A stretch of 64,000 nucleotides of DNA from Methanoculleus oceani (GTDB lineage: Archaea > Halobacteriota > Methanomicrobia > Methanomicrobiales > Methanoculleaceae), in the NCBI RefSeq assembly GCF_023702065.1, contig NZ_QFDM01000002.1, positions 434,001 through 498,000 of the forward strand. Direction: 5' to 3'. Below the pieces are notes generated by a model. It was not told where the DNA came from. It did no database searches and worked only from the letters and a program-made list of their open reading frames with translations. This document shows, piece by piece, positions 1 through 64,000 of this stretch. Made by a program: the position numbers and the translations under genes. Each line of letters starts with the position of its first letter. Positions within the stretch are counted from its first letter, which is position 1.

Positions 1-870
1 GAGCAAGGCTACCACCCCGAGTATCCCGACAGTCAGCCGTTCGCCGTCTGCCTCACCCACGACATCGATACAATCCACAAGTCTGCTTTCTTTAAGGGGT
101 ATGATGCGTTGCGGTCCCTGAAAGCCGGTGATATCACAAAATCGCTCACGAACATCTGGCAACTTCGGTCAAGGAAACTTCCCTGGTTCAACTTCCATGA
201 GATCATGGCGCTCGAGGAGAAGTATGATGCTCAATCGAGCTTCTACTTCCTCGCCCTCGCCCCTGGGGATCAGGACTACGCCTATGACATCAGGAGCCTC
301 GAGGGAGAACTTGGGATGATCACCGACGCCGGGTGGGAGGTCGGCCTCCACGGGGGCCACCGGGCCTACTGCGACGCACGGGCCCTCGAAACCGAGAAGC
401 AACGGCTTGAGGCTGTTCTCGGCCGGCCGGTCGTTGGTTACCGGAATCATTTCCTCCGGTTCCGGGTTCCGGAGACCTGGGAGATCCTCAGCCGCGCCGG
501 GTTCCGCTACGACACAACCTTCGGGTATGCAGACTGCACCGGGTTCAGGAATGGAATGTGCCATCCCTTTAAGCCCTATGACCTTCAGACCGGCCGCGAG
601 ATCGATATCCTGGAGATCCCCCTCACGGTCATGGACTGCACGCTTGATGGATATATGCGGCTTGACGCCAAGAAGGCTTGGGTGGTCATCCGCCACCTAA
701 TCGATGCAACCGAGCGCTGCCACGGGGTCATCACCGTCCTCTGGCACAATGCCTACATGGAGGGGGAGCGGCTGAAGCTGTACGAGAAGGTGTTGCGATA
801 CTGCAGGGAAAAGGGGGCTTGGATGACGAGCGGGGCGGAAATCACACGAAATGTCCTGAAAAAAGAATGA
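1..870 (+). CDS. Polysaccharide deacetylase family protein (5' end outside window)
   Basis: The frame is open from base 1 and ends at TGA 868-870, so the N-terminus is missing; the TTG at 109 is internal because the metal-binding motif lies before it. Carbohydrate esterase 4 signatures are visible in order: THDID (about visible residues 19-23, catalytic/metal Asp), an HGGH segment standing in for the His-x3-His metal motif, YRNHFLRF in place of the usual RxPY motif, DTTFGY, and LWHNAYM as the closing His motif. The family removes N-acetyl or O-acetyl groups from sugar polymers. It precedes an ATP-grasp gene and a sugar acetyltransferase gene, consistent with modifying a surface glycan. The exact substrate cannot be read from the sequence. 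Confidence 0.85.
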   Translation, partial: EQGYHPEYPDSQPFAVCLTHDIDTIHKSAFFKGYDALRSLKAGDITKSLTNIWQLRSRKLPWFNFHEIMALEEKYDAQSSFYFLALAPGDQDYAYDIRSLEGELGMITDAGWEVGLHGGHRAYCDARALETEKQRLEAVLGRPVVGYRNHFLRFRVPETWEILSRAGFRYDTTFGYADCTGFRNGMCHPFKPYDLQTGREIDILEIPLTVMDCTLDGYMRLDAKKAWVVIRHLIDATERCHGVITVLWHNAYMEGERLKLYEKVLRYCREKGAWMTSGAEITRNVLKKE

Positions 871-904
871 CGCTTGTTTAATAGTTAACTACAGGGATGC
901 CGAC

Positions 905-2083
905 ATGAAAAAAGATAAATGTGTTTTAGTTCTGGGAGGATATATCAACAGTTATTCTATCATCCAAGAATTATACGAAAAACATGTTATAGAAATTATT
1001 CTCCTTGATACAACGCGAAGTGTCGCATCATATAGCAATAAAATTAAAAAATTCGTGTTAATTGAAAACTCACCTGATGCGTTACGTGATGAAATACAAA
1101 AATTGCATGAAGACTACGATTACATTGTGATATTTCCCACCAATGATTTACATTTAGAATATTTACATCAGGTATATGCAGACATTTCTTCATATTGTTT
1201 CATGCCATTTAATTACAATAACTTGCTACAATGCTTAGATAAGTATACCCAGTATGAACATTGCGAACAACTTAATGTCCCTTACCCAAAAACTATGTGC
1301 ATAAATTCTATCGAAGATTTAGACAAAATGTCTACACTAAAATACCCGGTAATTATAAAGCCTAGGAAGCGTGACGACATATCAACGGATGTTTTTAGAA
1401 ACCTACAGCTACAAACTAAGCTCGATTTGGAAGCGTACTCCGTATACATTGAAAAATATCTAGCCAAAGGAATTACGTTTTTAGCGTCTGAAATTATCCC
1501 AGGCGATGGCTCAAATATTTATGCATATGTAGGATACAGAAGCAAAGACGGAAAGATTCTAAATGAGTGGACCGGGAAGAAATTATCTCAGTACCCCGAC
1601 GATTTCGGGGTTTTTGCAAGTGCATCAAATGAAGCACCTGAAGAAGTTCTTCATCAAGGTCGAACACTGCTAAACGGTATGGATCTCATTGGAATTGCCG
1701 AACCTGAGTTCAAATTTGATCCCCGAGATGGAAAATATAAGTTAATGGAAATTAACCTTCGTTCAATGATGTGGCACCGTGTGGGCAATCTTTCAGGTGT
1801 GAACATACAGTATTCGCAGTATTTGGATGCTATAGGAGAAAATGTTGAAAAGCAAATTCAGGAAAGAACACGAAAAATACACTTTGTCTACTTAAAACAT
1901 GAGATCGTTAACTTGATAAAACGAAAAGGATACTATCGTACTGCATATTATAATCTCTTTAAATCAGATAAGACCTTTATTGCGTTCTTCGATCCCTGGG
2001 ACCTTTGGCCATTTTTAAAAGACACAATCTTTGCTATCAAACGTATGGTGGAAATATGTCTAAAAGCATTAAGATGCATATAG
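905..2083 (+). CDS. ATP-grasp family carboxylate ligase-like protein
   Basis: The 392-residue protein starts with a Rossmann-like pre-ATP-grasp segment (VLVLGGY near residue 7) and continues with a typical ATP-grasp core: [11 protein letters not shown] around residue 150 supplies the nucleotide-binding lysine, and LMEINLRS around residue 280 has the Mg-binding Glu/Asn pattern. Such enzymes join a carboxylate to an amine or another nucleophile using ATP; the substrate is not evident. The gene is much richer in A+T than its flanks (codons such as AAA, ATT and TTA dominate), which suggests recent acquisition together with the next gene. It overlaps the acyltransferase start by 28 bases, so the two are probably co-translated. 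A role in amidating or decorating a surface polymer is inferred only from the neighbours. Confidence 0.75.
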
Positions 2084-2547
2084 TCATGGGTTTAAAGCGA
2101 ATTTTACTGAGGCGAGAAGGGGTAATAATTAATAATAACTGCACATTCTCAGGGGTGAACTTTTTGGGTACCGCAGTAATTGAACCATATTGCAGACTTA
2201 CTGGGGATCCAATCATTACAATTGGTGACCATTTCTATATGAATGCCAATTGCCATTTGCTAGGTGAAATAACTATTGGTAAACATGTACAAATAGGTCC
2301 TCAAACTGTGGTGTGGGGAAGGGATCACGGTTTAAAGAAAGACGTGCTCATACAAGCGCAACCGCACAATAAGAAGCCCATCCATATCGGTGACGACGCC
2401 TGGATTGGAGCTCATGTGACAATCCTAAAGGGTGTCCATATTGGAAAGGGGGCAGTTATTGGTGCAGGAAGCGTTGTCACAAAAGATATCCCAGAGCATG
2501 CAATTGCAGTCGGAAACCCTGCAAGGGTGATAAAATATCGGAGCTAA
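2056..2547 (+). CDS. Hexapeptide-repeat acyltransferase (NodL/maltose acetyltransferase-like)
   Basis: The protein is about 163 residues and built from left-handed beta-helix hexapeptide repeats ([33 protein letters not shown]). It has the terminal VGNPARVI segment typical of the O-acetyltransferases of this superfamily, and the His of the RDHGL segment is a plausible catalytic base. I chose ATG 2056 because a GGTGGA ribosome site precedes it by about 5 bases; an upstream ATG at 2005 lies deep in the ATP-grasp gene. ATG 2074 is an alternative. Like the preceding gene it is AT-rich. It probably acetylates a sugar of the surface glycan. Confidence 0.85.
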
Positions 2548-2589
2548 AATTACTATTATAGGAAAAGCTATCGAGTTATGATCTTATTT

Positions 2590-2833
2590 CAGAAATAAAA
2601 GATGTCCTTATACTTCCTAAATCATGGTGGACTGTACCAAGTGAATTAGTGATTACAACGCTTATGACCTAGGGATTGTCCTTTTTGACGATTTCCTGTT
2701 TACGATCGGGAAACGTATTCTTAACATTTGGTATAACAATACTACATTAATTGCAGACTTTGCTGTCCCGATAAAGAGCGCTCACATAAGCACCGCAGAA
2801 TACGACCATACTTGCAGTGACATAAAACCGTAG
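2590..2833 (+). pseudogene. Possible frameshifted gene remnant, family unknown
   Basis: This AT-rich stretch directly after the acyltransferase has no intact gene. Two protein-like segments lie in different frames. One runs from about 2590 to 2672 and reads ...LILPKSWWTVPSEL... The other runs from 2651 to a stop at 2831-2833 and reads DYNAYDLGIVLFDD... followed by about 45 more residues. Joining them needs one frameshift near 2650-2670. The base composition matches the two genes upstream, so this may be the wreck of a third gene of the same transferred block. I do not recognise the family; a glycosyltransferase tail is one guess. The rest of 2834-2974 shows nothing I can support. Confidence 0.35.
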
Positions 2834-2974
2834 CAAAGCGTCTCTTTGGCTTAGGTATTAACAATCAAGATACATATTTCCAGTTAAGGATGCAAAGATG
2901 CTCTTTCGATCTTCCTAGGGTCTGCTCAGGGTCCCCCCGGATATACTATTCCTCAACAGCAGTCCCCTACCGTC

Positions 2975-3065
2975 CTCCCCACCTTATCCAGGACCCATTC
3001 GACGGCTCCAGCGAGCACCCAATCGCCTCCGCGATCGCATCCGGAACCGCTAGCTCGCCCTGTCC
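2975..3065 (-). pseudogene. Remnant of a family-4 glycosyltransferase 3' end
   Basis: Read on the minus strand, this stretch encodes GQGEL, then PDAIAEAI, then LEP and IRWG, which lines up with the C-terminal part of the intact glycosyltransferase at 7725-8882 (its VLVDP, PDAIAEAI, LEHP and RRMG segments). At the DNA level 3022-3044 is identical to 7897-7919 (23 bases). The reading frame is closed within about 35 codons and no start is present, so it is a broken fragment rather than a gene. It probably reflects an old duplication or rearrangement inside the polysaccharide locus. Confidence 0.5.
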
Positions 3066-3095
3066 CTTCCAACCGTTTACTTAAACAATGAGCAC

Positions 3096-4304
3096 GTGAG
3101 TATACCCCTCGATCCAATGGTCCCTCACAGTCTCGTCAACGACATCCGATTGCTGGTCTACGATATTGCTACACTTGCTTTCTCAACCCTATCTCGGTTC
3201 GTGCCGAAAAACGATCATAAAATCCTGTTTTTTTCGGCACCCGACTTCTCCGATAATGCAAAATACGTCTACGACAGGATGCTCGAATCCGGCCTCGATA
3301 AAACCTACAGGCTTACTTGGTGCGTTTATTCACCCGTTCGTGCAAACCATGTCATCCGCCGGTCGCGCGAATACATCCACCATGCGCTGACGGCAAAATA
3401 CATCGTCAGCACCCACGGCACGCCCGCCTGGAAGTCCAGAAATCAGGTCAGCCTCGAGTTATGGCACGGCCTTCCGCTAAAGACAATTGGACACTTTGCC
3501 GATATGGACCATCCAAACGCCGTTGCACGGCTCTCCGCGGCACAGAGGCTGCGGAGGTTTGCGAACTCCGTGGACTACCTTATCACAACCTCGGAATTCG
3601 AGCGGCTGATCTTCTCTTCCGCTTTCCTGATCGATCCCGGTAAGATTCTGGTCCTCGGGCAGCCCCGCTGCGACGCTCTTTACAGACCCAGAGATTCCGG
3701 GATAAACGTACTATGCCGTATCCTTGGTCGGAACGATATTGCTGGAAAGAGGATTCTCCTGTATCTTCCTACCTTCCGGGAATACGATGCCGATGCGAGC
3801 TGTAACATTCTCGAAGAGATCCTCGCAAGCGAGAAGTTTTGCCGGTTCGTGGGGGACGAGAACCTGCTGTTCATCTGCAAACCGCACTCGCACGACGAAA
3901 ATGCGTTTCAGGCATACAACGGAGAGCACATCTACATACTCTTAAACGATGACCTGCGGAAAGCCGGTAATACCATCTACGACTTCCTGAACGCCGTCGA
4001 TATTCTGGTTACCGATTACTCGTCGGTATACTTCGACTTCCTTCACCTGAACCGACCGATCGTCTTCCACGTGCCCGATATCGAGGAGTACCAGAAGCAG
4101 AGAGGATTTATTCTCGAACCGTTTCGCGACTGGGCGCCGGGGGAGACCTCTACTAATGTCGATGAGTTGATAGGGGCCCTTACGAATACCCTCGCCGATC
4201 CGGACAGATGGGAATCGGAGAGGATCAGGCTCCGGGGGTTATTGTTCAAATACATCGACAATCTCGCATCTGAAAGAGTCTGCAGATTGATCGGGCAGCA
4301 TTAA
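3096..4304 (+). CDS. CDP-glycerol glycerophosphotransferase family protein (TagB/TagF-like)
   Basis: The protein has 402 residues and no membrane span. Signatures of the CDP-glycerol:poly(glycerophosphate) transferase family are clear: LELWHGLPLKTIG near residue 127 (the family's active-site His region) and VTDYSSVYFDF near residue 306 followed by RPIVFH. Members move glycerol-phosphate (or ribitol-phosphate) from a CDP-activated donor onto a growing polymer, as in bacterial teichoic acid synthesis. The GTG at 3096 is the upstream-most start; ATG 3117 (seven codons later) is possible. The next two genes on the same strand can supply the precursor: a cytidylyltransferase-like protein and a glycerol-3-phosphate dehydrogenase-like protein. 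The gene is separated from them by a 440-base repeat-like gap. Confidence 0.88.
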   Translation: MSIPLDPMVPHSLVNDIRLLVYDIATLAFSTLSRFVPKNDHKILFFSAPDFSDNAKYVYDRMLESGLDKTYRLTWCVYSPVRANHVIRRSREYIHHALTAKYIVSTHGTPAWKSRNQVSLELWHGLPLKTIGHFADMDHPNAVARLSAAQRLRRFANSVDYLITTSEFERLIFSSAFLIDPGKILVLGQPRCDALYRPRDSGINVLCRILGRNDIAGKRILLYLPTFREYDADASCNILEEILASEKFCRFVGDENLLFICKPHSHDENAFQAYNGEHIYILLNDDLRKAGNTIYDFLNAVDILVTDYSSVYFDFLHLNRPIVFHVPDIEEYQKQRGFILEPFRDWAPGETSTNVDELIGALTNTLADPDRWESERIRLRGLLFKYIDNLASERVCRLIGQH

Positions 4305-4744
4305 TCCAATCAGGTTGAAGCCGTTCCGAACCCCTCCGGCAGGGAGACACCGCTCACACCCCCGGTGCTCACGCTCACTATGTTCGCGGTCCGACGACCT
4401 CCGGCCCTCTCAAACTCCGGCCTTTTGGCCGTCACTGTTCGAAAATTGCGCAGCAATTTTCTCGAACTCCGCCTGCCCCCCTGGGGCACGCGTCGTTGCT
4501 CGCACCCCCCGGAGGTTATGCATCTCCCCACATTGCTGCCGGGTAAAAGCCGTGCCCATCCCGGACCACGATAGCTCGCACGGCAGAAATCCCACATAAC
4601 CGTTCTGCACGAGGTCCGCCTACGGTCTGCAGACAGTTCCGGGAGACCTCGACTGCTTGAGAGGTTGAGACACGCAGTCAACAGCCAAATCTTCTTATAA
4701 CCGGACGGTGTGTAACCCTCGACAAACCGGGTCGGTGTTTCACC
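4305..4744 (+). other. 440-base intergenic stretch with hairpin and a promoter-like site
   Basis: I see no gene here. The left half is low-complexity CCGGTGCTCACGCTC-type sequence related to the palindromic repeats at 18.2-18.4 kb and 45.0 kb. A strong hairpin lies at 4437-4467. Near the right end, CTTATAAC at 4694-4701 is a plausible TATA box for the gene starting at 4745; initiation would fall near 4725. Confidence 0.6.
4437..4467. repeat. Perfect hairpin in intergenic repeat region
   Basis: Arms GAAAATTGC (4441-4449) and GCAATTTTC (4453-4461) are exact inverted repeats around a 3-base loop, and the outer bases GTTCGA and TCGAAC extend the pairing with a small offset. It lies about 135 bases downstream of the glycerophosphotransferase gene. 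It could act as a terminator-like structure or be part of a mobile palindromic element. Confidence 0.6.
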
Positions 4745-5491
4745 TTGATCGGGGTAATCCTAGCAGCAGGTCGCGGGCAAAGACTGGGCAGAGACATCGA
4801 TCTCGAGAAGATCGGCCCGAAATGCCTGCTTCCTATCGACGGTCGGACTCTGCTGGAGCGAACGGTCTCGGATCTGGTATCGTTCGGTGTGGACACGATC
4901 ACTATCGTCGTCGGATACCGGGCGGAGATGGTACGGGAAGCATGCGCGGCACTGGGGAGGAAGTATGATGCCCGATTCGATTTGGTCCGTAATGACGCAT
5001 ACCTCTCGACGAATACAGCCTGCTCTCTCCAGATCGGGCTATCTGACATACATGACGACGTTGTCATCTTTAACGGCGACGTGCTGTACGATCGTGCCAT
5101 CCTGGATGATCTATTAAAGATAAACCGGACTGCAATCTCGGTCGACAATACAAAGCCGCTCACGGAAGAGTCGTTTAAAGTGAGGATAGCAAACGGTCGG
5201 ATCGAAGAGATGGGAAAAACCATCCCGATAGAAAGAGCGACCGGGGAGTTCATCGGCATCTCAACGATCGGCGGGGGGGATCTTTTGGAGGCAAAAAGGC
5301 TGCTGAAAAACCTGGTTTCGGATAATCCGAATAACTACTACGATTTCATATACCTGTCCCTGTCAGAGGGCGGGAACCTTGCATACTCGTTCACAAATGG
5401 GCTAAAATGGACGGAAATCGACGATATCCACGATTTAAAGTATGCCGAAAGCATTGCAGGTGTAGCCTGCGGCGCACGGGGGCGATTTTGA
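4745..5491 (+). CDS. Sugar/alditol-phosphate nucleotidyltransferase (LicC-like)
   Basis: The protein has 248 residues. The nucleotidyltransferase signature GVILAAGRGQRLG opens it, followed by GPKCLLPI (binding Lys), LSTNTACSL near residue 100, FNGDVLYD with the metal-binding Asp near residue 120, and WTEIDDIHDL near the end. This pattern is closest to the LicC/choline-phosphate cytidylyltransferase branch of the NTP_transferase family. The start is TTG at 4745; the nucleotide-binding motif begins at residue 2, so little could be missing. The stop overlaps the ATG of the next gene by one base (TGATG), indicating translational coupling. Context suggests it activates glycerol-3-phosphate or a similar alditol phosphate with CTP for the transferase upstream; that substrate is inferred. 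Confidence 0.82.
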   Translation: MIGVILAAGRGQRLGRDIDLEKIGPKCLLPIDGRTLLERTVSDLVSFGVDTITIVVGYRAEMVREACAALGRKYDARFDLVRNDAYLSTNTACSLQIGLSDIHDDVVIFNGDVLYDRAILDDLLKINRTAISVDNTKPLTEESFKVRIANGRIEEMGKTIPIERATGEFIGISTIGGGDLLEAKRLLKNLVSDNPNNYYDFIYLSLSEGGNLAYSFTNGLKWTEIDDIHDLKYAESIAGVACGARGRF

Positions 5492-6468
5492 TGATATCGA
5501 AAGTCGGGGTCATCGGTGCCGGAAGCATGGGCACCGCCGTCGCACAGAGCATCTCCAGGAGGGCCGGAGAAGTGTTCATATTTGGCAGGAAAAAGGAGAT
5601 TGTCGATTCGATTAACACCGACAACCGTAATGCGAACTATTTCCCGGGCCTGCGCTTGAACCCCAATATCCGTGCGAGACTGATGGGCGATAGATTGGAT
5701 GTCGCGGGCTGTGCGGCCGTAGTCATCGCCGTGCCCTCCAGCGAAGTTCGCTCTGTCGTTAAAGCCGCCGGTGACGATCTTTCAGATCAGATTCTTGTTA
5801 CCGTCTCCAAAGGACTGGAGTATCCATCGCTCAAAACGATGAGCGAAATTATTCGCGACGAAACGGGCAACCCGGATATGGCCTGTTTCTCAGGACCGAC
5901 CTTCGCAGATGAGATAGCCTACGGCCATATCGCCGGTGCTACGATAGGTGCCGGCGACGACCCGTCACTGAGAGCAACGATGTCGGATCTCTTCGGTGAA
6001 TTCATCCTGGATTTTTCGGATGACCTCAGAGCGGTCGAGTTGTGCGGCGTGCTGAAGAACGTATACGCCATCGGAACAGGGATGTGGGATTCGGTTTACA
6101 GCAACCATAACGAGCACTACACCTTTTTGAACATGTGCTACAAGGAGATGTGCACCTTTTTAAAGGCGATTTCTCATGATAAGGATATATTCACGAAATT
6201 CTGCTGTTTTGGAGATTTCAACCTGACTGCCAACGTGGACAAAAGCCGCAACCGGACACTGGGGCTGATGGTCGGCAAGAAGATCGTAAAAACACCCTAT
6301 TTAGAGTCCGGTGTGACGTTTGAGGGGTCCAGATCGGTCAAAGGGATAATTGAACTGGCAGACACCCATGATATCGATCTGCCCATCGCACGATTCGTCT
6401 ACGATGTCCTGAGCGGGAACAATAACGTACGGGCGTCGGTCGATACGCTCGTCAGGAAGGCGCCCTGA
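5491..6468 (+). CDS. gpsA: NAD(P)-dependent glycerol-3-phosphate dehydrogenase-like protein
   Basis: The protein has 325 residues from ATG 5491. GpsA hallmarks appear in order: GVIGAGSMGTAVA (dinucleotide fold, residue 6 on), VSKGLEYPS, CFSGPTFADEIAYG, LKNVYAIGTGM (catalytic Lys region) and RNRTLG. The family reduces dihydroxyacetone phosphate to sn-glycerol-3-phosphate. Archaeal lipids are built from sn-glycerol-1-phosphate made by an unrelated enzyme, so a GpsA-like protein here is unlikely to serve lipid synthesis. Its coupling to a nucleotidyltransferase gene and nearness to a CDP-glycerol transferase point to supply of a CDP-glycerol-type precursor. A related substrate cannot be excluded. 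Confidence 0.83.
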   Translation: MISKVGVIGAGSMGTAVAQSISRRAGEVFIFGRKKEIVDSINTDNRNANYFPGLRLNPNIRARLMGDRLDVAGCAAVVIAVPSSEVRSVVKAAGDDLSDQILVTVSKGLEYPSLKTMSEIIRDETGNPDMACFSGPTFADEIAYGHIAGATIGAGDDPSLRATMSDLFGEFILDFSDDLRAVELCGVLKNVYAIGTGMWDSVYSNHNEHYTFLNMCYKEMCTFLKAISHDKDIFTKFCCFGDFNLTANVDKSRNRTLGLMVGKKIVKTPYLESGVTFEGSRSVKGIIELADTHDIDLPIARFVYDVLSGNNNVRASVDTLVRKAP

Positions 6469-6523
6469 AACACCGGGAGCAGGAACCGGATCCCCATACG
6501 GTCGAGTAACCGCCCTCCCCACC

Positions 6524-6540
6524 GTGGAGAACCGCTCCAC
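6524..6540. terminator. Hairpin between convergent genes
   Basis: GTGGAG (6524-6529) and CTCCAC (6535-6540) form a 6-bp stem with a 5-base loop between the ends of the convergent gpsA-like and glycosyltransferase genes. It has no clear T-run on either strand, so its termination role is a guess. Confidence 0.35.
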
Positions 6541-6562
6541 CAGACCTCATCGAAACCCAGGA

Positions 6563-7570
6563 TTATACGGATCTTTCCTCGATAATGCTCCGGATTTTTT
6601 GCATCCTCCCCTCAAGGGAGAACTCCCTCTCAATCCTGGCTCTTGCCGCCCTACCCCTATCGGACTGCAGCGCCTTTACTATCGCCGCCGCCGTCGCTTC
6701 CACATCCCCGTACGGCACCACGAATCCTGTGTCACCCACCACCTCCGGGAGGGCCCCCCTGTCCGTCACCACGGGGACGCACTCGCAGGACATCGCTTCG
6801 GCAAGCGCCACGCCGAACGATTCCCGATAGGAGAGCTGGCAGTAGACCTTTGCCCGGCGGTACCACTGCAGGAGTTCGGCCTGAGAAGGGGACGGGATAA
6901 CCTCGACGTTCGGCGGGGCATCCCGTCTCAGGCTCTCGATGCTCCCGTCGAGATCACGGCCGATGATGGCGAACCGGAGGTCCGGGAGGCGTCCTGCAGT
7001 CTCAAGGAACGTATCAAGGCCCTTGAGCGTGATGTTGCTCCGGTTGATCTGGCATACAGTGATGACGAGGTCGCGTTTCTCCTCTCCCGGGGAAAACTGC
7101 GCGCAGTCGATCCCGTTATAGACGACCGCAACGTGGCGGCGATCACTCAGTTCCAGTATCTCCCGCCTGTTGAACTCCGATACCGCGAGGATGTGATCGG
7201 CGTTCTGGACGATGTAGTTCACCCTCTTTGCAAGTTTCTGGTCCAGCAGGGCGCCGTAGCCGATCTCCGGCTCCCTCGCGACCTCGTACCCGCCGATGAC
7301 GACGATGGTTCTCTTCCCAAGGAGGTTTGCCAGCATCACGGCGAGATACGAATGATTGTGGGCGAACCAGGAGTAGGTGAGATCGGCCCAGAGGACTCCC
7401 CGGAATATCTCAAGCGCTATCAGGAGTGAACGCGTCAGGCCGATTTTCCCCTGGTAGTTGCTGATAACGGCTTCCCGGACCGGGTATTCCCGCCTGAGTG
7501 CCTCCAGATCGCGTTGTGTGAACGTGGATGGAGAAGGGGATATCAGGAATATTTTCTTTTGCTCCTTCAC
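6563..7570 (-). CDS. Glycosyltransferase family 4 protein
   Basis: The protein has 335 residues from ATG 7570. The C-terminal half carries the GT-B donor-binding region: SYRESFGVALAEAM (the E-x7-E motif of family 4) followed by CVPVVTDRGALPEVVG and GFVVPYGD. The N-terminal half has the acceptor-side Rossmann fold (FLISPSPSTFTQRDLEAL, then TIVVIGGYEVA). Such enzymes transfer a sugar from a nucleotide donor, at the cytoplasmic face, to a lipid-linked or protein-linked glycan. It is transcribed toward the gpsA-like gene and lies downstream of another family-4 gene on the same strand (155-base gap). Confidence 0.88.
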   Translation of the reverse strand: MKEQKKIFLISPSPSTFTQRDLEALRREYPVREAVISNYQGKIGLTRSLLIALEIFRGVLWADLTYSWFAHNHSYLAVMLANLLGKRTIVVIGGYEVAREPEIGYGALLDQKLAKRVNYIVQNADHILAVSEFNRREILELSDRRHVAVVYNGIDCAQFSPGEEKRDLVITVCQINRSNITLKGLDTFLETAGRLPDLRFAIIGRDLDGSIESLRRDAPPNVEVIPSPSQAELLQWYRRAKVYCQLSYRESFGVALAEAMSCECVPVVTDRGALPEVVGDTGFVVPYGDVEATAAAIVKALQSDRGRAARARIEREFSLEGRMQKIRSIIEERSV

Positions 7571-7724
7571 TTGAGTTCCCCCGGACTTTGCTAAACGGGC
7601 TCATACAACCCTGCTGCAGGCCGCATCCGTTTCAAGCGATACTGCCTCGACAGCGCCGGAAATTCGTAACGACGGCCGGGATAACCCGTATGGGGGGGAG
7701 GTGGAGTATCCAACGGGGCCGGAA

Positions 7725-8882
7725 TTATCGCGCTCTGCGGCCACGGCTCCGATCGCCCCTTCCCGCCTCCTCAACCTGCCTGTATACACCGAGCAGCCTC
7801 TTTTCCATCTCCCCCCAGTTATACCGTTCAAGAACCGCCCTCAGTCCATTCTCCCCCATCCTCCGCGCCTCGTCCGGGTGCTCCAGCAGGTAGACGATCG
7901 CCTCCGCGATCGCATCCGGGTTTGTCGGGTCGACCAGCACCCCGCACCCGGTCTCGCCGACCACCTTCCGGATCTCCGGAAAGTCACTTGCAACGACAGG
8001 AAGACCGCAGAGCATGTAGTCGAAGAGCTTGTTCGGGAGGCCGATGTATGCGTTGTAGTAGTCGGGCTGGAAGACGAGGAGGCCGATGCTGCCTTCGCGC
8101 AGGGTCTCGTACATCTCCCGGTAAGGAAGGTAGCCAGTCAACGTGATCGCCGGTCTCGGGTCCGTTTTCGCCGCGATCGCACCAATATCCTCGCGGACGT
8201 TCCCGACGAGCGTCAGGGAGACATCGGGAATCGTTGCCGCCACCTTAGAGATCGCCTGGATGCATTCACGAATGCCGTGGAACAACTGCATGTTCCCGGC
8301 CATGTAGACCACGTTGAAGTTGTTCTTCGCCCGCGGCGCCGGCGGCACCGAGCCGGCGACCGAATAGTTGGATACGATCACAGGAAGTGTCCCATTCCGA
8401 CCGAACCGCTCCGCAACGCTCTCGCTGACGGCAATCATTGCATCGGCGAATCTTGCAAGCAGGACCTCTCCCCAGGAAAGCATGGGCTCAAGGACCCTTG
8501 TGAGGACCGTCGCGTTCGGGAGGCCGAGATCGAACGGTATCTCGCTCGGCCAGTGCTCGTGGATATCATAAACAACCCGTTTCCCTTTGAAGAACTTCGT
8601 AAGGAGTCCGATGAGGAGAGCATCAGGCTCATGGCAGTGGATGACGTCGCACTCCTGGGTCAGGCACGCCCGAAACGTCCGCCAGAGGGTCAGGGGGTGG
8701 AGGAGGTTTGAAGAGGGTTTCCGGACGGTGACAATTTGCACGCCTCCGTTCTCATCGATGCTCCCATTCTCCGAAGGAGCGATGATCGTGACGTCATGCT
8801 CCTTTGCCAGGCTCTTCGCTTCTTTCTCGAATATCCGCCCGTCGTGGGGCAGGTGGGTCGTGGTGAGCATGCAGATACGCAT
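7725..8882 (-). CDS. Glycosyltransferase family 4 protein
   Basis: About 385 residues. The N-terminus MRICMLTTTHLPHDGRIFEKE is the typical acceptor-binding beginning of this family, so I start at ATG 8882 rather than at an in-frame ATG 57 bases upstream. CHEPDALL, YDIHEHWPSE, LPNKLFDYMLCGLPVVASDF and GVLVDPTNPDAIAEAI follow in the usual GT-B order. A TATA-like box at 8978-8990 gives a leader of about 70 bases. A degenerate fragment of a related gene lies at 2975-3065. The substrate is not readable. Confidence 0.88.
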   Translation of the reverse strand: MRICMLTTTHLPHDGRIFEKEAKSLAKEHDVTIIAPSENGSIDENGGVQIVTVRKPSSNLLHPLTLWRTFRACLTQECDVIHCHEPDALLIGLLTKFFKGKRVVYDIHEHWPSEIPFDLGLPNATVLTRVLEPMLSWGEVLLARFADAMIAVSESVAERFGRNGTLPVIVSNYSVAGSVPPAPRAKNNFNVVYMAGNMQLFHGIRECIQAISKVAATIPDVSLTLVGNVREDIGAIAAKTDPRPAITLTGYLPYREMYETLREGSIGLLVFQPDYYNAYIGLPNKLFDYMLCGLPVVASDFPEIRKVVGETGCGVLVDPTNPDAIAEAIVYLLEHPDEARRMGENGLRAVLERYNWGEMEKRLLGVYRQVEEAGRGDRSRGRRAR

Positions 8883-8977
8883 AATCCGGAGTTCGCTTGC
8901 GCCTCCCTGCCCGGGACCATCCCCGATATCACCGAGCACAAATGAGGGGGTTGAGCGACACCAACTGTCTTTCGGAA

Positions 8978-8990
8978 TACTTATATTTTA
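8978..8990 (-). promoter_or_regulatory. TATA-like box upstream of glycosyltransferase gene
   Basis: On the minus strand this reads TAAAATATAAGTA, an AT-rich island in GC-rich DNA. Initiation 25 bases downstream would fall near 8955, ahead of ATG 8882. Confidence 0.45.
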
Positions 8991-9111
8991 TCGTGAAGGG
9001 CCGGCGCCGGGTAGCTAAGGAGCATACCGGATCGGAGGAGAACTCCAGACAACTGCAAAAATAGTGAATGCGCCGGAGAAGGATCAAATCTTACACAATG
9101 GTCGAAATTTC

Positions 9112-9164
9112 GAACGTGAGTTTACCAGCCTCAACGTTCACTCCGCGTCCCGGCACATGCCGGG
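9112..9164 (-). terminator. Two adjacent hairpins after wecB
   Basis: CCCGGCA (9149-9155) pairs with TGCCGGG (9158-9164) six bases beyond the wecB stop. Just beyond it, GAACGTGAG and CTCAACGTTC (9112-9141) pair with one bulged base. The double hairpin at the end of the wec operon suggests a transcription end or 3' end stabiliser. No T-run is visible. Confidence 0.4.
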
Positions 9165-9169
9165 CACCG

Positions 9170-10249
9170 TTATCCCGATCGGGCAGACTTGAACCGGGCG
9201 AGGATCTTCCCGATCAGGATACTGGCGTTTCCGTTCCCAAATATTTCGTTCTGCCTCGATCCGGGTGAAAAATGTCGAATAGCATCTGCAATCCTCCCCC
9301 GCTCCGCCCCCACGAGCACATTCCACCCGGCCTCGACCGTTTCGACCCACTCAGTGTTCTCCCGGAGGGTGATGCAGGGCACGCCGAGCATGTAGGCCTC
9401 CTTCTGGACGCCGCCGGAGTCGGTGAGGATCTTTTCTGTGTGCGCCATCAGGTGGAGCATGTCGAGATAGCCGAGCGGCTCGACGACCCGGACGTTCTCC
9501 GGCATCTCCGCAAGGAGGCCGTGTTCGCTGAGGTGCTTCCGCGTCCGGGGGTGGACCGGGAAGACAACCGGTCTTTCGGCCTCCCCGAGAGCACTGAGGA
9601 TGGCACACATATTCTCCCGACTGTCGGTGTTCGACGGCCGGTGGACGGTGACGACGAAGTACTCCCCCGGCCTGACCCCGACCTCCTCAAGGATCCGGGA
9701 GCGTTCTTCAGCGACCGCGCGGTTGTAGTTCATCGCGTCGCACATCACGTCCCCGACGAGGAAGACGCCCTCCGAGATTCCCTCGGCCGCGAGGTTCCTG
9801 ACAGCCGTCTCCGTCGGGCAGAAGAGGAGGTCCGATGCGTGATCGGTAAGCACCCGGTTCACCTCCTCGGGCATCCGCCGGTCGAAGCTCCGGAGCCCCG
9901 CCTCAACGTGCGCCACCGGCACATGGAGTTTCGCCGCCGCAAGCGCGCCTGCGAGGGTCGAGTTCGTGTCGCCGTAGACCAGAACGACGTCGGGCTTCTC
10001 CTTTTCAAGAACATCCTCGATCGCCCCGAGCATCGCCCCGGTCTGGTGACCGTGGCTCCCGGAGCCGATGCCGAGGTTGTAGTCGGGCTTCGGGATCGCG
10101 AGTTCCTCGAAGAAGACCTCCGACATGCCGTGATCGTAGTGCTGTCCGGTGTGGACGAGGATCTCCTCGTGCTCTTTCCTGAGCTCCCGGGAGACGGGAG
10201 CGCACTTGATGAACTGGGGTCGGGCGCCGATAATCGATGCGATTTTCAT
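9170..10249 (-). CDS. wecB: UDP-N-acetylglucosamine 2-epimerase (non-hydrolysing)
   Basis: The protein has 359 residues and starts with IIGARPQFIKCAPV, the family signature. HTGQHYD, VYGDTNSTLAGALAA, HVEAGLRS near residue 115, PEEVNR, VHRPSNTD and SGGVQKEAYMLGVPCITLRENTEW complete the set of UDP- and allosteric-site motifs. It interconverts UDP-GlcNAc and UDP-ManNAc in the cytoplasm. It follows wecC by two bases on the same strand, so the two gene products act in sequence: epimerisation, then oxidation to UDP-ManNAcA, a common methanogen glycan precursor. Confidence 0.95.
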   Translation of the reverse strand: MKIASIIGARPQFIKCAPVSRELRKEHEEILVHTGQHYDHGMSEVFFEELAIPKPDYNLGIGSGSHGHQTGAMLGAIEDVLEKEKPDVVLVYGDTNSTLAGALAAAKLHVPVAHVEAGLRSFDRRMPEEVNRVLTDHASDLLFCPTETAVRNLAAEGISEGVFLVGDVMCDAMNYNRAVAEERSRILEEVGVRPGEYFVVTVHRPSNTDSRENMCAILSALGEAERPVVFPVHPRTRKHLSEHGLLAEMPENVRVVEPLGYLDMLHLMAHTEKILTDSGGVQKEAYMLGVPCITLRENTEWVETVEAGWNVLVGAERGRIADAIRHFSPGSRQNEIFGNGNASILIGKILARFKSARSG

Positions 10250-10251
10250 GG

Positions 10252-11688
10252 TTATTCCTGGATCGGATGGCTGTTTCTGTCGCCCCGGCCGATGCCTTTG
10301 TAAACGAAGCCCGCCCGGATGAACGCGTCCGGGTCGACGGCGTTCCTGCCGTCGACGATCACCGGGTGCTCCCGGCCCGAGAGTTCCTTTACCCGGGCGG
10401 GGTCGAGGGAGAGGTAATGGTGGTGGCCGGTGAAAATGGTGACGACGTCTGCTCCCGCGAGGGTCCCCTCGAGGTCGTGCGAGACCTCTATCCCCGGGTA
10501 GTCGTTCACGAACGGGTCATGGACCCTGACCACGGCGCCCGCCTCCTCCATCGCCGCGAGGTAGGGCTCAGCCGGCGTGTTCCTGGTGTCGTCCGAGTTC
10601 TGGATGAACGCCCACCCGAGGAGCGCGACCTTCGCGTCCTTTGGGGACATATCCGTCCGTTTCAGCCCCTCGAGGGTCAGGTGGACCATGTGCCGGGGCA
10701 TGAACTCGTTGATCTTTCGTGCGATGCCGAAGATCGACTCGGCCCCGTGCGGGTACCAGAGGTCGCCATGCCCGAGAACCTGTGCGCCGCGCTCGAGGTG
10801 CCAGGAGTCCTTCGTGAGGCAGTGGCCGCCGACACCGGCGCCCGGCCAGAGGATTGCCCGGGTGATCCCCTCGCCCTTGAGGGAGTCGATCCCCGCCCGG
10901 ACGTCGTAGACGTTGACGCCCATCGCCTCGCAGTGGAGGGCAAGCTGGTTTGCGGCGGCGATCTGGAGGTCGCGGAAGGCGTTCTCGGCGGTCTTCGTCA
11001 CCTCGGCCGCGGTCGCGGTCATCGGGATGATCTTTCCGGTCGTGAGCACCGGCCGGTAGAGTTCGACCGCCCGCGCCGTGGAGACGTCGTCAATCCCGCC
11101 CACGATCCGGTCGTGCTCCCGGATGTTCCGAAGCAGCCGCCCGACCATCACCCGCTCGGGGGCATGGGCGAGGCAGAACTCCTCGCCGGCGACGAGCCCC
11201 GACTCTTCCTCAAGGATCTCCCGGGCCATTCCGGTGGTCGTGCCGGGAGTGACCGTCGACTCGAGCACCACGAGCGTGCCCTCCGAGAGGTGCCTTCCCA
11301 CCTGCCCCAGCCCCTCGATCAGGGCCGAGAAGTCGGGGATCAGGTCCTTCGGATCTTTAAACGGTGTCTGGATGGCGAGGGTCACCGCGTCGCACTCCGC
11401 GATCTCGGAGAAATCCGAGGTGCACCGGAACTTCCCCGCACCGACGACCTTCCCGAGCAACTCCTCAAGCCCGGGCTCCTCGCCCTTGAGCGGGGACTCT
11501 CCCCGGTTGAGCATCGCGACCTTGTAGCCGGAGGACGGCGAATCCCGCTGGAACCCCCTGACGGACTCGAACCCGGGTGCGTCCGCAAAGAGCGCCGCGG
11601 CGGGGATGCCGACGTAGCCCATCCCGACCACACCGATCTTCCTGATCGGGCCTCTTCTGTCGATGATCGACTGTAACCTGCTGCTCAT
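10252..11688 (-). CDS. wecC: UDP-N-acetyl-D-mannosamine dehydrogenase
   Basis: About 478 residues. IGVVGMGYVGIPAAALFA is the NAD-binding loop; EVTKTAENAFRDLQIAAANQL carries the catalytic Lys, and GVGGHCLTKD carries the active-site Cys of the UDP-sugar dehydrogenase family. It oxidises UDP-ManNAc to UDP-ManNAcA with two NAD. I prefer ATG 11688 because AGGATGG stands about 9 bases before it; ATG 11700, one base after the stop of the upstream gene, is an alternative. It forms an operon with wecB and the oxidoreductase gene. Confidence 0.93.
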   Translation of the reverse strand: MSSRLQSIIDRRGPIRKIGVVGMGYVGIPAAALFADAPGFESVRGFQRDSPSSGYKVAMLNRGESPLKGEEPGLEELLGKVVGAGKFRCTSDFSEIAECDAVTLAIQTPFKDPKDLIPDFSALIEGLGQVGRHLSEGTLVVLESTVTPGTTTGMAREILEEESGLVAGEEFCLAHAPERVMVGRLLRNIREHDRIVGGIDDVSTARAVELYRPVLTTGKIIPMTATAAEVTKTAENAFRDLQIAAANQLALHCEAMGVNVYDVRAGIDSLKGEGITRAILWPGAGVGGHCLTKDSWHLERGAQVLGHGDLWYPHGAESIFGIARKINEFMPRHMVHLTLEGLKRTDMSPKDAKVALLGWAFIQNSDDTRNTPAEPYLAAMEEAGAVVRVHDPFVNDYPGIEVSHDLEGTLAGADVVTIFTGHHHYLSLDPARVKELSGREHPVIVDGRNAVDPDAFIRAGFVYKGIGRGDRNSHPIQE

Positions 11689-11701
11689 TGCAAAAACCAT
11701 C

Positions 11702-12616
11702 CTACGCCGCAAAACATCGCGCGACATCCTCGCAGATCTCCATATTCAGCAGCGCCTGTGCAGGACTGACCGGGAACTCCCGTCCCCGGGCGGCGCAGTC
11801 GAGGAATGTCGAGAGTTCGAGTTTCAGCGGCTCCTGCTTGTTCACGAGCACCTTCTCGATGATGTTCTCCTGCACGTAGCGCTCGTCCTCGACCGCATAC
11901 TGCCCGGGTTTGCGGTGAATGTAGATCTCCTGAGCCATGAAGTCCCCCTCGACGGTGAACTCCTCCTCCTCGATATAGATCATCCGGATCTTCTTCGAGG
12001 ACTTCCTGCTTGCGGAGAGGTAGACCGGCGTTCCCCCAAAGGAGAAGAGAGCGCTGCAGACATCGGGGTTCCCGCTGCCCGAGAGTCGGTAGGCCCCGTC
12101 CGGGAGAAGGACGTTTCGCATGATGTCCACATCGTGGATCATCAGGTCCTCGACGACCGAGGAGCCGCTCACCCGCGAAGAGGCCGGATTATGCCGTTTC
12201 ATCTCGATGTAAAGGGGGTCCCGGATGATCTTTTTGATCTCGGGGACGATCGGGTTGAACCGCTCGATGTGCCCGACACCGACAACGAGGCCGCCGGGGA
12301 TCTTCCCGATGAGCCTTCTCGTCTCTTCCGCCGTCGCGCAGATGGGCTTCTCGATGAGCAGCGGCACCCCGGCGTCGAGCACCGTCTCCGCAACCCCGAA
12401 GTGATAGGGCGTCGGGACACAGACGCTCACCGCATCCACGCGTTCGAGCAGGCTCTCAACGGTCGGGGAGGCCGTTGCCCCGAAGGCTCCGGCAAGTTCG
12501 GCGGCTGCCTTCCTGTTGAGGTCGAACAGGTGGAGCGAGCCCACCGCCTTCAATTCCGAGTATACGCGGGCATGGTTCCTGCCCATCATTCCGACACCGA
12601 TTACCCCTACATCCAA
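11702..12616 (-). CDS. Gfo/Idh/MocA family oxidoreductase (nucleotide-sugar dehydrogenase-like)
   Basis: About 304 residues. VGVIGVGMMGRNHARVYSE is the N-terminal dinucleotide-binding fold, and LLIEKPICAT holds the EKP motif whose Lys binds cofactor and substrate in this family. I start at TTG 12616 because GGCGGTGAG lies 3 bases upstream and a TATA-like box at 12658-12669 occupies the upstream in-frame ATG region. As first gene of an operon with wecC and wecB, it probably acts on a UDP-acetamido sugar or uronate, as WlbA/WbpB enzymes do when making 3-amino sugars; no partner aminotransferase is in view. Confidence 0.85.
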   Translation of the reverse strand: MDVGVIGVGMMGRNHARVYSELKAVGSLHLFDLNRKAAAELAGAFGATASPTVESLLERVDAVSVCVPTPYHFGVAETVLDAGVPLLIEKPICATAEETRRLIGKIPGGLVVGVGHIERFNPIVPEIKKIIRDPLYIEMKRHNPASSRVSGSSVVEDLMIHDVDIMRNVLLPDGAYRLSGSGNPDVCSALFSFGGTPVYLSASRKSSKKIRMIYIEEEEFTVEGDFMAQEIYIHRKPGQYAVEDERYVQENIIEKVLVNKQEPLKLELSTFLDCAARGREFPVSPAQALLNMEICEDVARCFAA

Positions 12617-12657
12617 GATCTCACCGCCGATAGTATACGCGCTCTCCTGCGCGAGAG

Positions 12658-12669
12658 TAATAATATACA
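12658..12669 (-). promoter_or_regulatory. TATA-like box for the oxidoreductase-wecC-wecB operon
   Basis: The minus strand reads ATGTATATTATT here. Initiation about 25 bases downstream, near 12635, gives a 20-base leader containing the GGTGAG ribosome site before TTG 12616, which supports that start. Confidence 0.55.
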
Positions 12670-12832
12670 TTGGCATCGCTCCGGTATGACGTTATCGTGA
12701 CGCCCTTCGCGGGACAGTGACATCCACCCCCCCGGATCGTGGCCGATTCCCTGCTTCAGTTCAAAACCAATATGGTTCTTCACGGCGAAACCACTGCTTG
12801 TGTTCCGCCCCTCCAGGTATCTTGCCCGTGTC

Positions 12833-14278
12833 ATGCGCATTGACCCCATCCAGCGCCAGAGTGTCATCAGCCTCGGCTCGACACTGGGTCTCACCGCGGT
12901 CGGGTTCCTCTCCACGATGTTCTTCGCCCATACCGTCGGTCCGTCGATACTGGGTGCATACTTTCTCTTTGTCGCTTATTTCAGCGTTTTCAACCTGATC
13001 GGGGACGGGGGGTTCGGGGGCGCTGCCGTAAAGCGGATCAGCGAGGGCGAGGACCAGAACGCATTCTTCACCGCATTTATCTTCCTCCGGGTGATGCTGG
13101 TGGCCGTCTCGGTGGGCTTTCTCTTTATTGCACAGCCGTACCTCACCGACCTCACCTCATCGGGAGTCTTCCCCTGGCTGGTCTTAGCACTGGTCGTCAG
13201 CGTCTTCACGACCATCACCTCAAATGCGGTCTACGGCACAGGGAAGGTCGGCGTCAACCAGATCAGCAGCTTGCTCAACAACGTTATCAGGGTAGCCGTC
13301 CAGGTTGTCGCGGTCGTCCTCGGCTACAGTGTTGCAGGCCTTGCCGGCGGGTTCGTCGCCGGACTCCTTGCAGGAGGGCTTTTCGCCTTCCGTTTCCTGG
13401 ATCTCTCGCTCGCGTCGTTTGGCCGCTCCCACATCTCCAGCCTCTTTGCCTTTTCGTTCTGGACGTTCCTCGGTGCAGGCGGCTACCTCGTCTTCTCGTA
13501 CGCCGACACCATCCTGATCGGTCACTTCCTGACCGATGCCGATGTCGGCATCTACCGCGTGGCGCTCCAGCTCACCTCAGTTGCGACGTTCATCACCGTA
13601 GCACTCCGCACCACCCTCTACCCGAAGGTCAGTTATCTGGGGAAGAAGAACGCCCTCTCTTCGGTGGAGAACGCGCTCGCCCGTGCCTTCACCTACTCGC
13701 TCCTGCTCGCCGTCCCTGTCCTCGCCGGGGGCTGGCTCCTCGGTGAACGGCTCCTCTACTTCTTTTACGGGGCGTCGTTCTCAGCGGGGGCATCGGCTCT
13801 CACGCTGCTCCTGATCGTCCAGGTGGCCCACGTCTTTATGTTCCTCCAGACGATGTGCTTAAACGCCCTCGACCGGCCGAAGGACTCGTTCCGGGTAACG
13901 GCAATCGCAGTTGCCGTCAACATCGGCCTGGACGTCCTTCTCATCCCGGCATACGGCATCGTCGGGGCGTCGGCGGCCACGCTCGTCACCATGGTGCTGA
14001 ACGCGGCGCTCGCCCGTCGCGCCCTCTCCCGGAGCATCCGTGTCCGGATAGAGCCCCGGGCCGTGGGCAACATCGTCCTTGCCGCGCTCGTGATGGATGT
14101 TGTCGTCATGGCCTACTCGTACCTCATCCCGCTCTCGAACGTCGTTGTCGTCCTCGGGGCGGTCGCGCTCGGCGGGCTGGTCTATCTCCTGGTCCTCCTC
14201 AAGATCGACCGGGGCATCCACGACGAATTGAAGGAATTAACCCAAAAACTCGGCATCCCCTGGCCCGGGGTGCTCTGA
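12833..14278 (+). CDS. Polysaccharide flippase (Wzx/MATE-like)
   Basis: About 481 residues with roughly 12-14 hydrophobic segments, opening IQRQSVISLGSTLGLTAVGFL as is usual for the polysaccharide export (MOP) superfamily. It should carry lipid-linked oligosaccharide across the membrane. It ends the surface polysaccharide locus, divergent from the wec operon. ATG 12833 is chosen; a GTG at 12800 adds 11 residues and has no better ribosome site. Confidence 0.9.
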   Translation: MRIDPIQRQSVISLGSTLGLTAVGFLSTMFFAHTVGPSILGAYFLFVAYFSVFNLIGDGGFGGAAVKRISEGEDQNAFFTAFIFLRVMLVAVSVGFLFIAQPYLTDLTSSGVFPWLVLALVVSVFTTITSNAVYGTGKVGVNQISSLLNNVIRVAVQVVAVVLGYSVAGLAGGFVAGLLAGGLFAFRFLDLSLASFGRSHISSLFAFSFWTFLGAGGYLVFSYADTILIGHFLTDADVGIYRVALQLTSVATFITVALRTTLYPKVSYLGKKNALSSVENALARAFTYSLLLAVPVLAGGWLLGERLLYFFYGASFSAGASALTLLLIVQVAHVFMFLQTMCLNALDRPKDSFRVTAIAVAVNIGLDVLLIPAYGIVGASAATLVTMVLNAALARRALSRSIRVRIEPRAVGNIVLAALVMDVVVMAYSYLIPLSNVVVVLGAVALGGLVYLLVLLKIDRGIHDELKELTQKLGIPWPGVL

Positions 14279-14393
14279 ACCCGACGATATGCACACCGGT
14301 TCATCTATCCTCTTCACCCGAACGCCGGGGATGCCCTGCCCGTCCGGTTGAAATACCAGGTGCTGCAATGTGTGTCTACACTCGAGGAAGACG

Positions 14394-14828
14394 ATGAAGA
14401 AAGAAGTCCGCGAACTGGAGCATGAAGAGTTTCCGCTTGCAGAGAAGGTCTGGACGCACTACCGCGGTCAGAAGGCAGACCCGGCGCAGGAGAGGATCTT
14501 CGGCGTCTTTATCGACGGCGTCCTTGCCGCGACGGCCCGCTGTACCCGTCATTCGGGCGGCCTCGAGATGGACTGTGTCTTCACTCTGGACGAGTATCGT
14601 GGCGGCGGGTATGCAAAGGAGGCCGTGCAGAAGCTCCTTGAGGAATGCGGCTCCGAGACGATCTACATCCACTCAACCCTCCCCCTGATCGAGTTCTACG
14701 GGAAACTCGGGTTCGAACCCATCCCCGAGGCGAGACTGCCGACAAGTATCCGGGAGCGGTTCCTCTTCTGCTTCGGGGAGATGGCGGGGTGCAACGTCGC
14801 CCCCATGATGCGAAATCCCCGGGCTTGA
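14394..14828 (+). CDS. GNAT family N-acetyltransferase
   Basis: The protein has 144 residues. The acetyl-CoA loop is seen in FTLDEYRGGGYAKEAVQKLL (R/Q-x-x-G-x-G/A pattern), and IEFYGKLGFEPI is the usual end segment. Start ATG 14394 follows a GAGGAAG ribosome site; an in-frame ATG at 14370 is less likely. Substrate unknown; it stands alone downstream of the flippase gene. Confidence 0.85.
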   Translation: MKKEVRELEHEEFPLAEKVWTHYRGQKADPAQERIFGVFIDGVLAATARCTRHSGGLEMDCVFTLDEYRGGGYAKEAVQKLLEECGSETIYIHSTLPLIEFYGKLGFEPIPEARLPTSIRERFLFCFGEMAGCNVAPMMRNPRA

Positions 14829-14860
14829 GCACCGGTATTACGGAGAGACGAGAACAGGCT

Positions 14861-15313
14861 CTAGTGCTCGATCTTCTTGATGTGCTCGATGGCGTTCTCC
14901 CCCAGTCTCTCCCGCGCCTGCAGTTCGGCGACGTCCCGTATCGCCTCGAGCATGTGGACTGAGTCTTCGAGGAAACTCAGGATATCGGCGGGGTAGAGAT
15001 CGATTCCGTATTCGTCGAGGAGGTGGGTGCTGATCTGGCGGTGATCGAGCCCCATCTCCCGGAACTCGATGATGGTGAGGGTGAACTTCCTTTCCGGGCA
15101 CCCGCAGAAGGGTGCGTTCTTGCACTTGCAGTCCATGAAGTCGCGGAAAAAAGCCAGGAGCTGCTCGTGCATCCGGCGGTCGAGGTTCTCGAAGTTGATC
15201 GCCTTCCCGAGCGACTCGAGGAACGCGCCCGAGAAGACGTGTTCCGGGAGCCGGAACCCTGCAGCCCGCTCCAGCTTCCGTGCCGCCCGGAACCGGGCTT
15301 TATTCGCAATCAC
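14861..15313 (-). CDS. Conserved archaeal protein with a Cys-rich motif (DUF5814-like)
   Basis: About 150 residues. The start GTG 15313 overlaps the TGA of the upstream gene by four bases (GTGA), so the two are translationally coupled. Residues around 67-80 read DCKCKNAPFCGCPERKF, a four-Cys cluster that probably binds a metal. It is followed by an alpha-helical tail with YPADILSFLEDSVHMLEAI. A similar Cys cluster plus helical segment occurs at the end of some euryarchaeal helicases (DUF5814); I recall this pattern but cannot verify it here. A nucleic-acid-related role is therefore a guess. Confidence 0.72.
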   Translation of the reverse strand: MIANKARFRAARKLERAAGFRLPEHVFSGAFLESLGKAINFENLDRRMHEQLLAFFRDFMDCKCKNAPFCGCPERKFTLTIIEFREMGLDHRQISTHLLDEYGIDLYPADILSFLEDSVHMLEAIRDVAELQARERLGENAIEHIKKIEH

Positions 15314-15936
15314 GAGGCCTCGCCGGGCTCCTCGTCGAACTTCGCGAGCGACTTCATGGCGTTGCTCATGGTCTCGATCTCGATGAGCCACTCATCGAAG
15401 AGACCGGGGTTCTCCGCGTCGTCCTTGATGTACTTCGCGCAGCAGGTGGCGCCGTCGACCACGGCGGCCCCGATGTTTGCCGCAACCTCGAGCGCCTCCT
15501 CGAGATTCTCCTCGTCGATACCCCGGCCCTTCTTCACGAGCGCCTTGATGTCCTTATCGAATTCGCCTTCGAGATACTTCCGGCAGGCGGTAAAGAGCAC
15601 CAGCAGGGAGAGCTGGAGCGACCCGACGATATCCTCGAGGTCTCCATCGGGAAGCCCGGTCATGACGATCAGTTCCACGTCGTCGAGTTTTTCTATGGCC
15701 TCTTCTTTCGTGAACCGGCCGTTCTGGTAGAGGCGAATGATCTTCAAGACGGAGAGGGTGATATCCTCGGTGAAACTGTAGAGCATCTGTTCGCCTTCGG
15801 AGACCTCTTCGCCTTCGGCGGGCTCGAAGTTCGCATCCTCCAGTGTCTTGATCCAGTTGTCCCAGCGCTCCTGATTGTAAAAAATATAGAAGAGTTTCAT
15901 GGGTTCTGCCTGTTTGGCACTCGCTTTCTTCGCCAT
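15310..15936 (-). CDS. Conserved archaeal protein, DUF2150-like
   Basis: The protein has about 208 residues, is acidic and helical, and contains MKLFYIFYNQERWDNWIKTL near the start, which matches my memory of the euryarchaeal DUF2150 family. No catalytic motif is visible. ATG 15936 is the likely start; GATTTTTAACA around 15963-15973 on the minus strand may be its TATA box. It is coupled to the Cys-cluster gene downstream. Function unknown. Confidence 0.75.
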   Translation of the reverse strand: MAKKASAKQAEPMKLFYIFYNQERWDNWIKTLEDANFEPAEGEEVSEGEQMLYSFTEDITLSVLKIIRLYQNGRFTKEEAIEKLDDVELIVMTGLPDGDLEDIVGSLQLSLLVLFTACRKYLEGEFDKDIKALVKKGRGIDEENLEEALEVAANIGAAVVDGATCCAKYIKDDAENPGLFDEWLIEIETMSNAMKSLAKFDEEPGEAS

Positions 15937-16050
15937 ATCAGTACACATTCAGAGTGCCTCTGTTAAAAATCATTTGCTCTTTCTAGAGAAGGCTTAAATT
16001 GGCGCGATTCGCGAACATTCATCTAGGACGAGCGAGCATATGAAGAGCAG

Positions 16051-16824
16051 ATGGCGAGAGTTTGCGGGCTTGATACACTCCTGAAATCCTACGAACCCAT
16101 TGCGGTCGCGCTCTCCGGGGGAACGGACAGTTCGGTCCTGCTGGCCTTCGCACGGCTTCACGGGATCCGGGCGATCGGTATCAGCGTCGATACCGGCCTT
16201 ACTCCCCCGGGGGAACTCGCGGCGGCACAGAAACTCTCGGAGCGCCTGGGCGTCCCGCACGTCGTGATACCGCTCGATATGCTCGAGATCCCCGCAGTCC
16301 GGGAGAACCGGCCGGACCGGTGCTACGTCTGCAAGCGGGCGATGATGGAGGCGGTCGCCCGGGAGGCAGAGCAGCGGGGGTGCCGGACGGTGGTCGACGG
16401 GACCCACGCCGACGACCGGGCGGAGACCCGTCCGGGAATGCGGGCGCTCCGGGAGCTCGGGATCAGGAGCCCGTTCGCCGAGTGCGGCATGGGGAAGGAG
16501 GATATCGAGGCTCTCGCGGGGGAACTGGGAGTACCCGTTCGCCCGCCGTCCGCATGCCTCGCGACCCGCATCCCTACCGGCGAGCCGGTCACCCGGGAGT
16601 GTCTCGCGCTCGTTGCGGCCGCCGAAGCCTTCCTCGCACAGGAGATCCCGGGAACGATACGGGTCCGGTGCACTGGCGGCCACCGGGCCTCCATCGAGGC
16701 CGACCCGGCACACCGCCGGAGGCTGGAGGAGCTGCTCGGTGCGGTGAAGGAACTCGGCTTTGAGGATGTTGCGATTGCCCCGGGAGGCTACCGGGAGGGA
16801 GGTGCGGATTCATGGAAGCGGTGA
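16051..16824 (+). CDS. larE: ATP-dependent sacrificial sulfur transferase LarE-like
   Basis: The protein has 257 residues. LSGGTDSS (residues 21-28) is the PP-loop that adenylates the substrate; DRCYVCKR (Cys 91 and Cys 94) and PPSACLATR (Cys 169) match conserved cysteines of the LarE/ExsB group, the last being where LarE from Lactobacillus loses its sulfur. LarE inserts sulfur into a pyridine dinucleotide to form the nickel-pincer cofactor of lactate racemase-type enzymes. No larB, larC or larA is visible here. It overlaps thiI by 13 bases. GCTTAAATTG at 15989-15998 is a plausible TATA box. Confidence 0.82.
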   Translation: MARVCGLDTLLKSYEPIAVALSGGTDSSVLLAFARLHGIRAIGISVDTGLTPPGELAAAQKLSERLGVPHVVIPLDMLEIPAVRENRPDRCYVCKRAMMEAVAREAEQRGCRTVVDGTHADDRAETRPGMRALRELGIRSPFAECGMGKEDIEALAGELGVPVRPPSACLATRIPTGEPVTRECLALVAAAEAFLAQEIPGTIRVRCTGGHRASIEADPAHRRRLEELLGAVKELGFEDVAIAPGGYREGGADSWKR

Positions 16825-17990
16825 TGATCAGGTACGGCGAGATCTTCCTCAAGAGCGAGCCGGTGAAACGGCGGTTCATCTCGATAATGACCGGGAACAT
16901 CGGTCTCGCGCTGGATGCGGAAGGGCTCTCCCACCGCATCGAGACACCGCGGGGACGGGTTCTGATCTTCGGTGACGAGCCCCGGCGCATCGCCGCGGTG
17001 GCCGCGAGGACTTTCGGGGTGGTGGGCGTCAGCGTCTGCACGGTGACCACCGCCGATATCGACGGGATCGCGGCCGCGGCTGTCGAGCACGCAGAGCGGC
17101 GCCTCCGAGCGGGGATGTCGTTTGCGGTCAGGGCTCGCCGGTCGGGCGTCGAGGGGTTCAACAGCCAGAAACTTGCGGCTGCGGTCGGCTCGGCCGTTCT
17201 CGACCGGATCCCGGAGGCTACGGTGGACCTGACGGCGCCCGATTACGAGGTCTTCGTGGAAGCCCGGGAGTTCGGCGGCCTCGTCTACGACGAGAAGATC
17301 GGCGGGCCGGGCGGGCTCCCCTACGGGACACAGGGAGAGGTGATGGGGCTGCTCTCGGAGGGGATCGACTCGCCGGTTGCGTCGTGGCTGATGATGCGCC
17401 GGGGATGTCTGATGGTGCACGTCAACATGCACGGCGGGCGATTCGGCGGAGCGGATTCGGAGAAGAACGTTCTGCAGAACCATGCCCGGCTCTCCCGCTG
17501 GGTTCCGGGGCACTCGCTCGAACTCCTCGTCGTGGATATGGAGCCGTTCTTTGAGACGATCACGGCGTTGAAGGAGCCGCGCTACCGGTGCATCCTCTGC
17601 AAGCGGTTCATGCTCCGGGTCGCAAGCCTCATTGCGGGAGAGCGCGGTGCCTATGCGCTCGTCAACGGCGACAACCTGGGGCAGGTGGCTTCGCAGACGC
17701 TCGCGAACATGACGGTGATCGCCCCGGCGGCCTCCGTCCCGGTGCTCCGGCCGCTGATCGGGTTCGACAAGGAGGAGGTCGTCGAGCGCGCCCGTGCCAT
17801 CGGGACGTTCGAGGCGCATCCCGGGAGCGTCGGGTGCACCGTCGCTCCCCGCTACCCCTCGACGGCGGCACCCGCGGAGACGATCGCCGGTATCGAGGAG
17901 GAGATCGACGCGGAGGGGCTCGCGGCCCGGGCGGCGGGGACGGTGCGGCGGTTCCGGGCGAAGAACGGGGAGATTGAGGAGGGGTGGTAA
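16812..17990 (+). CDS. thiI: tRNA 4-thiouridine synthase ThiI-like
   Basis: The protein has 392 residues, without a rhodanese domain as is usual in archaea. An N-terminal ferredoxin-like and THUMP region spans about residues 1-165. The PP-loop reads LLSEGIDSPVAS (residues 180-191) instead of the usual LLSGGIDSP. RYRCILCKRFM carries a CxxC pair of the kind found in methanogen ThiI proteins, and NGDNLGQVASQT is the usual later motif. It thiolates uridine 8 of tRNA. Overlap with larE implies co-expression of two sulfur-inserting PP-loop enzymes. Confidence 0.9.
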   Translation: MEAVMIRYGEIFLKSEPVKRRFISIMTGNIGLALDAEGLSHRIETPRGRVLIFGDEPRRIAAVAARTFGVVGVSVCTVTTADIDGIAAAAVEHAERRLRAGMSFAVRARRSGVEGFNSQKLAAAVGSAVLDRIPEATVDLTAPDYEVFVEAREFGGLVYDEKIGGPGGLPYGTQGEVMGLLSEGIDSPVASWLMMRRGCLMVHVNMHGGRFGGADSEKNVLQNHARLSRWVPGHSLELLVVDMEPFFETITALKEPRYRCILCKRFMLRVASLIAGERGAYALVNGDNLGQVASQTLANMTVIAPAASVPVLRPLIGFDKEEVVERARAIGTFEAHPGSVGCTVAPRYPSTAAPAETIAGIEEEIDAEGLAARAAGTVRRFRAKNGEIEEGW

Positions 17991-18577
17991 GGGGACCGGC
18001 TACGACTGGTGTGGCTCCTTGAGCCTTAGAAACCTGCACAGGTAGGTGCTCAAATCCCCATTCCTCGCCAGTCACATTTTTCAGTGGTTCCCTCACACGT
18101 CCTTTGCTTGTTTAGGCCCATCGCACGGATTTCGAGGGGATATCGCCACGCGGGGAGGGGCTGACGGGGAGTGCGAGCGTAGCGAGCTTGAGCACCGTTA
18201 GGTGCGAGGGGGGAGCACCCCCCTCTCCTGTCTCTACCACACAAAGGGGATACCCGTAACCCCCACCCCGCCCGGCCTCCGGCCTCCTCACCCGCACCTG
18301 CGGTGCTCATGCTCCGGCCCTACGGCCCGTCGCACCCCACACCTCGGGGCGGGGGCAGTGCGTGGCGATAAGCGACGTTCCGGATGAGCGGAGCTCGAGC
18401 ACCGAAGGTGCGCAGCCACTGCAATACACTGTACCGGGTTTTGCCCTGTTCTTGCCCTGATGGGTGTACGCAAGCGAAGGGTGCTTGCAAACTCCCCCAA
18501 AGAGTTCAGGTACATGATAGACCGGATAACACTCCGGCCCGCACGCACCCGCTCTAAAAAAGAAGTCCGAGGATCCC
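17991..18577. other. 587-base intergenic region with palindromic repeats
   Basis: I see no gene. Just after thiI, GGCTC CTT GAGCC (18013-18025) is a small terminator-like hairpin. The middle contains three copies of an AGCACC-N-GGTGC type palindrome (see repeat entry). The right end, 18420-18577, before the SepCysS stop, shows nothing recognisable. Confidence 0.6.
18191..18411. repeat. Three copies of a GAGCACC/GGTGC palindromic repeat
   Basis: Copies lie at 18191-18208 (AGCACCGTTAGGTGCGAG), 18294-18307 (GCACCTGCGGTGCT) and 18398-18411 (AGCACCGAAGGTGC). The first is identical, in reverse complement, to 44993-45010. Arms pair with changing central bases. This looks like a dispersed intergenic palindromic element; related sequence is at 4355-4510. 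Confidence 0.65.
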
Positions 18578-19756
18578 TCAGATAATATTCAGCCCGTTCT
18601 CTCGCGCAATCTCGACAAACGACTCCCCGACGTGCCGGATCTGTTTCTCGGTCAGCCCGAAGGTGTTGAACTTCCAGACCTTGGTGGAGCCGGGGATGAC
18701 GCCGGTGATCCCGCGCTTCTTTAAGTCGCTCGAGAGGAAGAAACCGCGCTTCTTGTGCCGCTCCGCCACCGTGTCGAAGGACTCGCGGGTATCGATCCGG
18801 GTCAGGGTGTGCTCTCTGGGGTAGTCGGAGAGGACCTTCGTCCCCTCGATGGAGAGGAGGGCGTCGACGACCGCCTGCGAGTGCGCCACCTCGGTCTCCC
18901 AGTGCTGCACCCGCTCCGTGACATGGGGGAACGAGGCCATCATCCCGACGACGGTGACGCCCATCAGGGTGCAGCCCATCATCTCCACCTCTTTGATCCC
19001 GAACGTCCGGCCGGTCACGTCCCCCTTTGCCTGAGTCGTCCGAAAGACCCGCTTCGCGTGCTCGTTCGTCGTCGCGAGGACGCCCGAGGGTGCCGGGGCC
19101 GCCATGCTCTTGTGGCCCGACCCGACCACGAAGTCGGCACCGAGCGCTTTGCCGTCGACGGGCATGATCCCGACCGTGTAGGCGCCGTTGACGAGGACCG
19201 GGATGTCGTACTGGTGGGCGACCTTTATGATGCCCGCAACGTCGTGGACGTTCCCGAACTGGTAGTCGACGTGGTCGACGAAGAGCAGGGGCGGCGTCTT
19301 CGAGAACTTCCGGATCACCGCCTCGATCTTTTCTGCCGCGGCATCGGGGGTGATGTGGTTCGCTGCGTCCTTCGGGATTTCGAGCGGAATCCCGCCCGCT
19401 TCCTCGACCGCCACGAACTCGGTGTAGTGGGCGAGCGACGTGACGATGACCGGGTCGCCTTTCTCCACGAACGTGCTCGCGACCGCCTGGAACCCCCGGC
19501 GCGCTCCAGGAACCACCCGCGCCGTGTCCATATTCAGCCATGCGGCGAGGTCCGCGTGGAACTGCGCGATGGGGGGTTTCTGGATGTAATCGAGCCTGAA
19601 GGGGCTCCGGCAGTTGTCGCAGACCGAGTAGCCGTCGCCGAAAGAGATTGCCGCCTTCATGGCATCTGCTGTGAGCCGTCCGCCCGCCTGGATGGGGTCG
19701 ATGTTGATGTACATCTCCTCGACATCACGGGATTCGATATCGACTGCGCACTTCAC
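18578..19756 (-). CDS. pscS: O-phosphoseryl-tRNA:cysteinyl-tRNA synthase (SepCysS)
   Basis: The protein has 392 residues. It is a fold-type I PLP enzyme with GSGHKSMAA holding the PLP lysine (Lys 216). YSVCDNCRSPF (Cys 46, Cys 49) and MMGCTLMG (Cys 262) match the three cysteines needed for activity in SepCysS. It converts Sep-tRNA-Cys, made by SepRS, into Cys-tRNA-Cys using a sulfur donor; this is the methanogen route to cysteine. Its start overlaps the end of a 60-residue upstream gene by four bases, so the two are translated together. Confidence 0.95.
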   Translation of the reverse strand: MKCAVDIESRDVEEMYINIDPIQAGGRLTADAMKAAISFGDGYSVCDNCRSPFRLDYIQKPPIAQFHADLAAWLNMDTARVVPGARRGFQAVASTFVEKGDPVIVTSLAHYTEFVAVEEAGGIPLEIPKDAANHITPDAAAEKIEAVIRKFSKTPPLLFVDHVDYQFGNVHDVAGIIKVAHQYDIPVLVNGAYTVGIMPVDGKALGADFVVGSGHKSMAAPAPSGVLATTNEHAKRVFRTTQAKGDVTGRTFGIKEVEMMGCTLMGVTVVGMMASFPHVTERVQHWETEVAHSQAVVDALLSIEGTKVLSDYPREHTLTRIDTRESFDTVAERHKKRGFFLSSDLKKRGITGVIPGSTKVWKFNTFGLTEKQIRHVGESFVEIARENGLNII

Positions 19757-19935
19757 CGTACCAGCTCCTCTTCGAGGATTACGATCTGCCGCTTCACCTT
19801 CTCCAGAGTGGCTGCGGCGCGCGCTTTCTGCGCTTCATCGAGGTCATGCTCCGGAGCTGTCTCCCGCAGGAGGAACCGGAGGTCGGAGAGGAGGAAGAGC
19901 GCCTGAAAAACTGCATCTACGGCCCGTTTTGACAC
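19753..19935 (-). CDS. Small helical protein coupled to SepCysS
   Basis: 60 residues, helical and charged (SKRAVDAVFQALFLLSDLRF, then KARAAATLEKVKRQIVILEE), with no cysteine. I choose GTG 19935 because GGTGATC, complementary to the 16S rRNA 3' end, precedes it; TTG 19950 would add five residues. Its stop overlaps the SepCysS ATG by four bases. It is far shorter than SepCysE. A partner or assembly role with SepCysS is inferred only from coupling. A TATA-like CTAATATATCC lies at 19963-19973 on the minus strand. Confidence 0.65.
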   Translation of the reverse strand: MSKRAVDAVFQALFLLSDLRFLLRETAPEHDLDEAQKARAAATLEKVKRQIVILEEELVR

Positions 19936-20065
19936 GAGATCACCATACAAATATCAGTGAGGATATATTAGTTTAAGCGTATTATGGGCGCCGGCCCGGT
20001 GCCGGACACTTTCGCACCGCAGAGATCAGGCATTTATGCACGAGGGACATGGAGACTAATTGGGC

Positions 20066-21226
20066 ATGAAGATCGTTCACCTGGCAGACACGCATCTCGG
20101 ATTATCGGCTTTTAACCGGATGGATCCGGAAACCGGGATGAACCTGCGCGAACAGCTCGTCTACGACAACTTCCTCGCCGCCGTCGACCGGATCGTTGCC
20201 TTACGGCCTGATGCGCTCGTCCACGCGGGCGACCTCTTTCACCAGGTCAAGCCGAAGACCCGCGCCTACACAACGGCGCTCGATGCCCTCTCCCGCCTGC
20301 ACGATGCGGGGATCCCGGTGCTCGCGGTCGCGGGCAACCACAGCATGGCCAAGACCCGGTACACGGCATCGCCGTTCGAGGTGCTCGAGCGAGGAGGCTA
20401 CCGCGCAAGCGACCTCTACGTCGCCCACCACAACCGCTACCGCCGGGTCGAACTGGGGGACACCGTCTTTCACCTGATACCGAATATGCTCGAGGCGGAA
20501 GGCTACCGGAGGGCGTTCGAGGGGCTTATATTCTCCAGCGGCACGAACGTGCTCGTCACCCACGGCCTTGCGAGCATCCTGAAGGACCGACGGCTGCACA
20601 CCGTCGCCGAGCACGAACTGGACGCGACGATCCTCTCCGACCGGTTCGACTACATCGCGCTCGGCCACTTCCACGGCCAGGTGCAGGTCGCCGACAATGC
20701 CTGGTACAGCGGGTCGCTCGAACACTGCAACTACGGGGAGATCGCGGAGAAGAAGGGGGGCCTCGCCGTGGACCTCGCGTCCGGGGAGGTCGAGCATATC
20801 GATCTTCCGCACACGCCGATGTTCAGCCTCGGCCGGATCAACTGCGACGGGCTCTCGGCCCGGGAGGTCGTGGACTGCATCCTCGATGCGGCCGATGAAA
20901 CCGGGAAGAGGATCCACCAGGCGATCTGCCAGATCACCCTCGACGGAATACGTCGCGAGACGCTCCGCGCACTCGACCAGAAGGCGCTCCAGGATGTCCG
21001 GAACCGTGCGCTCGACCTCAAACTGCAGGTGCTGGCCGCCGACGATCCGTCCCGGATCTTTTACGAAGACTCGCTTGTCGGGGTGGACTACATCGGCGAG
21101 TTCGAGCGTTTCGTGGAGAAAGAGCACCTCGCTCCCGGCGAGGAGGAGTTCGTGAAGAAGACCGGGACGGAGGTTCTCCGGTCGGTCATCGCACGCCATA
21201 AAGAGGGAGAGCGTGCTGCTGAATAA
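20066..21226 (+). CDS. mre11: DNA double-strand break repair nuclease Mre11
   Basis: About 386 residues. The phosphoesterase motifs are all present: HLADTHLG, HAGDLFHQVKPK, VAGNHSM, VTHGLAS and GHFHGQ, which bind two Mn ions. Mre11 with Rad50 opens and trims broken DNA ends. ATG 20066 is the conventional start; TTG 20060 has a better spaced GGAG. TTTATGC near 20033-20039 may be the TATA box, giving a very short leader. First gene of a four-gene overlapping operon. Confidence 0.95.
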   Translation: MKIVHLADTHLGLSAFNRMDPETGMNLREQLVYDNFLAAVDRIVALRPDALVHAGDLFHQVKPKTRAYTTALDALSRLHDAGIPVLAVAGNHSMAKTRYTASPFEVLERGGYRASDLYVAHHNRYRRVELGDTVFHLIPNMLEAEGYRRAFEGLIFSSGTNVLVTHGLASILKDRRLHTVAEHELDATILSDRFDYIALGHFHGQVQVADNAWYSGSLEHCNYGEIAEKKGGLAVDLASGEVEHIDLPHTPMFSLGRINCDGLSAREVVDCILDAADETGKRIHQAICQITLDGIRRETLRALDQKALQDVRNRALDLKLQVLAADDPSRIFYEDSLVGVDYIGEFERFVEKEHLAPGEEEFVKKTGTEVLRSVIARHKEGERAAE

Positions 21227-24200
21227 ACTCCGGATGCGGAACTTCAAGCGGTTCCGCGACCAGGAGATCGCCTTCCAGGACGGGATCACGGGCATCGTCG
21301 GGAACAACGGGACCGGCAAGAGCAGCATCGTCGCCGCCATCCTATTCGCCCTCTACGGCCTCCAGGGGACCGGGCTCGACGGGAACTATATCGTCAGCTC
21401 CTTTGCAGGACCGCAGGACGTCTGCGAGGTCCGCCTGGACTTTTTAGTCGGCGGCAACGAGTACGCCGTCGTCCGGAAGTTCAAGCGCCGCTCCTCCTCG
21501 ACGCTCCACGAAGCAAACCTCTACCTGAACCAGAAACTCCTCGCAAGCAGCGTCCAGAAGGTAGGGCAGGAAGTGCAGCGGATCGTCGGCATGGGCCCGG
21601 GCGACTTCCGCAACACCATCTACGCCGGGCAGAAAGAGCTCCTCGCCCTGATCGAGACCCGCGCCGGGTCCCGGAAGGACTGGTTCATGCAGGTGCTGGG
21701 CATCGATTACCTCAAGAAAGACAGCATGGAAGACCTCAAGCAGGTGATCGATGCCCGGGAAGGTGCCTTCCGGGAGTTATCGGGAAGGCTCCAGGAACTG
21801 GATGCCAACGGAGTTCGCGACCGCCTTGCGGCGCTCCGCACCGGGCTTGCCGGCGCGGAGGAAGAGTCGGAGCGGGCCGGTGCCGGAGAGCGGAGTGCCG
21901 CCGAGTTGCTCGAGCATGCCCGGAGGGAGCGCGACCGGCTGCTCTCCGTGCGCGACCGGTACCTGCACTTTACCCGTGAAGAGGAGGTGCTCGCGGGCGA
22001 GATCGCACGACTCCGTACCGAGTGCCTGGAGGCAGAGGGAGAGATTGAAAAACGGCGGCTGCTGCAGGACGAACTCGAAGGACTCTCTCTTCTCGCCGGC
22101 CGCTACGAGCCCCTGAAGGCGGAGGTTGCCGCGATGGCGGAGGAGAAGGCGCTCGCCGACCGCCTTGCTCTTGAGGCGAACTCCATCGAGGGGCAGGTCA
22201 GGGAATACGACGAACGCCGCGCGAAGACTGAAGCCGAACTCGTCGCACTTGCAGAAGACGAGAAGGCGGTTGCCGGCCTTGCACAGGAGGTCGGGGAGTG
22301 GCAGGCCCTCCGCGACCGCATCACGGCAATGAAGGCGCTCCAGCCGGAGTACGACGCCCTCCGCGAAGAACTCGCCCGCATGGACGAGCGGTTTTTCCAG
22401 ACGGAGCGGCGCGTCCGCGAGAACCGGCTGGAGATCGAAGAGGTCGAGGAGAAGGCCCGGCGCCTCCGTGCGCTTGAGGCGGAGATCGGTGACTACGACA
22501 GTCTCCGTGCCCGTGAAGAGGTGCTTCTTTCGGTCATGGAGTTTGCCCGGCAGGAAGAGTGGTGCCTGCGGGAGGTCGACGCCGCTTCCGAAGAGATGAG
22601 CCTGCTCGAGAGCGAGATCGCCGGCCTTGCCCGGCAGCTCGCCGGGATGGGCACCATCGAGGAGGAGATCGAGTCGGCGGAGAGCCGGAAAGATTACCTG
22701 ACCTCGCGGATCAGTGCCTGCGCCGAACGCCAGGAGGCGATCCGCGAAGAGATCAGGAGGCTGGCCGAGCACCGGGCAGAGATCCTCGCCGCGGGTCCGG
22801 AAGGGTCCTGCCCGACGTGCCACCAGGGCCTCGGCGAGCACTACGAGGAACTGGTCGCCGACCTTGCGGCCGCTACAGATTCGATGCAGAAGACGCTCGC
22901 CGGTCTTGAGGACGAGTACACGAGGGCGACCGCCGACCACCAGGGTCTCGTCGCCGGGCTGCAGGACCTTCACCGGCAGCGCACCTCCTCTCAGCGCTTA
23001 AAAGAGCAGCACGCGCTTTACTCGTCCCGGTACGAGCAGAGCGCGGGTGTCGTGCAGCGGTGGCGGGCCGAGGCGGAGGAGCACCGTGCCGCGATACGGA
23101 TGCTCGGCGTGGAGGAGTACGACCCGGCGGCGCACGCCGCCCTCAAGGAGCGGATCCGCTCTCTCGCGGAGATGCGGGCGGCGGCCGATACCCTCCGGGG
23201 CGAGTGCAGCCGCCTCCCCACCCTCCAGGAGGAGCGGCAGCGGCTCATCGCCGACGTCGAGGTTTACCTCGCCCGCAAAGAAGCGACCGAGACGAAGATC
23301 TCGGGGCTCGGGTTCGACCCGGAGGCCCGGCAGCGCCTGGAGACAGAGGCGCAGGCGCTCGAGGCGTCCTACCGCGCATACGCGGAGACACAGGCCCGGC
23401 TTCTACGGCGGCCGGCGCTGGAGGAGGAGCAAAGGGCCGTTGCCGCCAGGATTGATGGGCTCCGGGAGAGGCTGCAGGCTATCGGGAGCGAACTCGCCCG
23501 CCTCTCGTTCGACCCGGAACGGTTCGCGAGCCTCGGGGAGGAGTGCAGCCGGGCTGATACGGCGCACCAAAAAGCGGTTGAACTCCGCGTCCGCCTCGAG
23601 GAGGTCCCGCGGCTGCTCGAGGGACTGGAGGCGAAACGGGCTCTCCTCGCGAACCGGGAGAGCGAACTGCTCCGGGTCAGGGAGGCCGTCGGTGATCTCG
23701 GTTTCGACGAAGAGATGGTCGCGGCAGCGCAGGAGGCGCTAGCCGGTTGCGAGCGTGGTCTTCTCGCGGCACGGGAGCAGGGGTATGCGGCCGCCGCCCG
23801 GATAAGCAGCCTGAAGGCGGAGATCGAGAGCGAAGCAGGGCGGCTCTCCCGGGCGGAGGACCTCATCAGGCAGCAGGAAACGCTACTTGAGGAGACCGGA
23901 CGCCTGAAACTGACCAGGTCGCTCATCAAGGACTACACGGACTACCTCCTCCAGGTGGTCAGGGACCGGATCGAGGAGGAGGCGGGGAGGGTGCTTGCCG
24001 AGATCACCGACGGGCGGTACGGCACCGTGATGCTGGACGACGATTTCACCGTCCTCGTCCACGACATGGGAGACGACTACCCTGCCGACCGGTTCAGCGG
24101 CGGAGAACAGGATGATATCGCCATTGCTCTCCGGGTAGCCCTCTCCCGGTTCCTTGCCGAGGTGAACGAGGTGCACGACTCCACGTTCCTGATCTTCGAC

Positions 24201-24386
24201 GAGATCTTCGGGAGCCAGGATGAAGGGCGGCGAAACAACCTCCTCCGGGCGCTCCGGACCCAGGAGGCCCATTTCCCCCAGATCCTCCTCATCTCTCACA
24301 TCACCGAGGTCCAGGACGAGTTCTCGACGACACTCATGGTCGAGATGGGCGCCGATCAGGCAAGCAGGGTCCGGGAGTTCGAATGA
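21213..24386 (+). CDS. rad50: DNA double-strand break repair ATPase Rad50
   Basis: 1057 residues, GTG start, overlapping mre11 by 14 bases. Walker A is GNNGTGKSS (about residue 30). Long heptad-rich coiled coils flank the zinc hook SCPTCHQ (Cys 533 and Cys 536), almost exactly at the middle of the protein. The C-terminal lobe has the ABC signature RFSGGEQDD and Walker B FLIFDEIFGSQD. Rad50 is the SMC-like clamp that tethers DNA ends and regulates Mre11. It overlaps nurA by four bases. Confidence 0.96.
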   Translation: MLLNKLRMRNFKRFRDQEIAFQDGITGIVGNNGTGKSSIVAAILFALYGLQGTGLDGNYIVSSFAGPQDVCEVRLDFLVGGNEYAVVRKFKRRSSSTLHEANLYLNQKLLASSVQKVGQEVQRIVGMGPGDFRNTIYAGQKELLALIETRAGSRKDWFMQVLGIDYLKKDSMEDLKQVIDAREGAFRELSGRLQELDANGVRDRLAALRTGLAGAEEESERAGAGERSAAELLEHARRERDRLLSVRDRYLHFTREEEVLAGEIARLRTECLEAEGEIEKRRLLQDELEGLSLLAGRYEPLKAEVAAMAEEKALADRLALEANSIEGQVREYDERRAKTEAELVALAEDEKAVAGLAQEVGEWQALRDRITAMKALQPEYDALREELARMDERFFQTERRVRENRLEIEEVEEKARRLRALEAEIGDYDSLRAREEVLLSVMEFARQEEWCLREVDAASEEMSLLESEIAGLARQLAGMGTIEEEIESAESRKDYLTSRISACAERQEAIREEIRRLAEHRAEILAAGPEGSCPTCHQGLGEHYEELVADLAAATDSMQKTLAGLEDEYTRATADHQGLVAGLQDLHRQRTSSQRLKEQHALYSSRYEQSAGVVQRWRAEAEEHRAAIRMLGVEEYDPAAHAALKERIRSLAEMRAAADTLRGECSRLPTLQEERQRLIADVEVYLARKEATETKISGLGFDPEARQRLETEAQALEASYRAYAETQARLLRRPALEEEQRAVAARIDGLRERLQAIGSELARLSFDPERFASLGEECSRADTAHQKAVELRVRLEEVPRLLEGLEAKRALLANRESELLRVREAVGDLGFDEEMVAAAQEALAGCERGLLAAREQGYAAAARISSLKAEIESEAGRLSRAEDLIRQQETLLEETGRLKLTRSLIKDYTDYLLQVVRDRIEEEAGRVLAEITDGRYGTVMLDDDFTVLVHDMGDDYPADRFSGGEQDDIAIALRVALSRFLAEVNEVHDSTFLIFDEIFGSQDEGRRNNLLRALRTQEAHFPQILLISHITEVQDEFSTTLMVEMGADQASRVREFE

Positions 24387-25423
24387 TGGACCAGAAAGAT
24401 CTCTACCGGGACGCGATCCGGCGGGTCGCGGGGAGGATCCGGGAGGCCGCTCCGGAGGACCTTGCCGGTCAGTTCTCGGTCGCCGGCGGGTTCGACGCGG
24501 CATCCTACCGTCGCTGCCGGCCCGAGTTCGGGGGGGCCGTCTGCGCGGTGGACGGGAGCAACACCATCGTCCTTGATGCCGGCAGTTTCGCCATTGCCGC
24601 CGTCAGGGCGTCGGTCAGCGCGTATGCCGGCGGCACGCGCCTCTGCCACCGGAAGACGCCTCTCTACGTCGTCACGGTCAACCCCGGAGCCGGGAACGAG
24701 GACTTTGATTCGCTCTTTTACGACTGCTTCCACTGCTCCCCGAAGGTGCACCTCGACCACGACGACCCGATCCGGAACACCGCCGTCGTACGGGATACCC
24801 TTGAGTTCTGGGCGGCGACGGAGATGGCTGCAGAACTCGACGCCGGGGACCTCATCGTCCTCGACGGCACGCTCCAGGTCCGCCATGCAAGCCACGACGA
24901 GGTCGTCGAGAACCTCTTGAACCTCTGCAACCTCCGGGGGGTGCTCATCGCCGCGGTGACGAAACGGACATCGCTCACCTGGGGCGGGGGGCACCCGATC
25001 GTCCCGGCGGCGGAAGGGTTCGCCCGCGACCTCGGTGTCCCCGAGCCCTGGTACCTCTGCGTCTCCGCCGCCGAAGGCCTGATCGACCGCCGGGAGACGT
25101 ACCTCTGGAAGCAGCGGGGCGAGCAGTATGTCGCGCGGCTGCACCCGCGGGCGCAGAGGGCGTTCAAGGTGGAGATCCCCAAATACTACAGCCCGGAGAT
25201 GGTCGAAGAGGTCTTCTCCGCGCTCGCCTTCTTTGCCGACGACGGAAGGGTCACGGGCTACCCCTACCCGCTCCTCGACGCCCACCTCACCACGAAGATC
25301 GGGAGGGATGCGGTCGAGCAGGTCCGCCAGGACATCATCCGGAGCATGGACCTGCTCGGCATGAACCTTGCCGATTACACCGGCATCTTTGGAGACTATC
25401 ACGATGAATTTGATCGATATTGA
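24383..25423 (+). CDS. nurA: 5'-3' end-resection nuclease NurA
   Basis: 346 residues from ATG 24383, overlapping rad50 (ATGA). CAVDGSN near residue 55 is the family's catalytic Asp motif, and DLIVLDGTLQ near residue 155 supplies the second acidic cluster. NurA is an RNase-H-fold nuclease that works inside the HerA motor during resection after Mre11-Rad50 has acted. Its stop lies inside herA. Confidence 0.93.
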   Translation: MMDQKDLYRDAIRRVAGRIREAAPEDLAGQFSVAGGFDAASYRRCRPEFGGAVCAVDGSNTIVLDAGSFAIAAVRASVSAYAGGTRLCHRKTPLYVVTVNPGAGNEDFDSLFYDCFHCSPKVHLDHDDPIRNTAVVRDTLEFWAATEMAAELDAGDLIVLDGTLQVRHASHDEVVENLLNLCNLRGVLIAAVTKRTSLTWGGGHPIVPAAEGFARDLGVPEPWYLCVSAAEGLIDRRETYLWKQRGEQYVARLHPRAQRAFKVEIPKYYSPEMVEEVFSALAFFADDGRVTGYPYPLLDAHLTTKIGRDAVEQVRQDIIRSMDLLGMNLADYTGIFGDYHDEFDRY

Positions 25424-26999
25424 CGGCGACGACGCCTCGAAATACCGCCTGATCGGGGACCGGGTGCTCGGTTACCGGTTTGCCGTCCCCCACGACGAGG
25501 AGCTCTACCTCGGGGACGTCTTAAAGATCACCGACAGCGTCAAGGGACTGACGTTCTTTGCCAAGGTGAGCGACCTTCTCCACGACTGCAACTTCTCCGA
25601 CCCGAACTGGGACACCCGCCCCCATACCGAGCACTTCTACGGGATAGGGGAGGACGTCTTCATCCTCGTGGAGGCGATGCCGCTCGGGTACGTGACCGAA
25701 GACGGCACCTTCCGGAAACCCCGGACGATCCCGGCGAAGTTCTCCCGCGTGGAGCGGCCACAGGCCGGCGACTTCGCGTTCCTGCGGCAGGTGATGGGCG
25801 AGATCGAGGTCGGCGTGATGAAGACCGGCCAGGGCGTCTTAAAGGACGTGAGAGTGGCGCTTCATTCGGTGGTGATGCGCCAGCACATGGGGGTCTTTGC
25901 CACGACGGGCATGGGGAAGAGCAACTTCATGAAGGTCTTCTGCGCGTCCTGCATGCAGGCCCGGCAGTTCGGGCTCCTCATCGTGGACCCGCACGGCGAG
26001 TACGTGGCGGGAGGGCGGTCGTCGAGCGGAGAGGCTACCCGGGGGCTCCTGCACTACCAGGCCGGCCGGGACGGGCTCTCCGTCTTCTCCACCCGCCCGG
26101 AGCAGTTCCGGAAGAAGTACCGCCTGGACCAGCTTTACCTGGACTACGACGACTTCAGGGCGCCCGATCTTCTCCTGCTCTACGAGCACTCCCCGCCCCA
26201 GCGCGAGGTCGTGGAGATGCTCGAGAGCACGCCCGGTTCGGACGTGATCGACTTCTTCCAGAACACCGACTTCGCGACCTTCGATGCCGAGACCTACACC
26301 GGCCGGCACCCCCGGATTGCCCGGGACCTGAGGAACTTCTCGCCGAGCACGCTCTCGGTGATGCAGCGGCGCATCGCAGGCATGATGAACCGGAACCGGG
26401 GCTTCTTCCGGAGGCAGGGCTCCTCGATCCCCGACATCATGAAAGCGCTCCATGAGAACAAGGTCGTCCTGATCGATATCCCGGGGATGAGCGAGCAGAG
26501 CGAACTCTTCGTCCTCTCGATCATGACGCGCAGGATCATGCGCAGCCACCAGGGCGAAGATACCGGGGGCGAGGGGGAGCCCAGACAGGTGCTGATCACC
26601 ATCGAGGAGGCCCAGCGGGTGCTGGGGTCGGGGCTCGGGAGCACCAGGACCTTCCGGGAAGCCGCGATGGAGGGGCGGAAATTCGGCGTGGGGCTCTGCG
26701 TCGTGACCCAGCAGCCCAAAAACATCGACGCCCGGGTCCTTGCGCAGTTGAACACCTTCGTGGTGATGGGACTCTCCGACCGGGGCGATCGCGACATCAT
26801 CGCAAGCAGCGCAAAACAGGATCTCTCCCGCCTGGACACCGAGATTCAGACGCTTGAAGCAGGAGAAGCGGTCATCAGCACCATCGGGATCCCGTTCCCG
26901 GTGAGTACCAGGATCCATCTCTTCGAGGACTACATCCGGGACCTCAACGGAAGGCCGGGAAAAAAGCCGATAGATGACGGGCTCGATGCGACATTTTAA
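25404..26999 (+). CDS. herA: DNA translocase/helicase HerA
   Basis: About 531 residues. An N-terminal HAS-barrel-like region is followed by a FtsK/HerA ATPase: ATTGMGKSNFMK (Walker A, near residue 170), LLIVDPHGEY, VLITIEEAQRVLG (Walker B) and VTQQPKNID (sensor). HerA is a hexameric ring that pumps DNA to NurA. I start at ATG 25404, where GGAG lies 10 bases upstream; the gene overlaps nurA by 20 bases. The last base is followed by a short gap and the convergent OB-fold gene. Confidence 0.95.
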   Translation: MNLIDIDGDDASKYRLIGDRVLGYRFAVPHDEELYLGDVLKITDSVKGLTFFAKVSDLLHDCNFSDPNWDTRPHTEHFYGIGEDVFILVEAMPLGYVTEDGTFRKPRTIPAKFSRVERPQAGDFAFLRQVMGEIEVGVMKTGQGVLKDVRVALHSVVMRQHMGVFATTGMGKSNFMKVFCASCMQARQFGLLIVDPHGEYVAGGRSSSGEATRGLLHYQAGRDGLSVFSTRPEQFRKKYRLDQLYLDYDDFRAPDLLLLYEHSPPQREVVEMLESTPGSDVIDFFQNTDFATFDAETYTGRHPRIARDLRNFSPSTLSVMQRRIAGMMNRNRGFFRRQGSSIPDIMKALHENKVVLIDIPGMSEQSELFVLSIMTRRIMRSHQGEDTGGEGEPRQVLITIEEAQRVLGSGLGSTRTFREAAMEGRKFGVGLCVVTQQPKNIDARVLAQLNTFVVMGLSDRGDRDIIASSAKQDLSRLDTEIQTLEAGEAVISTIGIPFPVSTRIHLFEDYIRDLNGRPGKKPIDDGLDATF

Positions 27000-27086
27000 C
27001 GGCAACGCACGAAGGTAATGTGGGCAGGAAACATCCTGTTTCCGCCGGTCCCTTCACTGAATTGCTTGGCGCTCCCCGGAGGGGCG

Positions 27087-27596
27087 TCAGGATTGCTGAT
27101 TCTTCTCGACTTTACGTATGGAGACGCAGTTGACCACCGCTTCTCCGGTCATGATGTAGCGTTTGACGACGGTTCCGAGCACCTCGACCACGTCGCCTTT
27201 CTGCACGTCTTCTGCCGGCGAGGTGAACATCTTGACCGATATCTCACCTGTCCGGTCGGCGACGAGGTACTGCGGCCGGTTGAGGGACTGGAAGTAGACC
27301 CGCTCGACGACACCCTTTATGCGTACCGGTTCGCCGAGCTTGTTTAAGTTGATCTCCCGTATCCGGGCGTTCTTTGCTTCCGCTTCATACATCGGCACCA
27401 GCGATGCATACTGCTTCTGGCTCATGTAGTTGAGTGCCATGGGTATGAGAAGCAGCATGGCTGCCGCCGGAACCGCCCAAAACAGCGAGTATACATCCCC
27501 GGTTGTGAAGACATACACAGCGATCAGGACAATAAAAAAGAGGAAGACGGCCAGCGTAACGGCCGTCACCCTCACTTTGATATTTCCGATTTGCAT
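27087..27596 (-). CDS. Two-helix membrane protein with OB-fold domain
   Basis: About 169 residues. Two transmembrane segments at residues ~10-30 and ~38-55 are followed by a soluble part: EPVRIKGVVERVYFQSLNRPQYLVADRTGEISVKMF, then GDVVEVLGTVVKRY. This is the layout of a tRNA_anti-like OB-fold. ATG 27596 is chosen over TTG 27602. It lies 12 bases after fdhC on the same strand, so it is probably co-transcribed with the formate channel. Function unknown. Confidence 0.75.
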   Translation of the reverse strand: MQIGNIKVRVTAVTLAVFLFFIVLIAVYVFTTGDVYSLFWAVPAAAMLLLIPMALNYMSQKQYASLVPMYEAEAKNARIREINLNKLGEPVRIKGVVERVYFQSLNRPQYLVADRTGEISVKMFTSPAEDVQKGDVVEVLGTVVKRYIMTGEAVVNCVSIRKVEKNQQS

Positions 27597-27608
27597 CGTC
27601 AATCAGGT

Positions 27609-28481
27609 TTACTTAAGCGCTGCAATTTCCTTTCTGAACGCGATCCAGTAGAGAACACCGACGAAGAACAGACCGCCGACGATGTTACCGATTGTGACCA
27701 CAATGATGTTGTTGGTCCACATTGTCACCCAGTTCAGGGTCTCGACTGCTTTTGTGGGGTCGATGCCTGTACAGAAGATGCCTGCGGGGATAAAGTACAT
27801 GTTCGCAATGCTGTGCTCGAACCCGCTGGCAACGAAGGCGAAGATCGGGAACCAGATACCGACGATCTTGCCGATCGCGTCGTCGGCGCATATACCGAGC
27901 AGGACAGCAAGGTTGACGAGCCAGTTACAGGCGATTGCCTTGAGGAAAAGCGACCATAACGCCGCAGCGCCGACGTAGCTTGTCTTTGCGGTCGCTATGG
28001 CTACTGCTCTCGAACCAAACGCGGTGAGCGTTGCGACTCCGGCGGCATCAAAGCTGGCGTACGGGCCGTATGCCACGATATACGCGAAGAGAATCGACCC
28101 GACCAGGTTACCGACATATACCCAGACCCAGAGGTTGAGCACGCTTGCCCAGCTGACCTTGTGGACGAACGCTGCCATGGGGGCGAGCATCGCGTCGCCG
28201 GTGAAGAGCTCGGCACCGGTCATGATTGTGATGATAAGCCCAACAGGGAAGACAGCACCCAGAATGAGCTGGGAGACACCGGGACTTGCAGCACCGAACC
28301 GCATCGCAACGTCGGTTGCCTGGATACCGGTCGAACAGATCGTCGCCAGGGCTGCACCCATCGCGATGAACGCTCCGGACAGGATACCACGCAGGAACAT
28401 GTTCCAGGCCGGCAGTCCGACCTTGTACTTCCCGGCATCACCTGCTTTTGCTACGATAGCAACTGGAGGATGGAATACCAT
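27609..28481 (-). CDS. fdhC: Formate transporter FdhC (FNT family)
   Basis: 290 residues with six hydrophobic segments. FNT features are NMFLRGILSGAFIAMGAALA, GAELFTGD (the re-entrant loop segment) and GFEHSIANMYFIPAGI with the conserved pore His. It forms a pentameric channel that takes up formate for the formate dehydrogenase at 31.5-34.8 kb. An inverted repeat and TATA-like box precede it. Here it is separated from fdhAB by about 3 kb carrying a broken fdhB piece, whereas fdhC is often next to fdhAB in other methanogens. Confidence 0.94.
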   Translation of the reverse strand: MVFHPPVAIVAKAGDAGKYKVGLPAWNMFLRGILSGAFIAMGAALATICSTGIQATDVAMRFGAASPGVSQLILGAVFPVGLIITIMTGAELFTGDAMLAPMAAFVHKVSWASVLNLWVWVYVGNLVGSILFAYIVAYGPYASFDAAGVATLTAFGSRAVAIATAKTSYVGAAALWSLFLKAIACNWLVNLAVLLGICADDAIGKIVGIWFPIFAFVASGFEHSIANMYFIPAGIFCTGIDPTKAVETLNWVTMWTNNIIVVTIGNIVGGLFFVGVLYWIAFRKEIAALK

Positions 28482-28508
28482 TTTTCATACACCTCTCTAA
28501 ACGTCCTA

Positions 28509-28550
28509 CCTATACCATCAGGTAATCCGAATGTATAGGTCTAATTAATC
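28509..28550 (-). promoter_or_regulatory. Inverted repeat and TATA-like box upstream of fdhC
   Basis: CCTATAC (28509-28515) and GTATAGG (28533-28539) are exact inverted arms around 17 bases, just downstream of a minus-strand GATTAATTAG (28541-28550) that could be the TATA box. The repeat would cover the transcription start, as a repressor site might. GAGAGGTG before ATG 28481 is the ribosome site. Confidence 0.5.
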
Positions 28551-28640
28551 AGTAATTTGAGAGTGCTATTGATAGGTTTCGAAATGATCGTTGTAGGCGG
28601 GAGATATAACCTGATTTCTGACGCTTATCAATGCTCTAAG

Positions 28641-28949
28641 TTAATTGCCATAGTTAAACATGAAGAATCGATAAACGATGCTTTTGCCTTTGCTTTTGAG
28701 ACCACGCGGAATATAGGTGATTATGGGAGGATATTTGGGCAGGTATGCGAGAGCGTGCGCGCAGATCACCTCTTCTCCGTCCAGATCTATGCCGGGGCAG
28801 CGAATGCCCGGTAAAATCACCGTAGATCCCTGCGCGTCGGGATCCGCCTCGGGAACCGGTGCCAGGACTGAAGGAATGACGCCTTTTTGGAGAAACCGAC
28901 TTATTTGCTCCAGTTTCCGCGGCCCACCCCCTCTCCCGGCCCGGCCCAC
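28641..28949 (-). CDS. Possible small gene or gene fragment, unrecognised
   Basis: This frame has third-position codon choice like real genes here, and the translation looks protein-like: STVILPGIRCPGIDLDGEEV, then CAHALAYLPKYPPIITYIPRG, ending in a basic tail. The first ten codons are glycine/arginine-rich and probably not coding, and no clear ribosome site is seen, so it may be the 3' part of a decayed gene. It lies upstream of fdhC on the same strand. I do not recognise the family. Confidence 0.35.
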   Translation of the reverse strand: MGRAGRGGGPRKLEQISRFLQKGVIPSVLAPVPEADPDAQGSTVILPGIRCPGIDLDGEEVICAHALAYLPKYPPIITYIPRGLKSKGKSIVYRFFMFNYGN

Positions 28950-29103
28950 TTTCCGGTGGTTTTAAGGGGTACCGTGGCACCTGCCTGCGGCCCCCGCCGC
29001 CGGGGGTGCGCTCCGTCTCCGGGTCCGGTCCCGGCAGGCACGAGAAGAGGCCGTCATCCGTTCCCCCGGGAGTAGGCCATCGCAGGGCGAGTCCCCGATT
29101 ATG

Positions 29104-29126
29104 GCCGGGTGCGGACCGCACCCGGC
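29104..29126. repeat. Perfect GC-rich palindrome
   Basis: GCCGGGTGCGG and CCGCACCCGGC are exact inverted arms around a single A. It lies in a non-coding GC-rich stretch (28950-29318) between fdhC and the fdhB remnant where I see no gene. As RNA it would fold into a stable hairpin. Confidence 0.55.
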
Positions 29127-29318
29127 GCCATCTCCCGGCGAGAGAGACATACCGGCCCTCTGGCGGTTGGGGATGCGTCCCTGCTGTCAAGGGTCACTCT
29201 CCCGGGATACCCCGGGTTATAGGGGCTTTGTCGGGCTTCTGAGGATGACCGGCACTCAGATGCCCATCCCGGGAACGGTCGCTGGAGCCGGGGAACGATC
29301 GCGATGAGGACTTGCGCC

Positions 29319-29422
29319 GCAATCGATGCAGTAGCAGATCGGGCGGTTGTCGATGCATAGGTAACACTTGATGCACCGGGAGGTCTGTTTTCCGGATCCG
29401 GTTTAAATGCTCCGTACCCTCT
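29319..29422 (-). pseudogene. fdhB: fdhB fragment (iron-sulfur cluster region), frameshifted
   Basis: Positions 29319-29378 match 31801-31860 inside the intact fdhB at 53 of 60 bases, and similarity continues to about 29422 with one inserted base. The minus-strand translation gives EGTEHLNRIR, then after the frameshift QTSRCIKCYLCIDNRPICYC, against the intact QTSRCIKCYSCIENCPICYC. One cluster Cys has become Arg. No other part of fdhB is recognisable around it. This is the relic of a second formate dehydrogenase beta gene. Confidence 0.85.
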
Positions 29423-29597
29423 TTGAAGAAAATCGTCCCCTACGCAGTTATCGCCCGGCTCTCACGATATCGGAGGGGCGATAAAAGAAGAGGGCGCGCC
29501 GGGTCGTCCGGCGGCGGTGCGCAACCATTTATCATATACTGCTGCGAGAAATTAACCAAATTAAATATGTGTTAAGCAACCATACCTCATATATCCC

Positions 29598-31490
29598 ATG
29601 CAGATCGAGGAAACCGTCACTCCCTACAGGAGGATCATACTTATCGCCGTCATTGTCGGGCTCATCTCCGGTATCGGCGCTCTGTTCTTTTTCGAAGGGC
29701 TGAAACTAGGGACTGCGTTTTTCATGGAGGGCATCATCGGGTTCCACCTCCCGAAGGAAGGGCAGACACTCCAGGATATCGGTCAGTGGGCCCCTCCCGA
29801 TCATCTCTGGATGATCCTCCCCGTCATCTGTTTCGGAGGGCTCCTCTCCGGCCTCCTGGTCTACACCTTCGCTCCGGAGGCGGAAGGACACGGGACAGAC
29901 GCGGCAATAAAGGCGTTTCATGGAGAGGGACGGGTACGCTGGCGCGTCCCCCTCGTCAAAGCAATCACTGCCGTCCTGACCATCTCGACAGGGGGGAGCG
30001 CCGGGCGTGAAGGGCCGACTGCACAGATGTCGGCCGGTTTCGGCTCGATCGCCGCCGATCTACTGGGCCTCTCCGCCCGTGAGCGGAGGCTTGCCATCGC
30101 CACCGGTGTCGGCGCCGGAATCGGCACGATCTTCATGGCGCCTCTCGGGGGGGCAATTCTCGCTGCGGAGATCCTCTACAAACAGGACTTCGAAGCGGAA
30201 GCAATCGTTCCCGCCTTCCTTGCCTCCGTCATCGGATACGCCATCTTCGGTCTGGTTGAGGGGTTCGAACCGGTCTTCGGCCCCGGAGTAGTCTTCTGGA
30301 ACGTCACCCAGATTCCGTTCTTCATCCTCCTCGGCGTAGTCTCGACAGCAGTCGGCCTGCTGTACATCCACACATTCTACGGGGCAAACAAGGTATTCAA
30401 AGGAATATTCAGCCGATTCAACCTTCCAAATCACTTCAGACCCCTTGCCGGGGCATTCCTCACCGGCACGCTCGTTCTTGCTCTTGCGGCTCTCTCTCCC
30501 GAAGCGGCAATCGTCGGGCTCGGCAGTCTCGGCACCGGATACGGCTTTACCCAGCTCGCGCTCTATAACATGCTCCCGATCGGAGTGCTGCTCTTCCTCC
30601 CGTTTGCAAAGATCCTGACAACGTCGCTCACCATCGGCTCCGGAGGAAGCGGCGGCGTCTTCGCACCCGGACTGGTGATCGGCGGGGCGACGGGAGGCGC
30701 ATTCGGATCCCTGCTGCACCTCGCCCTCCCCGGGATCGTGCCCGTCGAATCGGTGCCGGTCTTCGTTGTCGTCGGGATGATCGCTCTCTTCGGTGCGATC
30801 TCCCACGCGCCGATCGCGGTCATGATCATGGTCGTGGAGATGACCGGCGATTTCTCCCTGCTTGTGCCGGCAATGGGTGCCGTCTCCGTGGCGGTCCTTC
30901 TCATCGGTCAGTCTACCATCTTCCACGAGCAGGTGCTGAACCGATCCCGGTCGGCCGCTCACCGGGATGAGTATATGGTCGAAATTCTCCAGGATATTCA
31001 CGTGGGCGACATTATGGTGCCCCGTGACCGGATCGTCGCCGTATCGCCCGATGACACCACCGGGCGGGTGCTCCACCTGATCGACGAGACACTGCATACC
31101 GGGTTTCCGGTGCTCGATGGGGAAGGGAAGCTCGTCGGCATCATCGCTCTCGATGATATCAGAGATCACCGGATAAACGGCGAGCACGCCGTACCGGTGG
31201 AGAATCTCATGAGTTCGCGGGTGTTCACCGTGCATCCTGCCTGTACGCTACGTGAGGCTCTGGATCTGATGACCGAACACGATATCCATCACCTGCCCGT
31301 CGTCCCGGCGGAGGACCCGAGGACACTCTCGGGATTTGTCGCACGAACGGACGTCATGAAGGCCTATGTCAGGAGAGCGTCGCAGTTAGAGGGAAAACGC
31401 CGCCTTACCGGGAACAGCACCCTGATCGAACCGGAAATGACGGCAGAAAACAGCCCTGACGGAAAAAAGGGATCGATGGTTGACAGTTGA
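29598..31490 (+). CDS. ClC-type chloride channel/transporter with C-terminal CBS pair
   Basis: The protein has 630 residues. The membrane part (to about residue 440) has the ClC signatures GGSAGREGPTAQMSAG, with the gating Glu, and GSGGSGGVFAPGLVIGG. Two CBS domains follow: one from about residue 470 (VGDIMVPRDRIVAVSPDD) and one from about residue 535 (VENLMSSRVFTVHP). CBS pairs often bind adenine nucleotides and gate the channel. It probably moves chloride across the cytoplasmic membrane. It converges on fdhB with a 7-base gap. Confidence 0.92.
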   Translation: MQIEETVTPYRRIILIAVIVGLISGIGALFFFEGLKLGTAFFMEGIIGFHLPKEGQTLQDIGQWAPPDHLWMILPVICFGGLLSGLLVYTFAPEAEGHGTDAAIKAFHGEGRVRWRVPLVKAITAVLTISTGGSAGREGPTAQMSAGFGSIAADLLGLSARERRLAIATGVGAGIGTIFMAPLGGAILAAEILYKQDFEAEAIVPAFLASVIGYAIFGLVEGFEPVFGPGVVFWNVTQIPFFILLGVVSTAVGLLYIHTFYGANKVFKGIFSRFNLPNHFRPLAGAFLTGTLVLALAALSPEAAIVGLGSLGTGYGFTQLALYNMLPIGVLLFLPFAKILTTSLTIGSGGSGGVFAPGLVIGGATGGAFGSLLHLALPGIVPVESVPVFVVVGMIALFGAISHAPIAVMIMVVEMTGDFSLLVPAMGAVSVAVLLIGQSTIFHEQVLNRSRSAAHRDEYMVEILQDIHVGDIMVPRDRIVAVSPDDTTGRVLHLIDETLHTGFPVLDGEGKLVGIIALDDIRDHRINGEHAVPVENLMSSRVFTVHPACTLREALDLMTEHDIHHLPVVPAEDPRTLSGFVARTDVMKAYVRRASQLEGKRRLTGNSTLIEPEMTAENSPDGKKGSMVDS

Positions 31491-31497
31491 TCTCCGG

Positions 31498-32763
31498 TCA
31501 CTTGAAGATATCGAAGATCTGGTCGCTCCCGGTGGCGATGAGCCGGTCGCGCTCCGATCGCTCCTCGACGAGCGCAAGCACCGGCGGGGTCATATCCTCG
31601 CCGGGGTGGAACCCGAAGAGCTTCTCGAGATCGGTCTGGATTGCGTGGAGGAAGACCGAGTTCGAGATCTCCACGGGGCAGAGCTCCTCGCACTGGCCGC
31701 AGTTGACGCAGGAGTCCGAGATGTGTGCGAACCGGATCAGGTGGAACATGAACGGCGGCGGGATGACGCCGGGTTCGACCAGGTAATCCTTCTTCGTGCT
31801 GCAGTCGATGCAGTAGCAGATCGGGCAGTTCTCGATGCAGGAGTAGCACTTGATGCACCGGCTCGTCTGCTCCCTGATCTTGTTCAGGCGCTCCGTGCCC
31901 TCGCCGAGCGCCCCGAAGTAGCGTTCCCGCCACCTGTCGCCGAGTTTCAGCATCGCGTTCTCGACCTTGCCGCGGATCTCGACACCCTTCGGGTTCGCGG
32001 GTTCGGTGGCGACCGCCCCGGTCTGCACGGCACCGTTGAGGAGGTTCGCTCCCTTCTCAGAGCAGACCTCGACGAAGGTGGCGTTTCCGGCCTTATCGCC
32101 AATGACCCCCCAGTTGCCGCAGGCCAGATCCGCCTGGCGCGGGATCTTGATCTTGCACCGGCGGCAGTTGGACCGGCGGCCGAGGCCTTCGCTCCCGAGG
32201 AGGTCCTCCGCTCCCTCTTCGAGTTCGTCGATCGAGACGGAGGCGTGCTGGCCGTCCTTCGTGATGACGATGAACTTTCCTTTGTCGATCTCCTCTTTGA
32301 CCACGTCGTCGGGGTCGAGCCCGAGCTTCTCCCGGACGATGATCCGCGCCGTCTCCGGCCGGATGGTGCCGCCGCAGTTGAGGCCGATGACGATGATGTT
32401 GTCGAGATTGACCTGGCCGCGCTTGGCCATCTCGTAGATCGCCTTGACGTCGCAGCCTTTGAGGACGGTGGCGATCCGCATGTTCGGCTCGGTGGAAAGA
32501 AGGCACCGCCGCATCTGTTTGGGGAGGAGCAGGGTGCCGCAGTGAAGCGACCCCGCAATCCCCCCAATCTCGGCGGGGTCGGTGATCAGCGCCGGCAGCG
32601 CGTCGTAGACGTCCGCACCCTTCCTGACCGCAAAGACCGCGTCGACCATGCCGCTCTCGAGGGCGTGGCGCAGCAGCGCGGTGACCGCTCCGCCCGTCTC
32701 CGCCCTCTCCCGGAGTTCGTCGTCCGTCGTCCATGCATAGAGTAAATCGCCTTTTCCTGCCAT
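31498..32763 (-). CDS. fdhB: F420-dependent formate dehydrogenase beta subunit
   Basis: 421 residues, ATG 32763 with GGAGGTG six bases upstream. The N-terminal F420/FAD-binding region shows GGAVTALLRHALE and GSLHCGTLLLP. Two cysteine clusters near the C-terminus, RCIKCYSCIENCPICYC and SCVNCGQCEELCPV, hold [4Fe-4S] centres. FdhB passes electrons from FdhA to coenzyme F420; in related methanogens FdhAB can also join the heterodisulfide reductase complex. It follows fdhA by three bases. Confidence 0.95.
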   Translation of the reverse strand: MAGKGDLLYAWTTDDELRERAETGGAVTALLRHALESGMVDAVFAVRKGADVYDALPALITDPAEIGGIAGSLHCGTLLLPKQMRRCLLSTEPNMRIATVLKGCDVKAIYEMAKRGQVNLDNIIVIGLNCGGTIRPETARIIVREKLGLDPDDVVKEEIDKGKFIVITKDGQHASVSIDELEEGAEDLLGSEGLGRRSNCRRCKIKIPRQADLACGNWGVIGDKAGNATFVEVCSEKGANLLNGAVQTGAVATEPANPKGVEIRGKVENAMLKLGDRWRERYFGALGEGTERLNKIREQTSRCIKCYSCIENCPICYCIDCSTKKDYLVEPGVIPPPFMFHLIRFAHISDSCVNCGQCEELCPVEISNSVFLHAIQTDLEKLFGFHPGEDMTPPVLALVEERSERDRLIATGSDQIFDIFK

Positions 32764-32766
32764 ATC

Positions 32767-34827
32767 TCACACCTCCGCAATTTTTTCGACCTTCACAGCA
32801 CAGGCCTTGAACTCGGGGATCTTCGCTATCGGGTCGAGCGCGTTGTGGGTCAGTCTGTTCGCCGGATGCTCCTTGTAGTGGAACGGAATGAACATGACGC
32901 CCCTGATGATCTCCGGGGTGACCCGTGCGGGGATCTCGACGGATCCGCGGCGGGTGCTCGCCCGGACGACCTCGTCGTCCTTGATCCCGAGTTCTTTTGC
33001 ATCCTCGGAGTTGATCTCGATCCAGCCGATGGGCGCCTCCTTCTCGAGGCTCCACGACCGGCGGGTCATGGTGCCGGTGTGCCACTGCCAGAGTGTCCGG
33101 CCGGTCGTGAGCACGTAGGGGTACTCGGCGTCCGGCACCTCGGCGGGCGGCTTCCACTCGATGGGGGAAAAGACGCCGAGTCCGTCGGGCATGGCGAACT
33201 TCTCCCGGTGGAGGATCGGCGTTCCCGGGTGCTCCTCGGTCGGGCAGGGCCAGTGCAGGCCGTCCGGGTCGAGGCGGGCATAGGATATGCCGTGGTAGGA
33301 CGGCGTGACGGCGGCGACCTCCTCGAAGACCGCTTCGGGACTTTCGAACGCAAACTGCTTCTCATAGCCCAGCCTGCTCCCGAGTTCGCAGATGATCTGC
33401 CAGTCGGACTTCGCCTCGCCCGGCGGGTCCTGCGCCTTCTTCCAGCGCTGGACTCGACGTTCGGTGTTCGTCTGGGTGCCGTCCTTCTCGGCGTAGCATG
33501 CCGCAGGCAGAACGACGTCGGCAAGTTCGGCGGTCTCGGTCATGAAGATATCCTGCACGACCAGGAACTCGAGGTTCCTGAGCCCCTCCTCGACGTGGTG
33601 GAGGTCCGGGTCGGAGAGCATCGGGTTCTCACCCATGACGTACATCGCCTTGAGCTCGCCGGGTTTGTCGGCGAGGAGGTTGACCATCTCGGTGACGGTG
33701 TAACCGATCCTGCCCTCGGCGATATCGTCGACCCCCCACATCTCCATCATCTTCTTTCGGGTCGCCTCGTCGGTGACCTTCTGGTAGCCGGAGTAGACGT
33801 TCGGGAGGGCTCCCATGTCGCAGGCGCCCTGAACGTTGTTCTGGCCGCGGAGCGGGTTCACGCCGCTGCCGGGCTTGCCCAGGTTGCCGGTGAGCATCAT
33901 CAGGTTGGCGGTCGATTTGACGTTGTCGACGCCGACGGTGTGCTGGGTGATGCCCATCGAGTAGATGAGCGCGGCGACGTCGGCCTGTGCGATCCACTCG
34001 GCGGCGGTCCTGAGGCTCTCGACGGGGATACCGGAGGTCTTCGAGACGTTTTCAAGGCTGTAGATATCCTTCATGACGACCTCCTTGAGTTTCTCGAAGT
34101 CCTTCGTTCTCTGTGCGATGAACTCCCTGTCCTCCCAGCCGTTTTTGATGATCTCCTGCATCAGGCCGTTTAAGATGGCGACGTCGGTCCCGGAGACGAA
34201 CGGCATGTAGAGGTCGGCCTGCTTGGCGGTCGGGGTGTTGCGCGGGTCGGCCACGATCACCTTCGCGCCGCTCTCTCTCGCGCGAATGATGCTCCGCGCG
34301 ATGAGCGGGTGCTGCTCGAAGGTGTTGGAACCGAGGACGAAGACGCACTTCGAGTCGGCGATGTCCTTGATCGAGTTGGTCATCGCACCGGACCCGAAGA
34401 CCGCCGCGAGTCCCGCGACGGTGGATGCGTGGCAGAGCCGGGCGCAGTGGTCGACGTGCGGGGTCTTGAGCGCCACCCGGGCGAACTTCTGCATCAGGTA
34501 GTTCTCCTCGTTCGAGGTCCGGGCGGAGGAGAGGCAGGCTATCTCGTCGGGTTTGTAGGACCTGAACTTCTCCGCGATCAGGTCGTAGGCCTCGTCCCAG
34601 GTCGCCTCGACGAATTTGCCGTCCTTCTTGATGAGCGGCTTTGTCAGGCGGTCCGGGCTGTTGATGAATTCATGGGCGTAGCGTCCTTTGGGGCAGAGTT
34701 TGCCCCCGTTGACCGGGGCGCGCTGCCAGTGCGCCACGTCAAAGACCTTGCCGTCGCGGACGACGAGGTTGAACCCGCACCCGGTGCCACAGTACGGGCA
34801 TGTCGTCGATACATACTTTATTTCCAT
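32767..34827 (-). CDS. fdhA: Formate dehydrogenase alpha subunit (Mo/W-bis-MGD)
   Basis: 686 residues from the second ATG (34827), which has better spacing to GGGAG than the ATG at 34830. Counting from that upstream ATG, Cys 11, 14, 18 and 46 hold the [4Fe-4S] cluster, and CARLCHASTV carries the metal ligand Cys 133, so this is a cysteine, not selenocysteine, enzyme. Other bis-MGD segments are FVLGSNTFEQHP, GMGITQHT-like YSMGITQHTVG, and the C-terminal TGRTLWQWHTGTMTRR. It oxidises formate to CO2. A TATA box at 34864-34873 drives fdhAB. Confidence 0.96.
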   Translation of the reverse strand: MEIKYVSTTCPYCGTGCGFNLVVRDGKVFDVAHWQRAPVNGGKLCPKGRYAHEFINSPDRLTKPLIKKDGKFVEATWDEAYDLIAEKFRSYKPDEIACLSSARTSNEENYLMQKFARVALKTPHVDHCARLCHASTVAGLAAVFGSGAMTNSIKDIADSKCVFVLGSNTFEQHPLIARSIIRARESGAKVIVADPRNTPTAKQADLYMPFVSGTDVAILNGLMQEIIKNGWEDREFIAQRTKDFEKLKEVVMKDIYSLENVSKTSGIPVESLRTAAEWIAQADVAALIYSMGITQHTVGVDNVKSTANLMMLTGNLGKPGSGVNPLRGQNNVQGACDMGALPNVYSGYQKVTDEATRKKMMEMWGVDDIAEGRIGYTVTEMVNLLADKPGELKAMYVMGENPMLSDPDLHHVEEGLRNLEFLVVQDIFMTETAELADVVLPAACYAEKDGTQTNTERRVQRWKKAQDPPGEAKSDWQIICELGSRLGYEKQFAFESPEAVFEEVAAVTPSYHGISYARLDPDGLHWPCPTEEHPGTPILHREKFAMPDGLGVFSPIEWKPPAEVPDAEYPYVLTTGRTLWQWHTGTMTRRSWSLEKEAPIGWIEINSEDAKELGIKDDEVVRASTRRGSVEIPARVTPEIIRGVMFIPFHYKEHPANRLTHNALDPIAKIPEFKACAVKVEKIAEV

Positions 34828-34863
34828 CATTCTCCCTCTGGCAAGGGACTACATACCGCCCGA

Positions 34864-34873
34864 ATTATATAAT
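34864..34873 (-). promoter_or_regulatory. TATA box of fdhAB
   Basis: ATTATATAAT stands alone in GC-rich sequence about 37 bases before the fdhA start; initiation would be near 34842. It is also close to symmetrical, so it could serve the opposite strand, but no gene starts there. Confidence 0.6.
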
Positions 34874-34918
34874 AGGCATGGTCCGGGCAGATTTTTTGAT
34901 GAATATTGATGGATTGCG

Positions 34919-36154
34919 TCACGGCACGGCCTGGATCACCAGCGCCGCCGCGAGCGTGACGAGGCCCGCCGCCGAGAGCGGCAGGGTGTAGTTTTGCACG
35001 ACCGCGGAGAAGTCGTCCCCGGTCGTCCGTTTGAGCAGCCAGAAGAAGGGATCGCTCACGTAGGAGAACATGAACGCCCCCGCGGAGACCATGAGCACCA
35101 GGGCGAGCGGGTCGATCACTGCAACGGCCGGGATCGTGGCGAGGATGCTGCCGGTGACGGCCGCGGTGACGACCCTCGAGCCCTGTGCCGCCTGCACCAG
35201 GGCGGCGATGACGAATGGGAGGATGGTTATGGGGAGATAGCCCATGACCAGCGCGGTCACATCTGCAGGGAACGTGCTTGCGGCGATGACGCCGCCGAGC
35301 GCCCCGGCACCGGCGAGGTCGAAGATGATGATCCCGGCGTTCTTCGTCCCCCGGGCAAGGGCCTTCTCCCGGACGTCGGCGGGAACGGTGGCAAGGGCGG
35401 CAAAGAGCCCGGCGAGGAGCGCCAGGTTGATGTTCGCAAGGGCTTGGAGCGGGGGGACCAGAGACCCGATCGCGAGCGCGAGGACGATGACGAGGAACGG
35501 CAGCCAGGCGCGCAGGTGCCGGCCGGCTGCCGGTTCCTCCGCCGGCGCCGCCGGCAGCGTGCGCCCCCGCAGGGCGAGGAGAAGCCCGGCGAGGAGAAGG
35601 AGGGAGACCGGGAGGGCGACGAGGTCGATAGTCCATGGCTCACCGGAGAAGAGGCCGAGGGTCGTTACGGTGGAGTAGACGACCGGGGCGGGGTACAGGA
35701 GCACGTAGGATATCATCCCGGCGACGCCGGCGCAGTAGAGGAGGGTTTTCGATGCCTGCGGGTCGGGGCGCAGGTGCGTGAGGATGGGAGCGAGGATGAC
35801 GAACGAGGTGATGCCGCACATCAGGGGGACGGAGAGGAGGTAGCCGGCCGCTCCCGCCGTGGCGAGGGGGCGGCGCACCAGGCCCCGGATGTCGGCGACG
35901 ATCTCTTCTACCCGGCCGCTCTCGCGGAGGACCTGGGCGATGCCGATCCCGCAGAAGATGACGATCCCGAGGATGGAGAAGATCCTGCCGGCACCGCCCG
36001 TGATCGCCGCAATAAGCGTCTCCGCCGGCATGCCGGCGAGGAAGCCGAAGAGAACGGATGTCCCGACCAGGGTGAGGAACGGGGGGAGGCGATACCTGAG
36101 CGACGCGACGGTGATCACCACGAGGGCGGCGGCGAAGGCGATGAGGGTCTCCAT
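34919..36154 (-). CDS. GntP-like permease (gluconate/anion transporter family)
   Basis: 411 residues with about 11-12 hydrophobic segments. The N-terminus ALVVITVASLRYRLPPFLTL and LFGFLAGMPAETLIAAITGG resemble the gluconate:H+ symporter group; AQGSRVVTAAVTGSI near residue 335 matches its repeated Q-G-S/T motif. It probably imports a small organic acid. No catabolic partner is adjacent, so the substrate is open. 88 bases separate it from the fdhA promoter region. Confidence 0.75.
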   Translation of the reverse strand: METLIAFAAALVVITVASLRYRLPPFLTLVGTSVLFGFLAGMPAETLIAAITGGAGRIFSILGIVIFCGIGIAQVLRESGRVEEIVADIRGLVRRPLATAGAAGYLLSVPLMCGITSFVILAPILTHLRPDPQASKTLLYCAGVAGMISYVLLYPAPVVYSTVTTLGLFSGEPWTIDLVALPVSLLLLAGLLLALRGRTLPAAPAEEPAAGRHLRAWLPFLVIVLALAIGSLVPPLQALANINLALLAGLFAALATVPADVREKALARGTKNAGIIIFDLAGAGALGGVIAASTFPADVTALVMGYLPITILPFVIAALVQAAQGSRVVTAAVTGSILATIPAVAVIDPLALVLMVSAGAFMFSYVSDPFFWLLKRTTGDDFSAVVQNYTLPLSAAGLVTLAAALVIQAVP

Positions 36155-36190
36155 CAGTCTCTCGTTTGGGGTTCTGGGATATAATATCCG

Positions 36191-37045
36191 TCAGCTCTGT
36201 TCTTTCTCGCGGCGTGCTTCGGCGATCCGGATCCGTGCGATCTCCCGGTATTCCGGGTCGATCTCAAACCCGATGTAGTCCGCGCCGAGGGCGATCGCCG
36301 CAAGCGCCGTGCTCCCGATGCCCATGAAAGGGTCGAGAACCAGCGTCCCGGGCCGGCAGCCGTGGAGCCGGATGCACATCTCCGGGAGTTTCTCCGGGAA
36401 ACTGGTCGGATGGGGCCGGGAGGAGCGGATGGTCCGGTAGGGGATGAACCAGGTGTTCCCCCGGTCGCGGAGGTCGCGCTCCGCCGCCTTCCACCGGCCG
36501 ATGTTGCTCTTGTCCTGGTAGGGCACGCCGACGCCGAGTTTGTCGAGGGCCACGTCGCCCTTCTTCGTGAAGTGGAAGATGTGCTCGTGGCACTGGCTCA
36601 GGTAGCGGGCGCTGTTCACCGGCTGGTAGTGGCCGACGGCGATATCGCCGGCGATCTTCTCGTAATCTCCAACGTCCTCCTTTTCGATTGCGATCGACTT
36701 GACCCAGTGGATGACGTTCTGCAGCTCGAAGTGAGGGCGGAACCGCTGGACGACGTCGAAGGGTATCCAGGGGTCCCGGGGTTTGCCGCCGATGTTGAGG
36801 AAGAACGAACCGTCGTCGGCGAGGACCCGCGCCGCTCCGGCGGCGACCTCCCCGATCCAGTCGAGGTAGTCTTCCCGGGGCTTTTTGTCGTCGTAGGAGT
36901 TGTAATCCTTCCCGATGTTGTAGGGCGGCGACGTGACGATAACGTCGACAATGCCCGCCGGGAGGCGCTGCATGCCTGCTATGCAGTCCATGGTATGGAT
37001 GGTGTTGACGGCAAGACCGTCCGCCGCTCTCTCCTCTTCTGCCAC
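36191..37045 (-). CDS. Orphan DNA methyltransferase (N4-cytosine or N6-adenine, beta class)
   Basis: 284 residues. Motif order is beta class: catalytic motif [18 protein letters not shown] near residue 38, target-recognition region in the middle, and AdoMet motif [14 protein letters not shown] near residue 245. SPPY favours N4-methylcytosine. No restriction endonuclease gene is next to it, so it may be a solitary methylase used for regulation or self-protection. [13 protein letters not shown] is the typical segment before motif I. Confidence 0.9.
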
Positions 37046-37119
37046 TTCCGATCATCTACAGGTTCGCGGTCCCGGGCAAAAAGGTGAACGAACCGGGAGG
37101 TCGGAGAGGGTGCGGGGTA

Positions 37120-37467
37120 TCAGGGCGTGTTGTCGCTGCCCAGCAACCTCTGCCGCGTTCGTTCGAGCGAATCGATGAAGTCTTCGACCTCGTAGGGGTT
37201 GAGCCCCCCGCCCCCGGAACTTTCACGCTCGAGGTGCACGACCTGGAGGAGCGCGTCTTTGAGGACTTCGAGGCGGCTCTCCGGGGGGAGGACGATCTCG
37301 AACCGGTGGAAGATGCGGTCGGAGATACAGACGAAGTCGCCGTGAATGGAGGCGAACGTCAGGATCTCGTCTGCAGATGGGACGTCTCCCTGGTTCACCT
37401 CGACTTCCAGGACCGCCGGTGTATCGGCGCTCTCTTCTGCAAAACAGCGGGCGACCCTGATCTTCGT
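37120..37467 (-). CDS. Small conserved-looking protein lacking a normal start codon
   Basis: A GTG at 37398 would give 92 residues, but the frame stays open upstream with coding-like sequence (KIRVARCFAEESADTPAVLE). There is no ATG, GTG or TTG in that extension. An ACG at 37465-37467 followed by AAG ATC sits 7 bases after GGAGG, exactly where an ATG would be expected. Either ACG is used, the original ATG has mutated, or the base is a sequencing error. The 115-residue product (LPPESRLEVLKDALLQVVHL in its middle, a GGGG linker near residue 82) has no motif I know. Confidence 0.6.
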   Translation of the reverse strand, partial: TKIRVARCFAEESADTPAVLEVEVNQGDVPSADEILTFASIHGDFVCISDRIFHRFEIVLPPESRLEVLKDALLQVVHLERESSGGGGLNPYEVEDFIDSLERTRQRLLGSDNTP

Positions 37468-37648
37468 GGTGACTCCTCCGTTTGAGTGGTGTTCCGGCCG
37501 GGCTATTCTCCCGGGAGGATAATATAGTTGTTATGCCGTGTGCCGGGATATGAGAGTTGATAGAGCGGGTAAACTGCTCGCAACTTGAAAAACAGGCGCA
37601 TACAACTTATTTCAGCAGATTTATCCATCCCGGCAAAGATGTTTCTTC

Positions 37649-38851
37649 GTGAAACTACTCTACCTCCTTATTGCACTGGCGCTCGTGGTTCCCGCGACGG
37701 CGGTCGTCCTCTCTTCGGAGAATGCGGGGGCTGCCGACACCGGACCCGCGCAGGTTGCTGTGTTTGGCAACGGCACGCGTTATGAAGCAGGATCGTATCA
37801 CGTCGTGGTCCTCTCCGGCACCTATCGGGAGATGGGGCGGCAGTACGGCGCCCTGATGAAGGAAGAACTCCAGGCCGAGTACGCGATGCTCCGCTCCCAC
37901 TTCACGGCATCGGGGTATACCGAGGAAGAAGTCGGCGAGTTCGCCCGGACGGCAACGGCGCTTCAGTCGAAGCGGATGAAGGAGATCCGGGCAGGCATCG
38001 CGGAGACGTCCGGTCTTTCCACAGAAGAGGTCGATGTCCTCTATGAGGGACCGATCGTCTACCTGGTGACCTACGGCGCGAAGGCAGGGTGCTCTTTTGT
38101 GGCGGTATGGGGCAACTACACTCCGGACGGCTCGGTGGTCCTCTCCCGCAACTACGACCTGCCTGACGTCTTCTCGGTCTTCTACCCCTACTACACCCTC
38201 GCGGTCTACAACCCGACCGACGGGAGCAACGGTGTCGCGACCTTCGGCCCGGCAGGAGCACGCCCCGAGACCCTGATGAACAGCGCGGGGCTCTTCATCG
38301 CCGACGATAACGCGGCGGACTCCGGCAGCACCCTCGAGATCGCCGGCAGGCCTGACCTGGTCGGGGAGTTCTTCCGGCTGATGCTCGACTACTCCGACAT
38401 GGAAGGGCTCGATGCCGGGATCATGACCACTCGCACGAACTGCGCATGGATCGTGAACGCGGCCGGACCTGATCGGGCCTACTCCTACGAGGAGACCGTC
38501 TACGATATCAAGCGCCGCGAGGGCCCGGGCGTGATCGCCGCTGCGAACCACTTCGTGGACCCGGCGTGGCGGCTTGCGGCGCCCCCGGCGGAGCACTCGA
38601 CCACGCGATATGACAACCTGCTCCGCCTCGCCGAAGAGAACCGGGGATCGATCGACGGGGAGCAGATGGTTGCAATCCGCGATGTGCTGCTGCAGGACGG
38701 GGGCGCGACCTTCCGGCACAGCACGCTCGAAGGTATGGCATACTCCTCGGATCACCAGGTGGTCTTTGTCCCGGAGACCCGTACGCTCTGGATGAAGGTC
38801 GTGGACCGCGACTGGCAGAAGGTGGAACTCGGGCAGTTGTTCTCGGTGTGA
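37649..38851 (+). CDS. Secreted C45-type Ntn hydrolase / acyltransferase
   Basis: 400 residues, GTG start. A signal peptide or anchor covers residues 1-28 (LLYLLIALALVVPATAVVL). KAGCSFVAVWG places the candidate N-terminal nucleophile at Cys 148, followed by GSVVLSRNYDLP, as in the acyl-CoA:6-aminopenicillanate acyltransferase/peptidase C45 fold. These proteins cleave themselves before the Cys and hydrolyse amide bonds. Acting outside the cell it may trim a peptide or acyl amide; the real substrate is unknown. Confidence 0.82.
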   Translation: MKLLYLLIALALVVPATAVVLSSENAGAADTGPAQVAVFGNGTRYEAGSYHVVVLSGTYREMGRQYGALMKEELQAEYAMLRSHFTASGYTEEEVGEFARTATALQSKRMKEIRAGIAETSGLSTEEVDVLYEGPIVYLVTYGAKAGCSFVAVWGNYTPDGSVVLSRNYDLPDVFSVFYPYYTLAVYNPTDGSNGVATFGPAGARPETLMNSAGLFIADDNAADSGSTLEIAGRPDLVGEFFRLMLDYSDMEGLDAGIMTTRTNCAWIVNAAGPDRAYSYEETVYDIKRREGPGVIAAANHFVDPAWRLAAPPAEHSTTRYDNLLRLAEENRGSIDGEQMVAIRDVLLQDGGATFRHSTLEGMAYSSDHQVVFVPETRTLWMKVVDRDWQKVELGQLFSV

Positions 38852-38874
38852 GGAGAGACCGGGACAGAGGAAGC

Positions 38875-38897
38875 GGGCTCCCGCTACGGTGGAGCCC
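38875..38897. terminator. Hairpin between convergent genes
   Basis: GGGCTCC (38875-38881) pairs with GGAGCCC (38891-38897), 24 bases after the C45 hydrolase stop and 80 bases from the purQ stop, a suitable place for a terminator serving either strand. Confidence 0.45.
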
Positions 38898-38978
38898 ACG
38901 ATCGTTTAGAGGCTGCCGGTTCCCGGCACGCCTCCCCCTCTCGAAACGGGTGATCTCTTCTATAATGCTTCGATCGGG

Positions 38979-39791
38979 TTACTCCCCGAAGTACGCGACG
39001 ATGTTGCGGAAGAACTGCATGTTCATCGACTCGGTGGGCAGCGGTCTTCCCTCGCGCCTCAAACGCTCTTTTCGGGTCGGCCAGTCGTAGAGGTTCACGA
39101 ACTCCAGGGCCCGCTCGGGGTGCGGCATCAGCCCGAGAACCTTTCCGTCCGCCGACGTTATCCCGGCGATGTCCGCGAGCGATCCGTTCGGGTTGTACGG
39201 GTACTCCCCTCCCGCGGGGGAGAGGTCGTCGCGGCAGTACCGGAACGCGACCATCCCCTCCCGCTCGATCCGCTTTAAGGTCTCCTCCGAACAGGAGAAG
39301 TTCCCTTCGCCATGGGAGACAGGGCAGTAGAGGTGGGCGATGCCCTTCGTCCAGAGGTTCTCCGCCGCAGGCTTCAGCGTGACGAACCGGCACTCGAGCA
39401 CGCCCTTAATGTTGGGCATCAGGGCGATGTCACGGGGATAGTCCCGGTCGAACGCAGGGATCAGGCCGAGGTTTGCGAGGATCTGGAACCCGTTGCAGAT
39501 CCCGAGGACGAGGTTGTCTCCCGCGAGGAAGTCTTTTACGTCGCTCCAGAGGTTGTTCCGGACGCGGTTTGCGTAGGCGTTGCCGGCGCCGGTATCGTCG
39601 CCGTAGGAGAATCCGCCGGGGAAGACCATCAGCCGGTAGTCGGAGAGGGTTTTCTCCCCTGCGATGAGGTCGTTGATGTGGACGATATCGGATGCCATGC
39701 CGGCCCGCATCAGGGCTTCCTGCGTCTCCATCTCGGAGTTGATCCCGTAGCCGCTCATGATGAGGGCTCTGGCATTGTTTGCGCGAGCCAT
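38979..39791 (-). CDS. purQ: FGAM synthase glutaminase subunit PurQ
   Basis: 270 residues. A class I glutamine amidotransferase: FPGGFSYGDD near residue 58, LGICNGFQILANLG with nucleophile Cys 99, and LMPHPERALE near the end with the His and Glu of the triad. It releases ammonia from glutamine for PurL in the fourth step of purine synthesis. It begins two bases after purL ends. Confidence 0.95.
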   Translation of the reverse strand: MARANNARALIMSGYGINSEMETQEALMRAGMASDIVHINDLIAGEKTLSDYRLMVFPGGFSYGDDTGAGNAYANRVRNNLWSDVKDFLAGDNLVLGICNGFQILANLGLIPAFDRDYPRDIALMPNIKGVLECRFVTLKPAAENLWTKGIAHLYCPVSHGEGNFSCSEETLKRIEREGMVAFRYCRDDLSPAGGEYPYNPNGSLADIAGITSADGKVLGLMPHPERALEFVNLYDWPTRKERLRREGRPLPTESMNMQFFRNIVAYFGE

Positions 39792-39793
39792 TC

Positions 39794-42736
39794 TCAGTAC
39801 CCCCCGAAAGGCGCTTTGTATGCAGCTTCCATCGCCGTGACCTGCTGTTCGATGAGGGTTCTTCCTCCCGATACCCGGAACGCCGTGCCGCCGACGCGGC
39901 CGAGGAGGTGCGCGTCGCGGCCGAAGATCTCCTCGAACGCCTCGCGGTCGGCGGGAGCGACCGTGACGACGAACCGCCCGAGCGACTCCGAGAAGAGGTA
40001 ACAGTCCGGGCGCATCCCGCCGGGTATGGCGATGTCCATGCCGACGCCCCCGGCGATCGCGACCTTTGCAAGGGCGACGAGGAGTCCCCCGTGGGTGACC
40101 GGGAAGGCGGAGGCGACGAGTTTTTTCTCGCTTGCATCGGCCATCCTGCCGTAGCGCACCTTTGCGGTCTCGATATCAAGGGCCGGGACCGTGCCGCCCG
40201 GGATGCCGAGGTGTGCCAGGTACTCCGACCCGCCGAGCTCCTCCCCGGTCTCCCCCACGACGTAGACGAGGTCGCCGTCGAACTTCGCGTCCATCGATAC
40301 CGCGGTCGCGACATCGGGGTGGACGCCTATCGAGGAGATGAGGAGCGTCGGGGGTACGGATACTTTCACGGGGTTCGAATCGGCGTCGAACCCGGAGAAG
40401 TCGTTGAACATGCTGTCTTTGCCCGAGATATACGGTGTCCCGAACGCAACCGCACCGTCACGGCACCCGAACGCAGCGCGCTTGAGCTGCCAGAGCCTCT
40501 CCGGTTCGTCGGAGGAGCACCAGCAGAAGTTGTCGAGGAGCGCGATGGTATCCAGCGGAACGCCTGTCGCAACCAGACCCCGGATCGCCGTGTCGATCGC
40601 GGCAACCGCCATGCGGTAGGGATCGAGCTCCGAGTAGGACGGGAAGAGGCCCTGCGAGAGCCCCACGCCCTTCATCGACCCGGGGACGACCTTCGTCAGC
40701 GTGGCCGGGGCCTGGACCCGCCCGCTCCCCTGCACGGGCCCGAGGACGTGCCCTCCCTGGACGGTATGGTCGTACTGTGTCGAGATGAACTCTTTCGAGC
40801 AGATATTCTTCCGCTTAAGCATGGCAAGGAGGAGGTCGTCGAGCCGGTCGGGGCACTTGATGTCCGGCTCGGGGTAGGCCGTCTCCACGGGCTCTGTCCG
40901 GAGGTGCTTCTTCGGCAGGCCGTCGTGGAGGAAGTCGAGGTCGACGTCCATGACGTTCTCTCCGCCGTACTCCACGACGCACCTGCCGGTATCCGTGAAC
41001 GTCCCGATGACGGTGGCCTCGACCTCCCTCCTCTTCATCAGGTCCATGAACGCCTCGATCTTCTCCTCCGGGACGGCAAGCGTCATCCGTTCCTGCGACT
41101 CGGAGATCCAGATCTCCCACGGCGCCATGCCGGGATACTTCAGCGGCACGCGGTCGAGGAGGACGTGGCACCCGCCCGACTCCTTCGCCATCTCCGCGAC
41201 GGAGCAGGAGAGTCCTCCCGCCCCGTTGTCGGTGATGCTCCGGTAGAGGTCGAGGTCGCGGGCCTCCTTGACGATGACGTCGGAGAACTTCTTCTGCGTG
41301 ATCGGGTCGCCGATCTGGACCGCCGTCACCGGGCTTGCCGGGTCGAGGGCCTCCGAGGAGAAGGTGGCCCCGTGGATGCCGTCCTTGCCGACCCGTCCTC
41401 CCACCATGACGACGAGGTCGCCGGGCAGGGCCTGCTTCTCGTGGAGGTTCTTCCCGTCACGGGCGCGCGGCATCACGCCGACCGTGCCTGCAAAGACGAG
41501 GGGTTTTCCCACGTAGCGGTCGTGGAAGTAGCACCACCCCTGCGGCGTCGGGATGCCCGAGCAGTTGCCGCCCACGCCCACGCCGCTGATGACGCCCTCG
41601 AAGATCCTCCGGGGAGGAAGGATGGGGTTTTCCCGGTTCTTCCCGCGGAAGAGGGCCGGATCGGTCCCGGGGTCGCCGACGCAGTAGCCGTAGACGTTGA
41701 TGCAGGGCTTGGCCCCGAGGCCGAACCCGATCGTGTCGCGGTTCACCCCGACGATGCCGGTGAGGGCGCCGCCGAAGGGGTCGAGTGCCGAGGGGGAGTT
41801 GTGCGTCTCGACCTTGCAGGTCACGAGGTGCTCGTCGTCGAAGACGATTGCGCCGGAGTTGTCGGTGAAGACCGAGACGCATATGTCGTTATCTCCTTTC
41901 TCCTTCCGGATCGTGTTGGTGGCCGCCTGGATGCACGTCTTGTAGAGCCCTCGCGGGACGTCGTCGTCCATGGCCGACGCAAAGATCGTGTGCTTGCAGT
42001 GCTCGCTCCAGGTCTGGGCGAGCGACTCGATCTCGACGTCCGTCGGCTTCCGCCCGAGCCCCCGGAAGTAGTCCCTGATCGCGTGGAGCTGGGCGAGGTC
42101 GAGGGCGAGCGGCCCCCTCCGCTCCTCTGTCTCGGGGTCGATGATCCCCTCTTTTCCGAGGCGCGCGAGTTCCGCGTCGGGCAGGTCGAGGTCCACGGTC
42201 CCGGCAGCCTGCAGTTCATGGAGGTGAACGAAGGGCGCGATCGGGACCATTCCCCTCTCGCCGTACTCCTCCCGGCTCTTGACGTGCACGCGGTTGACGA
42301 GCGGGTTTGCGAGGGCGGCGGTGAGTTTCTGCAGGGATTCGGGAGTCAGGTCTCCGCTCGCGAGGTAGAGCTGCGACGAGAAGACCGCCTCCCCCTCGCC
42401 GAACCGGAACCCGAAGTAGTCCTCGATGGTCTGCTTCGCGGTCGTCCCGGCGTTGTCGGTGACCCCGGGCAGGAACCCTACCTCGATCGCATGATCGAAG
42501 TCGGCCTCGGTCGGCCGGTCTACGGAGTACTGCTGGACGACGGGGTTGCTGAGCTGCGCACCGATCTGCGAGAGTTCCTCGGGGGAGAAGTCTCTTCTGG
42601 AGGTCGCTATGGTATAGACGTCGACGAGATGCAGCTCGCGCAGGGGGAAGCCCAGCGAGCGGAACCTCTCGGTACGCGTCGGCAGCCGTGGATCGCGGGA
42701 GTATTGTACCTCTATCCGGTGGACGTACGAGGCCAT
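39794..42736 (-). CDS. purL: FGAM synthase PurL with N-terminal PurS-like region
   Basis: 980 residues, longer than ordinary small PurL (about 720-750). Residues ~1-160 look like PurS-type sequence (YVHRIEVQYSRDPRLPTRTE; EELSQIGAQLSNPVVQQY; a second such unit ends SLQKLTAALANPLVNRVHV). The synthetase starts around residue 200 with TWSEHCKHTIF, followed by CKVETHNSPSALDPFGG, GVGGNCSGIPT and ISGKDSMFNDF. The enzyme forms formylglycinamidine ribonucleotide with PurQ. The fusion explains why no separate purS gene is present. Confidence 0.94.
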   Translation of the reverse strand: MASYVHRIEVQYSRDPRLPTRTERFRSLGFPLRELHLVDVYTIATSRRDFSPEELSQIGAQLSNPVVQQYSVDRPTEADFDHAIEVGFLPGVTDNAGTTAKQTIEDYFGFRFGEGEAVFSSQLYLASGDLTPESLQKLTAALANPLVNRVHVKSREEYGERGMVPIAPFVHLHELQAAGTVDLDLPDAELARLGKEGIIDPETEERRGPLALDLAQLHAIRDYFRGLGRKPTDVEIESLAQTWSEHCKHTIFASAMDDDVPRGLYKTCIQAATNTIRKEKGDNDICVSVFTDNSGAIVFDDEHLVTCKVETHNSPSALDPFGGALTGIVGVNRDTIGFGLGAKPCINVYGYCVGDPGTDPALFRGKNRENPILPPRRIFEGVISGVGVGGNCSGIPTPQGWCYFHDRYVGKPLVFAGTVGVMPRARDGKNLHEKQALPGDLVVMVGGRVGKDGIHGATFSSEALDPASPVTAVQIGDPITQKKFSDVIVKEARDLDLYRSITDNGAGGLSCSVAEMAKESGGCHVLLDRVPLKYPGMAPWEIWISESQERMTLAVPEEKIEAFMDLMKRREVEATVIGTFTDTGRCVVEYGGENVMDVDLDFLHDGLPKKHLRTEPVETAYPEPDIKCPDRLDDLLLAMLKRKNICSKEFISTQYDHTVQGGHVLGPVQGSGRVQAPATLTKVVPGSMKGVGLSQGLFPSYSELDPYRMAVAAIDTAIRGLVATGVPLDTIALLDNFCWCSSDEPERLWQLKRAAFGCRDGAVAFGTPYISGKDSMFNDFSGFDADSNPVKVSVPPTLLISSIGVHPDVATAVSMDAKFDGDLVYVVGETGEELGGSEYLAHLGIPGGTVPALDIETAKVRYGRMADASEKKLVASAFPVTHGGLLVALAKVAIAGGVGMDIAIPGGMRPDCYLFSESLGRFVVTVAPADREAFEEIFGRDAHLLGRVGGTAFRVSGGRTLIEQQVTAMEAAYKAPFGGY

Positions 42737-42897
42737 GTATATATATGGGTTGGATCTGGTGAAAAGGGCTACGATGGGGTGGGGGGTTGGGTTTGAGATG
42801 ACGTAACCAGACCCTCTCTTTTCAGCACGCCTGTGTCATCTGGGCGAGCCGAACCGTTTTTGTCCGTATTTCAAAAATTAAGTCCATAAATGGGCAT

Positions 42898-43452
42898 CTA
42901 TAAACTTTTTCTCGCCTTGATGATATGTAAAATATCAAAATAAAAAGGAATGGTATCCTTTGGCGGATCTTCTGGATTGACTAAAGCCCTTCGAAAATCT
43001 GATTTTTCATAGAATTCTACAGAGGTTGGCTTAGAGTCAACAGTTAGAATTCTACATCCGACATTTTCAGTGATGCCGCCCACTATAGAAAAGATTTCTA
43101 TGAGCATATTGGTTCCGATACCGCGATGTCGGTAATTGTCGTGAACTGCCAGCCTTGCAATTTTTATTGCCGGGTAAAATCGATATTTATAACCCTTTAT
43201 TCGATCTCCTCGTATCATTTCCTCTTTTTCGATGCAATCGGTTACGAGCGTAAAATATCCCACAAGAGTTTCCCCCCAAAAAACTACCCGGGTGACGGAG
43301 AAAAAACGGTTCTGGCACCGCAATGCATCTTCTTTTAGAAATTCCTCTAAATCAATTTCTTCGGGCTTACTGCAACACGAAAAAGAATTAACGTCAACTC
43401 CTTCATGGAGAGTGACGTACTCCAACTCTTCATCAGGAATTGGTTCTACCAT
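42898..43452 (-). CDS. GNAT acetyltransferase, probable toxin of a TA pair
   Basis: 184 residues, AT-rich. IARLAVHDNYRHRGIGTNMLIEI is the acetyl-CoA binding motif (Q/R-x-x-G-x-G) and SVEFYEKSDFR the end motif. Its ATG overlaps the stop of a 47-residue gene by one base (TAATG). Small antitoxin followed by GNAT enzyme is the layout of toxin-antitoxin systems whose toxin acetylates aminoacyl-tRNA. That the toxin targets tRNA is inferred from family and context. Confidence 0.75.
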   Translation of the reverse strand: MVEPIPDEELEYVTLHEGVDVNSFSCCSKPEEIDLEEFLKEDALRCQNRFFSVTRVVFWGETLVGYFTLVTDCIEKEEMIRGDRIKGYKYRFYPAIKIARLAVHDNYRHRGIGTNMLIEIFSIVGGITENVGCRILTVDSKPTSVEFYEKSDFRRALVNPEDPPKDTIPFYFDILHIIKARKSL

Positions 43453-43595
43453 TAAGATCGCTTTTGAGAACGCACCGCGGCTTCCTTGACTAAAAACTGA
43501 CCGCGTGTGCTCAGAACGTTGTGCTCAAGGAATTTCTCGAACCTACGAGCATCCTCACCCTTTAATTTCAATCCTAACTCGATAGCCTTCGCCAT
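43452..43595 (-). CDS. Small antitoxin-like protein paired with GNAT
   Basis: 47 residues from ATG 43595 (GGGGTGG ribosome site). An in-frame start at 43646 would lie in the operator region and adds a Cys-rich, unlikely N-terminus. The sequence KAIELGLKLKGEDARRFEKF, with QFLVKEAAVRSQKRS at the end, is basic and helical like short antitoxins. It lacks an obvious full ribbon-helix-helix. Translation is coupled to the GNAT gene. Confidence 0.65.
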   Translation of the reverse strand: MAKAIELGLKLKGEDARRFEKFLEHNVLSTRGQFLVKEAAVRSQKRS

Positions 43596-43619
43596 TACAC
43601 CCACCCCGCATATGTGGCG

Positions 43620-43677
43620 TGCGTATGTATTACATGTGCAATACAATGAGATATACGCATCTGAAGGACATATATAT
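43620..43677 (-). promoter_or_regulatory. TATA box and operator-like inverted repeats of the GNAT TA operon
   Basis: On the minus strand GATATATATG (about 43667-43676) is a TATA box. Inverted arms TGCGTAT (43620-43626)/ATACGCA (43653-43659) and GTATT (43627-43631)/AATAC (43640-43644) cover the expected start site. This suits autorepression by the antitoxin or the pair. Confidence 0.5.
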
Positions 43678-43790
43678 CTTTCCGTACCTCTGCCGGGAAT
43701 ATGTCTCTGCAGTGTTCATCCCCCGTCTGCCCATCAAATTATCGAAAATATGCCTCCGATTTTGGAAATGAGTTAGTAAATAGGATTTTA

Positions 43791-43863
43791 AGCCCCAGCC
43801 GAGATTTGAACTCGGGACCTGCTGATTACAAGTCAGCCGCTCTGCCAGCTAAGCCACTGGGGC
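43791..43863 (-). tRNA. tRNA-Thr (anticodon UGU)
   Basis: 73 bases with a fully paired acceptor stem (GCCCCAG/CTGGGGC), anticodon stem GCTGA/TCAGC around loop CTTGTAA, and T arm CCGAG-TTCAAAT-CTCGG. No encoded CCA. TTTTTTATCG about 28 bases upstream is a possible TATA box. Confidence 0.95.
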
Positions 43864-43904
43864 ATCCTCTATACATTAGCCCTCTCGATAAAAAAAGGTG
43901 GCGC

Positions 43905-44009
43905 TTATTCCTGGCAGCCTCCTCCCGTTACCTCCGCAGACAGCAGAGCGGTCCCACAGGATCCACAGAATAACTTCTTCTGATAGTTCCCGCACTCCTG
44001 GCATACCAT
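43905..44009 (-). CDS. 34-residue zinc-ribbon-like peptide
   Basis: From ATG 44009 to TAA 43905-43907 the frame reads MVCQECGNYQKKLFCGSCGT and 14 further residues. Two CxxC pairs (Cys 3/6 and Cys 15/18) eight residues apart are a minimal zinc-ribbon knuckle pair. GTAAATAAG about 25-33 bases upstream may be a TATA box, and a seven-T run follows the stop on the coding strand. It stands between the tRNA-Thr gene and the lipoprotein gene. Function unknown. Confidence 0.55.
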   Translation of the reverse strand: MVCQECGNYQKKLFCGSCGTALLSAEVTGGGCQE

Positions 44010-44061
44010 AAGGCAATCCCGCCAATACCAACTTATTTACTCAAAAAAGATGGTATCGTAT

Positions 44062-44703
44062 CTAACAGGGCACCCGGGTAAATGGAGCAGAAACCTCTCG
44101 CCAGATTAAGGTGTCAGTGGTTTCATCATAGTCGAGATCCATATGCGAAATTTTCGTAGGATCGTGAGGGTTCGCACAAGAAACGTAAATCACGTTTGTG
44201 GTTGGATCTTGAGACCAGTGGATGATCATCGGGTATCCTACAGTAAGCCGCCCGGTTCCTCCCGATTGTAATTCAAGGTGATATGTACCCGTGCTATTAC
44301 CTTTGTATGTGTCCAATTCCCAGCATCCAACAACGGTTTTGGGCGGGATCGTGGTTGGCACGGGTGTGGGGATCGTGGTAGGAACGACAATAGGGGCAAG
44401 GGTTGCGTCAATATACGACGTATTGCCTGCCTGGACCTCAACATCCATGTCCCATGCTGTATGGTCATGGAGTCGAAGTTCAACCTGATAGGAACCATTC
44501 GGCAGATCCGGGATCCTTGAAGGAGTCGTCCCGCGATAGACGCCATCAAGATAAATCTCCGCCCCCTGAGGAGTTGATGAGAGTTCAAGCGATCCTGTTG
44601 CCTGTTGTATGGGCGATTGAGTATTGCTGGTGGTTGTGGTACTACAGCCAGAGGAAAGAATGAGAGCGGTAAGGGCGACCAGCACACATAATTGCTTATG
44701 CAT
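44062..44703 (-). CDS. PEGA-domain lipoprotein
   Basis: About 213 residues. A signal peptide ends in the lipobox LSSGC (Cys near residue 20), followed by a Thr/Ser-rich linker. A PEGA domain covers roughly residues 38-105 (GSLELSSTPQGAEIYLDG, then RGTTPSRI). A TTIPTPVPTT linker leads to a C-terminal domain (VVGCWELDTYKGNSTGTYHL) like those of methanogen surface proteins. It is a membrane-anchored extracellular protein of unknown role. It lies between two tRNA-Thr copies. Confidence 0.8.
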   Translation of the reverse strand: MHKQLCVLVALTALILSSGCSTTTTSNTQSPIQQATGSLELSSTPQGAEIYLDGVYRGTTPSRIPDLPNGSYQVELRLHDHTAWDMDVEVQAGNTSYIDATLAPIVVPTTIPTPVPTTIPPKTVVGCWELDTYKGNSTGTYHLELQSGGTGRLTVGYPMIIHWSQDPTTNVIYVSCANPHDPTKISHMDLDYDETTDTLIWREVSAPFTRVPC

Positions 44704-44830
44704 ATTCAATGAGGATTATTTCCTATTCGATATAGATTTCGAAACTGTGTTTTAATCATTGTTAAAATAAGGCAATAACAGCAATTAGTTATAGAATAAC
44801 TCTTCAATTTAACCGTTGTTCAAAATAAGA

Positions 44831-44903
44831 AGCCCCAGTCGTGATTTGAACACGGGACCTGCTGATTACAAGTCAGCAGCTCTGCCAGTTAAGCCACTGG
44901 TGC
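44831..44903 (-). tRNA. tRNA-Thr (anticodon UGU), second, possibly degenerating copy
   Basis: 73 bases, same orientation and anticodon loop as the copy 1 kb away. The acceptor stem GCACCAG/CTGGGGC has a mismatch at its third pair (A opposite G), and the outermost T-stem pair is C opposite A. The inner T stem has changed in a compensated way (GTG/CAC instead of GAG/CTC). It may still fold, or it may be a decaying duplicate. Confidence 0.8.
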
Positions 44904-44992
44904 ATACCTTAATATCATGGGCTGTCTGCGGTAAAACAGATGGCGCCGGCTCTCCTCACTCCTCCCCGGCATCTCCCGGTTGATCGCCGTAA

Positions 44993-45066
44993 CTCGCACC
45001 TAACGGTGCTCGCGCTCCGTTCCTGACGGAACGTCGTGACTCGCACCTAGTGGTGCTCGCGCTCCT
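44993..45066. repeat. Tandem copies of the CTCGCACC/GGTGCTCGCGCTCC repeat
   Basis: Two units start at 44993 and 45040 (period 47): CTCGCACCTAACGGTGCTCG and CTCGCACCTAGTGGTGCTCG, both continuing CGCTCC. The first 18 bases of unit 1 equal 18191-18208 in reverse complement. Unit 2 runs into the 3' end of the DUF504 gene. Confidence 0.7.
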
Positions 45067-45331
45067 GCCGCTCGCTACTCTCGCGCCAATCGCGCTCCCA
45101 AATAACTTCGCCATCATAGAGAATCCGCCGGACCCGGTGATACGGGATACAGGCAACATGCGTCCCGGCGTCCACCTCCAGGTACTGCGCATCGAGCGCG
45201 ACGACCCGGTCGCCCCGCACCGTGGAGCGGTCGCCGGGCGCCCCCCGGTCGACGTACTCGACCTCGACCCGCGAGAAGTCGTAGCCGGGGTCATGATAGA
45301 ACCGGAGCAGCAACCGGTGGCTCGTCCGCAT
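45047..45331 (-). CDS. DUF504 (UPF0248) family protein
   Basis: 94 residues from ATG 45331. The core matches the archaeal DUF504 pattern: VEVEYVDRGAPGD, then VACIPYHRVRRILYDGEVIWER. Upstream in-frame codons run into the mmp10 promoter region and look non-coding. The last residues (ERQEREHH) are encoded by a copy of the intergenic repeat, so the C-terminus has been replaced or extended by repeat DNA. The family is small, found in archaea, and has no established role. Confidence 0.8.
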   Translation of the reverse strand: MRTSHRLLLRFYHDPGYDFSRVEVEYVDRGAPGDRSTVRGDRVVALDAQYLEVDAGTHVACIPYHRVRRILYDGEVIWERDWRESSERQEREHH

Positions 45332-45485
45332 ACCACGGCCACCTCGCCCCGCCGGACCATAAAGGTGCAGGGTGCCGCCGTTGTCCCGGTTCACCGGGAC
45401 GGCCGGCCGGCGAACCGGGCCGTGAGAAGACGGCAGAGACGGGCCTGCAACGTTCATAACAGAGAAGCACAGAAGTACCAGCAGG

Positions 45486-46712
45486 ATGTCGCACCTCACC
45501 GTCGATCTCGGAGGCCGGCCCGGCCTCGACTGCCGGGGATTCTGTTCGTACTGCTACTTCAAACACGTCAAGGGGACGACCGCGTTCGGCTGCAGGTTCT
45601 GCCTCCCCTTCCAAATTGGCTGCGACTACTGCACCCGGGGCGTGCGCGAGGAGTACTCGGGGTTCAAGGACCTCCGGACCGTCGCCGACGAGACGCTCGC
45701 GAACCTCCAGGGGATCGGCGACGATATCGACCGGATCACCATCAGCGGCGGCGGTGACCCGAGCTGCTACCCCGAGTTCCGCGACCTCGTCGAACTGCTC
45801 GGCAGCATGGAGGCGCCGCTCCACATCGGCTACACCAGCGGCAAGGGATTCGACGACCCGGCCATAGCCGACTTCCTCATCGAGAACGGTCTCTCCGAGG
45901 TCTCCTACACCGTCTTCGCCGCCGACCCGGACCTCCGGCGGCAGTGGATGCACGACCCGACGCCGGAAGCCTCGCTCGCGGTCCTCGACCGGCTCTGCGG
46001 CGCAATCGACGTCTATGCCGCAGCAGTCGTTCTTCCCGGCGTCAACGACGGCGAAACCCTGGAACAGACCTGCGCGTGGCTGGAGGAGCGGGGTGCAAAA
46101 GGGCTGATCCTGATGCGGTTTGCCAACCGGACCGACCAGGGGCTCATCCTCGGCAACGCGCCCCTCATCGAGGGGCAGCAGGTCCATACCGTCGACGAGT
46201 TCCACGAGATCGTCACCGACTTGAACGAACGGTTCTCAATGAAGATCAGCGGGACCCCGCTCGGCGACCCCTCGATCGGGTCGCCGTTCGCGATCCTCCA
46301 CGAGCCCGACCTCTTAAAGAAACTCCCCCGGGTCCGGAAGCGTGCGACGGTGATCACCGGAAGCGTCGCGGCCCCCTTCATCCAGCGGATCCTCTCGATC
46401 CGGGGCTCGATCTCGAGGGTTGTTGCGGTCAAGAAGGAGATCGCCTGCCTCATCACCGCCGACGACCTCGCCGGGGTGAACCTGGCGAAACTCGAGGACG
46501 TCGTGATCCTCCCCGGCCGGGCGTTCGTCCATGACGCCGAAGCCCAAAAGATCCTCTCCGCCGACGGCGTCGACCGCGAGGTGGTGCGCGGCCCCGAGAT
46601 GCTGACGGCCGACGCGGAGATGAGCATGGGCATGACCCGGACGGAAGTGCTCGAAAAGGAGATGGAGGGGTTCGCAGCCCTGATCAACACGATCAACCGC
46701 TACGGCCGGTGA
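45486..46712 (+). CDS. mmp10: Methanogenesis marker 10: radical SAM McrA-arginine methyltransferase
   Basis: 408 residues. CRGFCSYC (Cys 16, 20, 23) is the CxxxCxxC radical SAM motif, followed by four further cysteines (36, 39, 46, 49) in GCRFCLPFQIGCDYC, as in Mmp10. ISGGGDPSCYPE is the AdoMet GGE-type region. In Methanosarcina acetivorans and Methanococcus maripaludis Mmp10 methylates C-5 of an active-site arginine of methyl-coenzyme M reductase, using cobalamin. It converges on a histidine kinase gene with a 20-base 3' overlap. Confidence 0.95.
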   Translation: MSHLTVDLGGRPGLDCRGFCSYCYFKHVKGTTAFGCRFCLPFQIGCDYCTRGVREEYSGFKDLRTVADETLANLQGIGDDIDRITISGGGDPSCYPEFRDLVELLGSMEAPLHIGYTSGKGFDDPAIADFLIENGLSEVSYTVFAADPDLRRQWMHDPTPEASLAVLDRLCGAIDVYAAAVVLPGVNDGETLEQTCAWLEERGAKGLILMRFANRTDQGLILGNAPLIEGQQVHTVDEFHEIVTDLNERFSMKISGTPLGDPSIGSPFAILHEPDLLKKLPRVRKRATVITGSVAAPFIQRILSIRGSISRVVAVKKEIACLITADDLAGVNLAKLEDVVILPGRAFVHDAEAQKILSADGVDREVVRGPEMLTADAEMSMGMTRTEVLEKEMEGFAALINTINRYGR

Positions 46713-48591
46713 CGGGCGGGCATGCCGGGAGCGTGAACCGGAACGCAGCGCCGCGTTCGGGATGCCCCGGCACCCGGTCCTCGACCCATACCCGGCCGCC
46801 GTAACGCTCGACCAGGGTGCGGGTGATATGGAGACCGAGCCCTTTGCCGCTCTTTCTCCCGCTTTTCCTGAATTTCTCAAAGACCCGGGTCTTCTCGGCG
46901 TCCGGTATCCCGGGACCGGTGTCCTCGACCGAGACCAGGGCAGTCCCGCCTTCCTCCCGGGAGGTGATCAGGACCGAGACGCCGGGGCCGCCGAACTTGA
47001 CGGCGTTGCCGATGAGGTTTACGAAGACCGCCGACAGGAGGTCGTCGGCAGAGACCCACCGGTCCTCCGGCAGGTAGCGGATATCGACGTCCGGGAAGAA
47101 GCAGATGACGCTCCTCGCGATGTGGTCGAGGTTCACCGGCCCGGGCACGAGGGCCTCTTCCGCGATCCGCCGGATCGTCGAGACGTTCCCGATGATCTCG
47201 GCGCTCTGCCTGACGGCGGCCGCGAGCTTCCCGGCAAGGTCCTTCTCCGGCCCGGAGAGCGTCTCGGCAAGGAGCGTTGCGTAGCCGATGGCGACGGTGT
47301 TTGCGTTGTTGATGTCGTGGGTCATGAGATCCAGGTAGAAGTTCGCCTGCTCGTGGAGCCGCATCCGCTCGACGGCACTCCCGACCTCACGGCCGATGGA
47401 GGCGAGCAGGTCCCGCTCGTCGGGCGAGAAGACGTGCACCTTCCGGCTGACCAGGTTGACGGCGCCGACGACCCGCTCCCCGGCGATGATGGGGATGCTT
47501 GCAAACGCCTGGATTCCGGCGCCGGCATCCTGCGGGTAGGCGTGCAGGTAGTCCTCCACGAAGTGCGCCATACCCTGTCCGAGGACCGCATCGTACGGGG
47601 GAGCGTTCAGGTCGACGATCCGCCGCCGGAACGAGAACCCTTTCGGGAGCCCGATCTCGGCGACCAGTTCGGCCCTGGACCGACCGGGGTCGAGCAGGTA
47701 TACGCTGCCCCCTTCGAAATCGAGGAGTTCCAGGGCCTTCTCGAGCACGCCTGCCAGCAGTTCGTCCATGCCCGCCGACGACGTGGCGGTCCTGACCACC
47801 TGGTTGATGACGTAGAGCTGGGCGTTCCTGCGCCGGCCCTTCTCCTCGGCGATCTTCTGTCCGGTGACATCCATGACACCGACGGCCACGCCCAGGTACC
47901 CGGGACTCCCGCCGGTGACCGGGGAGGCGGCGAGGAGGGCGTCGATCGTCGCTCCATCGGAACGCCGGAGCCGGAGTTCGGCCTCCGCCCGCCGCCACTC
48001 GCCCTGCTCGATCAGCGTCTTCGCCCGCGGGACGTCGCCCGGGTCGACGAAGGAGAGGAAAGAGGCGCCCTGTATCCGGCTGACCGCGTAACCGAGGATC
48101 TCCGCCATCCGGGCGCCGGCAAAGATCGTGGTGCCTCCCGGGTCGAGCACCAGGACCCCTTCGTGCAGGCTCCTGCCGATCTCGCGCCACAGGTGCTCCA
48201 CTCTGCCGAGCGCCACCTCGGCACGTTTCAGCGCGAGGACGTGCCGGACGGTGCAGACCAGGAGTTCGGGGGAGATGGTCTCCCGGACCAGGTAGTCGTC
48301 CGCACCATGCCAGAGCGCCCCGACCGCCGCATCGAGGTCGTCGCGCGAGGCCAGGATGACGACCGGGGTACCGGGGGCTTCTTCGCTCACCCGCGCCGCC
48401 GCCCCGGGCTCCCGGCCGGGGTCGAGCAGGATAAGATCGAACGACTCTCGCCGGAGAGCGTCGAGGCCTTCGGCAACCAGCCGGTGCGAGATCGTCTCGG
48501 CCGGGAGCCCGGCCTTGCGAAGGGCCTCTCCGACCAGGGGGGCGTCGCCCGGGCTCCCGGTGATGACGAGCAGCCTGAGCGGGTCGGGCAC
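46693..48591 (-). CDS. Soluble sensor histidine kinase (REC-PAS-GAF-kinase)
   Basis: 632 residues. A receiver-like domain comes first (LLVITGSPGDAPL; FDLILLDPG with Asp 57; GADDYLVRE), then PAS at about 130-255 (SLHEGVLVLDPGGTTIFAGA), GAF at about 275-410 (ASIPIIAGERVVGAVNLVS), and a kinase core: H-box LDLMTHDINNANTV near residue 430, N box NLIGNAVKFG, DTGPGIPD and GKGLGLHI. No membrane helix, so it should sense a cytoplasmic cue. Its kinase core is closely similar to that of the membrane kinase at 50.5 kb. No response regulator gene is adjacent. Confidence 0.9.
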   Translation of the reverse strand: MPDPLRLLVITGSPGDAPLVGEALRKAGLPAETISHRLVAEGLDALRRESFDLILLDPGREPGAAARVSEEAPGTPVVILASRDDLDAAVGALWHGADDYLVRETISPELLVCTVRHVLALKRAEVALGRVEHLWREIGRSLHEGVLVLDPGGTTIFAGARMAEILGYAVSRIQGASFLSFVDPGDVPRAKTLIEQGEWRRAEAELRLRRSDGATIDALLAASPVTGGSPGYLGVAVGVMDVTGQKIAEEKGRRRNAQLYVINQVVRTATSSAGMDELLAGVLEKALELLDFEGGSVYLLDPGRSRAELVAEIGLPKGFSFRRRIVDLNAPPYDAVLGQGMAHFVEDYLHAYPQDAGAGIQAFASIPIIAGERVVGAVNLVSRKVHVFSPDERDLLASIGREVGSAVERMRLHEQANFYLDLMTHDINNANTVAIGYATLLAETLSGPEKDLAGKLAAAVRQSAEIIGNVSTIRRIAEEALVPGPVNLDHIARSVICFFPDVDIRYLPEDRWVSADDLLSAVFVNLIGNAVKFGGPGVSVLITSREEGGTALVSVEDTGPGIPDAEKTRVFEKFRKSGRKSGKGLGLHITRTLVERYGGRVWVEDRVPGHPERGAAFRFTLPACPPVTGRSG

Positions 48592-48713
48592 TCCTTCACC
48601 CCCCCGCCGGCAGGGTCCGGGTGCTGGGTAACCTAGGCTTCATCCCCGTGCGAGGTGCGCCGGGGCGTATCCCGGAGCATCGCTACCCTTTACCCGGGGT
48701 CCGGGGATAAGTG

Positions 48714-49280
48714 TTACTGACCGGCCGTTACCGGCCCGAGGAACCGTTCGATGACCCACTCGTTCCTGACCTCCGGGTGGAAGAGGAGGCCGTAGAGAGG
48801 GAGCGAGCGGTGCCGGATCGCCTGGACGCACCGGTCCGAGGCGGCGAGAGGCAGGAACCCTTCGGGCACCTGCACGGCATATTCGTGCACCCCGTATGCG
48901 GGGAAATCCTCCCTCCCGGCAAAGAGGGGGTCGGGCGCGAGCACCCGGACGTCGGTCATGCCGATCTCGCAGCACGGCTCGATGCCGCCGCCGAAGGCCG
49001 CCGCGAGGGCCCGCATGCCGGAGGATATGCCGAGAACCGGGCGCTCGAACGCAGGAAGCCACCCGAACAGTTCAGGATGCTCCGCAAACCCGGTGTCTTT
49101 CAGTGCCGTCCCGCAGAGGATCACCGCATCCGCGGCCTCGATCTCCGGCGCCCCGACGGCGGTGTAGTGGCGGACGGTGAACGGCGCTCCGATCCTGTGG
49201 AGAAGCCGTTCGACCGGCCCGACGAACTCGTCCCGGGAGAGCGAACCGTCCCGGTAGCAGAGGTCGATAACGAGGATCAT
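48714..49280 (-). CDS. Class I glutamine amidotransferase-like protein lacking the catalytic Cys
   Basis: 188 residues from ATG 49280. The fold of a class I glutaminase is visible: ADAVILCGTALKD, PVLGISSGMRALAAAFGG and LLFHPE. At the nucleophile position (usually GIC) it has Ser 86, while His 168 and Glu 170 remain. It is therefore probably not a glutaminase; a binding or altered hydrolase role is possible. Its ATG overlaps the stop of the Dph6-like gene by four bases, so the two proteins may work together. Confidence 0.78.
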   Translation of the reverse strand: MILVIDLCYRDGSLSRDEFVGPVERLLHRIGAPFTVRHYTAVGAPEIEAADAVILCGTALKDTGFAEHPELFGWLPAFERPVLGISSGMRALAAAFGGGIEPCCEIGMTDVRVLAPDPLFAGREDFPAYGVHEYAVQVPEGFLPLAASDRCVQAIRHRSLPLYGLLFHPEVRNEWVIERFLGPVTAGQ

Positions 49281-49957
49281 TTTGCCACCAGCCCCGCCCG
49301 CTCGATCCGGAGGACGCCGTTGTAGTTCCGGTAGACCTTGGATGCCTCCTCGATCGCGATCCTTTGAACGAAGAAGGGGGCGTCGACGACGAACGTCTCG
49401 AACTCCCCTCCTTCCCCGATCAGGGTGATCTGGTACTTCCGGGCGATCTCCCGGAGTTCGTCGAGGGCGCGGCGGTCGATCTCCCTCCCGAGCCAGGACG
49501 CGTCGAAGGGGCAGGAGAAGACGCCCGCGATGATGACCCGGAACCCTGCGTCGATGAGTTCCTCCATGTACGCCTCCTGGTCCGCGAGCCAGAGCGGGTT
49601 GAACGACCAGAGGCCCAGTTCGCGGCAGACCCGCTGGACCCGTGCCGCCTGGTAGACCGAGAGGACCGCCCCGGTGACGACTCCTTCGATCCCGAACCGC
49701 TCCCTGGCGGCGAGGAGGGCCCGCTTCAGGTCCTGGAGTTCCGTCTCCTTCTCGCCTGCCGTCTCCACCTCCACGAGGGGAAGCCCCGCCGCCCCGGCCT
49801 GCAGTGCGGCGAGGCGGATGTTCGGGGTGTGGAACATGTAACTCTCGGGATTCCTGGAGACGACCGTGATCAGGCAGACGACTTCTTCCTGCTGCATCGC
49901 CTTCCAGCAGGCGAATATGGAGTCTTTCCCGCCGGAGAAGAGCACACCGAGTTTCAT
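49277..49957 (-). CDS. PP-loop ATPase, Dph6-like (diphthamide synthesis family)
   Basis: 226 residues from ATG 49957. SGGKDSIFACWKA (residues 8-20) is the ATP pyrophosphatase loop, and LIGEGGEFETFVVDAPFF near residue 180 is the second family signature, as in the archaeal ATP-PPases related to Dph6. Dph6 amidates diphthine on elongation factor 2 using ammonia, and the downstream coupled amidotransferase-like protein is suggestive, although that partner lacks its Cys. Function in diphthamide synthesis is inferred. Confidence 0.85.
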   Translation of the reverse strand: MKLGVLFSGGKDSIFACWKAMQQEEVVCLITVVSRNPESYMFHTPNIRLAALQAGAAGLPLVEVETAGEKETELQDLKRALLAARERFGIEGVVTGAVLSVYQAARVQRVCRELGLWSFNPLWLADQEAYMEELIDAGFRVIIAGVFSCPFDASWLGREIDRRALDELREIARKYQITLIGEGGEFETFVVDAPFFVQRIAIEEASKVYRNYNGVLRIERAGLVAK

Positions 49958-50176
49958 GATTGTTCCCGTAGCTCTTCGGCCGGGAGCCAGATAAATCCCT
50001 GCGGCATACAGGCACGCGGCCCGGGAGCGGCCCGGCGGCAAAAGTCGGGCTGCTTCATCTCTTTTTTGGCAAACGCGAGACCGGCGGGGGCTGCCGCCGG
50101 AGGAGGATCAGGATTATATGCTGTCGAATCTTCACCCGGTATGAGCACCGGGGGCGCATCGCGGGAGGTATAGGGT

Positions 50177-50368
50177 ATGATGGAGACCAATGAAAATCCG
50201 GAAGAACTGATCGAGGTTGTTGTTGACTGCATCCTGGTAAATTACCGGGGAGATCCCGAGTCGCGGGGCCGGATAGTCCATGCGCTCCAGGAGTGGGCGG
50301 AAGAGCACCCGGACGAGTGGGATGAACTGCAGGCACGCTGCCAGCAGCGTCACGAAGCCCTGGCGTAA
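50177..50368 (+). CDS. Small acidic protein of unknown function
   Basis: 63 residues. A strong GGGAGGTAT ribosome site lies 6-14 bases before ATG 50177, and the codon use matches real genes here. The sequence (PEELIEVVVDCILVNYRGDP, then HALQEWAEEHPDEWDELQAR) is acidic and helical, without known motif. It stands alone upstream of the membrane kinase gene. Confidence 0.7.
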   Translation: MMETNENPEELIEVVVDCILVNYRGDPESRGRIVHALQEWAEEHPDEWDELQARCQQRHEALA

Positions 50369-50512
50369 GTCCTCCGGACAGGATAGAACATCTCTTCTTC
50401 CCATCTCCGAGGGTAAGACCGCGGGAAGTCGTCGGGTCCAGGGTGTCCGACGGTATGTTCAATACCCGGTGTTAATGTAGCACAAAAACAAGCTCATGAT
50501 CGGGCAACTTGT

Positions 50513-52387
50513 ATGGTTTCAGCGGACAGCAGCACCGGACTCGTGAGCCAGGGGCCCAACTGGCAGATGCTTGCCGCCGCACCCGTCCTTCTGCTGGCAC
50601 TGGTCGTTGCGGCCCAGTCCTTCGTGAATATTCCGTTTGATTTCGTTGCTCCCTTCCAGGCGGCACTCAATGTCCTCCCGAACATGGGTTCCGTGCTCCT
50701 GGCCGTTCTGGTGGCATGGGGCACGATGAAGACCGGGCGGCTGCAGCTTGTCTGGATGGGATCCGGCATTCTCGTGCTGGGCCTGGCCATTCTGCTTGCG
50801 AACCTGGTCGGGACCCCGATCAGCCTGAACAACGGGGTGCAGATCCAGAATCTCGGTGCCGTTCTCGCCGGTGCCCTGCATCTCGTCGGCGCTCTGCTCG
50901 CCGTCTTCTCGATCGGACTCGCCAGGCCCGATCCGCGACAACGGGCGGTTGCACTCGCAGCGGGCTACGGCGGCAGCATAGCGGCGGTCACCCTGATCGT
51001 CATCGCGAGCACGGCCGGGGTGATTCCCGTATTCTTCATCCCGGGAGAGGGAGGGACCGCGATCCGACAGGTGGTCATCACCCTCGCTGCGGGTCTCTTT
51101 GCCGCTGCTGCGCTGGTGGTATTTATAAACTATATTCGTTCGCGTTCGTCGTTCCAGTACCTATACGGTCTGGCGCTGGCTCTTCTCGCCCTCGGCCAGA
51201 TCGCGTACCTGCTCACCCTGTCCCGCGGCGACCTCATGGCCTGGGCAGGCAGGGCAGGGCAGTGGGGTGCCTCCCTGTACTTCCTGCTGGCCCTGCTCCT
51301 GATCCTCCGCCTTTCGGGCGGCCGCACGGCGGACGTTCATTACGTGCTGGACCACATCTTTCCTCCCTCCAGCAAAGGCTACAGGTTCCTGATCGAGTCG
51401 TCCCCCGACGCAATCATCGGCCTGGACGCGGGAGGAAACGTGCTGGTATGGAATGCTGCCGCCGAGAGCATACTCGGCTACAGCAGCAGGGAGGTCGTAG
51501 GGAGGCCTATCAGGGATCTGGAAAGCAACCCGGTCCCGGAAGGTTCCGGCACGCAGGAGCCAGGGGAGATATTTTTCCGGCGCCGGGACGGCAGAGAGAT
51601 GTGGCTTGAGGTCTCGGTGGCGCATTACACCGTCCGCGGGAGTCCGATCACCACCGTCAATATCAGGGACGTCACCGATCGGAAGCAGGCGGAAGAGGAG
51701 CGAAGACAACTTTACGAGAAACTTGAGGATGCGCACCGTGAGGCGAACCTGTATCTCGACATCATGACCCATGACATCAGGAACGCCAACACCGTCACGA
51801 CGATGTACGCAGATCTCATGGTCGAGATACTGGAGGGCGAGCCGGGTGCGTATGCAGAGAAATTGCGCGGCAGTGTCGAGAAGAGCAATGAAATTCTCCG
51901 GAATGTCGCCACCATCAGGCGGCTTCAGGAGGAGCCGTCCCTGCTTGTTCCGGTGAACCTCGATACCGTCGTCCGAAAGGAGATCGAGACCTTCCCCGGG
52001 GCATCGATCCGGTACGAGGGCGCGCCGGCCGAGGTGAGGGCGGACGGACTCCTCTCCGAGGTCTTTGCGAACCTCATCGGCAACGCTGTCAAGTTCGGTG
52101 GACCGGACGTCGAGGTAACCATCCGGGTCAGCGAGCTGGACGGGGAGGTCGAGGTCTCGGTCGAGGACACCGGTCCCGGTGTTCCGGACGACGTGAAGGA
52201 GAGACTCTTCCGCCGGCTGGAGCGCGGAAAAGCCAGAGGTCCGGGCAAGGGGCTTGGACTCTTCATCTCCCGGATGCTCATCGAGCGCTACGGCGGGGAG
52301 ATCCGGGTCGAGGACCGGGTGCCCGGCCATCCGGAGGAGGGCGCTGCGTTCCGGTTCACGCTCAGGAAAAGCACGCAGGATGGGTGA
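50513..52387 (+). CDS. Membrane sensor histidine kinase (multi-TM, PAS, kinase core)
   Basis: 624 residues. Seven to eight transmembrane segments fill about residues 20-270, followed by PAS from about residue 295 (IESSPDAIIGLDAGGNVLVW), a short coiled coil, H-box LDIMTHDIRNANTV near residue 420, N box NLIGNAVKFG, DTGPGVPD and GKGLGLFI. The kinase core resembles the soluble kinase at 46.7 kb so closely (MTHDI-NANTV, EDRVPGHPE-GAAFRFTL in both) that they are likely recent paralogues. The ligand of the membrane part is unknown and no regulator gene is adjacent. Confidence 0.9.
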   Translation: MVSADSSTGLVSQGPNWQMLAAAPVLLLALVVAAQSFVNIPFDFVAPFQAALNVLPNMGSVLLAVLVAWGTMKTGRLQLVWMGSGILVLGLAILLANLVGTPISLNNGVQIQNLGAVLAGALHLVGALLAVFSIGLARPDPRQRAVALAAGYGGSIAAVTLIVIASTAGVIPVFFIPGEGGTAIRQVVITLAAGLFAAAALVVFINYIRSRSSFQYLYGLALALLALGQIAYLLTLSRGDLMAWAGRAGQWGASLYFLLALLLILRLSGGRTADVHYVLDHIFPPSSKGYRFLIESSPDAIIGLDAGGNVLVWNAAAESILGYSSREVVGRPIRDLESNPVPEGSGTQEPGEIFFRRRDGREMWLEVSVAHYTVRGSPITTVNIRDVTDRKQAEEERRQLYEKLEDAHREANLYLDIMTHDIRNANTVTTMYADLMVEILEGEPGAYAEKLRGSVEKSNEILRNVATIRRLQEEPSLLVPVNLDTVVRKEIETFPGASIRYEGAPAEVRADGLLSEVFANLIGNAVKFGGPDVEVTIRVSELDGEVEVSVEDTGPGVPDDVKERLFRRLERGKARGPGKGLGLFISRMLIERYGGEIRVEDRVPGHPEEGAAFRFTLRKSTQDG

Positions 52388-52490
52388 GCGATCTTCTGCG
52401 GGCGAGCCGGTGTACACCCCGGGGCCCCAAAACGAGCAGTTATGCTTATGAGGCGACGGGATTCAGGTGTCTTCGTAGGATTGGGCGCAC

Positions 52491-53009
52491 ATGAACGTTA
52501 TCGTTGTCTACAAAAGTAGATACGGGTCTACAAGGGAGATTGCAGAGTTCATCGCCGAAAAGCTGCGGGAGCACGGCGTGCAGGCGGATGCCCGGAGCGT
52601 CGACACGGCCCCGGACCTCGAAGGGTATAACGCCGTCGTGATCGGGAGTGCCGTGTACATGGAGCACTGGATGAAGGAGGCAGCGGAGTTCGTGCGGCGG
52701 AACCGGACAGTCCTTGCCGAACGGCCGGTGTGGCTGTTCAGCAGCGGCCCGCTCCAACTCGAACCGGGAGCGAGCCCGGACGACCCGGAACTGGAGCCCA
52801 AAGAGATCGGCGAGTTCCGGGAGATCATCCACCCCCGGGACCACCGTGTCTTCTTCGGGGCACTGGACCCGGGCAGGCTCGGACTCCAGCACCGGCTGAT
52901 CCGGAAGCTGCCGGCCGCCCGTGCGCTCCTTCCCGAGGGCGATTTCCGCAACTGGGACGATATCGAGGCCTGGGCCGGCGACATTGCGCGGGCGCTGGGG
53001 ACTCCTTAA
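52491..53009 (+). CDS. Flavodoxin-domain protein (HemG-like)
   Basis: 172 residues. VVYKSRYGSTREIAEFIAE is the FMN phosphate loop (T/S-x-T/S-G-N-T type), VIGSAVYMEHWMKEA the second flavin-contact segment, and GALDPGRLGLQHRLI is typical of the flavodoxin-like protoporphyrinogen oxidase branch. In methanogens such proteins may handle electrons in tetrapyrrole or other redox chemistry; no haem genes are nearby. Confidence 0.82.
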   Translation: MNVIVVYKSRYGSTREIAEFIAEKLREHGVQADARSVDTAPDLEGYNAVVIGSAVYMEHWMKEAAEFVRRNRTVLAERPVWLFSSGPLQLEPGASPDDPELEPKEIGEFREIIHPRDHRVFFGALDPGRLGLQHRLIRKLPAARALLPEGDFRNWDDIEAWAGDIARALGTP

Positions 53010-53050
53010 CGGCAATAGAGGACTAAATAAATTAATTCCGTAAAAACGAA

Positions 53051-53135
53051 TGCGAGGGGAGCGATTCGAACGCTCGAACTCCTACGAGACCAGGCCCTCA
53101 ACCTGGCGCCTTTGACCTGGCTTGGCAACCCTCGC
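53051..53135 (-). tRNA. tRNA-Leu (anticodon GAG)
   Basis: 85 bases, type II with a long variable arm. Acceptor GCGAGGG/CCCTCGC, anticodon stem CCAGG/CCTGG around TTGAGGG, T loop TTCGAAT. Discriminator A, as expected for leucine; no encoded CCA. Confidence 0.95.
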
Positions 53136-53366
53136 CCGGATATGAGGTGATAACATGCTCAGTGCATGAACGGAGACGGAAGATGCATCGATTGCGGTTT
53201 CGCGCCCCGTTTACCTCATTTAATCTGTTGTCATACATAAAATACCTTTTGTGCGGGGCCGCGATGAGGGGGGGCGGGCGGTTGCACGGGGCGTCGTTTC
53301 TGCAGGACCGGCGGAGATCACGGGAGCGGCGGCTCTTCGTCGGTGTTGTTTCCGGGGTGGGAACCG

Positions 53367-53768
53367 TTACTCCTCGTCCTCCCGTAAGACCAGGAACGTG
53401 TTTACGGCCGTGTGACCGGGCACCTCCTCCAGAAGGCCGGCATCCAAGAGTTCCTCAAGCAGGCTCTCATACCTCTGCGCCGACTCCTCCCTCTTTCGTT
53501 CCTCATCCCCGGGGATCTCTGGATTGTACGCGTACATGGTTTCGAGGGTATCGAGTTGTTCGACGGTGCCGTCTTCCCATATCCGGGCATGCTCGTCTCC
53601 AAAACGATGAAAGCGGTAGAACTCCATGTATTCGTAACCGTCGGCCTCTCCGAAGACCCAGTTGAACTGAAAGGTTGCGATCCGCATCGTCCCGCTCTTC
53701 CTCTCCTGCAGGGCATCCTCGGGTAGTGCGAACGTCTCCCGGTACCTCTCCTCGAAGTGGCGGTTCAT
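53367..53768 (-). CDS. Hypothetical protein
   Basis: 133 residues from ATG 53768, acidic. IATFQFNWVFGEADGYEYMEF is the best-conserved-looking part, followed by an acidic helical end (RYESLLEELLDAGLLEEVPG). No known motif. The 230 bases between it and tRNA-Leu hold no gene I can support. Confidence 0.6.
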   Translation of the reverse strand: MNRHFEERYRETFALPEDALQERKSGTMRIATFQFNWVFGEADGYEYMEFYRFHRFGDEHARIWEDGTVEQLDTLETMYAYNPEIPGDEERKREESAQRYESLLEELLDAGLLEEVPGHTAVNTFLVLREDEE

Positions 53769-53934
53769 CTCCGCGAACGTCGCCCCTATTTTCTCTATCG
53801 AGCCTCTCTACATACAGGATAAGGCTCGGGCTCCTCATATATACGTAACCGTCCGGCTGCCATGTCTCATCCAAGAACGCCCTCTTCCCGGCAGCGGCAG
53901 AGGTTTGATTAATCGCCGGGTCCAATACGGCTCT

Positions 53935-54300
53935 ATGAAGGCTCCGTCGCCGACCGCATGCCTCTGCTGTGCGTTGATACTTATTCTGTTTACCAGCGGC
54001 TGTATAACCAAAAACCAGGAATACTACGATAACCAGGTTGCAGCGGAGCCGGACAATGCCGAGGCGTGGTGCATCAGGGGAATGTACTACAACAATTACT
54101 ACAACCAGTACGCCGAAGCAATGGAGAGCTGCAATAAGGCGCTTGAACTGGACCCGGAATACGGGCTGGCCTGGTTCCTGAAAGGAGTCATTCTGACGAA
54201 TATGAATATGACCGACGAGGCAAGACTGTGTTTTGAGAACGCGACGAGATACGATCCCGCGCTGGCGAAGAATGTACAGTTCGTTGTCGGCAATATGTGA
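53935..54300 (+). CDS. TPR-repeat lipoprotein
   Basis: 121 residues from ATG 53935. The signal peptide ends in a lipobox (LFTSGC). Two tetratricopeptide units follow: NAEAWCIRGMYYNNYYNQYA and GLAWFLKGVILTNMNMTDEA, each with the A/L/Y/G spacing of TPRs. It should be anchored outside the membrane and bind a protein partner. Confidence 0.78.
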   Translation: MKAPSPTACLCCALILILFTSGCITKNQEYYDNQVAAEPDNAEAWCIRGMYYNNYYNQYAEAMESCNKALELDPEYGLAWFLKGVILTNMNMTDEARLCFENATRYDPALAKNVQFVVGNM

Positions 54301-54365
54301 TGATGCGGATTTTATAATGCATTCCCAAGAGTAATATGGATCTGCCCTGACCGGCGACAATTGCC

Positions 54366-54394
54366 GCCTCCCTACCGTCCCTCACGAGGGAGGC
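54366..54394. terminator. Hairpin after the TPR lipoprotein gene
   Basis: GCCTCCCT (54366-54373) and AGGGAGGC (54387-54394) are exact inverted arms with a 13-base loop, 66 bases after the lipoprotein stop. The rest of 54301-54590 shows no gene I can support. Confidence 0.4.
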
Positions 54395-54590
54395 ATCGCC
54401 GTGCCGGAGGAGAAGACCACCACCCGGGACCTCCTCGTTGCATGAGGGCAGGTACCTCCCATCTCCCGGGTTCTGCCGATGCAAGCGATCGATCTCCTGC
54501 TAACCGTTACTCAGACTCAGAACGCTTCAGAAGCTCACACTATTCCTATGGAAGAACGAGATTTGAAATCCCCGGTGAACCTTTCGCTCA

Positions 54591-54941
54591 TCATTCCTGG
54601 TTTGATGCGTCAAGAGCGAGCAGGATTGCCTGAACCTTCGGTTCGAGAACCGGGATCTCGGTCTCCAGAATAGCCCAGACGATCCTCCAATCTACCTCGA
54701 AATATGCGTGAATCAGTTTATCCCGCGACCCGGCCATCAGCTTCCAGGGAATCTCCGGATGCTGCTCTTTTTGGTGCTCGGAGATGTTCTTCGTGGCCTC
54801 TCCGATGATCTCGATCGCCCGGACGATCGCATGCTGCCGCACCGGGTCACGAAGCAGGTCCTCGTATGTCAGATCTCTACCGATCTCGCGGAGAAGCACG
54901 ATCTCATCAAGGATATGACGGAGGAAGAGTTCATCACGCAT
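54591..54941 (-). CDS. hepT: HepT-like HEPN ribonuclease toxin (DUF86)
   Basis: 116 residues from ATG 54941. RDKLIHAYFEVD (Arg 73, His 78) is the R-x4-6-H RNase motif with the Tyr that becomes AMPylated in HepT. EIIGEATKNIS near residue 45 is typical of DUF86. It overlaps the mntA-like gene by eight bases. HepT cleaves RNA until the MntA nucleotidyltransferase modifies it. Confidence 0.88.
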   Translation of the reverse strand: MRDELFLRHILDEIVLLREIGRDLTYEDLLRDPVRQHAIVRAIEIIGEATKNISEHQKEQHPEIPWKLMAGSRDKLIHAYFEVDWRIVWAILETEIPVLEPKVQAILLALDASNQE

Positions 54942-55254
54942 CACACCAGACAACCTCCTGTTCGACATAGGGCCGCAGGTATCGGCTGAGCCCCTGTTCG
55001 GTGACGAGGTCCACCCGGCGCCCGAAAAGTTCCTCCAGATAAAAGGCAAGTTCCATGAAGTTCCGAAACGTCGTCTGCCCCGGCGCAAACTCGACCAGCA
55101 CATCCACATCGCTGTCAGGCCGCTCCTCTCCCCGGGCTGTAGACCCGAAGATGCCGATCTTCGCGACGCCGAACCGCTCCCGGAGCAGCGGGAGCACTTC
55201 TTCGAGCTTCGCGACGAACTCGTTCTTCTTTTCCCGGCGCACCTGAGCAGCCAT
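54934..55254 (-). CDS. mntA: MntA-like minimal nucleotidyltransferase antitoxin
   Basis: 106 residues. IGIFGSTARGEERPDSDVDV is the GSxARG-(x)n-DxD active site of minimal nucleotidyltransferases (near residues 34-51). As first gene of the pair it should AMPylate and silence the HepT toxin encoded downstream. The Asp residues needed for metal binding are intact, so the antitoxin looks active. Confidence 0.9.
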   Translation of the reverse strand: MAAQVRREKKNEFVAKLEEVLPLLRERFGVAKIGIFGSTARGEERPDSDVDVLVEFAPGQTTFRNFMELAFYLEELFGRRVDLVTEQGLSRYLRPYVEQEVVWCDA

Positions 55255-55414
55255 ATGGGTTCTCTCCTCTTCTTGATCGTAGCTGGGGGTGAGGAGATGA
55301 TGAATGTTGTCGTTCCCGGGAGGGGGCTGCCTTCGGGTCGAAGGTAGACGACCATCCGAACACTTCGGTCAGTGTTATCACCCTGAAGGGAGATGCTGTT
55401 CTATCGATGAGATC

Positions 55415-55678
55415 ATGAGGACGTTCACGGCCGTGCTCTACAGGGAAGAGAACATGTACGTAGCGGAGTGCCCGGAGGTCGGCACCGTCAGCCAGGGCAG
55501 GACGGTGGAGGAGGCGGTGGCCAACCTGAAGGAGGCTACGGAGCTGTACTTAGAGGAAGCCCCACCCCTCCGGCGTGAGGCTCGTGCACCCGTCACCGGA
55601 TGCACAGATTTCCCGCTGGAAGACGGGAGAAGGCCGATCATCACGACGTTCGAGGTGGCCGAGGGTGCCCGGGCATAA
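55415..55678 (+). CDS. hicB: HicB-like antitoxin
   Basis: 87 residues from ATG 55415. TAVLYREENMYVAECPEVGT followed by GRTVEEAVANLKEATELYLE is the partial RNase-H-like HicB fold that binds the HicA toxin. The C-terminal part is short and without an obvious DNA-binding domain. The hicA gene that should pair with it starts within its last codons but is broken. Confidence 0.82.
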   Translation: MRTFTAVLYREENMYVAECPEVGTVSQGRTVEEAVANLKEATELYLEEAPPLRREARAPVTGCTDFPLEDGRRPIITTFEVAEGARA

Positions 55679-55770
55679 ACCCGTCTCGGGCGAGACGGTG
55701 ATCAAGATACTCTTGAAAAGTATGGATTTGCTGTTTTAACAATACCTTGATGCTACACCAACAATGCCAA
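55665..55770 (+). pseudogene. hicA: Truncated, frameshifted hicA remnant
   Basis: A GTG at 55665, overlapping the end of hicB in another frame, begins MPGHKPVSGETVIKILLK, like the usual HicA start (PVVSGKEVIKIL-type). The frame then ends at 55737-55739. A frameshift near 55718 gives KYGFAVL, the next expected HicA segment, after which homology stops. The catalytic His region is missing, so the toxin is dead. Confidence 0.65.
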
Positions 55771-55927
55771 GTATTCCCAATACAATTCCGATGATAACAC
55801 CGCTTCCAATGGCAATTTGACCTACCATCTGACTTACACCTGTTGCCGATAGGAAAATACCGGCAAGAATGAGAACGCCTACTATTCCTGATGCAGAAAA
55901 TCCCATTCCTGCAATTCTTTGAGCCAA
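55736..55927 (-). CDS. Small two-helix membrane protein
   Basis: 63 residues if begun at TTG 55927, which has AAGGAG seven bases upstream; GTG 55957 would add ten residues overlapping the previous gene. Two hydrophobic, Gly-rich segments (SGIVGVLILAGIFLSATG; IAIGSGVIIGIVLGILGIVG) cover nearly the whole protein. AT-rich. It follows the mini-nuclease gene in what looks like one operon. A membrane partner or effector role is inferred from context. Confidence 0.6.
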   Translation of the reverse strand: MAQRIAGMGFSASGIVGVLILAGIFLSATGVSQMVGQIAIGSGVIIGIVLGILGIVGVASRYC

Positions 55928-55940
55928 AGTATCTTCTCCT

Positions 55941-56231
55941 TTAGATCTTTTTTCCACGCTTGAAGAGCTTTACATCCGGGTGATATCGATCCCGGTATTC
56001 AACTGCAGGACCTGTGTAGCCCCCTTTGCTGTCGACTTCAGTGATCCTTTTTTGGTTCACCATTCGCTGTAACTCGGGCTTTGTTACAGGGGAACCCCGA
56101 CACTTGACTTCCCCTCGAGCGGTTCCTCTCTCATAGTCGTGTTTGCCAGGGCCGCCAACATGGCGAGCCCCATGTGCAGCCGATTTCTGTTTTTCGTAGT
56201 CTATGCCACGCTTAGAAGGTGATCGAACCAT
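55941..56231 (-). CDS. Mini PD-(D/E)XK (Mrr/Hjc-like) nuclease candidate
   Basis: 96 residues from ATG 56231. The central part GGPGKHDYERGTARGEVKCR has the spacing of a PD-(D/E)XK nuclease: G-x-G-x-x-D, then E-x-K. It is followed by SKGGYTGPAVEY, which resembles the closing segment of Mrr-type nucleases (TTSGFTKEA-like). RGIDYEKQKSAAHGARHVG could be the N-terminal helix. This assignment is from motif reading only. It is encoded divergently from a CARF-type regulator and upstream of a membrane protein gene. Confidence 0.5.
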   Translation of the reverse strand: MVRSPSKRGIDYEKQKSAAHGARHVGGPGKHDYERGTARGEVKCRGSPVTKPELQRMVNQKRITEVDSKGGYTGPAVEYRDRYHPDVKLFKRGKKI

Positions 56232-56283
56232 TTTCACACCTGATATAATAGAAGGATTCTTATACGCAATATACACATTCTCC

Positions 56284-56317
56284 TTAACGTCGTTAGCATC
56301 GTTAACGTCATTAGCAT
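56284..56317. promoter_or_regulatory. Tandem operator-like repeats between divergent genes
   Basis: TTAACGTCGTTAGCAT (56284-56299) and TTAACGTCATTAGCAT (56302-56317) differ at one base, with an 18-base period; CGTTAACG at 56300-56307 is an exact palindrome. TATA-like sequences lie to the left (GCGTATAAG on the minus strand near 56257-56265, CAATATAC on the plus strand near 56266-56273). The repeats would cover the start site of the regulator gene. Confidence 0.5.
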
Positions 56318-56341
56318 ATCGTGGATTCGTGAGGGGACTGC

Positions 56342-57184
56342 ATGGCGGGGATGGAAAAAATCGTCCATATTATTCCGCTCGGTCATGAGTATGACCGGGC
56401 AGTGAAACCTTTTGAGGATAGTAGCGCAGATCGGGTGTATATCCTCACTCGATGGCACGATCCTTCTGCTGCAATGAAAATGGTTGATGACCAGCGCTAC
56501 TACGCGAGCAAAGTGAAAGAGGCCCTAGAAAAAAGAGAAATTGACGTAAAATGCGAATCGGTAAATTTATTCGACTTCCTTGAAGTAACAAAGAGCATTT
56601 CGAAAATTATTGTTAAGGAAAAGGCCGAAGGGAACAGGATCCGAATGAATATGTCTGCAGCGGGCCGCTTGACTTCCGTAGCTGCAACGCTCGTTGGCAT
56701 GCATCATGATGTGCAGGTTTACTACGTCCATGCTGATAATTACCCTGATGATCCAGATGAACGGCAAAAGCATGGTCTCAGCGTCTGTGATAGTAATAAG
56801 ATCGCTTACTTGACCAACCTGAAATTCGACATGCCGGATCCCATTGGTATGAATATACTGGCTTTTCTTTGTGAAAAAGGAAAAAAGGTCAATACACGGG
56901 AGTTACTGGGCAGATTAAAAGAGTTGCAGGTAGAGGGATTTCAAGAATTGTTTTACGACGATATCGATCTGGTCGATGACGATAAACGTAAGAATAGCCA
57001 ATATGGAGCAATCGTTGAAAAAAGAACTCGTCAAAGTCGTCAGTTAATGAAACTGAATAAAACAATCCTTGAAAAATTAGAGACGCGAGGATATATTAGA
57101 CGCGAAAAGATTGGGAGAAATGTGTATATCTCGATTACTGACACTGGAACATATGTCGCTTATCTAAGTGGATTGGTGGACTGA
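56342..57184 (+). CDS. CARF-like sensor with winged helix (HFX_2341/DUF6293-like regulator)
   Basis: 280 residues. The N-terminal half has the Rossmann-like CARF arrangement: IVHIIPLGHEYDRAV at the start and NRIRMNMSAAGRLTSVAATL near residue 100, equivalent to the N-x-(S/T)-x-G nucleotide-binding loop of Csa3-type proteins. The C-terminal part (GAIVEKRTRQSRQLMKLNKT; LETRGYIRREKIGRNVYI) is a winged helix. I recall the haloarchaeal HFX_2341 (DUF6293) family as having this layout. It probably regulates the divergent nuclease operon and itself, perhaps on binding a nucleotide signal. No CRISPR array or cas gene is in the window. Confidence 0.75.
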   Translation: MAGMEKIVHIIPLGHEYDRAVKPFEDSSADRVYILTRWHDPSAAMKMVDDQRYYASKVKEALEKREIDVKCESVNLFDFLEVTKSISKIIVKEKAEGNRIRMNMSAAGRLTSVAATLVGMHHDVQVYYVHADNYPDDPDERQKHGLSVCDSNKIAYLTNLKFDMPDPIGMNILAFLCEKGKKVNTRELLGRLKELQVEGFQELFYDDIDLVDDDKRKNSQYGAIVEKRTRQSRQLMKLNKTILEKLETRGYIRREKIGRNVYISITDTGTYVAYLSGLVD

Positions 57185-57186
57185 TT

Positions 57187-57473
57187 ATTTTCAAAGTTTA
57201 AATCGCTCATCTGCAGATGATTCAAAAGGCTTCACCACACCCCTTCTTCGTGTTCCAGTCTCACATGAGCCAAGAGGATGTAAGGCTGACGTCCAGCGAG
57301 TCTTCCGGTCGACAAAGGAGCAGATGCAGCTGTCAGATTCAGTCTTCTTTGATCGGTTGTGTACGCTCGACGAGTTGCGGCTAATCGACACGCGGCACCG
57401 CGGCATGAGCGGGGGGAGAGCCCGGTATAATGTGCTGCAGTATGAGGCAGAGATATTGGTGGTGTGTGAATGA
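57187..57473 (+). pseudogene. Possible Cdc6/Orc1 C-terminal winged-helix fragment
   Basis: After the regulator stop an open frame reads KGFTTPLLRVPVSHE, then ADVQRVFRSTKEQMQLSDSV and DRLCTLDELRLIDTRHRGMS, ending GGRARYNVLQYEAEIL. The spacing recalls the C-terminal DNA-binding domain of archaeal Cdc6/Orc1, which ends in a GxxGR-type wing. There is no own start: the only in-frame start, TTG 57168, lies inside the regulator gene. It may be left over from a plasmid or integrated element. Confidence 0.4.
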
Positions 57474-57566
57474 GTTCCTCAATCTCCACAAGTCATGAGG
57501 CTAAGCCACTCAGCTAACTCTAAATTTCATGAAACCAAATAAAATTACGCACAGAAAACTGACGGA

Positions 57567-57579
57567 GTAAATAATTTAC
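57567..57579. promoter_or_regulatory. Palindrome just upstream of the dam-like gene
   Basis: GTAAAT-A-ATTTAC is an exact inverted repeat 11 bases before ATG 57591. AATAAAATTA at 57537-57546 may be the TATA box. The palindrome could be a control site limiting methylase or restriction enzyme expression. Confidence 0.4.
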
Positions 57580-57590
57580 GAGATTTCACC

Positions 57591-58505
57591 ATGATTGAGA
57601 CCAATGCAAGGCCTTTCCTCAAGTGGGCAGGCGGGAAGACCCAATTACTCAACGAATTCGCAAGACGAATTCCAAAGGAACTTAAAAATGGTGAAATATC
57701 CACATTTATAGAACCCTTTGTTGGTGGAGGAGCAGTATTCTTTCATTTTAACAGTGTATTCTCCTTTAAAGAATGCCATATCTTTGATATTAACGAAGAG
57801 CTGATTCTCGCATACAGTGTCGTCAAAAGAAACGTCGAGGATCTCATCGAATATCTCTGTGATCTCACAGAAGAATTCTTATCAAAAGACGATGAAGGGA
57901 GAAAAGAATACTTCTACTCCATCCGCGATGAATTCAATCAGACAAAGTCGAGTATTAACTTTAAAAATTATGGCAAAGCGTGGATTCCAAGAGCAGGTCA
58001 GCTAATTTTTTTGAATAAAACCTGTTTTAATGGCCTATTCAGAGTAAATTCTCAGGGCGAATTCAACGTCCCCTTTGGACAGCATAAAAACCCGAAAATT
58101 GTTTATCCAGATGTGTTGAGAGCAGATGCTCAAATTCTGCAAAACACGAAAATTCACCTCGGTGATTTCGCGAAGTCATCTCAATACATCAACAATAATT
58201 CATTTGTCTATTTTGATCCCCCTTATCGACCTCTAAGTAATACTGCTTCATTTACCCAGTATTCAAAGGATGGATTTGATGACGTGGAGCAGCAACGGCT
58301 CGCAGAATTTTTTGCAAAGTGTGACGCAAAGCGAGCAAAATTGATGCTAAGCAACTCAGATCCTAAAAATATCAATTCTAATGACAATTTCTTTGATACC
58401 CTCTATGGGAAGTTCAACATTCAACGCGTCCCTGCAAGGAGGATGATTAATTCAGACGCGAGTAAGCGGGGAGAAATCAATGAAATTATCGTCACAAACT
58501 ACTAA
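57591..58505 (+). CDS. dam: Dam/DpnM-type DNA adenine-N6 methyltransferase
   Basis: 304 residues, AT-rich. FLKWAGGKTQLL (residues 9-20) and IEPFVGGGAVFFHF form the AdoMet pocket of the D12 class, and VYFDPPYRPLSNTASFTQYS near residue 205 is the catalytic DPPY with the segment typical of GATC methylases. It should protect host DNA from the restriction enzyme encoded nine bases downstream. GATC specificity is suggested by family, not proven. Confidence 0.93.
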   Translation: MIETNARPFLKWAGGKTQLLNEFARRIPKELKNGEISTFIEPFVGGGAVFFHFNSVFSFKECHIFDINEELILAYSVVKRNVEDLIEYLCDLTEEFLSKDDEGRKEYFYSIRDEFNQTKSSINFKNYGKAWIPRAGQLIFLNKTCFNGLFRVNSQGEFNVPFGQHKNPKIVYPDVLRADAQILQNTKIHLGDFAKSSQYINNNSFVYFDPPYRPLSNTASFTQYSKDGFDDVEQQRLAEFFAKCDAKRAKLMLSNSDPKNINSNDNFFDTLYGKFNIQRVPARRMINSDASKRGEINEIIVTNY

Positions 58506-58514
58506 ACTCCGTTT

Positions 58515-59819
58515 ATGACCACAAAGGGCGACGAGGCCTGGAATAAAGTTTTTCAATCCCTGAATCTCCTTAATACAATCGAATCCGAGGGATTCGTCCA
58601 GATTTCAGCAACCACTCTCAAGGAAATCGGGCAGAGGGAACCACGCCTGATGGCGAAGCAAGATACATTAAACTCCCGACCGGAAATTTTCAAACGGCAG
58701 CACCTATCCATCCTTCCAATCAAAAATGGTGAATATATTATTTACCGCGATAACAAAGGGCAATCCTATTTCAAATACGATTCCTCATTTTATGGCATCC
58801 CAATAGAGATTTATGATCCCTGTCCTGATTCTGAAATCCTTGAGAGCCTGAGTATAGGTTCGATCTCAAGCGAGTTTCAGGCCATTGATTATGCAAACCT
58901 TGTCTCATTACTGAAAACATTCACCAACGAATCTCAATTGTATCTCACGATAAGAGGAAAACTTCGTTCTGGAAATTTCAATCTCCACTTACCTGACAAT
59001 GATAAGCAAATTGAAGTTGATGGTGTGCAAATTGAGGTCGATTCCGGATATGAGGGTAACAACGGAATATATCTAATCGAAGCAAAGATAGGAAAACGTG
59101 ATGACTTCCACATTCGACAACTCTATTATCCTTGGAAAGACTGGTCCCAAAAAACAGACAAACCTATTATTCCCATTTTCTTCGTCTATTCAAATGGCAT
59201 ATTTTATCTTACGAAATTCAGATTCGGAAAAGATTTTGGAGATCTTCAGATTCTTGAGTCACGATCCTTCTCGATCGATGAAGATCCCGTGTTATCTGTC
59301 AATTTCGAGGAGTTGATGGATTCCATAGTAGTGGATACATCCGAATCGGAAAGTGTTCCCTTTCCGCAGGCAAATGACCTCGATAAAATAATCGATATCA
59401 TCACATCATTTAGCGAAGATTTGAAAACAAAGGAACAGATATCAGAATACTTCGAGTTTGATGAGCGCCAAGGAGATTATTACGCGAATGCCGCAATATA
59501 TCTTGGTCTCCTTAGCCGAGATACTGACAATTATGGATCCTTTGCATTAACAGATTTAGGAAAGGCCATGAAGCGTTGCTCAAACCGGAGATGCAGAAAC
59601 CGTCAGCTTCTAACTCAATTGTTAAAACGCTCTTCCTTCCGTTCAACAATTCTCTTGGTGAAACGTCTTGGTTTTAATCCAACGAACATCGATTTGGATG
59701 ACGTGGCACGAATAATAAGGGATAATAGTCCAAGATATAATCATACCACGAGCAGAAGAAGAGCCTCTACGGTGAAAAGTTGGATGAAATGGATTTGTGA
59801 AAACATTCGGTTTGAATGA
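58515..59819 (+). CDS. Type II restriction endonuclease (PD-(D/E)XK)
   Basis: 434 residues. VQIEVDSGYEGNNGIYLIEAK near residues 175-195 is a E/D-x(n)-E-A-K nuclease centre, followed by FHIRQLYYPWKDW as seen in a group of REases next to Dam-type methylases. The C-terminal part contains an SNRRCRNRQL segment and a helical end that may bind DNA. Position directly after the methylase, same strand and the same low GC content indicate one transferred restriction-modification unit. The site is presumably that of the methylase. Confidence 0.85.
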   Translation: MTTKGDEAWNKVFQSLNLLNTIESEGFVQISATTLKEIGQREPRLMAKQDTLNSRPEIFKRQHLSILPIKNGEYIIYRDNKGQSYFKYDSSFYGIPIEIYDPCPDSEILESLSIGSISSEFQAIDYANLVSLLKTFTNESQLYLTIRGKLRSGNFNLHLPDNDKQIEVDGVQIEVDSGYEGNNGIYLIEAKIGKRDDFHIRQLYYPWKDWSQKTDKPIIPIFFVYSNGIFYLTKFRFGKDFGDLQILESRSFSIDEDPVLSVNFEELMDSIVVDTSESESVPFPQANDLDKIIDIITSFSEDLKTKEQISEYFEFDERQGDYYANAAIYLGLLSRDTDNYGSFALTDLGKAMKRCSNRRCRNRQLLTQLLKRSSFRSTILLVKRLGFNPTNIDLDDVARIIRDNSPRYNHTTSRRRASTVKSWMKWICENIRFE

Positions 59820-59954
59820 GGAACAAGCCTCGTAATTAATTTACTAAAGATATTTTGTTTTTGAATCAGTGAACTCTACAGATAGACCCTGAGTCCACCA
59901 TCCCGACCTACTAACTCAGAAACTCTCAAAATTCAGAACCAACTCAAAAATCAA

Positions 59955-60064
59955 TGCTGCGGGTGGGATCCGAACCCACGATTTCCAGATGTCCCAGGCT
60001 TGGACGCACCGTTTTCTCGAAAACCCTATGAGTCTGGCGCCCTAACCGACTAGGCCACCGCAGC
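59955..60064 (-). tRNA. Elongator tRNA-Met (CAU) with 36-base intron
   Basis: 110 bases in the genome, 74 in the exons. Acceptor GCTGCGG/CCGCAGC, T arm GTGGG-TTCGGAT-CCCAC, discriminator A. The anticodon stem CCAGA/TCTGG is split: after CTCATA (anticodon CAT) comes a 36-base insert (GGGTTTTCGAGAAAACGG... to ...CCTGGGAC), then A and the second half of the stem. This is the canonical 37/38 intron site, spliced by the archaeal endonuclease at a bulge-helix-bulge. The insert itself contains a TTTTCGAGAAAA hairpin. Confidence 0.93.
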
Positions 60065-60137
60065 ATACAAAGTGCAGTATAACAATGCTGTATTGGCAAA
60101 TAAACCTTATGGCTTAGCGGAAAAATTGGATGGAGGG

Positions 60138-61613
60138 TTACTTCGAGTTTTTCCGGATATAGACGTCGACCGCCGCCGTGATCGCCGCCACGTGCTTTCC
60201 CTGGCGGAGCGAGTCGGCCAGCGTCTGCATACGCGCCTCCTCCTCGTGGAGATAGCGGCGCAGGCTCGTCGCGATGTGCTCCTCCTGCAGGAAGTGCGTG
60301 TGGGTGTCGCCGGCGATGAAGTGGGCGTTGTGCATGATCGCGTAGTGGAGCGGGAGCGTCGTCTTCACGCCCAGGATGACGTACTCGTAGATGGCCCGGC
60401 GCATCCGCTGGATCGCCTCCTCGCGGTTGGAGCCCCAGGCGCAGAGCTTCGAGATCATCGAGTCGTAGTGCGCCGGGATGGTGTAGCCCATGTGGATGCC
60501 GGAGTCGACCCGGATTCCCGGGCCGCCCGGGGAGCGGTAGCGGACGATCTTGCCCGGATCGGCGGCGAAGTTGTTCAGCGGATCCTCCGCGTTGATCCGG
60601 CACTCGATCGCGTGCCCCCGGATTCTGATATCGTCCTGGTCCATCGCGAGGTCCTCGCCGGCCGCGACGGCGATCTGCTGCTTCACGATATCGACCCCCG
60701 TGATGAACTCCGTGATGGTGTGCTCCACCTGCAGCCGGGTGTTCACCTCCATGAAGTAATAGTTGCCGTTCGCGTAGAGGAACTCTACCGTGCCGGCGTT
60801 CTTGTAGTTTGCCGCCTTTGCCGCGGCGACGGCCGACGCCGTCATCTGCTCCCGGAGAGCGGGCGTCATGATCGGGCAGGGCGCCTCCTCGAGGAGCTTC
60901 TGGTGCCGGCGCTGGATGGAGCACTCGCGGTCGTAGAGGTGGACGGTGTGCCCCTTCGCGTCGGCAAGGACCTGGATCTCGATGTGGCGCGGCTTCGTGA
61001 GGTACTTCTCGACGAAGATCGTCGGGTCCCCGAAAGCGGACTGGGCAATCCGCCTGCCCTTGTCGATCGCCTCCTCGAGCTCTCCCTCGTTCTCGGCGAT
61101 ATGCATCCCGATACCGCCGCCGCCCGCGCTCGCCTTCACGATCACCGGGTAGCCGATCTCCGCGGCGACCTTCTTCGCCGCATCGACGCTCGTGACACCC
61201 TCCGGCGTTCCGGGGAGGACCGGGACGCCCGCCTCGCGCATCATCCGCTTCGACCCGATCTTCGAGCCCAGCGCCTCGATCGTCTTCCACGACGGCCCGA
61301 TGAACGTCAGGCCCTCGTCCTCGACCAGTTTCGCGAACCCGGCGTTCTCGGCGAGGAACCCGTAGCCCGGGTGGATCGCCTCGGCCCCGGTCTTCCTCGC
61401 CACATCGCAGATCCGCTCCTTGTTGAGGTAACTCCTGGACGGGTGCGCCTCCCCGACACAGAACGCCTCGTCGGCGTACTTGACGTGGAGCGCGTTGCTG
61501 TCCGGCTCTGAGTAGATCGCGACCGTGTCGATCCCCAGCTCCCGGCAGGCCCGCATGACCCGGATGGCGATCTCGCCACGGTTGGCAATCAGGATCTTGT
61601 CAAAGTATTTCAT
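60138..61613 (-). CDS. pycA: Pyruvate carboxylase subunit A (biotin carboxylase)
   Basis: 491 residues. KILIANRGEIAIRVMRACRE opens it as in all biotin carboxylases. IVKASAGGGGIGMHI is the ATP-grasp glycine loop, RRHQKLLEEAPCP the catalytic-lid region, and MEVNTRLQVEHTITE the metal and bicarbonate site. It carboxylates the biotin on PycB with ATP and bicarbonate, the first half reaction of pyruvate to oxaloacetate, feeding the incomplete TCA pathway of methanogens. It begins 13 bases after pycB. Confidence 0.95.
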   Translation of the reverse strand: MKYFDKILIANRGEIAIRVMRACRELGIDTVAIYSEPDSNALHVKYADEAFCVGEAHPSRSYLNKERICDVARKTGAEAIHPGYGFLAENAGFAKLVEDEGLTFIGPSWKTIEALGSKIGSKRMMREAGVPVLPGTPEGVTSVDAAKKVAAEIGYPVIVKASAGGGGIGMHIAENEGELEEAIDKGRRIAQSAFGDPTIFVEKYLTKPRHIEIQVLADAKGHTVHLYDRECSIQRRHQKLLEEAPCPIMTPALREQMTASAVAAAKAANYKNAGTVEFLYANGNYYFMEVNTRLQVEHTITEFITGVDIVKQQIAVAAGEDLAMDQDDIRIRGHAIECRINAEDPLNNFAADPGKIVRYRSPGGPGIRVDSGIHMGYTIPAHYDSMISKLCAWGSNREEAIQRMRRAIYEYVILGVKTTLPLHYAIMHNAHFIAGDTHTHFLQEEHIATSLRRYLHEEEARMQTLADSLRQGKHVAAITAAVDVYIRKNSK

Positions 61614-61626
61614 CGTCCTGGCAGCC

Positions 61627-63378
61627 TCACTCGATGACCATCAGCACGTCGCCGTTCTGCACGACGTCTCCGGCATCCACGAAGATCTCCGAGACCATGC
61701 CGTCGCGGGGGCTGGGGATGGGGTTCTCCATCTTCATCGCCTCGAGGACGATGAGCGTCTCCCCCTTCCTGACGGTGCTCCCGCGCTCGGCCATCACCTT
61801 CAGGACCATGCCCTGCATGTTGCTCTTGACGCCGCCGGCGACATCCCCGCGGGGCACCTCCCTGGCCGACGGGGCGGCGGCCGACGGGGCCGCGACGGAG
61901 CCTCCCTCCACCGTGATGATCCGGACGGAGAAGATCTCGCCGTCCACCTCCACCTCCATGGAGCGGGGGATCTCCGCAACCCCCACCGGTCCGGCGTGCA
62001 CCTTCTCGGGGATCGCTTCGGCCTGGCGCTCGCCGCGGAGGAACGACGGGGCGACGCTCGGGTAGAGGATGTAGGTGAGAACGTCTTCCTCACGGGTAAC
62101 CAGGCCCTGCTCCGTCGCCTCCTTCCTCATCTGCTCGTAAATGGGTTCGAGAAGATCTGCCGGGCGAACCGTGACCGGCTCCTCGTCGCCGATGATCGTC
62201 CTCCGGATCTCGGGGCTGATTGGGGCAGGAGAGCGACCGTAGAGGCCGCGGACGTAGTCCTTCACCTCTTTCGTCACGTTCCGGTAGCGCTCCCCGTCCA
62301 TGAGGACGTTGAAGACCGCCTGGGTGCCCACGATCTGGCTCGTCGGCGTCACGAGCGGCGGGTAGCCGAGATCCTCCCTCACCCGGGGGATCTCGCGGAA
62401 GACCTCTTCCAGGCGGTCGAGCGCGTCCTGCTCTTTGAGCTGCGAGACGAGGTTCGAGATCATCCCGCCGGGGAGCTGATAGATCAGCACGTCCGAGTCG
62501 ACCCGGTCCGCGATGGAGTTGAAGAGCGGCTCGTACTTACCCCGCATCTCCCGGCAGATGTTCCTGACTTTCCGGAGCGGGAGAAGGTCGATCCCGGTGT
62601 CGCGCGGCGTCCCGGCAACGCTTGCAACGACGCTCTCCGTCGGGGGCTGGGAGGTGCCGAGGGCGAACGGCGACATCGCCGTATCGAGGATGTCCACGCC
62701 CGCATCGATCGCCGCCTGGTAACTCAGGGGGGCGACGCCGCTTGTGCAGTGGGAGTGGAGGCAGACCCTGACATCCGCCATCTTCTTGATCCCCGTGATA
62801 AGGTCGCGGGCATCGTGCGGCATGATCAGACCGGCCATGTCCTTGATACAGATCGAGTCGCAGCCGAGCGCGTAGAGTTCCTCCGCCATCTCGATGAACG
62901 TCGCGACGGAGTGGACGGGGCTCGTCGTGTAGGATATCGCGCCCTGCAGGTGCGCCCCGACGTTCCCGACCTCCTCCATCGCTTTTTTCATGTTCCGGAT
63001 ATCGTTCAGCGCATCGAAGACCCGGAAGATATCGACCCCGTTTTGCGCCGACGCCTCTACGAACTTCTCCACGACGTCGTCGGGATAGTGCCGGTAGCCC
63101 ACGAGGTTCTGGCCCCGCAGGAGCATCTGGATGGGAGTGCGTTTCAGTTCGGCCTTCAGCATGCGGAGGCGTTCCCAGGGATCGTCGTTGAGAAACCTGA
63201 TGCAGCTGTCAAAGGTCGCCCCGCCCCAGGCCTCGACAGAGAAGAAACCTACTTCATCGATGGCACGGGCAAGAGGGAGCATATCCTCAGTCCGGAGCCG
63301 GGTGGCGATGAGCGACTGATGCGCGTCCCTAAGCGTGGTATCGGTGATATTGAGTGAATCAAATTTGGCAGCACACAT
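61627..63378 (-). CDS. pycB: Pyruvate carboxylase subunit B (carboxyltransferase plus biotin domain)
   Basis: 583 residues from ATG 63378, where GAGGTG lies nine bases upstream; longer in-frame starts run back over the TATA box. The TIM-barrel carboxyltransferase shows NITDTTLRDAHQS, EAWGGATFD and CIKDMAGL with the catalytic Lys. Biotin attaches to the Lys of VLEAMKMENP near the C-terminus, after an Ala/Pro linker. It moves the carboxyl group from biotin to pyruvate. The pyruvate (not acetyl-CoA) assignment rests on family and methanogen context. Confidence 0.94.
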   Translation of the reverse strand: MCAAKFDSLNITDTTLRDAHQSLIATRLRTEDMLPLARAIDEVGFFSVEAWGGATFDSCIRFLNDDPWERLRMLKAELKRTPIQMLLRGQNLVGYRHYPDDVVEKFVEASAQNGVDIFRVFDALNDIRNMKKAMEEVGNVGAHLQGAISYTTSPVHSVATFIEMAEELYALGCDSICIKDMAGLIMPHDARDLITGIKKMADVRVCLHSHCTSGVAPLSYQAAIDAGVDILDTAMSPFALGTSQPPTESVVASVAGTPRDTGIDLLPLRKVRNICREMRGKYEPLFNSIADRVDSDVLIYQLPGGMISNLVSQLKEQDALDRLEEVFREIPRVREDLGYPPLVTPTSQIVGTQAVFNVLMDGERYRNVTKEVKDYVRGLYGRSPAPISPEIRRTIIGDEEPVTVRPADLLEPIYEQMRKEATEQGLVTREEDVLTYILYPSVAPSFLRGERQAEAIPEKVHAGPVGVAEIPRSMEVEVDGEIFSVRIITVEGGSVAAPSAAAPSAREVPRGDVAGGVKSNMQGMVLKVMAERGSTVRKGETLIVLEAMKMENPIPSPRDGMVSEIFVDAGDVVQNGDVLMVIE

Positions 63379-63431
63379 CGAATTTTGCACCTCGAAGGGC
63401 TGAGAAGATATCGATAAAGCCTCTAAAAAAT

Positions 63432-64000
63432 TCATCCTACTAATATAAAAACGTCGCGAAGAGGCAGACAGGATAAAAACCCGGGTATTCCGGCCGTTAT
63501 GCAAGCCAGGACGTCCCGTGGATCCGCTTCAAATCGGGGGCATATCCGCCCCCCGATCGTGTATCCCCGTACCACGAGCAGCCGGGCAATCTCGTCGGCC
63601 CTCCTGATCTGGGTGACGATAAGGGTGACGGCGAGCGGCACGATCGAGCGCACACCGGGCCGGATTCCCTTCAGCGCCATTGCAATCCGCAGCTGGTCGA
63701 TCTCCTGCCGGATCACGGCAAGACCCGTAAGTCCCATCTCGGCGATGAGCCCCACCTCGAACCCCACCCGGTTCCCGAGGGCCCAGACCGCCACGCCGAG
63801 CACCTCGCCTTCCTCCGTCGCGGTATACGCCCACGCGGCGAGGAGAAGGAGCACGGTCATCCTGATGAAGTAAGAGAGCCCCGGGCCGCCCCCCCACGCC
63901 GAGACGAGCGCCGTTACGGCGATCATCCCGACGAGGGGGAGAAACACCCCCGGCTGCGGGAGGGCCTTCGTGCGCGGGGTAAAGAGCAGCCACCAGACCA
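63432..64000 (-). CDS. Energy-coupling factor transmembrane protein EcfT/CbiQ-like (5' end outside window)
   Basis: About 189 codons are visible and the frame is open to the window edge, so GTG 63947 need not be the start. Four or so hydrophobic segments are followed by IRRADEIARLLVVRGYTIGG, the coupling A-R-G type motif of EcfT proteins. EcfT links the ATPases to the substrate-binding S component for uptake of cobalt, nickel or vitamins such as biotin. Its nearness to a biotin enzyme is suggestive only. Confidence 0.8.
   Translation of the reverse strand, partial: VWWLLFTPRTKALPQPGVFLPLVGMIAVTALVSAWGGGPGLSYFIRMTVLLLLAAWAYTATEEGEVLGVAVWALGNRVGFEVGLIAEMGLTGLAVIRQEIDQLRIAMALKGIRPGVRSIVPLAVTLIVTQIRRADEIARLLVVRGYTIGGRICPRFEADPRDVLACITAGIPGFLSCLPLRDVFILVG
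63441..63450 (-). promoter_or_regulatory. TATA box of pycB-pycA
   Basis: TTTTATATTA on the minus strand, within the end of the ecfT-like gene. Initiation near 63418 would give a leader of about 40 bases carrying GAGGTG before ATG 63378. Confidence 0.6.

Follow-up and report, generated by a model that had tools for sequence, protein, structure and literature searches.

Bacterial teichoic acids are made with CDP-glycerol derived from sn-glycerol-3-phosphate (G3P), and archaeal lipids are built on sn-glycerol-1-phosphate (G1P). In the bacterial wall teichoic acid route (GpsA, TagD/TarD and TagB/TarF/TagF), DHAP is converted to G3P and then to CDP-glycerol, which serves for transfer by an enzyme of the PF04464 family. 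Ribitol-phosphate polymerases also belong to this family, and the CDP-ribitol modules (TarIJ, Bcs1) pair a reductase with an IspD-type cytidylyltransferase to make a CDP-polyol. TagF-like capsule polymerases, Cps3D/Cps7D of A. pleuropneumoniae and that of C. jejuni HS:1, use CDP-glycerol to introduce glycerol phosphate into surface polysaccharides (PMC5974469, PMC11924219).

The locus considered here lies in a stretch of 64,000 nucleotides of the Methanoculleus oceani genome, referred to as the window. It includes the following features:

3096..4304, plus strand: CDP-glycerol glycerophosphotransferase of TagB/TarF size (PF04464), GTG start, 402 aa, single transferase domain
4305..4744, no strand: gap of 440 bases between the TagF gene and the NTPT–GPD pair
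4745..5491, plus strand: LicC/IPCT/PntC-type nucleotidyltransferase (NTPT), predicted CTP:sn-glycerol-3-phosphate cytidylyltransferase, TTG start, 248 aa
5491..6468, plus strand: GpsA-type NAD(P)-dependent glycerol-3-phosphate dehydrogenase (GPD), 325 aa
6563..12676, minus strand: surface-glycan genes assigned with Pfam, namely two GT4 glycosyltransferases, UDP-GlcNAc 2-epimerase, UDP-sugar dehydrogenase and Gfo/Idh oxidoreductase
12800..14278, plus strand: polysaccharide flippase (Wzx/MATE/MurJ-like) assigned with Pfam, conserved in synteny

The chemistry predicted for these genes is that of the wall teichoic acid route, in a comparison that covered, beside the three genes, the flanking glycan genes and the flippase. 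However, the host is an archaeon with G1P lipids, the nucleotidyltransferase is of the LicC type instead of TagD, and the GPD belongs to a dedicated cytidylyltransferase-linked clade and not to the housekeeping GpsA enzymes. The capsule systems share the PF04464-type transferase with the predicted route, but rely on a separate cytidylyltransferase of the TagD type and on polymerases that have several domains and a length of about 1,100 aa, far from the single-domain organisation of the window enzyme. The CDP-ribitol modules resemble the window pair, as predicted, in coupling a reductase to a cytidylyltransferase, whereas the families differ: an IspD-type enzyme with another reductase family in the former, LicC-type with GpsA-type in the latter.

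The preliminary description had recognised a TagB/TagF-type transferase, a LicC-type nucleotidyltransferase and a GpsA-like dehydrogenase, and both the open reading frames and the Pfam families agree with it. The TGATG coupling that it reported for the last two genes is present at 5491, where the stop codon of the NTPT and the start codon of the GPD share an A. The mechanical reading frame of the GPD begins at 5407, although the ATG at 5491 is likely the true start. The PF04464 gene, 440 bases before the NTPT, is probably a transcription unit of its own. No repeat family was found in the gap between them; the one exception is a palindrome of 12 nt, and the palindromic stretch at 4442-4461 has no second copy in the window. 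The three-gene set is not a product of chance, since it is conserved in 15 genomes, and the synteny of the flanking genes at 6563..12676 is kept across several Methanoculleus genomes.

The three genes probably constitute a CDP-glycerol pathway dedicated to a surface glycan. In the first step, the GPD would reduce DHAP to G3P; in the second, the NTPT would combine G3P with CTP to give CDP-glycerol; in the third, the PF04464 enzyme would move one or more units of glycerol phosphate onto a cell-surface polysaccharide. This acceptor would be the product of the glycosyltransferase, nucleotide-sugar and flippase genes nearby. That the cell makes a CDP-glycerol-type donor and transfers glycerol phosphate to a surface glycan, as was originally suggested, we infer from the intact GPDH active site and fold, the structures related to the NTPT, the coupling to a cytidylyltransferase and the co-occurring PF04464 gene.

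Both GPDH domains cover the full length of the GPD (PF01210, E = 4e-33; PF07479, E = 1e-30), PF20618 also scores above the Pfam cut-off, and the structural relatives found by sequence include 1z82 and 3k96. The catalytic and DHAP-/phosphate-binding residues K107, K189, N190, D242, T246, R253 and N254 are all kept. In the structural model (pLDDT 90.7), Foldseek matches 1-26 are all GPDHs and are followed by a large gap. The best NCBIfam score, obtained with subfamily NF000942, is 212 bits against a cut-off of 257; hence, the enzyme is labelled GpsA-type and not named as a GpsA equivalog. Judged by its sequence, it is a divergent GpsA member or a sister clade, and the sn-3 enantiomer is the product to be expected from the family. 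The literature search found no characterised enzyme in this clade. Archaeoglobus GpsA (1txg) has the same GPDH fold and active site, but is less than 30% identical to the window GPD and falls on a separate branch of the tree, which lacks an adjacent cytidylyltransferase in 11/11 loci. A housekeeping or catabolic function was also considered and rejected: most genomes of the class lack the GPD, its gene is linked to that of the NTPT, and the genome has no match to the FGGY kinase (glycerol kinase) family. Because no such kinase was matched, the GPD is the sole recognised source of G3P in a search that did not extend to GlpA/GlpD.

The GPD occurs in 15 of the 232 genomes of the class, in each case adjacent to an NTPT. 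Methanoculleus sediminis (L037), a cultured species, is one carrier of the cassette. Full-length TagF is present in all 15 and in 6 of the 217 genomes devoid of GPD (Fisher p = 4e-19, a value that overstates independence, as the genomes are related). One supported clade unites the GPDs of the class with GPDs from Methanobacteria and from a small number of bacteria. A cytidylyltransferase-family gene adjoins the GPD in 29/29 assessable Methanobacteria loci, with LicC-type (24), TagD-type (2) and TarI-type (3) partners, as opposed to 0/50 bacterial housekeeping gpsA loci and 0/11 other archaeal loci. PF04464 is found in every GPD-bearing Methanobacteria genome (67/67) versus 62/85 of those without GPD. 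Counting against the pathway, one genome (G545, L050) contains the NTPT–GPD pair with no PF04464 match. Based on sequence comparison, the GpsA–cytidylyltransferase pair is a recurrent cassette of archaea and a few bacteria. The hybrid route of the preliminary description is thus not an oddity of Methanoculleus.

The exchange of partners bears on the identity of the polyol. In loci L236 and L240, the LicC-type NTPT gives way to a domain of the TagD type (TIGR01518; E = 1e-32, under the curated cut-off), and in L241, L242 and L250 the GPD is paired with TarI/IspD-type enzymes. The latter three GPDs carry T246A, the listed residues being otherwise conserved across the cassette clade. It may be that this subclade uses another polyol and that the clade has more than one substrate. 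Other TagF genes of the order are located beside an IspD–SDR fusion resembling TarIJ in another Methanomicrobiales genome (L181) or beside SDR and NTPT genes (L183, L184); such alternative activation modules fit the notion that the reductase chooses the polyol. In a rival reading for the window, the GPD would reduce a different ketose phosphate, such as ribulose-5-phosphate, and the PF04464 enzyme would transfer the resulting polyol phosphate in the manner of TarL with ribitol. The breadth of PF04464, the appearance of TarL among the NCBIfam and PDB matches and the T246A subclade beside D-ribitol-5-phosphate cytidylyltransferase-like genes are in line with this variant. Nevertheless, we regard it as unlikely: every DHAP-binding residue is kept in the window GPD and in the LicC-partnered GPDs examined, the TagD-type swap indicates glycerol, and ribitol-type modules exist separately as the IspD–SDR fusion.

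The NTPT, for which CDP-glycerol synthesis is predicted, contains a MobA-like NTP transferase domain (PF12804, E = 6e-15) and no PF01467, the TagD/TarD fold with HxGH, in the Pfam search, which bears out the earlier remark that it is not of the TagD type. A TagD hidden elsewhere was sought among the three PF01467 genes of the genome and dismissed: one (L177) reaches 32 bits against the cut-off of 165 for g3p_cytidyltrns, and the other two resemble NadM and archaeal CoaD by sequence. PntC, LicC and IPCT are among the PDB relatives of the NTPT detected by sequence. In its AlphaFold model (pLDDT 93.8), the top Foldseek matches are PntC and LicC, with IPCT among the next, and sugar-1-phosphate enzymes also appear among the structural matches. 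The NTPT shares with LicC, PntC and IPCT the fold and the conserved, metal-binding NGD and E-x-D motifs; however, its partner is GpsA, not choline, AEP or inositol genes. Since identity to the best structural matches is only 24-25%, specificity for CTP and G3P is a prediction. That these matches are cytidylyltransferases for phospho-alcohols or phosphonates favours the CDP-glycerol route, and the TagD- and TarI-type swaps indirectly point to CTP as the nucleotide and a phospho-alcohol as the acceptor.

Given the many substrates of this family and the low identity, the NTPT might instead activate phosphocholine, phosphoethanolamine, a phosphonate, inositol-1-phosphate or a sugar-1-phosphate, with the GPD as a merely adjacent redox or lipid enzyme. 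This is improbable, as cytidylyltransferase adjacency in all the Methanobacteria loci assessed and all 15 genomes of the class, with several partner types, would hardly be expected unless the two enzymes acted in one pathway. Lipid precursors, for their part, are expected from the EgsA-type G1P dehydrogenase family, present in the genome as an Fe-ADH_2-type gene (PF13685, L175, E = 9e-36). A reversed order, in which the NTPT acts first, on DHAP, and the GPD then reduces the resulting CDP-dihydroxyacetone, has a proven counterpart in the CDP-6-fructose to CDP-6-glucitol conversion of Campylobacter jejuni (PMC10918830). The reductase of that system is of another family (PF01370), though, and the window GPD keeps the free-phosphate-binding R253 and N254 and the standard GPDH fold, so we consider this order very improbable.

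The transferase assigned to the final step of the CDP-glycerol pathway contains PF04464 over residues 30-399 of 402 (E = 2e-77), i.e., a full-length domain. It aligns with the S. epidermidis TagF structure 3l7i (E = 4e-27), including the WHG and distal H motifs, and remains below the NCBIfam equivalog cut-offs (TarF, 99.9 of 550 bits; TarL, 89; TarB, 40). The co-occurrence with this polymer-type transferase and the surface-glycan setting with glycosyltransferases, flippase and nucleotide-sugar genes make it just as improbable that CDP-glycerol serves a soluble compatible solute (diglycerol phosphate, glycerophosphoinositol), even if some archaea make glycerophosphoinositol by way of CDP-glycerol, according to work cited in PMC8262930.

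A CDP-glycerol pair of GpsA and a LicC-type enzyme was not found in the literature searched, and this absence is weak evidence, as most subscription journals were outside the search. A survey of sporadic archaeal gpsA genes reported no informative gene organisation (PMC5059525). The neighbourhood described here points to a concrete non-lipid function, and many of these genes, earlier discussed only for lipid evolution and the lipid divide, are likely surface-polymer genes. With some reserve, we favour the broader view that most methanogen gpsA genes serve neither lipid synthesis nor catabolism but belong to a mobile CDP-glycerol cassette, with at least four kinds of partner (LicC-type, LicC-HAD fusion, TagD-type fused to a Gfo/Idh-like domain, and TarI-type). 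Both enantiomers of glycerol phosphate would then be found in one cytoplasm, sn-1 for lipids and sn-3 for teichoic-acid-like surface polymers. If this is true, G3P and G1P pools can coexist in archaea, and methanogen gpsA would no longer speak for G3P lipids in the ancestors of archaea. The wall phosphate of Methanobrevibacter ruminantium, so far unexplained and reported to be comparable to that of teichoic-acid walls (PMC2812497), would also gain a candidate pathway.

The dehydrogenase (GPD), nucleotidyltransferase (NTPT) and transferase (TagF) genes lie where the preliminary description placed them, as confirmed by an ORF check:

3096-4304, + strand: TagF, CDP-glycerol glycerophosphotransferase, matching PF04464 across almost its entire length (Pfam)
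4745-5491, + strand: NTPT, MobA/LicC-like nucleotidyltransferase (Pfam and PDB sequence relatives)
5491-6468, + strand: GPD, GpsA-like dehydrogenase with both GPDH domains (Pfam)

These domains agree with the TagB/TagF, LicC and GpsA types originally proposed. The described coupling by TGATG was also borne out, the most likely GPD start (ATG 5491) sharing one base with the NTPT stop codon. TagF is located 440 bases upstream of NTPT and may be transcribed separately from NTPT-GPD.

In an alignment with bacterial and archaeal GPDHs, GPD retains K107, K189, N190, D242, T246, R253 and N254, comprising the two catalytic lysines together with the residues for DHAP/phosphate binding, roles which we take over from human and Leishmania GPDH. 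The top 26 PDB matches of the AlphaFold model (pLDDT 90.7) are all GPDH chains (E no worse than about 1e-18); after a gap come ketopantoate reductases and D-mandelate dehydrogenases (E about 1e-10). The GPD score is below every NCBIfam GpsA cut-off, consistent with a separate clade. In the tree, GPDs encoded next to a cytidylyltransferase-family gene (the cassette) form one clade (support 100/99, 49 rows), distinct from bacterial housekeeping GpsA as well as from GpsA that we label, partly from known occurrence, as presumably Archaeoglobus-type.

The four PDB sequence relatives of NTPT are PntC, 6plj (an unnamed nucleotidyl transferase), LicC and IPCT. A structure search with its AlphaFold model (pLDDT 93.8) placed PntC first and LicC second, with T. 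maritima and A. fulgidus IPCT among the next matches; RmlA- and GMPP-type sugar enzymes were also good structural matches. PntC, LicC and IPCT use CTP with phospho-alcohol or phosphonate substrates. These matches and the conserved NGD and E-x-D motifs favour CTP and a polyol phosphate as the predicted substrates.

GPD is present in 15 of the 232 genomes of the class, 13 of them in the genus of the window genome; two weak matches (genomes G085 and G094), not of the cassette type, were left out. NTPT adjoins GPD in 15/15, and full-length TagF (E < 1e-60, a threshold set after the match list was seen) occurs in 15/15 and in only 6/217 genomes without GPD (Fisher p 4e-19, overstated as the genomes are related). 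The patchily distributed locus (G+C 52–57% vs. about 62% nearby) occupies the variable edge of an otherwise conserved glycan-gene run (GTs, epimerase, UDP-sugar dehydrogenase, Gfo/Idh, flippase) and resembles a variable locus of the capsule or O-antigen-like kind. The 2.46 Mb Methanoculleus genome from which the window comes contains an EgsA-family match, no FGGY kinase match (present in 14/14 control genomes) and no protein that scores close to the cut-off for a TagD-type enzyme.

GPD homologues were found in 67/152 Methanobacteria genomes. PF04464 is present in 67/67 of these genomes vs. 62/85 others; many Methanobacteria carry several PF04464 genes, whose open frames, at about 700 and about 1,170 aa, match bacterial TagF and multi-domain capsule polymerases in length. 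Among the 30 best-scoring loci, not a random sample, one (L235) stops at a contig edge; a cytidylyltransferase-family gene adjoins GPD in the remaining 29/29 (LicC-type in 24, a TagD-type domain in 2, TarI-type, NF001183 above cut-off, in 3). The TagD-type domain (TIGR01518, 113 bits, below its cut-off of 165) is part of a fusion. In controls, no cytidylyltransferase gene adjoins gpsA at the 50 bacterial housekeeping loci that could be assessed (14 more, whose gpsA was missed by simple ORF calling, were left out) or at 11 Archaeoglobus-type loci. NTPT also adjoins GPD in loci L046, L047, L049, L050 and L214. In archaeal genome G067 (L031), GPD and TagF are kept and NTPT takes the form of a 500-aa fusion; a bacterium of the Gastranaerophilales (L046) has the same fusion next to GPD. 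The fused partners are:

L031:5010-6512 (archaeon) and L046:4478-5986 (bacterium): LicC-type domain with HAD-IIA phosphatase-like domain
L236:2537-3841 and L240:123-1478 (Methanobacteria): TagD-type domain with Gfo/Idh/MocA-like oxidoreductase domain

Methanoculleus GPDs cluster with bacterial members and those of genome G250, whereas Methanoculleus NTPT is closest (42–46%) to that of the second, presumably Methanobrevibacter-like, of two further Methanobacteria GPD groups, a contrast that could reflect shuffling of GPD and NTPT relative to each other. The GPDs partnered by TarI/IspD-type cytidylyltransferases (L241, L242, L250) have T246A in common and form a separate branch, which may mark another substrate. 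LicD-like sequences adjoin L241 at least.

Three Methanomicrobiales loci with TagF and no GPD carry other genes beside TagF:

L181:8158-9540: fusion of IspD and SDR, similar to bacterial CDP-ribitol synthase
L183:7760-11024 and L184:9217-12382: DUF2284, short-chain dehydrogenase (SDR), LicC-type NTPT, TagF

The latter set is possibly another CDP-polyol module, and such activation modules fit a modular scheme with the polyol chosen by the reductase.

Elsewhere in the window, a low-G+C island (about 40%, 57591-59819) contains, as read from the sequence alone, a 304-aa ORF for a Dam-like adenine methylase; the next ORF (434 aa) may encode the restriction counterpart. Two tRNA-Thr (TGT) genes (43791-43863 and 44831-44903) are separated by roughly 1 kb that includes a low-G+C stretch; they may go back to a duplication or mark an old integration site.

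Archaeal GpsA has been described from Archaeoglobi, Methanobacteria and Methanomicrobia, and earlier work approached it as a question of lipid evolution (PMC5059525; also PMC6431249), with nothing informative reported on gene organisation (PMC5059525). Neither a GpsA-cytidylyltransferase cassette nor a CDP-glycerol or surface-polymer function for archaeal GpsA was found in the literature searched. That archaea may possess teichoic-acid-like polymers is not a new proposal, since M. ruminantium reportedly has phosphate-rich walls and teichoic-acid gene homologues (PMC2812497). The GPDH residues and fold, the NTPT matches, the gene linkage and the co-occurrence of TagF support the proposal that the three-gene set quite probably produces CDP-glycerol for surface-glycan modification. 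TagF-like capsule polymerases accept both enantiomers in vitro (PMC5974469), so the enantiomer entering the polymer would be fixed upstream, by GPD and NTPT.
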